DNA from: a virus
Reading direction: 5' to 3' (one strand)
DNA: 33,496 bases
IMG/VR virus record: IMGVR_UViG_3300025466_001632
Coordinates: 1 to 33,496 of that record
A program made the position numbers and the translations under genes. Every line of letters begins with the position of its first letter. Positions within the stretch are counted from its first letter, which is position 1. Positions 1-33,496 of this stretch are shown one piece after another. The notes beneath the pieces are model-generated. The model was not told the DNA's origin. It saw only the letters and a program-made list of their open reading frames with translations, and ran no database searches.

Positions 1-7
1 TTGGTAA

Positions 8-238
8 ATCAAATCTATTGAAGAAGTAGAATTTTCATTAGCTTCTCGTAGAGAAAGATATTGGATAAAATATCATAATTCTTTACAAGAAGGGTATAAT
101 TCCACTTATGGTGGAGAGCTTGGTAAACAAATTAAATTATATACAGAAAGTGAATTTGAATTAGATGAAAATTTAATATCATATTCACTTTTTGAAAATT
201 TATCTTACTTTTTTTACAACCAAAGCAAAAAACGATAG
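8..238 (+). pseudogene. C-terminal remnant of a GIY-YIG homing endonuclease
   Basis: This frame is open from an in-frame TAA at 5-7 to a TAG at 236-238 and encodes about 76 residues without a usable ATG. The residues YWIKYHNSLQEGYNSTYGGE match the typical end of a phage GIY-YIG nuclease domain (YWI..YN....GYN.T.GG). Just upstream, another frame reads Gly-Lys-Ser at 3-11, the residues that often follow YIG in this family. That suggests a frameshift at about 9-15 rather than a complete gene cut by the window edge. The missing upstream sequence prevents a firm decision between a partial intact gene and a decayed one. It is the first of two GIY-YIG sequences in the window. Confidence 0.5.
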
Positions 239-245
239 AATAAAT

Positions 246-281
246 TGCTATATAATGTATGTGGATGCCTGATGGGTCCAC
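246..281 (+). promoter_or_regulatory. Candidate promoter and leader hairpin of hsp20
   Basis: TGCTATATAAT at 246-256 gives a TATAAT hexamer (251-256) with a partial extended -10 but no recognisable -35 box. A short imperfect hairpin follows, GTGGAT (261-266) pairing with GTCCAC (276-281), near the expected transcript start. The hsp20 ribosome site AGGAG (302-306) lies just downstream. The promoter call is weak because the -35 is missing. Confidence 0.3.
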
Positions 282-313
282 AAACTTTTAATCTCGCCTA
301 ACAGGAGAAACAT

Positions 314-862
314 ATGACACACTTTAAATTAGATCACACATTTTCCGACCTTGCCAAGTTCGACAAGTTTTTTGTTGGCTCTGATAAGTTCCTCGCCAAG
401 GTCCAAGAAACTGCCGATTATCTTGCCAATAATGCAGCTACTGGCTATCCCCCATTCAATTTGAAGAAGACAGACGATAACGTCTATGTGATTGAGATGG
501 CTGTTGCTGGTTTTGGTAAACATGATATTGAGCTTACTCTACAAGAGAACAAGCTGAAAATTTCTGGACAAACCACAGTTGATACATTGATCGCTGATGG
601 TGTTAATTCGAACTATCTCCACAAAGGTATTTCTGATCGTCCATTCCAACGTACATTCACACTTGCTGATAACGTTGTTGTAAATAATGCTAAGATGACA
701 AATGGGCTATTAAAGATCTGGCTTGAGCATATTATCCCTGAAGATAAGAAGCCAAGAAAGATTAATATTACTGATGATGAAGTTGGTGAAGTTGAACCTG
801 CTACACCAGAGTTTTTGGCAGAGGCAACTAAAACAGCTATTAGACGTAAGTCTGCTCTATAA
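314..862 (+). CDS. hsp20: Small heat-shock protein, Hsp20/IbpA family
   Basis: A 182-residue cytoplasmic chaperone with an alpha-crystallin domain at about residues 46-152. Family hallmarks are the YPPFNLKKTDDNVYVIEMAVAG start of the domain, the 'HDIELTLQENKLKISG' strand pair and the C-terminal 'NGLLKIWLEHIIPEDKKPRKI' segment. It would bind unfolded proteins without ATP; phage copies are thought to help folding of virion or replication proteins. hsp20 is a near-core gene of T4-like cyanophages and is also found in pelagimyophages, which supports the group assignment. The start is the ATG 8 nt after AGGAG. It stands alone, with leader hairpins on both sides. The roughly 30-residue acidic tail after the domain is longer than in IbpA. 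Confidence 0.93.
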   Translation: MTHFKLDHTFSDLAKFDKFFVGSDKFLAKVQETADYLANNAATGYPPFNLKKTDDNVYVIEMAVAGFGKHDIELTLQENKLKISGQTTVDTLIADGVNSNYLHKGISDRPFQRTFTLADNVVVNNAKMTNGLLKIWLEHIIPEDKKPRKINITDDEVGEVEPATPEFLAEATKTAIRRKSAL

Positions 863-890
863 TTTAATATTGAAATTTATATTATGTAAT

Positions 891-912
891 GCTGGGTGGG
901 AAACTGCCCGGC
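891..912 (+). other. Stem-loop between hsp20 and the DUF1127 gene
   Basis: GCTGGGT (891-897) can pair with GCCCGGC (906-912), 7 bp with two G-U pairs, around an 8-nt loop. No T-run follows, so it is not an obvious intrinsic terminator. It could be an attenuator, an mRNA-stabilising end, or part of the leader of the gene starting at 941. Confidence 0.4.
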
Positions 913-940
913 AATCATTCATTCTAAAGAGGGAACAAAT

Positions 941-1114
941 ATGTTCGAATTATTCAATCAATATATGGAATCTGTGAAAGATTCAATTAGATACTACAAG
1001 ACAATCAACGAACTTAATAGATTGACAGATAGAGAATTGCAAGATCTGGGTTTATCTCGTTGTGATATATTTGCTGTTGCTAATCAAACATTCATTAACA
1101 AGTACACTCGATAA
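941..1114 (+). CDS. DUF1127-like small protein
   Basis: A 57-residue protein. The ATG at 941 is chosen over an upstream in-frame ATG (896) because AGAGGGAA at 928-935 is a good ribosome site and the homology begins here. The core 'INELNRLTDRELQDLGLSRCDI' fits the DUF1127 pattern (L..L.D.EL.DIGLSR.DI) of short proteins common in alpha- and gammaproteobacteria. Some bacterial members bind RNA and affect phosphate or carbon metabolism; this copy lacks the usual arginine-rich N-terminus. A DUF1127 protein in a T4-like phage could be a host-derived regulator. Its stop lies at the late box before the endolysin gene. Confidence 0.7.
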   Translation: MFELFNQYMESVKDSIRYYKTINELNRLTDRELQDLGLSRCDIFAVANQTFINKYTR

Positions 1115-1117
1115 ATA
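1110..1117 (+). promoter_or_regulatory. Late promoter box GATAAATA
   Basis: GATAAATA differs at one base from the T4 late consensus TATAAATA, which is read by the gp55 sigma factor. It sits 35 nt upstream of the endolysin ATG and overlaps the end of the DUF1127 gene, as expected for a lysis gene expressed late. Confidence 0.6.
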
Positions 1118-1151
1118 TTGCGTGGCTTTCGCTAACAAATTGGAGATTATA

Positions 1152-1766
1152 ATGGCTATTACACTCGAACAACTTTCATCATTTTTCGAAGATACTGATT
1201 CAGATGCACTTGCTGCATTTGTTGAACCACTCAATAAAGTATTCGAAGACTTCGAAATTAATACACCAAATCGCATGGCAATGTTTCTTGCACAAGTTGG
1301 ACATGAGTCTGGTGGATTGACTACCTTTCACGAAAACTTAAATTACAAAGCAGCTGGTCTAGAGAAAATTTTCCCGAAGTATTTCAGAGATGTTGATGCA
1401 AATGATTATGCTCATAATCCTGAAAAGATCGCCAATCGTGTTTATGCTAATCGCATGGGCAATGGCGATGAAGATTCAGGCGATGGATATCGCTTCTGTG
1501 GTCGTGGCGCTATCCAGCTTACTGGTCGTTCAAATTACACAGCTTGCGGTAAAGATTTAGAAGTTGATCTAGAAACAAATCCGGATTATCTTACAACTCC
1601 AGAAGGTGCGCTACGTTCAGCTGCTTGGTTCTGGGATCAACATGATCTTAATGACTGTGCAGACGATGGTGATATTACAAAGTGCACGAAGAAGATTAAT
1701 GGTGGTACTATTGGTCTTGAAGAACGCACTGCACTATACGAAGAAGCATTGAAGCTTTTTGCTTGA
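1152..1766 (+). CDS. Endolysin, glycoside hydrolase family 19 (chitinase-like lysozyme)
   Basis: A 204-residue single-domain enzyme predicted to cut peptidoglycan glycan strands at the end of infection. Hallmarks are 'AQVGHESGG' with the catalytic Glu near residue 52, 'NRMGNGDEDSGDGYRFCGRG', and the GH19 signature 'GRGAIQLTGRSNY' near 117-129. A C-terminal 'WFWDQHDLNDCADDGDITKCTKKINGG' segment completes the fold. There is no signal peptide or membrane segment, so it needs a holin. The ATG at 1152 is preferred over an upstream TTG/ATG extension because GGAGA at 1142-1146 precedes it and the late box lies upstream. Its last bases form the -35 box of the next promoter. Confidence 0.92.
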   Translation: MAITLEQLSSFFEDTDSDALAAFVEPLNKVFEDFEINTPNRMAMFLAQVGHESGGLTTFHENLNYKAAGLEKIFPKYFRDVDANDYAHNPEKIANRVYANRMGNGDEDSGDGYRFCGRGAIQLTGRSNYTACGKDLEVDLETNPDYLTTPEGALRSAAWFWDQHDLNDCADDGDITKCTKKINGGTIGLEERTALYEEALKLFA

Positions 1767-1791
1767 CAATCGTCGAGTAGTAGGCTATAAT
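1763..1791 (+). promoter_or_regulatory. Consensus sigma70 promoter of the DNA polymerase gene
   Basis: A perfect TTGACA (1763-1768) and a perfect TATAAT (1786-1791) are separated by exactly 17 bp. Transcription should start near 1798, giving a leader of about 20 nt before the ATG at 1819. The -35 box overlaps the endolysin stop codon. This is an early-type promoter read by host RNA polymerase. Confidence 0.9.
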
Positions 1792-1818
1792 GTTTAATGG
1801 TTGATTTATGGGGTGATT

Positions 1819-3291
1819 ATGACGAGCTTTTATACAAATGTGCACATTCGTGGAAACAAGATTTTCCTTCGTGGTTATGAGAAGGGTCTTCGTGTAACTG
1901 AAAAGATCGACTACACCCCATACGTTTTTGTTCCAAAGGCAAATGGAACTTACCGAACACTGGAAGGTCAGCCTGTCGCCAAGATGGACTTCGAAAGCAT
2001 CTCCGAAGCTCGTGACTTTGTCAAGAAGTACGAAGATGTCCGTAATATGCCCATCTATGGAATGACTACCTTCCAGTATCTTTACATCTTCGATGCATAC
2101 AAGGGTGACATCGACTATGATGCGAAGATGGTAAAGATCGGCACACTTGATATTGAGTGTGCGGCAGATGAAGGGTTCCCTGACATTCAAAAGGCGGATA
2201 AGCCATTGACCGCGATAACTGTTCGTTGTCGTGGGCGCAACTATGTCTTTGGTTGTGGTGAGTTTACTACGGATGATCCGAATACATATTATATGCAGTG
2301 TGCCAATGAGGTGCAGCTGGTCCATAATTTCCTCCAGTGCTGGAAGGTTCTGGATCTTGACATTGTGACTGGTTGGAATATTGAGTTCTTCGATATTCCA
2401 TATCTTGTTAACCGAATTGCAGCACTTGGTATGGATTCTAAGCGGCTGTCGCCATGGGGTGTTCTTGATGAACGCATGGTTGAGTTCCGTGGCAAGGAGA
2501 ACCAGAGCTTCAGCCCTGCAGGTATTTCAGTGCTCGATTATTACCAGCTGTATCGTAAATTCAGTTTCGGTAATCAAGAAAGTTATAAACTCGACTACAT
2601 TGCACAGATCGAACTTGGACAGAAGAAGCTTGACTATTCTGAGTACGGTTCTCTGCTCGAACTTTATAAGAACAATCATCAGAAGTTTATCGAGTACAAC
2701 ATCCTCGACTGTGTGCTCGTCGAGCGTCTGGATGATAAGCTGAAGTTCCTTGAACAGGTGATGGCGCTGGCATACGATGCCAAGGTCAACTATTCTGACA
2801 CCATGACAACTGTGCGTCCATGGGACATCATCATCCATAACTATCTGCTTGATCAAGGAATTGTTATTCCTCCAATGAAGCATCAGTCGATGGACACTGC
2901 ACTGGTTGGTGGATATGTCAAGGAACCAAAGCTTGGATTGAGCAAGTGGGTTGTGTCATTCGATTTGAACTCACTGTATCCACATTTGATCATGCAATAT
3001 AATATCAGCCCAGAAACATTTGTTGGTAGGTCAGATAGTTTCCCATCAATTGATGATATTATTAAACATCCTGAAATGAAATATAGTAAGGCTGCGCCTG
3101 ATGGTAAATCGACCTGCGCAATTGCTGCCAATGGTTGCTACTATCGTAAGGATAAGCAGGGCTTTCTTCCTGCCCTGATGGAGAAGATGTATAACGATCG
3201 TGTTGTATATAAGAAGAAAATGATTGAGGCTAAGCAAGAATTAGAATTAGTTGAAGCTGAGATGAAAAAACGTGGTATTTTTCTTACTTAG
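1819..3291 (+). CDS. 43: DNA polymerase gp43, N-terminal part (exonuclease and start of palm)
   Basis: About 490 residues of a T4-type family B replicative polymerase. The 3'-5' exonuclease motifs are present: Exo I 'DIECA' (Asp111, Glu113), Exo II 'WNIEFFD' (about 185-191) and Exo III 'YNILDC' (about 293-298). They are followed by palm motif A 'FDLNSLYP' (Asp382) and the start of the fingers ('NGCYYRKDKQGFLP', 'KKKMIEAKQ'). The ATG at 1819 is used because the promoter puts the transcript start near 1798. The protein ends with five residues (GIFLT) that look like insertion-derived sequence, then TAG. Motifs B and C lie in the downstream part (4014-5108), so this product must pair with it. Similar 43A/43B splits are known in some Aeromonas T4-like phages. 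Confidence 0.93.
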   Translation: MTSFYTNVHIRGNKIFLRGYEKGLRVTEKIDYTPYVFVPKANGTYRTLEGQPVAKMDFESISEARDFVKKYEDVRNMPIYGMTTFQYLYIFDAYKGDIDYDAKMVKIGTLDIECAADEGFPDIQKADKPLTAITVRCRGRNYVFGCGEFTTDDPNTYYMQCANEVQLVHNFLQCWKVLDLDIVTGWNIEFFDIPYLVNRIAALGMDSKRLSPWGVLDERMVEFRGKENQSFSPAGISVLDYYQLYRKFSFGNQESYKLDYIAQIELGQKKLDYSEYGSLLELYKNNHQKFIEYNILDCVLVERLDDKLKFLEQVMALAYDAKVNYSDTMTTVRPWDIIIHNYLLDQGIVIPPMKHQSMDTALVGGYVKEPKLGLSKWVVSFDLNSLYPHLIMQYNISPETFVGRSDSFPSIDDIIKHPEMKYSKAAPDGKSTCAIAANGCYYRKDKQGFLPALMEKMYNDRVVYKKKMIEAKQELELVEAEMKKRGIFLT

Positions 3292-3304
3292 GAAACCTTT
3301 ATTT

Positions 3305-3312
3305 TATAAATA
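3305..3312 (+). promoter_or_regulatory. Late promoter box TATAAATA for the homing endonuclease
   Basis: An exact match to the T4 late consensus, 22 nt upstream of the GIY-YIG ATG and inside the insertion in the early polymerase gene. Late promoters of their own are typical of phage homing endonuclease genes in early operons, for example I-TevI. Confidence 0.75.
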
Positions 3313-3333
3313 AACATAGAAAGGAGAAATTCT

Positions 3334-4029
3334 ATGTTTTACTGCATTTATAGAATTACAAATATTATAAATCAAAAATACTATATTGGAGCTCATAAAA
3401 CATCAAATATGGAAGATAATTACTTCGGTTCTGGTGTTGGGTTAAAACGAGCTATTGAAAAATATGGTAAAGAAAATTTTACGAAAGAAATTATATGCTT
3501 TTGTGAAGATGAAAACGATATGTATTTTCGAGAAAAAGAGCTTGTCATATTAAACGAAAACAGTTATAATATGACAAAGGGAGGAAAAGGAGGTTTTTCT
3601 CATATAGATGGTTCTGGCGACAATAATGTAATGAGAAAAAGTCAGAAAGCTAGAGAAAAAGTTTCTATTGCAATGAAACGAATCAGAAACGATCCTTTTA
3701 AAAAAGAACAATTCGATTTGATTAGCAAAAAGAATTTAGAAAAAGCTGTATTGAAAAATACAGGAAAAAAGAGACCAGAGCATTCATCATTGATGAAACA
3801 AAAAGGTCAATTAAAAGAAAAATGGGCTACTGATAAAGAAAATATGAGGGATATATTATCTTCATATTTTGAAGTATTATCACCCGATAATATCAAGTAC
3901 ACAACAAACAGACTACAAGATTTTTGTAAAGAACATAATCTTTCATATACTACTTTATGGACAACATCTAAAACTAATAGAACTCCAAAAAAAGGAAGAT
4001 CAAAAGGATGGATATGCAAAAAGATTTGA
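3334..4029 (+). CDS. GIY-YIG homing endonuclease inserted in the polymerase gene
   Basis: A 231-residue site-specific nuclease. The GIY-YIG domain is at about 1-90: 'YCIYRITN', 'YYIGAHKT', and the FGSG and 'YGKENFTKEII' segments with a Glu-rich helix. It is followed by NUMOD-type DNA-binding modules ('GKKRPEHSSLMK', about 145-160). A C-terminal module 'NRLQDFCKEHNLSYTTLW...GWICKKI' is typical of phage mobile endonucleases. The ribosome site AAAGGAG lies 8 nt before the ATG. The gene is AT-richer than the polymerase on either side. Its last 16 nt overlap the start of the second polymerase part. I see no clear group I intron core, so a free-standing (Mob/Seg-like) insertion is more likely than an intron, but an intron is not excluded. 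Confidence 0.9.
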   Translation: MFYCIYRITNIINQKYYIGAHKTSNMEDNYFGSGVGLKRAIEKYGKENFTKEIICFCEDENDMYFREKELVILNENSYNMTKGGKGGFSHIDGSGDNNVMRKSQKAREKVSIAMKRIRNDPFKKEQFDLISKKNLEKAVLKNTGKKRPEHSSLMKQKGQLKEKWATDKENMRDILSSYFEVLSPDNIKYTTNRLQDFCKEHNLSYTTLWTTSKTNRTPKKGRSKGWICKKI

Positions 4030-5108
4030 GCGCATTGAGAAAGGAGGAGCTAATAGCGCACCGTGAGCAGCTGATCAAGAACATTTCTCGCTACCATAAT
4101 TTTCAAATGGCCAAGAAAATTCAATTGAACTCTGCTTATGGTGCTCTTTAGCTCGGGAACCAATACTTCCGTTGGTTTAACTTCAATCATGCTGAAGCCA
4201 TTACCACTTCGGGTCAACTCTCTATTAGGTGGATCGAGAAGAAAATGAATCAATACATGAACAAGATATGTAAGACAACTGATGTTGATTACGTAATTGC
4301 TTCTGATACTGATTCTATCTATGTCACATTCGAGAAACTGATTCCAGAAACTGCTGACGAACTCAAGGCAGTTGATTTGATTAACAAGTTCTGTGAGTCA
4401 AAGATCCAGCCATATATTGATTCGTGTTATCAAGAATTGGCAGGTATGATGAATGCTTATCAGCAGAAAATGCAGATGAAGCGCGAGACTATCGCTAACA
4501 AGGGTATCTGGCGTGGTAAGAAGATGTACATCCTCAATGCTTGGAATGTTGAAGGTGTGCAGTATGATAAACCGAAGCTAAAGATGTCGGGCATTGAAGC
4601 TGTTCGTTCATCAACTCCATACGCTTGTCGTCAGAAGATCAAAGAAGGTCTGTCCATCATCATGAACGAAACGCAAGATGACTTGAAAAAGTTCATTGAG
4701 AAGTTTCGTGTTGAGTTTGCTGGATTGCCGTTCGAAGATGTTGCGTTTCCTCGTGGATTGAAAGGCATGACAAAGTATCGTGATGCTTCCAATCATTATA
4801 TCAAGGGAACACCTATCCAAGTGAAAGGTGCTCTGCTGTTCAATCATCTGTTAAACAAGCACAATGTAAAATCAATTGTACCATTGTCGGATGGTGATAA
4901 GATCAAGTTCGTATATTTGAAGGTTCCTAATCCAATTGGTGATACAGTGATCGCTGCACCTGATTATCTTCCAACTGAATTTGGACTCAATAAGTACATT
5001 GACCGTGATATGCAGTTCGAGAAAAGCTTCATGGAACCAATCCGTTCTATCACAGAAGTTATCGACTGGAATGTCGAGAATAAGGCAACACTGGAGGACT
5101 TTTTCTAA
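4014..5108 (+). CDS. 43: DNA polymerase gp43, C-terminal part, interrupted by an in-frame TAG
   Basis: This carries the rest of the fingers, palm and thumb: motif B 'KKIQLNSAYGAL', 'NHAEAITTSGQLSIRWIEKKMN', motif C 'SDTDSIY' and a C-terminal 'LEDFF' that resembles the sliding-clamp contact of T4 gp43. The ATG at 4014 has AGGA 5 nt upstream and lies within the end of the endonuclease gene. After YGAL (ends 4148) comes TAG (4149-4151) and CTC (4152-4154), and the same frame continues GNQYFRW. T4-type polymerases read YGALGN here, so the six bases are extra. No good restart lies between the TAG and motif C; the first in-frame ATG is 4245, which loses motif B. Either ribosomes bypass the TAG, the codon is suppressed, the gene is a mutant, or the base call is wrong. 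The 4014 start is inferred. Confidence 0.85.
4146..4157 (+). other. Candidate +6 ribosomal stop-hop site (CUU UAG CUC GGG)
   Basis: The last leucine codon CUU (4146-4148) is followed directly by UAG and then CUC. One tRNA-Leu (anticodon GAG) can read both CUU and CUC. If peptidyl-tRNA left CUU and re-paired with CUC, six bases would be skipped in frame and the product would read YGAL-GNQY, the exact family consensus. A take-off codon followed at once by UAG is also the arrangement in the T4 gene 60 bypass, where the gap is 50 nt. The sequence is seen directly; the hop is inferred. Confidence 0.45.
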
Positions 5109-5320
5109 TGAAGAAAATCGAAGAAAACGATTTTGGGTTTACAATGCAAGATGTTGATGAAGTGTCTCCAATCACAAAGTTGAATGGACTGCGTGATATG
5201 ATTATGCCACTATTGAATAATCTAAAGAAGAATCCTGAAAAGGATATGATTAATTGGCCAAATCGTACTGAAAAGATTGATGCGTTTATCAAGAAGATGG
5301 ATGACTATATCAACAGTTGA
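5108..5320 (+). CDS. Small acidic conserved phage protein between gp43 and uvsX
   Basis: A 70-residue protein of unknown function; its ATG overlaps the polymerase stop (TAATG), so translation is probably coupled. It starts 'MKKIEENDFGFTMQDVDEV' and has a helical, Lys/Asp-rich C-terminal half ending 'KKMDDYINS'. Short DFGFT-type proteins at this place are, from memory, usual in marine T4-like phages. The co-transcription with gp43 suggests a replication accessory role, but no domain supports this. A 7-bp hairpin (5114-5120 with 5128-5134) lies at the start of the coding region. The last bases overlap the -35 box of the uvsX promoter. Confidence 0.8.
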   Translation: MKKIEENDFGFTMQDVDEVSPITKLNGLRDMIMPLLNNLKKNPEKDMINWPNRTEKIDAFIKKMDDYINS

Positions 5321-5345
5321 CTTTTATAAAGCTATGAACTATACT
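5317..5345 (+). promoter_or_regulatory. Sigma70 promoter of uvsX
   Basis: TTGACT (5317-5322) and TATACT (5340-5345) are 17 bp apart, each one base from consensus. The start point would be near 5352, 22 nt before the uvsX ATG, with GAGGAG (5362-5367) as ribosome site. It overlaps the stop codon of the preceding gene. Confidence 0.85.
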
Positions 5346-5373
5346 AAGAATATTGATAATTTGAGGAGAAATT

Positions 5374-6429
5374 ATGTCGCTTAAAGATCGCCTTATTAAG
5401 AATAGTACCATCGAGTTGACCTCAACTCTCACTGATAGCAAAATCTTCACCAAGAAGGATATGATTCCTACCTCTGTTCCAATGATCAACGTAGCATTAT
5501 CTGGTTCAGTTGATGGTGGTATCACTCCTGGACTCACAATGCTTGCTGGTCCTTCGAAGCACTTCAAGACTGGCTTCGCTCTTCTCCTTGCCTCTGCTTA
5601 TTTGAAGAAGTACAAAGATGGTATTATCTTGTTTTATGATTCTGAGTTTGGTACTCCTCAGTCTTACTTTCAAACGTTTAATATTCCTTTTGATTCTGTG
5701 GTTCATACTCCCATCACTGATGTCGAGGAACTGAAGTTCGACATCATGAAGCAGATGAAGGAAATCAGCCGCGATGATCATGTGATGATTGTTATTGACT
5801 CGATTGGCAATCTTGCTTCTAAGAAGGAAGTTGATGATGCGCTCGACGGTAAGTCAGTTGCTGATATGTCTCGTGCGAAGCAGCTTAAGTCTTTGTTCCG
5901 TATGATCACGCCACATCTTTCTCTGAAAGATATTCCAATGGCTGTGATCAATCATACCTATAAGGAAATTGGTCTCTATCCCAAGGACATTGTTGGTGGT
6001 GGTACTGGTTCGTACTATGGCTCAGACAACATCTGGATCCTTGGTCGTCAACAAGAAAAAGATGCTGATGGTATCTCCGGTTATCATTTCGTAATCAACA
6101 TTGAGAAGTCGCGCTATGTCAGAGAAAAGTCCAAGATTCCAATTACGGTTTCTTTCGAAGGTGGAATTAATCGGTGGTCTGGTTTGCTTGATGTTGCCCT
6201 TGATGGTGGTTTTATTGTTAAGCCTAAAAATGGCTGGTATGCTACAGTAGACAAAGAAACTGGTGAAGTTCGTCAGCCTTCTATGCGTGCTGGTGATATT
6301 GTAGACAATAAGGAATTTTGGATCAAGATGTTCAGTGAAACTGACTTTGCCAAATATATTGAAAACAAGTACAAGATGGCAATGGGCGCTATTATGGAGA
6401 GTGATGATGAATTGGAAAACGATCTCTGA
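5374..6429 (+). CDS. uvsX: UvsX, RecA-like recombinase
   Basis: A 351-residue strand-exchange ATPase. In T4, UvsX coats single-stranded DNA with UvsY and gp32 to drive recombination-dependent replication and repair. The Walker A box is 'GPSKHFKT' (about residues 59-66). Further marks are 'ILFYDSEFGTP', the Walker B strand 'HVMIVIDSIGNL' and the DNA-binding loop region 'VINHTYKEIG...VGGGTGSYYGSD'. The C-terminus is acidic (ESDDELENDL), like that of T4 UvsX. Its length is close to T4 UvsX (about 390 residues) but slightly shorter. It has its own sigma70 promoter and a GAGGAG ribosome site. A perfect 6-bp hairpin (5413-5418 with 5423-5428) lies near the start of the coding region. Confidence 0.96.
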   Translation: MSLKDRLIKNSTIELTSTLTDSKIFTKKDMIPTSVPMINVALSGSVDGGITPGLTMLAGPSKHFKTGFALLLASAYLKKYKDGIILFYDSEFGTPQSYFQTFNIPFDSVVHTPITDVEELKFDIMKQMKEISRDDHVMIVIDSIGNLASKKEVDDALDGKSVADMSRAKQLKSLFRMITPHLSLKDIPMAVINHTYKEIGLYPKDIVGGGTGSYYGSDNIWILGRQQEKDADGISGYHFVINIEKSRYVREKSKIPITVSFEGGINRWSGLLDVALDGGFIVKPKNGWYATVDKETGEVRQPSMRAGDIVDNKEFWIKMFSETDFAKYIENKYKMAMGAIMESDDELENDL

Positions 6430-6622
6430 ATATCATAGCAATGATAAGAGTAAAAAGGCTGTACTGAACGTTGATTTGAAAGCATGTTATTATTTTATTG
6501 ATTTTTACCTCAATGAGATATATACTAATTCTATATCCTATCCTGAAAAAAGTATCAGCTTTGCTCAGGAAGCAGCAGAAAACTACTGTAATGGTTTGTT
6601 AAATGTATCAAAAACAGCCTAG
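6407..6622 (+). CDS. Small protein in the position of T4 gene 40
   Basis: A 71-residue protein that begins inside the end of uvsX. The tandem ATGs at 6404/6407 are served by GGAG at 6396-6399. It contains 'LKACYYFIDFYLNEIYTN' and 'YPEKSISFAQEAAENYCNGLL'. In T4, gene 40 (head-vertex assembly chaperone) lies between uvsX and 41, and a C-terminal segment with Tyr-Pro followed by an Ala-rich helix would fit that group. The similarity is only suggestive and the protein is shorter than T4 gp40. I treat it as a real gene of unproven function, translationally coupled to uvsX. Confidence 0.65.
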   Translation: MNWKTISEYHSNDKSKKAVLNVDLKACYYFIDFYLNEIYTNSISYPEKSISFAQEAAENYCNGLLNVSKTA

Positions 6623-6644
6623 TTCTATCAAATATGATTATAGC

Positions 6645-6675
6645 ACTCGACCATTGAAAGTACCAATGGTCGAGT
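6645..6675 (+). other. 12-bp perfect hairpin in the leader of gp41
   Basis: ACTCGACCATTG (6645-6656) and CAATGGTCGAGT (6664-6675) are perfect inverted copies around the 7-nt loop AAAGTAC. It lies in the 96-nt gap between the 71-residue gene and gp41, 43 nt before the gp41 ATG. No T-run follows, so it is not an intrinsic terminator. It could stabilise or process the helicase mRNA, or bind a regulator. Confidence 0.8.
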
Positions 6676-6718
6676 CACCAGAAATTTATGCACGTAACGT
6701 AGAGATGGATGATTGGAA

Positions 6719-8137
6719 ATGGCGATTGAAAATGCGATTCTTGCGAATCTGGTATACAATGAAGAATACGCTCGTAAATGCATACCCTTTCTCAAAGAAG
6801 AATATTTCGCACCGCAGAGTGAAAAAGTTGTATTCCGACTCATCAAAGAATACGTAGATAAGTACAATGCATTTCCTTCCAAGGAAGCATTGGGTATTGA
6901 TCTTACACAACGGGATGGTATGGGCGATGAAATATTCAAGCAAGCGTGTTCGCTCATTAATGATTTCAAGCAAGACACCGAAACCAAAATTGATTGGCTC
7001 TTGGACCAGACAGAGAAATTCTGTCAAGACAAAGCAGTCTATAATGCGATCATGGCGTCAATCGGGATTCTTGATGACAGCACTGGGAAAACCTCAAAGG
7101 GCAGTATACCTCAAATCCTTTCGGACGCACTTGCTGTATCGTTTGACACGCACATTGGTCATGACTTCCTTGAAGATGCGGATTCACGCTATGACTTCTA
7201 CCACACCAAGGAAGTTAGGCTCCCATTCGACCTTGAATATTTCAACAAAGCCACGCAAGGTGGGTTGCCTCGGAAAACGCTAAACATTGCTCTGGCAGGT
7301 ACTGGCGTTGGTAAATCACTATTCATGTGTCATTGTGCAGCAGCTAATCTTGTCGGTGGCAAGAATGTGTTGTACATTACGTTGGAGATGGCGGAAGAAA
7401 AGATTGCAGAGCGTATTGACGCAAACCTGCTTGACACTCCTATTGATCAGCTAGCATTATTGCCAAAAGATATTTACGATAAAAAAGTCGCGCGTATTCG
7501 TAATAAAACTCAAGGTAAGCTAATTGTTAAGGAGTATCCTACAGCATGTGCAGGATCTGCTAACTTCCGTCATCTTCTCAACGAACTTCAACTGAAAAAG
7601 AAATTCGTACCAGATATTATTTACATCGACTATCTTAACATTTGTATGTCATCGAGGATTAAGCATGGAGCCAACGTCAATTCTTATACCCTTGTCAAAG
7701 CAATCGCAGAAGAACTACGAGGGCTTGCAGTGGAGTTCAATGTTCCTGTCGTCTCTGCGACTCAAACAACTCGAAGCGGGTATTCGAACAGCGACGTGGG
7801 ACTGGAAGATACATCAGAATCCTTTGGACTCCCAGCCACAGCTGATTTTATGTTTGCACTCATCGCGACCGAAGAGTGTAATGAACTCGGTCAAATCATG
7901 GTTAAACAGCTCAAGAATCGCTATAATGATCCAGGGAGCAATACTAAGTTTATGCTTGGTGTGGATCGCAGCAAGATGCGGCTTTACGATTGTGAGCAAT
8001 CCGCTCAGTCTGATCTTTTAGGAGGTCCAAAATCTAATAAATCTGTATTTGATAATAGCGATTTTGGTGACAAAGATAACGAAAGATCTAAACCAAAATC
8101 TAAATTTGATAGAAGTAAATTTCAAGGATTCAAATGA
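6719..8137 (+). CDS. 41: Replicative DNA helicase gp41 (DnaB family)
   Basis: A 472-residue hexameric 5'-3' helicase that works with primase gp61 at the fork. The N-terminal part has the T4 gp41-like start 'LVYNEEYARKCIPFLKEEYF'. The RecA-like domain has Walker A 'GTGVGKS' (about 194-200), 'YITLEMAEEKIAERID', Walker B 'DIIYIDYLNIC' and motif H4 'VVSATQTTRSGYSNS'. A Ser/Lys/Asp-rich tail follows. The ATG at 6719 is used; a TTG two codons upstream (6713) is possible. The ribosome site is weak (GGAT, 6707-6710). The gene overlaps the next one at ATGA, so both are translated from one message. Confidence 0.95.
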   Translation: MAIENAILANLVYNEEYARKCIPFLKEEYFAPQSEKVVFRLIKEYVDKYNAFPSKEALGIDLTQRDGMGDEIFKQACSLINDFKQDTETKIDWLLDQTEKFCQDKAVYNAIMASIGILDDSTGKTSKGSIPQILSDALAVSFDTHIGHDFLEDADSRYDFYHTKEVRLPFDLEYFNKATQGGLPRKTLNIALAGTGVGKSLFMCHCAAANLVGGKNVLYITLEMAEEKIAERIDANLLDTPIDQLALLPKDIYDKKVARIRNKTQGKLIVKEYPTACAGSANFRHLLNELQLKKKFVPDIIYIDYLNICMSSRIKHGANVNSYTLVKAIAEELRGLAVEFNVPVVSATQTTRSGYSNSDVGLEDTSESFGLPATADFMFALIATEECNELGQIMVKQLKNRYNDPGSNTKFMLGVDRSKMRLYDCEQSAQSDLLGGPKSNKSVFDNSDFGDKDNERSKPKSKFDRSKFQGFK

Positions 8138-8496
8138 ATATTGAAGACGTTGACTACGATACCAAGCTACTCGTTACTGAATGGGTGATGAAGCATATTG
8201 TCGAACACGCTCAGGAAGGCGGTTCGTACAGATACCTGATCTATAATCGTCTTCGGTTTAGTGCTGATGCATATGTTCCTCTGTGTGCAGATGGTCTTAC
8301 TATTTCCAATGAGTTTGATTTAAACTTGAGGGAAAATATTCGTGAAGCTGTTGTTGAAAACGATATGAGCAAGATCAAAGATATTATTGGTCTTTGTGAT
8401 GTTGAGGGTTGTAGCGACTATATTTCATCTGGATTTCCTACTGACAATGGATACCGCCGTACTTGTAGCAAGCATTATACGGAGTATAAAAAGTGA
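8134..8496 (+). CDS. Conserved phage protein with a C-terminal Cys/His cluster
   Basis: A 120-residue protein that overlaps gp41 by 4 nt. The N-terminal part includes 'YRYLIYNRLRFSADAYVPL' and 'LTISNEFDLN'. The C-terminus has Cys-x4-Cys followed by Cys-x2-His ('CDVEGCSDY...RRTCSKHYTEYK'), which could bind zinc. Similar small proteins follow gp41 in marine T4-like phages, as far as I recall; the function is unknown. The tight coupling to gp41 suggests use during replication. Confidence 0.75.
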   Translation: MNIEDVDYDTKLLVTEWVMKHIVEHAQEGGSYRYLIYNRLRFSADAYVPLCADGLTISNEFDLNLRENIREAVVENDMSKIKDIIGLCDVEGCSDYISSGFPTDNGYRRTCSKHYTEYKK

Positions 8497-8708
8497 GATA
8501 CTTTTGTTACAATGAAACAGGCGGCGAACGTGGTGAAACGCATATTGTTGTCACCATTTCCGAAGATGAGATTCGTGAAGATTATTGGGATCACTGGTAT
8601 TTTCTGATGTGTAAGAAATTCGGTAAAGAACACGTAGATAATAACTATAATTTTCAAGATTGTCTTGAAGATTGGATTATTGTTAACTGGGCATGGGAGA
8701 GCAACTAA
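8493..8708 (+). CDS. Conserved phage protein (DCLEDWIIVNWAW type)
   Basis: A 71-residue acidic, Trp-rich protein starting with GTG that overlaps the preceding stop codon (GTGA). The C-terminal half 'YWDHWYFLMCKKFGKEHV' plus 'NFQDCLEDWIIVNWAWE' matches a family of short hypothetical proteins that I recognise from cyanophages and related myoviruses. No function is known. It is translationally coupled to its neighbours on both sides. Confidence 0.75.
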   Translation: MRYFCYNETGGERGETHIVVTISEDEIREDYWDHWYFLMCKKFGKEHVDNNYNFQDCLEDWIIVNWAWESN

Positions 8709-8941
8709 TGAGCAAGTGTAAGATGAACTATAATCTTGTTGAAGGTAAAGATAAGTTGAATTACGATGTGCTTGAGGAGGCTACTAATCAAGTAATCGAC
8801 TCATTCCCAGGTGATAAGTTTAAAGAAGCGCGAGCATTCATGCGTCATTTGAACCTTGGTGGTGGTTTTGATGGGTTCACACCAACATTTATTTTAAAAA
8901 AAGTTGCTGAACCTATCAAAATAAGCTGTGCGCATGTATAA
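8708..8941 (+). CDS. Conserved phage protein (HLNLGGGFDGFTP type)
   Basis: A 77-residue protein. The ATG at 8708 has GGGAGA at 8695-8700, which favours it over an in-frame ATG at 8693. The central 'ARAFMRHLNLGGGFDGFTPTFILKKV' is the recognisable conserved part among T4-like marine phages; its function is unknown. It is the last gene of the gp41 run, and its TAA stop lies inside the late box that starts the RNA element described next. Confidence 0.75.
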   Translation: MSKCKMNYNLVEGKDKLNYDVLEEATNQVIDSFPGDKFKEARAFMRHLNLGGGFDGFTPTFILKKVAEPIKISCAHV

Positions 8942-8944
8942 ATA
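8937..8944 (+). promoter_or_regulatory. Late promoter box TATAAATA of the candidate small RNA
   Basis: An exact T4 late consensus. With the usual spacing the transcript would start near 8951, three bases before the first paired strand of the folded element. No gene with a ribosome site starts directly after it. Confidence 0.75.
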
Positions 8945-8950
8945 ATTACA

Positions 8951-9089
8951 AGAAATGATATGTTTTACGCTCAAACGTATGAGGCATGCGACTTTTATGG
9001 TCTAGGAATAGTTGAGAGAAAACGGTGGGGTTCCGCTCAACCATATCATTCTGCATTGGAGGGATGAGTCGAAAGGCTCATCCCTTTTT
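8951..9089 (+). ncRNA. Candidate structured small RNA (three-way junction plus terminator)
   Basis: This is the stretch between a perfect late promoter and a strong terminator. P1: AATGATATG (8954-8962) pairs perfectly over 9 bp with CATATCATT (9042-9050). P2: CGTATG (8976-8981) pairs with CATGCG (8985-8990) around a 3-nt loop. P3: GTTGAG (9011-9016) pairs with CTCAAC (9036-9041), with an inner CGG/CCG (9023-9025, 9033-9035). The 3' strand of P3 abuts P1, allowing coaxial stacking. The terminator stem follows 10 nt later. Size would be about 139 nt. The same stretch could encode a 35-residue peptide (8960-9067), but its leader would be only 9 nt and the start has no good ribosome site. The function is unknown. 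Confidence 0.6.
9061..9089 (+). terminator. Rho-independent terminator
   Basis: GGGATGAGTC (9061-9070) pairs with GGCTCATCCC (9075-9084) with one G-U pair, capped by a GAAA tetraloop and followed by TTTTT (9085-9089). It is the clearest intrinsic terminator in the window. It separates the replication block and the RNA candidate from the late gene block. Confidence 0.92.
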
Positions 9090-9094
9090 CTTTG

Positions 9095-9102
9095 CCTAAA
9101 TA
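9095..9102 (+). promoter_or_regulatory. Late-promoter-like box CCTAAATA
   Basis: CCTAAATA is two bases from TATAAATA and follows directly after the terminator, 27 nt upstream of the GTG at 9129, with AGGAG at 9115-9119. Its position makes it the most likely start of the next transcript. Confidence 0.45.
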
Positions 9103-9128
9103 TCTAATAAAATTAGGAGAGTTTTTTA

Positions 9129-10049
9129 GTGGCTTCCAATACAGACCAAGCTGACATTAATGAAATTTTATTAGGATATTTTCTTGCTGGAAGTAAATGG
9201 ACAAGCTTGGGTAATGATGCGAAAAAACAACATGATACAAAAGCTAAATTGTTAACTGATGATGAATATAAACAACAATCTGGCAGAGCTGAAGTTATGG
9301 CGAAAGATGTTATTGTTTGGGCTAAGGCAAATGGTTATAAAGGCAGTATAACCAAAGTTTGGTGGACTGCACGTCCTGGTAGTTTATCTGAAGCTGTTGA
9401 AAGAACTGTTGATCAAAGAAAAAATCCAACAGATATTTTAATTAAATATTCTAGTGGACCAGCAAATGGGTTTCTTGGTATATCTGCAAAATCAACGAAA
9501 GGCAAAACTGACATTGGTTTCAAGAATCCTGGTCTTGGTACAGTTGAAAAAGCATTACAAATTCAATTGAAAATAATTGATGATAAAGCAATCGCAGCCG
9601 TGATTAAGAAATTTGATTTACCAGCATCAGCTGATGCAAGAAAACAGATGATTCGAAAAAATCCTCACATTCAAGCTAAAACAGAAGAAATGGGTAAGAA
9701 AGTTCTGAGCGATATTAGAGATAAATTTCTTACTAAGTTGCTTTCATTAAAACCAAAAGAATTGATGGATTATATTCTAACATATTGGGTAGATTCATCA
9801 TCTGAATTGTATCCTCCTTATATCAAAGCAACAGGCATGGGTTCGAAACCACCATTCACTTCGAAAGTTGATGATCCTCTTAAGAATGATAAATTAACTT
9901 ATTTGACAACAAAGAAAATAACATTGTCTAAAGTAGGTAATGAATCTATTGGTGTTAAAGCAGGAGATAAACAGATTCTGAAGATGCGAGTAAAATATGA
10001 ATCTGAAAAATTAGCTAGTTCTGTTAAACTTTCTGGCGACCCTTGGTAA
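9129..10049 (+). CDS. Protein of unknown function, possibly PD-(D/E)XK nuclease-like
   Basis: A 306-residue protein starting with GTG; the ribosome site is AGGAG. No family is recognised with certainty. A segment 'NPTDILIKYSSG' (Asp about 102) is followed 17 residues later by 'GISAKST' (Lys about 121) and then 'KTDIGFKNPGLGT'. The PTD...SAK spacing resembles the core of PD-(D/E)XK nucleases, which would be a DNA-cutting role, but this is only a pattern match. The N-terminal part 'DINEILLGYFLAGSKW' and the Lys-rich C-terminal half have no clear motif, and there is no signal peptide or membrane segment. It is the first gene of the late block. Confidence 0.85.
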   Translation: MASNTDQADINEILLGYFLAGSKWTSLGNDAKKQHDTKAKLLTDDEYKQQSGRAEVMAKDVIVWAKANGYKGSITKVWWTARPGSLSEAVERTVDQRKNPTDILIKYSSGPANGFLGISAKSTKGKTDIGFKNPGLGTVEKALQIQLKIIDDKAIAAVIKKFDLPASADARKQMIRKNPHIQAKTEEMGKKVLSDIRDKFLTKLLSLKPKELMDYILTYWVDSSSELYPPYIKATGMGSKPPFTSKVDDPLKNDKLTYLTTKKITLSKVGNESIGVKAGDKQILKMRVKYESEKLASSVKLSGDPW

Positions 10050-10050
10050 A

Positions 10051-10058
10051 TATAAATA
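10051..10058 (+). promoter_or_regulatory. Late promoter box TATAAATA
   Basis: An exact late consensus directly after the stop codon of the preceding gene and 18 nt before the ATG at 10076. The usual offset places the transcript start near 10065. Confidence 0.75.
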
Positions 10059-10075
10059 ATCAAAAAAGGCATTAC

Positions 10076-12241
10076 ATGATTAACTTTAAATCTTTCATAA
10101 CAGAATCACTTGACGTAGAAAAGCTCCAGCATCTTGAGCATGCAGAGGATCATCTCATTCATGGTGGTCACGAAGGTGTTGGTCATGTTGCCTCAACATT
10201 GTCAGACGTATATGATTTCCTAAACGGTAAGAAAACAAAGACTCGTATTACTACCAAGTTCGATGGTGCTCCCTCACTTGTGTTCGGTGTTAATCCAGAG
10301 AATGGTAAATTCTTTGTTGCTTCGAAGTCTGCTTTCAATAAGACACCAAAGATCAATTACACAGCCGATGATATTGAACGTAATCATGGACATGCTCCTG
10401 GATTAGTTGCGAAACTTAAGCTTGCTCTTAAAGAACTACCAAAGGTTATGCCGAAAGAAGGTGGTGTATATCAGGGCGACGTAATGTATGGAAAAGATGA
10501 TGTTTCTGTTAAAGATGGTAAAGTCAATTTTACACCTAATACGATCACTTATGGCTCTAAAGAAGATTCAGCTGCTGGTCGTCGTGTTGCTGCTTCCAAT
10601 TTCGGTATTGTTGTTCATACAAAATATACTGGCAAAACATTAGCTGACATGAAGGCTGGCTTTGATGTTGATCAGAGTAAATTTCAGAAAGATCCAGCTG
10701 TCAATATGATCAGCCCAGAGCTAACTGATCCTGGCAAGTTTCCTTCTATCAATAAAAAAGAATACGAAAAGAATATCGAAGATGCTACCAAGATGATGGA
10801 AGATATTCATCATGATACGCTCGATAAAGTTAAGCAACAAGATGTTCTTATTAAGACTCATATCAATCAGCACGTGCGTGCAGGAACAGCAATTACTGTT
10901 AAGAGCTACCTTAAGTTTCTCCAAGAGAAAATGGATAAGGATGTAGCCTCTGTTAAGACGGAAGCTGCTAAACAGAAAAAGCAGGAATACTATCAAGAGC
11001 GTATCGATGCTGTCAACAAAGATAAAGACGAGTTCGAAAAAGTATTCAAGATGCATGCTGCTGTTCAGAGAGCAAAAGATGCTCTTGTTAGTGGTTTGGC
11101 TAATACTCCAGGTGAATTTGAAACAACAATTGGTGGTAAGCCAACAAAGCCTGAAGGTTTCGTTGCTATTAAGAATGGTCGCCCAACAAAACTAGTTGAT
11201 CGTGCTGAGTTTAGCCGATTGAATTTTGCTCAGGGTGCATTCCAGAAGGCAGCTGCAGCAGAAGAAATTGCTGGTGAGCCACCAGAAGATACTCCATTGA
11301 ACCCAGCTGTATTGTCATTCGGACGCATGAATCCACCTACCTCTGGTCATGGCGTACTAGTTGGTAAGGTGCAGGAAATTGCCAAGGAACAAAAGGCAAA
11401 GCACCGTATTGTTCTCTCGCGCTCGCAGGATCCAGAGAAGAATCCACTTGCACCAGAAGAAAAGTTAAAGCATGCCAAGCGTATGTTCCAAGGCGCAAAT
11501 ATTGAAGTTGCTGATCAGAGCGAACCAACTATCATTCATCAGTTGAAGAAGCTCGAAAAAGAAGGTCATGATCAGGTTACTGTGGTTGTTGGTTCTGATC
11601 GTGTCGAAGAGTTCCAGAAGCTTCTTACTGCTCAAAATGGCAAAGACTTCAAGTTTAAAAAGATCCAAGTTGTATCTGCTGGTCAACGTGATCCAGATGC
11701 TGAAGGTGATGTTGGTATGTCAGCTTCGAAGATGCGTGCACATGCCATGGGTAATAAGTTTGGTGAGTTCAAGAAAGGACTACCAACAACACTTCATCCA
11801 GAGCATCAGAAAGAATTATTCCATGCTGTCAGACAGGCTATGGATATTAAAATCGACCAGCATACTCCTGGTATCTCATTAGCTCGTTATGCTAAAAGAA
11901 ATGATAAAGTTGGTGAACGTGCTCGTAAGGAACAAGAGCGTCGTTTAAAAATTAAAGAAATGGAAAAGGTAGCATCAAAAAGAACTAAATCACTTACCAA
12001 ACTTGTTGCTAAGAAACCAATCAAAGAAGAACAAATGACTTCTGGTGGTGGAGATGTGCGTGGTCTTGGTTATGTTACTGGTGATCCAGGTGGTTCATTA
12101 AATACTTGGACTGCTCTTAATGCATCAGATGCTGATACAAAAAATGATTTGTTAAACCAGCTGAAAAAAGATTTTCATGATTCATTACATGCCAATGCTC
12201 CTGCAACACCAAAAACAGCTGCAGTAAAAGGTAAGAAGTAA
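10076..12241 (+). CDS. Two-domain protein: ligase-like domain plus nucleotidyltransferase
   Basis: About 721 residues. The ATG at 10076 (MINFKSFITES) is chosen because the late box lies between it and an upstream in-frame start. The N-terminal domain has 'TTKFDGAPSLVFG' (Lys61-x-Asp-Gly), the adenylation motif of nucleic-acid ligases, and 'GVYQGDVMYGKDDV' resembling a later ligase motif. A coiled-coil, Lys/Glu-rich linker (about 240-350) leads to a nucleotidyltransferase domain. That domain has 'GRMNPPTSGH' (about 416-425, HxGH type) and 'SASKMRAHA' (about 548, ISSTxxR type), as in NMN or pantetheine adenylyltransferases. The tail is Lys-rich. Both domains transfer AMP-like groups, so NAD or RNA-end chemistry is plausible; the substrate is unknown. 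Confidence 0.85.
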   Translation: MINFKSFITESLDVEKLQHLEHAEDHLIHGGHEGVGHVASTLSDVYDFLNGKKTKTRITTKFDGAPSLVFGVNPENGKFFVASKSAFNKTPKINYTADDIERNHGHAPGLVAKLKLALKELPKVMPKEGGVYQGDVMYGKDDVSVKDGKVNFTPNTITYGSKEDSAAGRRVAASNFGIVVHTKYTGKTLADMKAGFDVDQSKFQKDPAVNMISPELTDPGKFPSINKKEYEKNIEDATKMMEDIHHDTLDKVKQQDVLIKTHINQHVRAGTAITVKSYLKFLQEKMDKDVASVKTEAAKQKKQEYYQERIDAVNKDKDEFEKVFKMHAAVQRAKDALVSGLANTPGEFETTIGGKPTKPEGFVAIKNGRPTKLVDRAEFSRLNFAQGAFQKAAAAEEIAGEPPEDTPLNPAVLSFGRMNPPTSGHGVLVGKVQEIAKEQKAKHRIVLSRSQDPEKNPLAPEEKLKHAKRMFQGANIEVADQSEPTIIHQLKKLEKEGHDQVTVVVGSDRVEEFQKLLTAQNGKDFKFKKIQVVSAGQRDPDAEGDVGMSASKMRAHAMGNKFGEFKKGLPTTLHPEHQKELFHAVRQAMDIKIDQHTPGISLARYAKRNDKVGERARKEQERRLKIKEMEKVASKRTKSLTKLVAKKPIKEEQMTSGGGDVRGLGYVTGDPGGSLNTWTALNASDADTKNDLLNQLKKDFHDSLHANAPATPKTAAVKGKK

Positions 12242-12247
12242 TAAATA
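12240..12247 (+). promoter_or_regulatory. Late-promoter-like box AATAAATA
   Basis: One base from TATAAATA, at the stop codon of the preceding gene. It leaves an untranslated leader of about 60 nt before the ATG at 12314, in which I see no convincing structure. Confidence 0.5.
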
Positions 12248-12313
12248 GAAAGTTAGTGCAGAAAGCTATGGCAATCCTGCAATTGTTCTTGGTTAAGCCT
12301 ATGGGAAACACCA

Positions 12314-12973
12314 ATGTTAAAAAAAGATACATGTCTCCGCTCTAGTCCTCAGCTAGTTTTTGTAGAGCAACAAGGGGTTGCCGTAGCCCTGTCATCTAAA
12401 CAAATCATTTCACTTTACAAGAAGTCTGAAAACTCCAATATACCTTTTGATGCTTTGAAAGAAGTATACAGCAGAGGGTATAATGAAAGTTTGTCGGAGC
12501 AGGTTGCATTTGACCGTGTTAATTCTTTTATCGCCAAAGGAGCCGCTTGGGATATGGACAAAGATATAGTTGAAAAGCGTGGACTTTGGGATAATATCCA
12601 TGCAAAAAGAGAACGCATCAAACATGGTTCGGGCGAACATATGCGCAAGCCTGGAGCCAAAGGTGCACCTACTACTGCAGCATTAAAAGCATCACAGTCA
12701 GAAGAATATACTGGCGCTGAGAAGACAACTACTAATTTTGTTGATCCAGCTAGTCGATTTACTGGCACTACAACATTGACTGACATTTATAAGAATATGA
12801 CTCCAGGTCAAGGTAAAGCACAAACTATCAAGCGTGTTGTAAAAGAATTAAATGTTCGTGATGCTGCTGGTAAAATGCATCATTTAAACAAAGTTGCTAT
12901 TCGCATGGCTGATGGTTCTATTCAAATGAAAGATCCAGGTAAAAGCGGTAGTTCAGGCGGAGGTGGAAAATGA
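12314..12973 (+). CDS. Conserved T4-like phage protein, probably virion or assembly related
   Basis: A 219-residue protein. The region 'IISLYKKSENSNIPFDALKEVYSRGY...AFDRVNSFIAKG' (about 28-75) is a short module that I recognise from several marine T4-like phage proteins. It is followed by 'RGLWDNIHAKRERIKHGSGEHMRKPGAKGAPT' (about 85-116), also typical. The C-terminus is Gly/Ser/Lys-rich. The exact function is unknown. The start is uncertain: GGGA at 12303-12306 is the only ribosome-like site, and residues before about 25 look unlike the rest. It overlaps the next gene at ATGA. Confidence 0.8.
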   Translation: MLKKDTCLRSSPQLVFVEQQGVAVALSSKQIISLYKKSENSNIPFDALKEVYSRGYNESLSEQVAFDRVNSFIAKGAAWDMDKDIVEKRGLWDNIHAKRERIKHGSGEHMRKPGAKGAPTTAALKASQSEEYTGAEKTTTNFVDPASRFTGTTTLTDIYKNMTPGQGKAQTIKRVVKELNVRDAAGKMHHLNKVAIRMADGSIQMKDPGKSGSSGGGGK

Positions 12974-13266
12974 TTCGTTTTAAAGATTTTATTGCCGAAG
13001 ATTGGCAGAAGAGCAAATACAAGAATCCAGAAGGTGGTTTGACACAGGCTGGTGTTAATGCATATCGTCGCGAACATCCAGGTAGCAAGTTGAAGACAGC
13101 TGTTACTACTGAACCATCTAAGCTTAAAAAAGGTTCAAAGGCAGCTAATCGTCGCAAGTCATTCTGCGCTCGTATGAGTGGAATGAAGAAACGTTTGACA
13201 TCAGCTAAAACAGCTAATGATCCAGATTCACGTATCAATAAATCACTTAGAAAATGGCATTGTTGA
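12970..13266 (+). CDS. DUF6321-like basic phage protein
   Basis: A 98-residue, very basic protein starting 'MIRFKDFIAEDW'. The core 'GGLTQAGVNAYRREHPGSKLKTAVT' and 'KGSKAANRRKSFCARMSGMKKRL', ending 'SLRKWHC', match the DUF6321 family of short phage proteins. The charge suggests nucleic-acid contact, perhaps inside the capsid, but the function is not established. The start overlaps the preceding gene by 4 nt. Confidence 0.85.
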   Translation: MIRFKDFIAEDWQKSKYKNPEGGLTQAGVNAYRREHPGSKLKTAVTTEPSKLKKGSKAANRRKSFCARMSGMKKRLTSAKTANDPDSRINKSLRKWHC

Positions 13267-13270
13267 TATT

Positions 13271-13278
13271 GATAAATA
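13271..13278 (+). promoter_or_regulatory. Late promoter box GATAAATA within a small inverted repeat
   Basis: GATAAATA lies 25 nt upstream of the ATG at 13304, with GGAG as ribosome site. It is embedded in GATATT (13265-13270) / AATATC (13275-13280), a 6-bp inverted repeat that overlaps the box. Confidence 0.55.
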
Positions 13279-13303
13279 TCATTATTAACTGAAGGAGAAA
13301 AAC

Positions 13304-13624
13304 ATGAACACAATTATTGGAATTATTTTAATTGCATTTGGTGGATACGTTCTCTACAAGATGCTCGTAAAGAAAGAAACAGTCGTACAAGCAGCTGAAG
13401 AAGCTGCTGTGGAAGTTGTTGCTGAAGTTAAGAAAGAAGCACCAGTGGTAGTTGCTGCTGTCGTTGCTGAAGTAAAAAAAGAAGCACCTATTGTTCAGGC
13501 AGTAGTTGAAAAAGAGCTACCAGTTGTTGAAGCAAAAGCCAAGGCTGTTGAAGCTGTGGTTGAAGCAAAGGCAGTTAAGTTAGCAGCTGCAGTTAAGAAA
13601 AAGACAAAGAAAAGAGTAAAGTAA
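13304..13624 (+). CDS. Membrane-anchored Ala/Val/Glu/Lys-rich protein
   Basis: A 106-residue protein with one N-terminal membrane segment ('IIGIILIAFGGYVLYKML', about 4-21). A low-complexity stretch follows with repeats of the type 'VVAEVKKEAPVV' (about 38-80), then a basic C-terminus 'AAVKKKTKKRVK'. The repeats are probably helical or coiled coil. The Lys-rich tail recalls histone-H1-like tails and could touch DNA, but this is inference. It is followed after 1 nt by the Dps gene, so the two are expressed together from the late box. No family is recognised. Confidence 0.75.
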   Translation: MNTIIGIILIAFGGYVLYKMLVKKETVVQAAEEAAVEVVAEVKKEAPVVVAAVVAEVKKEAPIVQAVVEKELPVVEAKAKAVEAVVEAKAVKLAAAVKKKTKKRVK

Positions 13625-13625
13625 G

Positions 13626-14060
13626 ATGGAACAACTCATTGAACAGATGAAAGTATGTCAAGCAAGCACTTTTGCTTTCTATCTTAAGGCACATGCTTTC
13701 CATTGGAATGTAGAGGGTCCAAATTTTCCAGCATATCATAAGTTCTTTAAAAGCATTTATGAAGATGCATTTGATGCCGTTGATACACTTGCTGAAGAAA
13801 TTCGTGCGCTCGATGCATATGCTCCAGGCTCTTTTATGAGATTCACTGAGTTGTCCGTTGTTAAAGATGAAGTAAATATTCCACCTGCTTTATCAATGGT
13901 AGCTAAATTACAAGAAGACAATCAGAAGCTAATCGGTATTTTGACTACTGCTTATGAGCTAGCTGAAAAGAATAAGAAGTGTGGCTTATCAAATATTTTA
14001 CAGGACAGAATTGATAAACACAATAAGACTAATTGGATGCTCAAAGCCACAATCAAATAG
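13626..14060 (+). CDS. dps: Dps-like ferritin (DNA-binding mini-ferritin)
   Basis: A 144-residue four-helix ferritin-like protein. Dps forms 12-mers that oxidise and store iron with peroxide and can bind DNA. The intersubunit ferroxidase ligands are all present with the family spacing: His26, His38, Asp53 and Glu57 in 'HAFHWNVEGPNFPAYHKFF' and 'DAVDTLAEEIRAL'. The N-terminal tail is short, so DNA binding through a Lys-rich tail is not evident. The start ATG is 1 nt after the preceding stop region; that gene encodes a Lys-rich membrane protein. Dps homologues are uncommon in T4-like phages. Possible roles are protection of phage DNA from oxidative damage or a structural role; neither is shown here. 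Confidence 0.88.
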   Translation: MEQLIEQMKVCQASTFAFYLKAHAFHWNVEGPNFPAYHKFFKSIYEDAFDAVDTLAEEIRALDAYAPGSFMRFTELSVVKDEVNIPPALSMVAKLQEDNQKLIGILTTAYELAEKNKKCGLSNILQDRIDKHNKTNWMLKATIK

Positions 14061-14070
14061 GATTAATTAA

Positions 14071-15159
14071 ATGGACTACACAAGTTTAGAAAGTAAGATC
14101 AGAAAAGTAATGGAAGACGCGCACAATACTGCGCTACGTCGTAAGGTAACTAATGTTGCTCGTCCAACAGATGCAAAGCCAGACGATGCTGCTTCTAAGC
14201 TTGCAAAACAAGCAGAAATTAAAACTAAGATTATTGATGAAAATCTTGGCTATGAATCACAGGCTAGTAAGAATAAGCCGAATGAAACAGACAAAAAAGA
14301 CGCAAAAGAAATTAAGGGTGGTGGTAAGACCGAAGTTGAATTAGATCCAAAGACCGATGATAAGATTGGTGATGAATCTGATGAAACACAAAAAGGCAAG
14401 AAAGCCACAAGTAAAGCTAACAAAGAAATTGGCGCAAAAGGTGCAGGACCAGTAAAGGAAGAAACAATGTCAGGTAAATTAACTTTTGGTTCTTCTGAGA
14501 GCCAGATCAAAGCAGTCACAGAAGCAATGAAAATGATGAGAGGCTGCGCAACATGTGGTAAGAAGCCTTGTCAATGTGATGGTGATCCAAAGAAGATGAA
14601 AGAAGAACTCATCGGTGGTCAGAAGAAGCTTGACAAGAACCATAACGGTAAGCTGGATGCTGATGACTTCAAGAAGCTTCGCAAGGAAGAAGTTGAATCA
14701 GTTGAAGAAGCTGCTTACTCTGCCAAGGCAGCACGTGCTGGTAAGGATATCGGCAAACCTGGTAAAAACTTCGAAAAGATTGCTAAGAAGGCTGGTAAGG
14801 AATATGGTTCAGCTGAGTCTGGTAAGAAGGTTGCTGGTGCAATTCTTGCTAAGATCCGTGCTAAGCACATGGGCGAAGAAGTCGAATCAATCGACGAGCT
14901 TTCAAGAAAAACACTTAATACATATGCCCAAAAAGCTGACAAGCAGCTTACAACAGTTAACGCTGTTGGTCCTAGCCATAAGGCTGGAATTCCAGGACAT
15001 TATAAAGGCAAGAACAAGGAACTTGGTAAAGATCCTGTCGATAAAATGAAAGCTAGAAAAGCTGGTATTGATCTTGCTGTTAAGAAACTTAACAAAGAAG
15101 AAGTTGAATTTTCAGAAGCAGAAATTGCTCGCATTGAGTCAATTCTTAAGGATCTATGA
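14071..15159 (+). CDS. Structural-type protein with EF-hand and Cys cluster
   Basis: A 362-residue, Lys/Glu-rich, mostly hydrophilic protein. It contains a cysteine cluster 'GCATCGKKPCQCDGD' (about 154-168) that could bind zinc. One EF-hand-like loop 'DKNHNGKLDADDF' (about 188-200) should bind calcium. Next come a module 'AYSAKAARAGKDIGKPGKNF' / 'KKVAGAILAKIRAKHMG' and the motif 'EEVESIDELSRKTLNTYAQKA', seen in many marine T4-like phage proteins. Acidic KEE-type linkers separate the modules and look like possible processing sites for a prohead protease, which is inference. The final ATGATG overlaps the next gene. Confidence 0.8.
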   Translation: MDYTSLESKIRKVMEDAHNTALRRKVTNVARPTDAKPDDAASKLAKQAEIKTKIIDENLGYESQASKNKPNETDKKDAKEIKGGGKTEVELDPKTDDKIGDESDETQKGKKATSKANKEIGAKGAGPVKEETMSGKLTFGSSESQIKAVTEAMKMMRGCATCGKKPCQCDGDPKKMKEELIGGQKKLDKNHNGKLDADDFKKLRKEEVESVEEAAYSAKAARAGKDIGKPGKNFEKIAKKAGKEYGSAESGKKVAGAILAKIRAKHMGEEVESIDELSRKTLNTYAQKADKQLTTVNAVGPSHKAGIPGHYKGKNKELGKDPVDKMKARKAGIDLAVKKLNKEEVEFSEAEIARIESILKDL

Positions 15160-16205
15160 TGAAAAGTTTTTCTGATTGGGTATTCGAAGCAAAGCAGGGG
15201 AAGAAAGTTCCTTCCCCTGCCACCATTGTGTCAGCTCCTATTCGTGGTCAAAATCAAGATCAGTCTGGCGAGAACGATAAGAACAACACTGCTTCTTATA
15301 CAATCAGTGATTCTAAAGTTCCAGACAACTGGGAAGAAAATACTCCTGGACAACGTATGAAAACTGTTAAAGATCTTATGAAACTTGGACAAGTTCACGG
15401 CGCTGTTCAAATGCCACACTCTAAGATAAAAGAAGAAACAGTTACTGAAGTTTCTTCTGAATTAGTAGGTAAAGTTAATAAGGCACGCACTGTTGGTGGT
15501 AAACCAAGTAAAACTGAAGTTGGGGCTAAGACGCTCGCTACTGCAGTTAAAAAAGCTTGGGTTAAATCTAAAGTTGGTGTTGTTAAAGAAGAAGAAATTG
15601 ATGAAGTAATTGCTGGTGTTGGCGCTACTCGTATCACTCCTGTAAACATGGGTGATAACACTCCACGTGTTGGTTCTAAGAATGCACCAAAGAAAGTTGA
15701 TTCTTCTTTACAGAATGCTGCTAATCAGCGTGTAACACAGCTTGATAAGGCAGCTCAAAAAGAAAAAGATACTGCTGAAAAAACACGTGAACAGGAAACT
15801 GCAAAGCGCCAAAAAGAAGCTGAACAGAGACAGAAACAAGCTGCAAAGCCACCTACTCCTGTTAAAGAAGAAGCTATTGATGAAGCTCGCGGTCGTCCAC
15901 CAAAGAATGCATCTTCCGAAGATCCAGGTTCTGATAACATCATCAACCAGCTTCGTCAGGTTATTACTCTTCGTGGTCAGAAGCCAGTGTCATTTGTTAA
16001 TGGTCAAAAAGTTAATTTGAATCCAGGAACTGCTCATAGATTACTGACAACTTATGATAATCTAAGAACAACTGCAGAAAAGCATGCGTTCTCGATTCGT
16101 ATTCATAAAAGTCCAGAAAGTCTAAGAGATGTTGTTGCTGGTAAAAAAGAACCAGAAAAAGCTAAGATTAGTTTGGCTGGTAAAATTACTGGGACACAAA
16201 AATAA
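15156..16205 (+). CDS. Structural-type protein with coiled coil
   Basis: A 349-residue protein starting 'MMKSFSDWVFEAK', the type of N-terminus shared by several late proteins here. It contains 'NWEENTPGQRMKTV', KEE/EEID linkers as in its neighbour, a highly charged Gln/Lys/Glu coiled coil (about 195-240) and 'EARGRPPKNASSEDPGSDNI'. The C-terminal domain 'QLRQVITLRGQKPVSFVNGQ' plus 'AHRLLTTYDNL' recurs in marine phage virion-associated proteins. The function is unknown. Two ATGs (15156, 15159) overlap the upstream stop. A strong hairpin lies 38 nt into the coding region. Confidence 0.78.
   Translation: MMKSFSDWVFEAKQGKKVPSPATIVSAPIRGQNQDQSGENDKNNTASYTISDSKVPDNWEENTPGQRMKTVKDLMKLGQVHGAVQMPHSKIKEETVTEVSSELVGKVNKARTVGGKPSKTEVGAKTLATAVKKAWVKSKVGVVKEEEIDEVIAGVGATRITPVNMGDNTPRVGSKNAPKKVDSSLQNAANQRVTQLDKAAQKEKDTAEKTREQETAKRQKEAEQRQKQAAKPPTPVKEEAIDEARGRPPKNASSEDPGSDNIINQLRQVITLRGQKPVSFVNGQKVNLNPGTAHRLLTTYDNLRTTAEKHAFSIRIHKSPESLRDVVAGKKEPEKAKISLAGKITGTQK
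15194..15220 (+). other. 10-bp GC-rich hairpin inside the start of a structural gene
   Basis: GCAGGGGAAG (15194-15203) and CTTCCCCTGC (15211-15220) are perfect inverted copies around the 7-nt loop AAAGTTC. The hairpin begins 38 nt after the ATG at 15156. Its loop differs at one base from the loop of the hairpin before gp41 (AAAGTAC). It encodes part of the protein, so it would act on translation or mRNA decay. Confidence 0.75.
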
Positions 16206-16408
16206 TGCCTATTGTAGTCAATGGACAGGTATATAAATCTGAACATATTATAACACAGGCTACACCAAGACCTATTTTAGGAGCAGCTGAACCTGAAGTT
16301 GTATCTGCTCCTGTTGAAATTATTCATGATAAACCTGAGCATGCTATTGATTTGAATCATCTTAAAACAAGATCTAGTTATATGAATGATATGCTCACTT
16401 CGAAATAA
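16205..16408 (+). CDS. Small protein of unknown function
   Basis: A 67-residue protein whose ATG overlaps the preceding TAA stop (TAATG). It reads 'MPIVVNGQVYKSEHIITQ', a Pro/Val-rich middle and 'DLNHLKTRSSYMNDMLTSK'. No domain, membrane segment or signal is visible. It is probably a minor virion or assembly protein by position, before the late box at 16410. Confidence 0.65.
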   Translation: MPIVVNGQVYKSEHIITQATPRPILGAAEPEVVSAPVEIIHDKPEHAIDLNHLKTRSSYMNDMLTSK

Positions 16409-16409
16409 C

Positions 16410-16417
16410 TATAAATA
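16410..16417 (+). promoter_or_regulatory. Late promoter box TATAAATA of the tail-fibre operon
   Basis: An exact late consensus 28 nt before the ATG at 16445, with TAAGGAG (16431-16437) as ribosome site. It should serve the structural protein and the long tail fibre that follows after 4 nt. Confidence 0.8.
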
Positions 16418-16444
16418 ATAAAAAGCTTCTTAAGGAGAACACTA

Positions 16445-17440
16445 ATGGCACAATGGGGTAGAAACGATCAGTCTGTTACAGCTAACAGCACTACAACAAA
16501 AGAAACATCAAACGGCGCACCAATTGGTACTTACGCTCTTGTAAAGGGTGATCAGGTAAATCGCGTCGATGGTGCAAATGCTCACTTCGGCAACACTTCA
16601 CCTGGATCACGTGCTTACACAGACGTTAACATGTTTGGTAACACAACAATTGGCGCTTTCATACCTAACAAAGCAGTTGGTGTATTCGGTGTCAATGCAG
16701 CGATGATGTCACCTTCAATCGTTGGTGGTAACTTAGTTATTGGTATTGTTTCATCTGGTGGTTCTGGTTATCAGGCAAATGCTGCTGTTACTCTTACTGT
16801 AACTAACGGTGGTACATCTGGCGTTGTTAATGCTCATGCTAATACAACTGGTTCTGCTGGTAAGATTGATTCACTTCTAATTTCGACTGCTGGTTCTGGT
16901 TATATTACTCCACCAACAGTTGCAATTGCTGCTCCTGCTGCAATTACTATTGTTGCTAACACTACTGGTGTAGTTGCTGCAACTGACTTTATTAAAATTA
17001 CAACTGCCAATTCTTTCTGGCAAGCAAATGATCACTTGTTCTACGCTGTTGCTGCTGGTAACACTGCAATTGCTGGTCTTACTGGCAATACAAATTATTG
17101 GGTAGCATTTGCAAATACCACTGGTGTTGTTCTTTCTGCAACTAAGGGTGGCGCTAATATCGACATTACCGACGTAAGAACAACTACCCCAGCTGAAACT
17201 GGTCATACTTTCCAGGGTGACACTGCTACTGGTTACGTAGATACTTCCTCTGTTGTTCCACAGGTAACACATGCTGGTTGGGTTCTTCGTACAGAAGGTA
17301 CTGGTGGACGTGCTGGTCGTGTTCAGTACGAAACACTTGTAGCCATGGGTTCTCTTGGTGTCAATACAGCAACTGCTACTAGTGTTGTTGGTAACATTGA
17401 TACTGTTACATCTAACTCTGCTGTAGATAAGTACGTCTGA
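16445..17440 (+). CDS. Virion structural protein with inserted beta-rich repeats
   Basis: A 331-residue protein. The N-terminal part 'MAQWGRNDQSVTANSTTTKE' and 'GAPIGTYALVKGDQV', and the C-terminal part 'HAGWVLRTEGTGGRAGRVQYETLVAMGSLG', are the two halves of a structural protein that I recognise from T4-like marine phages. Between them (about 85-275) sits a Gly/Thr/Ala-rich beta insert with two 'SGGSGYQANAAVTLTVTNGG' / 'AGSGYITPPTVAIAAP' type repeats, typical of fibre-like decoration domains. It has no cysteine and no signal. It lies directly before the tail fibre gene, so it may be a baseplate or fibre-attached protein; this is inferred from position. Confidence 0.8.
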   Translation: MAQWGRNDQSVTANSTTTKETSNGAPIGTYALVKGDQVNRVDGANAHFGNTSPGSRAYTDVNMFGNTTIGAFIPNKAVGVFGVNAAMMSPSIVGGNLVIGIVSSGGSGYQANAAVTLTVTNGGTSGVVNAHANTTGSAGKIDSLLISTAGSGYITPPTVAIAAPAAITIVANTTGVVAATDFIKITTANSFWQANDHLFYAVAAGNTAIAGLTGNTNYWVAFANTTGVVLSATKGGANIDITDVRTTTPAETGHTFQGDTATGYVDTSSVVPQVTHAGWVLRTEGTGGRAGRVQYETLVAMGSLGVNTATATSVVGNIDTVTSNSAVDKYV

Positions 17441-17444
17441 TAAA

Positions 17445-20400
17445 ATGACAAACGACGCTAAAAGAACGTCCCAACTAGGAATCGCTACTACTCTGTCTGC
17501 AAATGACAGAGTAGTGGTCCTCACTAACCCAGCGACATCGGCGCAAACACAGACAATTTCCGTATATAATTTCGCCAATAGTGTAGCTAATTCTATACCT
17601 ATTGCTAATGCTACGAACCTTGGTGTGTTTAAGGTTGGTCCAGGATTAGCGATGGCTAGCAATGGCGTTCTTTCAGCACCAGTTCAATTAGCAAATTCAT
17701 CTTATCCAGGTGTTGTTAAGCCAGATAATACTACTATTGTTATTGATGGCACTGGCACTATCAGTGCTGTCAATAGCACTAATACTGGTAATGTTTATTT
17801 TGTTAATAACGCTATTTCGTCAAACAGTAGTGAGCTTGTTCTAAGAGGCGAGCCTAATTTTGCAGTTCTTGCTATTTCAAATAGCTTTGTACAAATTCAA
17901 TATAATGCAAATAATTTAGCTAATGATCAATTTACAAACAGCACATCTTGGATATATGTTGGTCAAGAAACTGCTGGAACGGAAGTATATGATCCAAGCG
18001 GCAATTTACTTACTGCTATGTATTTCAATGGCGCTTCGAATAATGTGACCATTCAAGGTGATTTTGTTCCAGCCGCTAATAATACATATATGCTTGGCAA
18101 TTCAAGCCAACGTTGGGAAAAACTTTGGGTTAGTTCTAATTCGGTTATTTTTGCCGATTCTAACGCATCATATCCAGATCAGATTCTTACTGTTTCCAAT
18201 GGTATTTTTAATATTCTTACTGCTAACGGTTCGTTCCAATCAAATGCTGGTTTGAAAGTTGGTAGTTTTACATTCCAGAATAATAATATTTTGCTAGCAG
18301 ACCCAGCTATTCCAATCGTTATTGGTTCAAATAGTGCAACTGCTCCTGTTATTTTCAATCGCCCTATTACTATTGTTTCTGGTAATACTAACGCTAATAC
18401 GTTAACAATTACCCGTGATGGTCATGTTCAAATCGTAACGCCTATTATTGCAAATAACGATCAAGCATTTTCTATCGTTGGTAGTTCTGATGGTTCTACA
18501 CAATCAGTTGGTTTAGCTGGTCGTATGATTCATATTACTGGTAACGATGGTTTATCAAGTAGAATTGAAAACGATGCATTTGGTACTAATGTATTCCCTG
18601 CATATATCGGCAGAAGCGGTCGTGGCACTGCTAACACTCCTTCAGCATCTCAGGCTGGCGATGTTATCTCTCGCGTTGCTGCACTTGGTTGGGGTAATAC
18701 TGGATTCCTTGCAACTAATATTGGTAGCGGACCACCAATCAACAGTATTGATTTCGTTGCAGCAGAAAACTATACAGATACTAATGCTGGTAGCCAGATT
18801 CAATTCTACACTTCACCAATTGGTTCTAGAGTTAGAACTCTTTCAGCAACGATCAGTTCTAATGGTGTAATATTCCCCGACAATTCAGTTCAGAACACAG
18901 CGTTCAATGCAACTAATGCTGTAACAAGAATTAATGTTGGTACTGGTCTTCATCAATCAGGTAACGTTGGTATTGTTGGTATTGATTCTAATGCTGTGCT
19001 TTCAGTTACTGGAACAGCCAATCAAATTATTGTAGCTAACGTTGGCGGTAACTATACACTTTCACTACCACAGAATTTAAATACAAATGCAGTAGTTCAG
19101 TTTGGTACACTTACAGTAAACAACTTCAATGTTACTGGTGCAACAACAACTGCTAATAATCTTTCTATTGCTAACGCTGTAATTCATCTTGCTGCTAATT
19201 CTACTTCATCTTCACAAATTGATCTAGGTGGATTTACTCTTGGTAACACTGCTGCGGCTTATACAGTAAGTATTCTTTACAACCTTGCTAATAATAGCTG
19301 GAACACTGGTAATACAAATTTAATTACAACTAACCTATCAGCATCTGCAAATGTTACTGCAAACGTTGGTTGGTTTACTGGTCAGCTTCACGCTGGTGCT
19401 GCTTTCATTGGTTACGATTATCCTAACGCCGATATTCAAGTTGATTGTAATATCAATAGCTACAATCAAGTAATTCAACAGAATCATAATGGCGGTACAC
19501 AAGCATCAACTGATTTTGTTGCTGTTAACGATATCGGCACTGATAGTAATAACTATATCGATCTAGGTATCAACTCAAGCACTTATGCTAATAACCAGTA
19601 TAATATGGGTGGACCATCTGATGGTTACGTATATGTAAATGGCGGTAATTTACAGATTGCTACACAAACGTCTGGCAAGGTTATTCAGTTCTTTACTGGG
19701 AATACAACTTCCGATACATTAAGAGCAACTGTTAATGCTACCGGTCTTTCGGTTGTTGGTAATGTTTCTGCCACTTACTACACTGGTACATTACTTGGTA
19801 CTGCCAACAACACTTTATTCGTTGGTTCTGTTACAGCAGCTAACGTTGTATCTAATGCTCAGCTTTCAGCTAATCTTTCTAATTACCAGACAACCGCTGG
19901 TCTTGCTGCTAATGTAGTTACATTAACATCTAACCTTGCAAACTATATTGTTGCTAACACTGGTCTTATTTCAAACTCTTCTGGTGTTTTCGTTAATAGC
20001 GCATATATCGTATCAGTTGCTTCTGGTGCTGATAATGATAGTGCTTATCAAACAACCGCTGGTCTTGCTGCTAATGTATCAACTCTCACTGCCAACAATA
20101 CATCATTCGTTGGATCAGTATCTGCCGCTAATGTTGTATCTAACAGTCAATTAAGTTCTAATCTTTCAAACTATCAAACAACTGCTGGTTTATCTGCAAA
20201 TGTTGCGACATTAACTTCGAATAATACTTCATTCGTTGGTTCTGTTACAGCAGCTAACGTTGTATCAAATGCACAGCTTTCAGCTAATCTTTCTGCTTAT
20301 GTGTTGTCATCAGCATTATCAAGCCAGCTTGCTGGTTATCAAACATCTGCTGGTCTTGCCGCTAATGTAGCAGCTTTAACATCTAACAACGTTACATTTG

Positions 20401-21566
20401 TTGGAACTATTGCAGCAGCTAACGTTGTATCTAATGCGCAACTTGTAAGTAATCTTTCAAACTATCAAACAACTGCTGGATTATCATCTAACGTTGCAGC
20501 TCTTACTTCTAATAATACAACTTTTGTTGGAACTGTAGCAGCGGCTAATATTGTATCAAATACTCAGCTTGCAAGTAATCTTGCTAACTACGTAACTAAT
20601 ACACAGTTCACAAGTAATATTGCCAACTACCAAACAACTGCTGGTCTTGCTGCTAACGTAGCTCTATTGACCGCTAATAATACTTCATTTGTTGGTTCAA
20701 TATCTGCAGCCAATGTTGTATCAAACGCACAATTACAAGCTAACCTAGCAAACTACACTAATACTGCTGGATTATCTGCTTATCAAACAACTGCTGGTTT
20801 ATCTGCCAACGTTGCAACACTAGCTGCTAATAATGCTTCTTATCTTGGTGGTGTTGCTGCAGCTTCTTATGTTAATACAGCTGGTGCTTTCACAATAACT
20901 GGCGTTCGAACTCATAATGCTAATATTGTTATCGGTTCAACTGCAGGTATTATTGCTAACGGTTCTGTTGGATTACCAAACCAGTATCTAACATCAAATG
21001 GTTCTTCTGCATTTTGGTCAACTCAAATTCCAGAAGATATTATTTATAGTATTGATGTTGATAGAACACTTACTTCAACTGCGAATACTACTCAAAGCTT
21101 GTTTGGAGTTGGACCAACATTAGCCGCAAATACAAAATACCGTTATAGAATTTTTGGTACAGTATATAAATCAAACACTTCATTCAGTAGTACTGGTGCT
21201 CTTCAATTCGCTATTACTAATTCAAGTTCAACTGCATCTATTGATCATAATTTCTTTGTTGCCAGTCCCTGCGCCGCTAACAATGCTCAAGCCACGGCAG
21301 TTTTAGCTTATCAAGTTAGTCAGTCACAAACTACTGCTTTCAATACGTTAACTACAATTTCTGGATCAAATACGGGCGCTACTTGGTATACTGTGGTAAT
21401 TGATGGTACTCTTGATATTTCTGGCGCTGGTACAATCAATCCACAAATTGCATTTACGTGCGGTACAGGTCTTGGTGCTACTAGTGCTGTACTTGCTGGC
21501 ACTACAATGGAACTTTGGCCAATTGGAGTTGCAACAGCTAATGCAGTAATTGGAACATGGTCATAA
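17445..21566 (+). CDS. Long tail fibre / receptor-binding protein
   Basis: A 1,373-residue protein rich in Asn, Ser, Thr, Ala and Val, predicted to be a trimeric beta-structured fibre. The N-terminus 'TNDAKRTSQLGIATTLSANDRVVV' is a typical attachment domain of marine T4-like fibres. The middle holds beta-helical stretches such as 'NNTYMLGNSSQRWEKLWVSSN'. Residues about 785-1140 contain six degenerate copies of a FVG-AANVVSN-QL-NL-NYQTTAGL unit. The C-terminal 200 residues ('GLPNQYLTSNGSSAFW', 'YRYRIFGTVYKSN') form a different, probably receptor-binding tip. There is no separate chaperone next to it. A strong hairpin lies 40 nt into the gene. The ATG at 17445 is 4 nt after the preceding stop. 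Confidence 0.9.
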   Translation: MTNDAKRTSQLGIATTLSANDRVVVLTNPATSAQTQTISVYNFANSVANSIPIANATNLGVFKVGPGLAMASNGVLSAPVQLANSSYPGVVKPDNTTIVIDGTGTISAVNSTNTGNVYFVNNAISSNSSELVLRGEPNFAVLAISNSFVQIQYNANNLANDQFTNSTSWIYVGQETAGTEVYDPSGNLLTAMYFNGASNNVTIQGDFVPAANNTYMLGNSSQRWEKLWVSSNSVIFADSNASYPDQILTVSNGIFNILTANGSFQSNAGLKVGSFTFQNNNILLADPAIPIVIGSNSATAPVIFNRPITIVSGNTNANTLTITRDGHVQIVTPIIANNDQAFSIVGSSDGSTQSVGLAGRMIHITGNDGLSSRIENDAFGTNVFPAYIGRSGRGTANTPSASQAGDVISRVAALGWGNTGFLATNIGSGPPINSIDFVAAENYTDTNAGSQIQFYTSPIGSRVRTLSATISSNGVIFPDNSVQNTAFNATNAVTRINVGTGLHQSGNVGIVGIDSNAVLSVTGTANQIIVANVGGNYTLSLPQNLNTNAVVQFGTLTVNNFNVTGATTTANNLSIANAVIHLAANSTSSSQIDLGGFTLGNTAAAYTVSILYNLANNSWNTGNTNLITTNLSASANVTANVGWFTGQLHAGAAFIGYDYPNADIQVDCNINSYNQVIQQNHNGGTQASTDFVAVNDIGTDSNNYIDLGINSSTYANNQYNMGGPSDGYVYVNGGNLQIATQTSGKVIQFFTGNTTSDTLRATVNATGLSVVGNVSATYYTGTLLGTANNTLFVGSVTAANVVSNAQLSANLSNYQTTAGLAANVVTLTSNLANYIVANTGLISNSSGVFVNSAYIVSVASGADNDSAYQTTAGLAANVSTLTANNTSFVGSVSAANVVSNSQLSSNLSNYQTTAGLSANVATLTSNNTSFVGSVTAANVVSNAQLSANLSAYVLSSALSSQLAGYQTSAGLAANVAALTSNNVTFVGTIAAANVVSNAQLVSNLSNYQTTAGLSSNVAALTSNNTTFVGTVAAANIVSNTQLASNLANYVTNTQFTSNIANYQTTAGLAANVALLTANNTSFVGSISAANVVSNAQLQANLANYTNTAGLSAYQTTAGLSANVATLAANNASYLGGVAAASYVNTAGAFTITGVRTHNANIVIGSTAGIIANGSVGLPNQYLTSNGSSAFWSTQIPEDIIYSIDVDRTLTSTANTTQSLFGVGPTLAANTKYRYRIFGTVYKSNTSFSSTGALQFAITNSSSTASIDHNFFVASPCAANNAQATAVLAYQVSQSQTTAFNTLTTISGSNTGATWYTVVIDGTLDISGAGTINPQIAFTCGTGLGATSAVLAGTTMELWPIGVATANAVIGTWS
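17485..17517 (+). other. 13-bp hairpin inside the start of the tail-fibre gene
   Basis: ACTACTCTGTC (17487-17497) and GACAGAGTAGT (17505-17515) pair perfectly. T17486-G17516 and C17485-G17517 extend the stem to 13 bp with one G-U. The loop is 7 nt (TGCAAAT). It starts 40 nt after the ATG. It could limit or time fibre translation. Confidence 0.75.
19795..20870 (+). repeat. Six degenerate repeats in the tail fibre
   Basis: Six copies of a protein unit beginning FVG(S/T)(V/I)xAAN(V/I)VSNxQL start near 19818, 20107, 20230, 20396, 20521 and 20686. They continue with NL(S/A)NYQTTAGL(A/S)xNVxxLTxNN. Unit length is about 42 residues, with longer versions where an extra NY or AY segment is inserted. 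The DNA copies are diverged by synonymous changes, so the array is old but could still recombine. Confidence 0.85.
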
Positions 21567-21584
21567 TTGACAACGAATAAATAA

Positions 21585-21983
21585 ATGATGGACAAATTAA
21601 CTGATGAAAACTTTTTAATTTATGCTGCAAAGTGTTATGACAACCCTCAGTGTCACAGCACAGAGGAATTTTTCGAAGACCTAAAGCACATTAAATACAT
21701 AAAAAAATTGATTACTAGATATTTAGAGAGTGATGATTTGAAAGAGCGTTTAATCCTCAATCATTTGACGATTCTCTGTAATGTTTTTGGTCCTGATAAT
21801 TTGTCAAGAATACTTTATTTGAAAATGAAACCACAATTTAAATATCTAAAGCCTTTTTTAATATTGTTAAATATACTACCTGAAAAGTTATATAATATCA
21901 AGGAAGAAAAAATCATAGACACAAATCTGATTGATTTGGATGAAACTATAATTAAAGCGTTAAGGAAAGTTAACAATGGCTAA
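21585..21983 (+). CDS. DUF7207-like conserved phage protein
   Basis: A 132-residue acidic, helical protein. 'KLTDENFLIYAAKCYDNPQCHSTEEFFEDL', 'YIKKLITRYLESDDLKERLILNHL', 'NVFGPDNLSRILYLKM' and 'YLKPFLILLNILPEKL' match a family found in nearly all marine T4-like phages, usually near tail genes. The function is unknown; the position suggests a tail or assembly role. ATG is possible at 21585 or 21588; the ribosome site is poor. A near-perfect 11-bp hairpin (21632-21642 with 21651-21661) lies 44-47 nt into the gene. Confidence 0.85.
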   Translation: MMDKLTDENFLIYAAKCYDNPQCHSTEEFFEDLKHIKYIKKLITRYLESDDLKERLILNHLTILCNVFGPDNLSRILYLKMKPQFKYLKPFLILLNILPEKLYNIKEEKIIDTNLIDLDETIIKALRKVNNG

Positions 21984-22158
21984 AATAGAAGAAGACGATG
22001 GCGGTGGTTTAGGACCAGTTGCAACTAACACAGTTGGTGGAATTGCTGGTTCAGGCGATTCTCGTTTACCTACTGATCAACGCGAGCCAGGTGTTAATAA
22101 GAAAAAGAAATTAAGAAGTATTGTTATGGCTTCTCCACTTAAGCGCAGAGTAATATAA
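21976..22158 (+). CDS. Small Gly/Lys-rich phage protein
   Basis: A 60-residue protein overlapping the preceding gene by 8 nt. It has an acidic N-terminus, a Gly-rich 'TNTVGGIAGSGDSRLP' segment and a basic C-terminus 'NKKKKLRSIVMASPLKRRVI'. Short proteins with this TNxVGGxxAGxG layout are found between structural genes of cyanophages, as far as I recall. It is possibly a virion or prohead component; the function is unknown. Its stop overlaps the next ATG (TAATG). Confidence 0.7.
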   Translation: MAKIEEDDGGGLGPVATNTVGGIAGSGDSRLPTDQREPGVNKKKKLRSIVMASPLKRRVI

Positions 22159-22541
22159 TGGCTTCGGCGTCAGATCGCATCGAAGCAGCCATAGAAAAAC
22201 TTACTTCTATATCAAGTGATTTGAAATCAATGATTGCTGTTCATGATCAACGTATTGGTCAGCAAGAAAAAAATACAGAAACAATTAACATTTATCTTGA
22301 AAAACGTCGTGAAGAAATGGATACAAAATTGAAAGATGTGTATGATACGATGAGATCACAAGACAACAATGTACTTGAAGAGATCGCAAAACTTCGCAAA
22401 GAATCTTCAGACCAGCACAATATTCTTTCCAATAAAATTAATCAGCTCGAAAAATATATCTGGGTCGCTATTGGCGGTGGAACAATGTTCACATGGGCAT
22501 TCTTTTATATCGGCAACTACTTCATTAAAATGGCGCACTGA
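22158..22541 (+). CDS. DUF7201-like coiled-coil protein with C-terminal membrane segment
   Basis: A 127-residue protein. 'SASDRIEAAIEKLTSISSDLKSMIAVHDQRIGQQEKN' and the following roughly 60 residues form a long coiled coil. One membrane segment, 'YIWVAIGGGTMFTWAFFYIGNYF' (about 99-121), lies near the C-terminus. The layout resembles XhlA-type phage membrane proteins that assist lysis, and the family is common in marine T4-like phages. A lysis accessory role is possible but unproven; the endolysin gene is 20 kb away in this window. It is the last gene before the primase promoter. Confidence 0.78.
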   Translation: MASASDRIEAAIEKLTSISSDLKSMIAVHDQRIGQQEKNTETINIYLEKRREEMDTKLKDVYDTMRSQDNNVLEEIAKLRKESSDQHNILSNKINQLEKYIWVAIGGGTMFTWAFFYIGNYFIKMAH

Positions 22542-22552
22542 TAAAATACTTC

Positions 22553-22581
22553 TTGTCTTTTCACAACGTTGATGGTATAAT
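22553..22581 (+). promoter_or_regulatory. Sigma70 promoter of the primase gene
   Basis: TTGTCT (22553-22558) and a perfect TATAAT (22576-22581) are 17 bp apart. The start point would be near 22588, and TAAGGAG (22601-22607) precedes the ATG at 22615. It switches from the late block back to an early replication block. Confidence 0.82.
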
Positions 22582-22614
22582 CATTAATGTGATGATGATA
22601 TAAGGAGATTATGA

Positions 22615-23643
22615 ATGCAGTGGCTAGAACAGAAATACGTAGGAATGCTCTCTGGGCGTCTACGGAATTACCGACATAAGTCTAGCGGATTGGTTAACTT
22701 CTCCTGTCCGCTCTGTGGTGATTCCACATCAGTTAAATCCAAAGCCAGAGCATACATCTATGACAAGCAGGGAAAGTCTCTGTTTCACTGTCATAACTGT
22801 AATGCATCGATGGCAGTTCCTAATTTTATCAAGATGGTAGACCAGAGTCTTTATAACGAATATGTTATGGAGAAGCTTAAAAACAGCAAGACACCAGAGC
22901 AGACTGAATTCGAGAGTTTTGTCGACAAGATGAAGAAGCCTGTCTTTATGAAAGAAGGTGTGCTGAAAGGTCTCAAGAAGGTATCACAGCTTTCTCCGGA
23001 TCACAGAGTGAAGAAGCTTGTCGACTCGAGATGCATTCCTCCGACAGTGCACTTTCGTCTTTTCTCCTGTCCGAACTTTTTTAGCTTTGTGAACAGTTTG
23101 ATTCCTGGCAAATTCAGTGACGAAACTCTCGAGAAAGACGAGACAAGACTGCTTATCCCATTCTTTGATAAGAATAAGAATGTGCATGCCTTTCAGGGTC
23201 GTGCTCTGGGAGAATCAAAGGTCAAGTATATCACAATTGTTCTTGACGAGAGTGTTCCGAAGGTTTATGGTCTCGACACAGTTAATTTCGAAAAAACAGT
23301 TTACGTGATGGAAGGTCCAATTGATTCTATGTTTATCCCTAACAGTATTGCTACTGCTGGTGGTGATCTGGTTTCTGCTCTGGCTCCTCTCAATGCCTCT
23401 AAATCTTCCATGGTTATTGTATACGACAACGAGCCAAGAAGCCGAGACACAATTAAAAAGCTTGACAAAGCGATCATGCAAGGGTATAATGTATGCATAT
23501 TCCCTGAGAACCTTGAACACAAGGATATCAATGACATGGTGAAGGCTGGTATGAGTCCTGTTTTTATTGAGCACATCATTAAGACCAATACGTATCGTGA
23601 TCTGGCTGCGAAGCTGGCGCTTACAAAATGGAGCAAAGTGTGA
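22615..23643 (+). CDS. 61: DNA primase gp61
   Basis: A 342-residue primase that makes RNA primers for lagging-strand synthesis together with gp41. The N-terminal zinc-binding domain has Cys31-x2-Cys34 ('CPLCGDS') and Cys59-x2-Cys62 ('CHNC'). The TOPRIM-type catalytic core has 'VYVMEGPIDSMFI' (acidic residue Glu) and 'MVIVYDNEPRSRDT'. 'LLIPFFDKNKNVHAFQGRAL' and 'KDINDMVKAGM' complete the T4 gp61 pattern. Length equals T4 gp61. An overlapping ATG at 22611 in another frame is ignored. Its promoter and ribosome site are clear. The stop overlaps the next start (TGATG). Confidence 0.95.
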   Translation: MQWLEQKYVGMLSGRLRNYRHKSSGLVNFSCPLCGDSTSVKSKARAYIYDKQGKSLFHCHNCNASMAVPNFIKMVDQSLYNEYVMEKLKNSKTPEQTEFESFVDKMKKPVFMKEGVLKGLKKVSQLSPDHRVKKLVDSRCIPPTVHFRLFSCPNFFSFVNSLIPGKFSDETLEKDETRLLIPFFDKNKNVHAFQGRALGESKVKYITIVLDESVPKVYGLDTVNFEKTVYVMEGPIDSMFIPNSIATAGGDLVSALAPLNASKSSMVIVYDNEPRSRDTIKKLDKAIMQGYNVCIFPENLEHKDINDMVKAGMSPVFIEHIIKTNTYRDLAAKLALTKWSKV

Positions 23644-23840
23644 TGTCAAAAGAACCAAAGAAGCCTAACCAGTTTGGTTATAATGATGCTGATTATGTCA
23701 AGTGGTTAGAGAAAGAAAATGAACAGCTTCATGTTTTCCGAGATATGGCATACAATATGTCTTCTTTCAAATATGAAAAAATTGATGATTACATCCGTAT
23801 AGTGAAACAAGCTATTGCAGATTATGAGGCAGCGAGATGA
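23643..23840 (+). CDS. Small hypothetical protein after primase
   Basis: A 65-residue protein. The ATG at 23643 has GGAG at 23630-23633 and overlaps the primase TGA. It begins 'MSKEPKKPNQFGYNDADYVKWLEKENEQL' and continues as a charged helix. No known domain is visible. Its coupling to primase and thyX suggests early expression with DNA-metabolism genes. Confidence 0.7.
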   Translation: MSKEPKKPNQFGYNDADYVKWLEKENEQLHVFRDMAYNMSSFKYEKIDDYIRIVKQAIADYEAAR

Positions 23841-24091
23841 GTGATATTAAAATGGAAAAAGCAAACCCTGATTTGTTCTATAATCTTCGTCACCTGAAGG
23901 TATTTCAGGATCGTACAAATTCTAGCAACACAAAGTGGTTTTGTAGCTGGGATAAAGATGATATTCAAATCTATACTAAGAATAATGAGCTAGTTTGTCG
24001 TATGGATAACATTCTTATGGCAGAGTATATTTGCTCACTACATAATATGTCTCAACGATTGATTGAAGAAGTGGAATCAAAATATGAATAA
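23837..24091 (+). CDS. Small hypothetical protein before thyX
   Basis: An 84-residue protein overlapping its upstream neighbour by 4 nt (ATGA). It reads 'MSDIKMEKANPDLFYNLRHLKVFQDR', a Trp-containing middle 'NTKWFCSWDKDDIQIYTK' and a helical end 'MAEYICSLHNMSQRLIEEVE'. I recognise no family. The alternation of strand-like and helical segments suggests a small folded domain. Its end overlaps the thyX start. Confidence 0.7.
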   Translation: MSDIKMEKANPDLFYNLRHLKVFQDRTNSSNTKWFCSWDKDDIQIYTKNNELVCRMDNILMAEYICSLHNMSQRLIEEVESKYE

Positions 24092-24755
24092 TGCTAAAAT
24101 TATTGCTATGACAGAAGCTCTTATCACTAATGGTGATGCTTTTCGGATTCCTATTGATGAGTTCATTGCATACGTTGCTCGTGTATCAAATCCATCAAAT
24201 CAAAATAACAGCTTGACAGCATCCAAGCTTTTGAAGTATCTTGTAAAACATAAGCACTGGTCACCTTTCGAGATGGTCAATGTGGTTATGGAGATCAATA
24301 CGACTCGTGACATTGGACGCCAAATCCTTCGTCATCGTTCCTTCGCCTTTCAGGAGTTTAGTCAACGCTATGCTGATCCAACCAAAGATATGGGGTTCGT
24401 TACTCGTGATGCCCGTTTGCAGGACTTGAAGAATCGTCAGAACAGTATTGAAACTGATGATGGAGATATTCAGAGTTCTTGGAAAATTATTCAAGATGAG
24501 AATATTAGGCGTGCTAAACTTGATTATCAATGGGCTATCGAAAACGGAATTGCCAAAGAACAGGCACGAGCAGTTCTCCCCGAAGGACTCATTATGTCTC
24601 GTATGTACATGTCTGGTTCTCTCCGTTCTTGGATACATTACTGCCAACTACGGATGACTGAAGGTACACAGAAGGAACATCGTGAAATTGCTCGCGAAGC
24701 ATGGAATGAGATTACTGCTGCATTTCCGTCGCTCAAGGATGCTCTTGAAGGATAA
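24084..24755 (+). CDS. thyX: Flavin-dependent thymidylate synthase ThyX
   Basis: A 223-residue enzyme that methylates dUMP to dTMP with methylene-tetrahydrofolate, FAD and NADPH. The ThyX signature RHRxxS is present as 'ILRHRSFAFQEFSQRYA' (Arg about 83). Also typical are 'WSPFEMVNVVMEINTTRDIGRQ', 'KEQARAVLPEGLIMSRMYMSGSLRSW' and 'TEGTQKEHREIA'. The ATG at 24084 is chosen; a TTG at 24063 would add seven non-conserved residues. With NrdA at the right edge it supplies deoxynucleotides for phage replication. ThyX replaces the T4 td gene in many marine phages. Confidence 0.94.
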   Translation: MNNAKIIAMTEALITNGDAFRIPIDEFIAYVARVSNPSNQNNSLTASKLLKYLVKHKHWSPFEMVNVVMEINTTRDIGRQILRHRSFAFQEFSQRYADPTKDMGFVTRDARLQDLKNRQNSIETDDGDIQSSWKIIQDENIRRAKLDYQWAIENGIAKEQARAVLPEGLIMSRMYMSGSLRSWIHYCQLRMTEGTQKEHREIAREAWNEITAAFPSLKDALEG

Positions 24756-24760
24756 CTATT

Positions 24761-25198
24761 ATGAGATTATTTTTTGCTTGCTTGACTATTCTATTTGCTA
24801 CCACTGCACTTGCTAATGATCTTGGGTTTCAGTTCAACTCTCCATCATTCAATGGCAATGGTTACTCAGCACACATAACTGAAATCTATCAACTAGAAGA
24901 AGCCAACAAGCAAAAGATCGTTGATAATAAATCTTTGGCATCAGCACAAGCAGCAGCAAAGGCAGCTTCTGATCCAGTAAATCAATTTGTTATGACACTA
25001 AACTCTATGGTCTATCAGCAGTTATCCCAGCAGGTCACTAACTCTATCTTTGGTAATGGAATTGATCACGGGGTAATTGCTTTTGGAACAACTACTATAT
25101 CGTGGCAGAAAAATACAGATGGAACAGTCACAGTTAATACAGTAACGCCAAATGGTACTACTCAGTTGATTGTTCCTAGCACTACATTTGCTCAATAG
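24761..25198 (+). CDS. csgF: Curli assembly factor CsgF
   Basis: A 145-residue secreted protein. The signal peptide is about 1-18 ('LFFACLTILFATTALA'), followed by 'DLGFQFNSPSFNGNG', which matches the CsgF N-terminus that inserts into the CsgG pore in E. coli. The rest has a polar helix, 'DPVNQFVMTLNSMVYQQLSQQ' and a beta C-terminus ('GTTTISWQKNTDGTVTVNTVTPNG'). CsgF couples curlin secretion to surface nucleation. It starts 5 nt after thyX, with AGGA as ribosome site, so it is probably on the same message. It is followed by csgG, the same pair as in bacterial curli operons. CsgG/CsgF homologues have, to my knowledge, been noted in pelagimyophages. Confidence 0.85.
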   Translation: MRLFFACLTILFATTALANDLGFQFNSPSFNGNGYSAHITEIYQLEEANKQKIVDNKSLASAQAAAKAASDPVNQFVMTLNSMVYQQLSQQVTNSIFGNGIDHGVIAFGTTTISWQKNTDGTVTVNTVTPNGTTQLIVPSTTFAQ

Positions 25199-25206
25199 GT
25201 GATATT

Positions 25207-25995
25207 ATGAAAATTGTGATTGCTGCTCTTGGTTGTCTTATGCTTGCTGGTTGTGCAACAAAGTATGCTGATGTAGATTATAAGGTTGAACCACCAAAGG
25301 TTGTTAGTCAGGATTTCTTCAAGCGTGAAGAGAATCAAGTGAAGCCACCAAAGGGCGGTAAAGTAATTGTTAGCGTCTACAACTTCAAAGACCAAACAGG
25401 TCAGAGAAAGCCTAATGATAAGCTTGCTGTGTTCTCATCAGCAGTAACACAGGCTCCTGATGCTTATCTTGTTAAGGCACTTCAGGATGTTGGTGATGGG
25501 AAATGGTTTCGGGTTATCGAGCGTGTTGATATTGATAACCTGATCAAGGAACGTCAGTTAATTAAGTCAATGAGAGACTTGTATGATGGTGATAAGGCAA
25601 AGCCTCTTGATCCGCTATTGTTCTCTGGTTTGATCATTGATGGTGGCGTTGTTGGTTATGATTCTAGTGTACAAAGTGGTGGTATTGGCGTAAGGGTATT
25701 TGGTATTGGACCTAATGTTCAATATAGAACTGATATTGTTACAGTTAACCTAAGAGTAGTATCGGTTAACTCTGGTGAAGTTTTGTTGAGCGTTACAACA
25801 ACAAAAACCATTATGAGTTATGGTGATGATGTTAGTGCTCTGGTGTTTGCTGATGCTGGAACCCTAAGTATAGAAGGTGAAGTTGGTCATACAATTAATG
25901 AAAGTGTTAACCTAGCTACACAGAGAGCTATTGAGGCTGCTGTTGTTGAAATGGTTCGGGAAGGTGAAAGAAAGAAATACTGGAAGTTCAAGTAA
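25207..25995 (+). CDS. csgG: Curli secretion pore lipoprotein CsgG
   Basis: A 262-residue outer-membrane lipoprotein. The lipobox 'LMLAGC' gives Cys16 as the lipidated residue. 'GKVIVSVYNFKDQTGQRKP', 'IIDGGVVGYDSSVQSGG', 'GVRVFGIG', 'VTVNLRVVSVNSGEVLLSVTTTKTI' and 'EGEVGHTINESVN' align along the whole E. coli CsgG. E. coli CsgG is a nonamer with a constriction formed by Tyr51, Asn55 and Phe56. Here the loop reads 'PNDKLAVFSSAV': only the Phe is clearly kept. The C-terminal helix is shorter than in E. coli, ending 'KKYWKFK'. It lies between csgF and a curlin-like gene. Confidence 0.93.
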   Translation: MKIVIAALGCLMLAGCATKYADVDYKVEPPKVVSQDFFKREENQVKPPKGGKVIVSVYNFKDQTGQRKPNDKLAVFSSAVTQAPDAYLVKALQDVGDGKWFRVIERVDIDNLIKERQLIKSMRDLYDGDKAKPLDPLLFSGLIIDGGVVGYDSSVQSGGIGVRVFGIGPNVQYRTDIVTVNLRVVSVNSGEVLLSVTTTKTIMSYGDDVSALVFADAGTLSIEGEVGHTINESVNLATQRAIEAAVVEMVREGERKKYWKFK

Positions 25996-26010
25996 CGAAC
26001 GGAGTAAACA

Positions 26011-26673
26011 ATGAAGAAAATTATACTAGCGTTCTTTGTAATGCTAGCAACTATGAGTGTAAGTCACGCTCAAAATACTATCTATATGAGACAGTTAGGT
26101 TCTTCATCAACGATTGATCTGGAACAAGTTGGTTCAAACAACTCTATTGGTACATCAATTGCATACTCTGCAAGCACTGGTGATACTAATAGTATAACTG
26201 TTCAACAGACAGGTAGTAACAACATCCATAATTTTAACATTATTGGATCACAAAATACCTACAGTTCAATAATCAACGGTGACTCTAATCAGTTTACTTT
26301 GACCTGTGGTGACTCAGCTGTATCTTGTTCTTCTGCAACGATAACAGAAACGGCAACTGGTAACTTGAATAATGTTACACAGACTATCAAGGGTCAGAAC
26401 ATAAGTTCAACGGTTGCTATTACTGGATCATCGAATGCAGTAACAACAAACATTATACAATCTAACTCGACGAGCAATATCGCCATTACTGGTGATGTGA
26501 ATAATGTGAATTCGACTATTAATGCTACTGGGGGAACTGGTAGCACTTTGGGTATTAATATTCTTGGTAGCTCAAATACCGTATTAACAACCCAAGGTGG
26601 CACTATTGATAGTACCGTCAAGCTTCAGGTTACTGGTACTTCTAATAACGTTACTGTTCATACCACAAATTAG
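26011..26673 (+). CDS. Curlin-like secreted repeat protein
   Basis: A 220-residue protein with a signal peptide (about 1-20, ending 'VSHA') and an Asn/Ser/Thr/Gly-rich mature part. Repeats of the curlin type are clear: 'IYMRQLGSSSTIDLEQVGSNN', 'SITVQQTGSNN', 'FNIIGSQN', 'VTQTIKGQN', 'VAITGSSNAV', 'INILGSSNTV'. In CsgA such units (I.Q.G..N) stack as amyloid beta-hairpins. The Gln residues become fewer toward the C-terminus, and a Cys pair ('LTCGDSAVSC') interrupts the array; both differ from CsgA. It is the likely substrate of the CsgG pore next door. Its last 68-77 nt overlap the start of the FecR gene in another frame. The ribosome site is GGAG. Confidence 0.82.
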   Translation: MKKIILAFFVMLATMSVSHAQNTIYMRQLGSSSTIDLEQVGSNNSIGTSIAYSASTGDTNSITVQQTGSNNIHNFNIIGSQNTYSSIINGDSNQFTLTCGDSAVSCSSATITETATGNLNNVTQTIKGQNISSTVAITGSSNAVTTNIIQSNSTSNIAITGDVNNVNSTINATGGTGSTLGINILGSSNTVLTTQGGTIDSTVKLQVTGTSNNVTVHTTN

Positions 26674-27580
26674 TCTTGCTGAAATTGGCAAGATTAAAAC
26701 AATTGATGGACCAGTTGTCTCAATCAAACGAGACAAAAACTTATTAGAAGGTAGTAAAGACTCTGATATTGAATCTATGGACACTGTAGAGACTAAGAAC
26801 TCTACGGTGGATATTTCGTTTAAAGATGATACAAAGGTTGTCATCAAAGAAAACTCAAGACTATTGATCGACGACTTCGTATTTAATCCTAATCAATCAG
26901 GCGGTAAGCTTGGATTGAAAATAGGATTTGGTACTGTTAGATATGCATCAGGACAGATAGCACACGCCAATCCACAATCAGTTGATATTCAAACACCAAC
27001 CGCAACTATTGGTGTTCGTGGAACCGACTTCAATATGGTTGTTGATGAGATTGGACGTAGTTTAGTTGTTCTTGTTCCCAGTTGTGATCATACTGGATGT
27101 GTTACTGGAAAGATAGAAGTATCATCATTATCTGGCACAGTTGTTCTTGATCAACCATATACAGCGACATACGTTTCACAAGCATCACAATCGCCAATTC
27201 AGCCAGTAAAAGTTGCTAACATAACTGACAAACAAATAAATAACATGTTGATTGTTGCTGTTCCAAAAGAGGTTTTGGCTGAGCTTCATGAGGCTGAAGA
27301 AGCACAGAAACAAAATGAAATTGATCAGATGGAGAAACACCAGATATCAATTACAAATAAAACTAACAATAATAAAAGTGCTGCCTCACCTGTTATCATT
27401 GTAGAAAATAAAAACGGCAGCACTACAGCAAGAACTAACAACGATAAAAACAATAGTATGTTTATTGACTTTGGTAATGTAGGCAACGCTTCTATCGAGT
27501 TGCAAAGAAACAGTGATATTAACAATGCTAAAATTGGGGATGGTGGATCAACTAGAATAACAATAAGGCAGACCAAATGA
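26606..27580 (+). CDS. FecR-domain secreted protein
   Basis: About 324 residues from TTG 26606 (ribosome site AAGG, 8 nt upstream); a GTG at 26597 would add three residues. The signal peptide 'RLLVLLITLLFIPQISLA' is followed by 'EIGKIKTIDGPVVSIKRDK' and the FecR core 'DISFKDDTKVVIKENSRLLI', ending in 'TPTATIGVRGTDFNMVV'. Then come an acidic helix (about 225-255), an Asn-rich spacer and a C-terminal 'NASIELQRNSDINNAKIGDGG' that itself resembles a curlin repeat. FecR domains of this kind lie in the periplasm and often neighbour CHASE2 cyclases in bacteria. The ATGA overlap with the cyclase gene supports a functional pair. The start is encoded inside the curlin gene. Confidence 0.85.
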   Translation: MIVPSSFRLLVLLITLLFIPQISLAEIGKIKTIDGPVVSIKRDKNLLEGSKDSDIESMDTVETKNSTVDISFKDDTKVVIKENSRLLIDDFVFNPNQSGGKLGLKIGFGTVRYASGQIAHANPQSVDIQTPTATIGVRGTDFNMVVDEIGRSLVVLVPSCDHTGCVTGKIEVSSLSGTVVLDQPYTATYVSQASQSPIQPVKVANITDKQINNMLIVAVPKEVLAELHEAEEAQKQNEIDQMEKHQISITNKTNNNKSAASPVIIVENKNGSTTARTNNDKNNSMFIDFGNVGNASIELQRNSDINNAKIGDGGSTRITIRQTK

Positions 27581-29637
27581 TAGAAAAGCTAGGCAAATAT
27601 CTAACAAGTAATTGGACAGCAGCTATCGTTGCTTGTCTTCTATTAGCTTTGTTCGTCATTAATCCTAGCCCCATTCAAACGCTACAGCTAAAAACATTTG
27701 ACTACTTCATCAATTCTCTACCAAAGAAGAATTCTGATGAAATTGTTATTGTTAACTTTGGCGAACAGTCAGTAAAACAATTTGGTCAATGGCCATTTGA
27801 TCGTAGAGATATCGCAAAGACAATTGATAAACTAAAAGAACACGAAGCAGCTGTAATCGTTGCTCCTATATTATTTTCAGAAAAGGATAGATTGGGTGGT
27901 GATGATGTTTTGGCAAAGACTCTTGAATGTGTTATTATTGCACAAACCCCAACTACACAGAATGTACCGCCAGATGCTGTTCGTCGTGGATTCGCTGCTA
28001 TTGGTCCTGTTGATCCTAGCCTCTATGTCTATCATTGGTCTGGTGGATTACGCCCTCTGGATAACCTTGCAGAATCTGCATCCGGCGTCGGTGTCATCGC
28101 TACTGTCCCTGAACTCGATGGTGTTGTCCGCCGTGTTCCTCTACTGGTCAATATTGCAGGTAGTCTCTATCCATCTATTCCTCTGGAAACGCTTAGAGTC
28201 GCCGCTGGAGATCCATCTTATCAAATTAAAACAAGTGACGATGGAATTCAGTTTGTTCGTATCCCTGCATATCCAGCCATTGCTACTGATGAACATGGTA
28301 GAATTTGGACTACTTGGAACACTCATTTTGATCAGGTAGAAGCTACTGAAATTGACGATAGAGTAAAAGGTAAAATTGTTGTTTTGGGCTTGACTATTGA
28401 AGGCGTTGGCAGTATAATCAGTACTGCATCGGGTGAACAATGGTCACATCAGATACAAGCTTCTACTCTGCAAACACTTATTGATGGAACTTCGATAACA
28501 CGTCCATCATCTGCAAAACCGCTAGAGATCCTAATACTATTACTACTAGCAGTATTATTGTTGTATCTCGTACCTCGTACTTCGGTAATGCTGACAGCGC
28601 CATTGTTCGTATCATTTATTGCCTCCATTGCTTTTGGTAGCTATTATATGTTTACGCACTATATGCAGCTATGGGATCCAAGCTACCTTGTACTTAGTTG
28701 CGTTGCAATATTTGGTCATCTTGTATTCAATAACTTTGCTCGTGAGAATAGACTAAAGCAGCAGATCAAGAAACAGTTTGGAACTTATCTATCTCCAGCG
28801 ATGGTTGAGAAGTTGCAAAAGAATCCGGAGCTATTAAAACTTGGAGGAGAAACTCGTGAATTGTCAATCATGTTTACTGATGTGCGTGGGTTTACTAGTA
28901 TTTCTGAGCATTATGGAAACGATGTTCAAGGACTAACAAAAATAATGAATCGCTACATGACGGCGATGACTGCAAAGATTATAGATAATAACGGTACACT
29001 AGACAAGTATATCGGTGATGCTCAGATGGCATTCTGGAATGCGCCGTTAGATGATAAAGATCATGCGTTACGTGCAGTGAAGACAGCATTGGAGATGTTA
29101 GATGACCTCAAAAGATTTAACACCGAGATTTTGGCTGAAGGTGTCCCTGCCTTTGGTATGGGTCTTGGCATTAATACAGGTAGTGTCGTTGTGGGGAACA
29201 TGGGATCTTCTCAACGTTTTGATTACACCTGTCTTGGCGATCCTGTTAACTTGGCAAGTCGTTTGGAAGGGCAATCAAAACCATACCACGTAAAAATGGT
29301 TATTGGACCTCTAACATATCAGTATGTTAAAGAAAAATATCTTTGTCTTGAACTTGATTGTCTTGCAGTTAAAGGTAAAAGTGAAGGTGTAAACATATAC
29401 ACTATTGTTCCAAAAAATGGCGTTAATATTGCATATTCTCGTTCACATAAAGATTTTCTTCAATACTATAGAAACAAACAATGGTCTAAGTGTGCTGAAT
29501 ATTATAAAGTTCTTTCAACTGCATTTGATGGCGAGATGAAAGAATACTATGATATGATGATGGAAAGAATTGAAGATTATAAGAAGAATCCACCACCACA
29601 AAATTGGGATGGCGTGTTTAGGACAAACTCAAAATGA
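27577..29637 (+). CDS. CHASE2-domain adenylate cyclase, class III, membrane bound
   Basis: A 686-residue protein. One membrane segment (about 13-31) leads to a periplasmic CHASE2 sensor (about 35-310; 'LQLKTFDYFINSLP', 'GQWPFDRRDIAKTI'). Three more segments follow (about 320-395), then a linker 'KQQIKKQFGTYLSPAMVEKL' and the catalytic domain (about 425-610). Metal-binding Asp residues are in 'MFTDVRGFTS' (about 434) and 'DKYIGDAQMAFW' (about 480). The purine-specifying Lys of 'LDKYIGD' and Asp of 'LGDPVNLASRLEG' point to ATP rather than GTP, and the transition-state Asn and Arg are in the last motif. All catalytic residues are present, so it should make cAMP. It overlaps fecR and the glycosyltransferase by 4 nt each. 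Confidence 0.93.
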   Translation: MIEKLGKYLTSNWTAAIVACLLLALFVINPSPIQTLQLKTFDYFINSLPKKNSDEIVIVNFGEQSVKQFGQWPFDRRDIAKTIDKLKEHEAAVIVAPILFSEKDRLGGDDVLAKTLECVIIAQTPTTQNVPPDAVRRGFAAIGPVDPSLYVYHWSGGLRPLDNLAESASGVGVIATVPELDGVVRRVPLLVNIAGSLYPSIPLETLRVAAGDPSYQIKTSDDGIQFVRIPAYPAIATDEHGRIWTTWNTHFDQVEATEIDDRVKGKIVVLGLTIEGVGSIISTASGEQWSHQIQASTLQTLIDGTSITRPSSAKPLEILILLLLAVLLLYLVPRTSVMLTAPLFVSFIASIAFGSYYMFTHYMQLWDPSYLVLSCVAIFGHLVFNNFARENRLKQQIKKQFGTYLSPAMVEKLQKNPELLKLGGETRELSIMFTDVRGFTSISEHYGNDVQGLTKIMNRYMTAMTAKIIDNNGTLDKYIGDAQMAFWNAPLDDKDHALRAVKTALEMLDDLKRFNTEILAEGVPAFGMGLGINTGSVVVGNMGSSQRFDYTCLGDPVNLASRLEGQSKPYHVKMVIGPLTYQYVKEKYLCLELDCLAVKGKSEGVNIYTIVPKNGVNIAYSRSHKDFLQYYRNKQWSKCAEYYKVLSTAFDGEMKEYYDMMMERIEDYKKNPPPQNWDGVFRTNSK

Positions 29638-30335
29638 TTACATTTATAATACCTTGCTATAATGAACAAGATTATATTAAAGAATGCATTCAATCTATTA
29701 AGAGAGAAGCAGCTTTGATTCCTCATGAGATTCTTGTTATCGACAATAACTGCACTGACAACACAGCTTATATTGCTATTCAAGAAGGTGCAAAAGTTAT
29801 AAAAGAACCAAGTAAAGGCGTTGTATATGCTAGACAATGCGGTTATGAAAATGCAAAATATAACTTGATTGCTAATATTGATGCTGATTCAAGATTATAT
29901 CCGGGCTGGATTTGGACAGCTATGTGTCATATTTCTAAACCAGAAGTGGTAGCTGTTACTGGTCCATTAATTTATGACGGAGCTTCATTAGCCCTTAGAA
30001 TTTCAACACGTATATATTATTGGTTCGCTCTTCAAAGTAACAAGTACATTGGTGTATTTCTTCAGGGCGGAAATTGTTTAATTAAAAAATCAGCTCTTGA
30101 TAAAGTAAATGGATATGATCTATCTATTGCTTTTTATGGCGAAGATACTATGACAGCTAAAAGAATTGAACAGTCTGGTAAAATAGTATTTGAACCAAGC
30201 TTATTTGTTTACTCGTCACCAAGACGTTTAAAGGATCAAGGTATAATCAGTACAACTTGGATGTACCTAACAAATTATTTTTCTGTAACATTTAAAAATA
30301 AATCAACAACAAATGATTACAAGGATTATAGATGA
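29634..30335 (+). CDS. Family 2 glycosyltransferase
   Basis: A 233-residue GT-A fold enzyme that transfers a sugar from a nucleotide donor. 'FIIPCYNEQDYIKECIQSI' and 'EILVIDNNCTDNTAYIA' are the N-terminal GT2 pattern. 'ANIDADSRLYPGW' holds the metal-binding DxD (Asp83, Asp85), and 'GEDTMTAKRIEQSG' the acidic ED motif. There is no clear membrane segment apart from a hydrophobic patch at about 120-140. The acceptor is unknown; with the next gene, an envelope glycolipid or lipopolysaccharide is a reasonable guess. The start overlaps the cyclase gene at ATGA. Confidence 0.9.
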   Translation: MITFIIPCYNEQDYIKECIQSIKREAALIPHEILVIDNNCTDNTAYIAIQEGAKVIKEPSKGVVYARQCGYENAKYNLIANIDADSRLYPGWIWTAMCHISKPEVVAVTGPLIYDGASLALRISTRIYYWFALQSNKYIGVFLQGGNCLIKKSALDKVNGYDLSIAFYGEDTMTAKRIEQSGKIVFEPSLFVYSSPRRLKDQGIISTTWMYLTNYFSVTFKNKSTTNDYKDYR

Positions 30336-31060
30336 AACAATATAAAACAGTATTCATATCAGACATCCATCTTGGAACAAAAATGAGCCAAGCGAATCAA
30401 TTGCTTGAGTTTATGAAAACTTTTGAATGTGAAAAGATATATTTGGTTGGTGATATTGTTGATTGCTGGTCTATGTCAAGAAAAATGATATGGTCGCAAT
30501 TTCATAATGACGTTATTCAAAAGCTTCTTCGTCGTGCAAGAAAAGGTACTGAGGTAGTTTATATTCCCGGTAATCACGATGATGTAATGCGTAATTATTG
30601 TGATAATGAATTCGGTCATATCATTATGGTGAATGAATGTATACACGTTGGAGTTGATGGTAAATTATATCTTGTAACTCACGGCGATCAATTTGACGTT
30701 GTTATCCGTAATGCTAAATGGCTCGCATATCTTGGCGGCTGGGCTTATGATGTTAGCATTGATATGAGTCGTTTTATTAATAAAATTAGAACAGTATTTG
30801 GTATGAAATACTGGTCGCTATCAGCCTATTTGAAAAACAGAGTTAAAGAATCCGTTAACTTTATTGGCAATTATGAAGAAACATTGTGCAATTATGTTAG
30901 AGGTAAAAAATTAGATGGAATTATTTGCGGTCATATTCACCATGCTAATATTCGTGATATTGATAATATATCATATATGAATTGTGGCGACTGGGTTGAG
31001 TCCTGTACTGCATTAGTTGAAAACTATGATGGTACATTTGAAATAGTAAAGTGGGTATAA
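30332..31060 (+). CDS. LpxH-like metallophosphoesterase
   Basis: A 242-residue calcineurin-type phosphoesterase. The metal-binding motifs are in order: 'SDIHLG' (Asp11, His13), 'VGDIVDCW', 'PGNHDD', 'THGDQFD' and 'CGHIHHA'. 'YWSLSAYLKNRVK' and 'NCGDWVESCTALVE' match the bacterial group annotated as UDP-2,3-diacylglucosamine diphosphatase, the lipid A step that yields lipid X. A role in lipid A or another phospholipid head group is likely, but substrate cannot be read from sequence. It overlaps the glycosyltransferase by 4 nt. It ends exactly where the convergent minus-strand gene ends, with no terminator between. Confidence 0.9.
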   Translation: MKQYKTVFISDIHLGTKMSQANQLLEFMKTFECEKIYLVGDIVDCWSMSRKMIWSQFHNDVIQKLLRRARKGTEVVYIPGNHDDVMRNYCDNEFGHIIMVNECIHVGVDGKLYLVTHGDQFDVVIRNAKWLAYLGGWAYDVSIDMSRFINKIRTVFGMKYWSLSAYLKNRVKESVNFIGNYEETLCNYVRGKKLDGIICGHIHHANIRDIDNISYMNCGDWVESCTALVENYDGTFEIVKWV

Positions 31061-31438
31061 TTAAGAATTTCCACCAGCTGCTTCGTGATCATTAACACCT
31101 GCAAGTTCTTTGGCTGCATTAATTTGTTTTTCTGCTGCTTCTAGTTCTTTCTTTTGAGCAGATGCAGCAGTTTGAACATCATGCAAATGTCGTTCTGATT
31201 CAATTTCTTTACCACGCAATTGAAGAACAATATTAATCTTCTGGTTTAGTCGAATCAAATCATTATCAAGCATACGAATACGATCAATAAGAGCAATGAG
31301 AACAGTAGAAGCCTCACTGAGAACAGGTTTAATCTCTACTGTTGCCCATACCCACACAAAGTACACAAAGTAACCCAATCCAGCTGCTGCTATGATTGGG
31401 AAACCATATTTGTTAATTAGATCAGCAATGTTATCCAC
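31061..31438 (-). CDS. Small membrane protein with coiled-coil tail
   Basis: 125 residues from GTG 31438 (TTG 31459 is an alternative); GGGGA lies about 9 nt upstream and the GTG overlaps the TAA of the 33-residue gene. One N-terminal membrane segment 'YGFPIIAAAGLGYFVYFVWVW' is followed by 'IKPVLSEASTVLIALIDRIRMLDNDLIRLNQKI' and a charged coiled coil. The GFPI(I/A)AA-GYFV segment and the following helix are repeated in the gene at 32073-32360, so the two are paralogues. Similar proteins occur in marine phages; a holin-like or membrane-modifying role is possible but not shown. Confidence 0.75.
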   Translation of the reverse strand: MDNIADLINKYGFPIIAAAGLGYFVYFVWVWATVEIKPVLSEASTVLIALIDRIRMLDNDLIRLNQKINIVLQLRGKEIESERHLHDVQTAASAQKKELEAAEKQINAAKELAGVNDHEAAGGNS

Positions 31439-31532
31439 CGTGTGTAAATCCCCAACCAACCATTGCTACGAGCACAAATGCAATCACAACAAATGCATAT
31501 ACTGCATAAGTTTCTACTTTTTCTAAATCCAT
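31431..31532 (-). CDS. 33-residue single-membrane-segment peptide
   Basis: The ATG complement is at 31530-31532 with AGGA about 8 nt upstream, and TAA is at 31431-31433. The product is a short acidic N-terminus 'MDLEKVETYA', one hydrophobic segment 'VYAFVVIAFVLVAMVGWGF' and a 'THGG' end. It overlaps the end of the DUF4337-like gene by 10 nt and the start of the next by 8 nt, so all are translationally coupled. It is below usual annotation cut-offs. The size and layout resemble small phage membrane peptides such as lysis modulators, but no family is recognised. Confidence 0.6.
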   Translation of the reverse strand: MDLEKVETYAVYAFVVIAFVLVAMVGWGFTHGG

Positions 31533-32056
31533 AGGAATAATCCTTGAAGCATTAGAGTCAAACCAACTGCCATAACACCAAAGCTACCCCAAAACATTAA
31601 TGAGCTAACTGCAATTATCGAAGCAGATACAAGAACAATTGCCAACTGCATTGTTGAACCAGCAAATGAAATCCATGGTGATTTTTTCTTTGCTAAATCT
31701 CTTTCAGCTTCAAGACCAAGAGCTTTTGACATTAACTCTTTCTTACCTTCACCAGTTGATGGCTCAGATTCATAACGAATAGCTGTAGCTCTATATTGTT
31801 CTGCTTTAACTTTATCGCCACGAGCTTCCGCTTCATCAGCAGCCGTTTCGTTCATTGTTTGCTTGATGCTTTTAGCCTGATAGAAAGACCAAGTATCATT
31901 AGCTTTGATTGTATCTGTGAGAACTGTACCACTTAGTCCATTAGCAATATAAGTATTGAACGCAAGGAATAGAGCGAAAACTGAAATTACGAATCCAGCT
32001 TTGTCTTTTAATTTTGCTTCACGTTCACTTCTGGTCATTGGTTTTACTTCTGTCAT
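31523..32056 (-). CDS. DUF4337-like membrane protein
   Basis: A 177-residue protein with GGAG as ribosome site. A membrane segment 'AGFVISVFALFLAFNTYIA' (about 20-38) precedes a polar loop 'NDTWSFYQAKSIKQTMNE...KKELMSKALGLEAERDLA'. Two more segments follow, 'MQLAIVLVSASIIAVSSLMFW' and 'FGVMAVGLTLMLQGLFLW'. This arrangement, with WxFYQAKSIK after the first segment, fits the DUF4337 family of bacterial membrane proteins of unknown function. The phage copy sits between two paralogous membrane proteins. Confidence 0.8.
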   Translation of the reverse strand: MTEVKPMTRSEREAKLKDKAGFVISVFALFLAFNTYIANGLSGTVLTDTIKANDTWSFYQAKSIKQTMNETAADEAEARGDKVKAEQYRATAIRYESEPSTGEGKKELMSKALGLEAERDLAKKKSPWISFAGSTMQLAIVLVSASIIAVSSLMFWGSFGVMAVGLTLMLQGLFLWI

Positions 32057-32072
32057 TATTGGCTCCTATATA

Positions 32073-32360
32073 TTAATCTCGACGAGCGTCGTTCTTACCA
32101 TCTGCTCGTGCAATACGGTCTACGTCTGGCTTGACACCCAGAGCATTACTCACTAAAGTATCAATACGGATAACGTCATGGTTCATAGTTTTTACGCGAT
32201 TATCAAGTGCAATAATAATGCCTTTGAGACTTCCTACAGAACTCGTGACACCAGCTAAAATAAATTTCATTGTTAGAAATACAAAATAGCCTCCAGCACA
32301 TGCTGCAGCTATAGGGAAACCTACATCCGAAACTAGCTTAAAGAACATGTTAATATCCAT
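32073..32360 (-). CDS. Small membrane protein, paralogue of 31061-31438
   Basis: 95 residues from the ATG at 32360, with AAGGTG about 8 nt upstream; an in-frame GTG at 32369 overlaps that site and is less likely. The membrane segment 'VGFPIAAACAGGYFVFLTMKFI' and the helix 'LKGIIIALDNRVKTMNHDVIRI' parallel those of the gene at 31061-31438. It ends in a charged tail 'RIARADGKNDARRD'. It is the first gene of the minus-strand cassette and faces nrdA. Confidence 0.75.
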   Translation of the reverse strand: MDINMFFKLVSDVGFPIAAACAGGYFVFLTMKFILAGVTSSVGSLKGIIIALDNRVKTMNHDVIRIDTLVSNALGVKPDVDRIARADGKNDARRD

Positions 32361-32379
32361 CGTAAACACACCTTTGTCA

Positions 32380-32408
32380 TTGATTTTTGCATGTGATTGC
32401 GGTATATT
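32380..32408 (+). promoter_or_regulatory. Sigma70 promoter of nrdA
   Basis: TTGATT (32380-32385) and TATATT (32403-32408) are 17 bp apart. The start would be near 32415, with AGGAGA (32416-32421) before the ATG at 32430, so the leader is very short. Confidence 0.7.
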
Positions 32409-32412
32409 TAGA
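32405..32412 (-). promoter_or_regulatory. Late-promoter-like box TCTAAATA facing the membrane cassette
   Basis: Read on the minus strand, 32412-32405 is TCTAAATA, one base from the late consensus and 44 nt upstream of the ATG at 32360. It overlaps the -10 box of the plus-strand nrdA promoter, so early rightward and late leftward transcription would compete here. Confidence 0.45.
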
Positions 32413-32429
32413 ACTTAGGAGAAAAGAAA

Positions 32430-33496
32430 ATGATGGCACGAATTCTAGTAACAAAGCGCAATGGTAATCGAGAACTTCTTGATCTGAATAAATTTCATAA
32501 GGTCGTGGCTTGGGCATGTGAAGGTATCAATGCTGTATCTGAATCAGAGATTGAACTTAAATCTCACATTCAGTTTTATGATGGTATCAAGACTACAGAC
32601 ATTCAAGAGACTTTGATCAAGGCAGCTGCTGATCTTATCAGTGAGGATACTCCTGGGTATCAGTACGTTGCTGGTCGTCTCATCAATTATCATCTACGTA
32701 AGGAAGTATACGGTGACTTTAACATACCTGATCTTGCTAGCCATGTGCGTAATGTGGTGGACGCTGGTTATTATGATGGAAATATCTTGGAGTGGTATGA
32801 CGCTGCAGAGCTTTCTACTCTTAATAGCTTTGTGGACCATCGTAGGGATTTCAGTATCGCTTACGTAGGTATGGAACAGTTCCGTGGTAAGTATTTGATC
32901 AAGAACCGTTCAACTGGAAGAATTCACGAAACTCCTCAGTTTGCGTACATGCTTATTGCTATGGTTCTATTCCGTAATTATCCAAAAGAAACAAGACTAA
33001 AATGGGTTAGGGATTTATACGATGCGACTTCTACTTTCGAGATTTCTCTTCCAACTCCAATTATGGCGGGTCTACGCTCTCCTCAGAAGCAATTCAGTTC
33101 GTGTGTACTTATCGAATCAGATGACTCTCTTGATTCAATTAATGCGACAGCTTCCTCTATCGTTAAGTATGTTTCTCAGAAAGCTGGCATTGGTATTAAC
33201 GCTGGTCGTATTCGTGCTATCGGCTCTCCTATTCGCTCTGGCGATACTACGCATACTGGCGTTATACCCTTTTACAAACACTTCCAGAGTGCGGTTAAGT
33301 CTTGTTCACAGGGCGGTGTCAGAGGCGGTGCAGCAACTCTTTATTATCCTATTTGGCATTTGGAGGTTGAAGACCTACTGGTACTGAAGAACAACAAGGG
33401 CACAGAAGATAATCGTATCCGTGGCTTGGACTATGGTGTCCAATTTAATAAGGTGATGTATGAACGACTACTCTCTGGCGGTAATATTACTCTTTT
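32430..33496 (+). CDS. nrdA: Ribonucleotide reductase class Ia large subunit NrdA (5' part)
   Basis: 355 codons are visible; the gene runs off the window. It reduces ribonucleoside diphosphates with the NrdB radical subunit. The N-terminus 'VTKRNGNRELLDLNKFHKVVAWA' is the ATP-cone region. 'SLPTPIMAGLRSPQKQFSSCVLIE' holds the first redox-active Cys (about 227). 'GIGINAGRIRAIGSPI', 'KSCSQGGVRGGAATLYYPIWH' and 'LLVLKNNKG' are catalytic-barrel motifs. Tandem ATGs (32430, 32433) follow AGGAGA. With ThyX it forms the nucleotide-supply set of the phage. Thousands of T4-like genomes carry it, and nothing odd is seen in this part. Confidence 0.95.
   Translation, partial: MMARILVTKRNGNRELLDLNKFHKVVAWACEGINAVSESEIELKSHIQFYDGIKTTDIQETLIKAAADLISEDTPGYQYVAGRLINYHLRKEVYGDFNIPDLASHVRNVVDAGYYDGNILEWYDAAELSTLNSFVDHRRDFSIAYVGMEQFRGKYLIKNRSTGRIHETPQFAYMLIAMVLFRNYPKETRLKWVRDLYDATSTFEISLPTPIMAGLRSPQKQFSSCVLIESDDSLDSINATASSIVKYVSQKAGIGINAGRIRAIGSPIRSGDTTHTGVIPFYKHFQSAVKSCSQGGVRGGAATLYYPIWHLEVEDLLVLKNNKGTEDNRIRGLDYGVQFNKVMYERLLSGGNITL

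Follow-up and report, generated by a model that had tools for sequence, protein, structure and literature searches.

A probable short ribosomal hop over a stop codon at the edge of a homing-endonuclease cassette in the DNA polymerase gene of T4-like phages

A polymerase gene with a stop in motif B

How can a phage make its DNA polymerase when a stop codon stands within catalytic motif B of the gene? The question is raised by the window analyzed here, a 33,496-base virus contig of IMG/VR in its entirety, which carries a T4-type replication block (Table 1). Positions 4128-4166 read AAC TCT GCT TAT GGT GCT CTT TAG CTC GGG AAC CAA TAC TTC, which is translated as N S A Y G A L stop L G N Q Y F. An earlier note, made from this DNA alone, had seen in it six bases too many, to be skipped by a ribosomal hop. 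The excess proved exact, as CTT, TAG CTC and GGG AAC stand where relatives have CTN GGN AAY. When the TAG was taken as sense, the whole frame fitted the polymerase family (phrog_262 E 6e-141, phrog_1918, PF00136), and comparison with the solved T4/RB69-type polymerases found the two extra residues absent from these.

Table 1. Features of the polymerase locus in the window
Feature	Position	Strand	Basis or remark
DNA polymerase (T4-type) N part, exonuclease domain to start of palm	1819..3291	+	ends in its own TAG
Mobile cassette, window versus L045	3235..4156	+	~98% identity; about 72-75% outside
Upstream split, TAG of polymerase N part	3289-3291	+	
Homing endonuclease gene, GIY-YIG, SegH/phrog_314 type	3334..4029	+	PF19835, PF01541, phrog_314 E 5e-39
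C-part frame, first segment to take-off codon, motif B, encodes KKIQLNSAYGAL	4008..4148	+	phrog_1918
SD-like AAGGAGG just 5' of stem	4041..4047	+	position taken by a GAGG-like motif in almost every relative
Hairpin 5' arm	4053..4068	+	16-pair core; the window's pairing extends over about 4049-4078
Hairpin 3' arm, coding SAYGAL and entering the stop	4134..4149	+	extended pairing about 4125-4152
Candidate take-off codon CTT (Leu)	4146..4148	+	sequence, relatives
In-frame stop TAG (gap to be skipped)	4149..4151	+	sequence
Candidate landing codon CTC (Leu)	4152..4154	+	sequence
Polymerase remainder, frame unchanged, intact: motif C, thumb, C-terminal TLEDFF	4155..5108	+	

In profile searches the N part matched PF03104, PF00136, phrog_262 (positions 6-496) and phrog_2062. 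The C-part frame, with ATG 4008 or 4014 as start candidates, runs to 5108, and the motif-B stop lies 45 or 47 codons into it. The homing endonuclease gene that the note had placed next door is the GIY-YIG gene at 3334-4029, located between both polymerase parts; the polymerase gene is also split upstream by it, a point beyond the note's account.

The half 3' of the TAG, which the note had considered intact, contained no further stops, and its codons are under strong purifying selection. Over the first 25 codons after the stop, two loci with the same hop (L107 and L102) differed by 9 synonymous and 0 non-synonymous changes, and two sister hops (L090 and L091) by 14 and 0. In a contig of 178.6 kb (L123), the gene with the hop is the sole family-B polymerase, and no second polymerase copy was detected in nine smaller hop contigs. 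Comparison among these loci shows a downstream half which, as judged from its codons, stays under selection as protein.

Further downstream, the window contains a curli-type set (24761-27580) made of CsgF (24761-25198), CsgG (25207-25995), a curlin-repeat protein (26011-26673) and a FecR-domain protein (Pfam). Adjoining these genes, a CHASE2 domain is combined with an adenylate/guanylate cyclase (27577-29637), and this gene is followed by a family 2 glycosyltransferase and then by a calcineurin-like phosphoesterase. Also, DUF6267 is fused with a cytidyltransferase-like domain at 10043-12241.

Distribution and forms of the stop site

The six bases were sought in related phages, as the earlier note had proposed, and a recurring stop site was found: 22 distinct IMG/VR sequences have a stop exactly after YGAL or YGALG. 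The note had also held that stops scattered at random in relatives would speak against a hop; they stand only after YGAL or YGALG. In IMG/VR, nearly all of 80 polymerase relatives carry YGALGN or YGALAN without a stop, and among the 80 relatives fetched with the N part the stop is confined to loci with the split. A scan of all IMG/VR contigs for NSAYGAL-TAG returned 10 contigs, each of them a polymerase, and the same 10 were recovered with a second pattern allowing any stop. The corresponding scan of all IMG/VR viral contigs for YGALG followed by a stop returned 12 contigs, to which a wider pattern added 8. A stop one codon earlier (after YGA) or later (after YGALGN) was found in none of the viral contigs scanned. 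A scan of 257 Gb of genomes for NSAYGAL-TAG yielded 7 matches, unrelated and due to chance. The identical site is present in independently assembled contigs (L084/L093, L092); so far as sequence collections allow, this also answers the note's concern that TAGCTC might be missing on resequencing. Because separate assemblies agree in this way, the site of the window is, on sequence grounds, more than chance or misassembly.

Because cassette transfer relates the lineages, the 22 sequences should not be counted as that many independent events. In the polymerase tree, hop loci are interspersed with stop-less loci, with 6 state changes, of which at least 3 are forced by well-supported branches; the hop-only outer group of this tree reflects in part how those loci were fetched. 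Among 50,697 phage records, searched by endonuclease, by several versions of the pre-stop peptide and by DNA, no isolate with the hop was found.

Some isolates were considered as candidates and rejected. The Synechococcus phages S-H34, S-N03 and MC09 (L117, L118 and L128), which have two annotations at the site, are split upstream only: their polymerase is divided at a similar position, a small ORF separates the two parts, and motif B is without stop or stem, which makes these phages suitable as controls. In Sinorhizobium phage phiM7, the polymerase gene is intact.

The +6 hop from CTT to CTC that the earlier note proposed is supported by these comparisons, but not as the sole form, as it is one of at least 15 (Table 2). 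It is favored because related phages with other gaps, many of them out of frame, still have a landing codon synonymous with the take-off codon and a downstream half that is intact.

Table 2. Forms of the stop site in IMG/VR loci
Take-off	Gap	Landing	Loci	Remark
CTT	TAG	CTC	window, L045	
CTT	TAG	CTA	L091	
CTT	TAG	CTT	L095	
CTT	TAGTGA	CTC	L097	tandem stops TAG-TGA
CTT	TAGC	CTT	L090	7 nt excess
CTG	TAGCGAAT	CTG	L058	11 nt excess
GGT	TGA	GGA	L098	stop is TGA
GGT	TAGTTA	GGA	L106	
GGC	TAGCTA	GGC	L103	
GGT	TA	GGT	L107, L102, L120, L123, L126	5 nt excess (L107)
GGA	TAGTTT	GGC	L119	
GGA	TAGTTT	GGT	L122	
GGT	TAGTTA	GGT	L125	
GGT	TAGAAA	GGA	L124	
GGT	TAGC	AAC	L042, L108, L099	4 nt excess, with AAC as the codon after it; without synonymous landing codon

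The excess amounts to 4, 5, 6, 7, 9 or 11 nt, with gaps of 2-8 nt, and 10 of the 22 sequences are put out of frame by it (4, 5, 7 or 11 nt). The stop lies immediately 3' of the take-off codon in 22/22, TAG being by far the commonest, and 14 of 15 site forms have a landing codon synonymous with the take-off codon (CTN to CTN, GGN to GGN). Each time, removal of the excess leaves a family-normal protein with YGALGN or, in one clade, YGALGS. Between the sister loci with gaps TAGC (L090) and TAG (L091), gap and frame differ and the protein hardly does. The comparison says that hops of 4 to 11 bases would be needed to make the polymerase. The odd form GGT TAGC AAC would require either a 4-nt hop with two-of-three pairing (AGC) or a +1 shift adding Ser. 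The duplicate Leu or Gly codons could in part be a by-product of the joining of cassette and target; since the junction may itself create the duplicate codon, we attach no probability to codon matching.

The endonuclease cassette and its conserved hairpin

The endonuclease of the window shows 36% identity to SegH and has the attributes of a Seg-type free-standing GIY-YIG enzyme: the domain is present, the gene is lodged beside its target gene, and cleavage is predicted. The segment shared with L045 reaches from the tail of the N part over the endonuclease gene and the start of the C frame to the stem and the stop, and on its right side it closes with the landing codon and GG. Because 3235-4156 is near-identical in these otherwise diverged phages, the hop site and the endonuclease move as one cassette. 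For gene 60 of T4, Bonocora et al. in 2011 reportedly thought likewise that bypass and endonuclease move together as one cassette. Comparison shows a cassette with this predicted stem and the stop in polymerase motif B of many T4-like phages.

The endonuclease gene is intact in the window and in L045, L042, L108, L091, L090, L106, L107, L119, L123 and L125, is reduced to remnants in L095, L103 and L099, and is gone from L058, L098, L102, L120 and L122. Stop and stem persist where it is degenerate or missing. At the insertion (2800-5200), no group I or group II intron or known RNA was found, without an Rfam match at E up to 1. One locus with a more distant polymerase (L124) has the same anatomy of stop and stem beside a different GIY-YIG-like gene on the reverse strand (4574-5251), which hints at convergence or at exchange of the endonuclease.

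Folding gave a long stem in every hop locus, and 22/22 carry a covarying stem with its base at the stop. In this stem, the stretch coding SAYGAL(G) pairs with a stretch ~80 nt upstream, in the new N-terminal part of the C frame. The stem alignments extend over 121 nt and are gap-free. Over the 16-pair helix, 88% of the cells are paired and 6 pairs have changed on both sides; when the register of the helix was slid, pairing fell to 24-52%, one of the tests giving 28-49%. Covariation tracks synonymous codon changes (CAGCG/CGCTG, CAAGAGC/GCTCTTG, CAAGTGC/GCACTTG, CTAGAGC/GCTCTAG). In 15 hop loci, 12-15 of the 16 pairs are in register, versus a mean of 5.9 and a maximum of 10 in 60 stop-less relatives, and no common structure was found in stop-less control genes, S-H34 and S-N03 included. 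The stems are also far stabler than synonymous shuffles, with MFE z from -2.5 to -8.8. Eight further loci, chosen by YGALG-TAG alone, all have the stem, with 11-16 pairs in register, and their candidate landing codon is a matched Gly codon; because these loci were selected on the stop alone, they are an independent confirmation of the stem and the matched landing.

The GAGG-type motif occupies invariant columns 10-13 of alignment A1 and is looser in the six extra rows of A3. The AAGGAGG-like motif lies ~105 nt upstream of the landing codon and comes near it only with the stem closed; in gene 60 of T4, an SD-like sequence closely precedes the landing codon. The feature described by the earlier note, of which the hop is supported, was thus incomplete, as the hairpin and the endonuclease cassette also belong to it.

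Proposed mechanism, alternatives and known bypassing systems

Taken as a whole, these data make it highly probable that the site is a programmed short-gap ribosomal bypass, or stop-hop, at the right edge of a homing-endonuclease cassette. Ribosomes would start the C part at 4008/4014 and pause on CTT while UAG occupies the A site. Peptidyl-tRNA-Leu would then release CTT, slip forward past UAG and re-pair on CTC, and decoding would restart at GGG to give ...NSAYGAL-GNQYF... without added residue; the predicted junction peptide of the hop product is IQLNSAYGALGNQYFR, with no extra residue, a tryptic peptide identical to that of stop-less relatives. As the stem's 3' arm reaches down to the take-off codon, it could, on leaving the ribosome, re-zip with the 5' arm behind the ribosome and pull the mRNA. 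The closed stem would also bring AAGGAGG to ~7 nt from the landing codon, where it could aid landing. The end of the cassette would place the presumed cut of the endonuclease at or near YGAL/GN; the extra bases at this presumed target probably protect the carrier's own DNA, and the hop would repay the damage done to an essential gene. More tentatively, and with confidence that falls a little short of even, we propose a minimal bypass mechanism in which the stem acts as re-zipping motor and as carrier of the SD-like motif, with hops of 4-11 nt made without the nascent-peptide signal and the A-site hairpin of gene 60. A different role for the stem is conceivable, because a ribosome with the stop in its A site covers the greater part of the 3' arm.

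One such role would be that of a DNA homing element (a second endonuclease-binding site or a cruciform) or of an RNA-processing signal, the hop then depending on codon context alone. This reading concerns the stem only and is compatible with the hop. It would suit a 3' arm which is also the presumed endonuclease target, the inverse complement of which could be a binding site, and a stem which is mostly unwound while the ribosome stands at the stop. Nevertheless, the stem persists where the endonuclease is degenerate or missing (L095, L103, L099, L058, L098, L102), its many G-U pairs at conserved positions suit RNA over DNA, and its base coincides with the take-off codon, so that we regard this reading as unlikely. 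A decaying polymerase gene, or a sequencing error, is what a stop within a catalytic motif would at first suggest; separate assemblies share the site, however, in 22 distinct versions, and the purifying selection after the stop, the absence of downstream stops and the presence of this polymerase as the only one in a 178.6-kb contig leave such an origin with a very small probability.

Translation could also deal with the TAG in other ways than by a hop. Readthrough by a suppressor tRNA or by recoding, with two residues added, would agree with the in-frame excess of 6 nt in the window and with TAG as by far the commonest stop, but the added residues would fall in the conserved YGALGN, and the excesses of 4, 5, 7 and 11 nt as well as the TGA form (L098) do not fit. 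Because 10/22 sequences are out of frame and one has tandem TAG-TGA (L097), we consider readthrough practically excluded. Alternatively, the polymerase would be made in three pieces by re-initiation, with termination at TAG and a third polypeptide beginning beside the landing codon, helped by the AAGGAGG which the hairpin delivers. The conservation of this SD-like motif 5' of the stem is in favor of it, T4 genes 25 and 38 are established examples of an SD bridged by structure (PMC3014915), and two-piece polymerases are functional in related phages (PMC2988022). But no form has a start codon at the landing site. Between the stop and a point 4 codons before motif C (catalytic DTDS), L090 has no in-frame ATG, GTG or TTG; up to the same point L091 has a single TTG, 20 codons in. 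Moreover, TTG could readily serve as a start and encodes this Leu more often than any other codon in stop-less relatives (26/60), yet it never occurs at hop sites, and synonymous take-off and landing codons would be unneeded. Re-initiation is thus improbable, and we retain the programmed hop as the best explanation.

The analogy with T4 gene 60 drawn in the earlier note was borne out in the shared order of N part, endonuclease gene and C part, in a bypass ~45 codons into the frame and in a conserved stem. In T4 gene 39-mobA-60, an essential replication gene is likewise split by a homing endonuclease gene (PMC3014915, PMC11194080, PMC5009743). The bypass of gene 60 occurs near codon 46 of the downstream piece, UAG follows the take-off codon directly, take-off and landing codons are synonymous (in gene 60 identical), and a stem-loop lies 5' of take-off, which has been proposed as a motor behind the ribosome (PMC5009743). 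In contrast, the gap is 50 nt in gene 60 and 2-8 nt here, too short for an A-site take-off stem-loop, and the stem of the polymerase gene, the longer of the two, extends down to the take-off codon. The systems also differ in gene (polymerase versus topoisomerase), in nuclease (GIY-YIG versus HNH) and in spread (many phage lineages versus one). The nascent-peptide signal KKYK, ~30 residues before the P site in gene 60, is absent from the hop loci; a shared peptide, RKEELIAHREQ or EELQELRRQT, is found at about the distance of KKYK and also codes the 5' arm. Because the 50-nt gap and the A-site hairpin are both missing, the site is filed as a new variant of bypassing and not as a gene 60 homologue.

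Bypassing in gene 60 has been called apparently unique in a T4 review (PMC3014915), counterparts with shorter gaps have long been expected, and no natural in-frame stop-hop was known as of a 2016 review (PMC5009743). Synthetic stop-hops in E. coli made comparable moves of +5 and +6 (Weiss et al. 1987, per PMC5009743), whereas the phage sites are natural and conserved, in an essential gene, and accompanied by a covarying stem. The byps of Magnusiomyces mitochondria are also mobile inserts in essential genes skipped by ribosomes, with similar take-off and landing codons, but they are 81 scattered inserts of yeast mitochondria which seem context-independent (PMC5009743), whereas the polymerase hop has one position in one gene and a dedicated stem. 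In the Aeromonas phages 25 and 44RR, gp43 (43A/43B, seg43) is a T4-type polymerase encoded by two separate ORFs, and phage 25 also has a seg endonuclease insertion; unlike here, a second stop in motif B and a bypass are unreported there (PMC2988022). No published account of the polymerase hop site was found among open-access full texts.

If the hop is real, these environmental T4-like phages would hold the first natural family of stop-hops, which have so far been laboratory constructs only. The ~15 natural site forms, in which evolution has varied gap, codon pair and stem, would make the rules of hopping directly testable. The site would also be a second link between bypassing and homing endonucleases, with a different gene and a different nuclease family, which suggests that an endonuclease may generally tag the copy of an essential target gene in which it resides and leave that copy functional. 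For annotation, a motif-B stop in the polymerase of such phages would not mean a broken gene.
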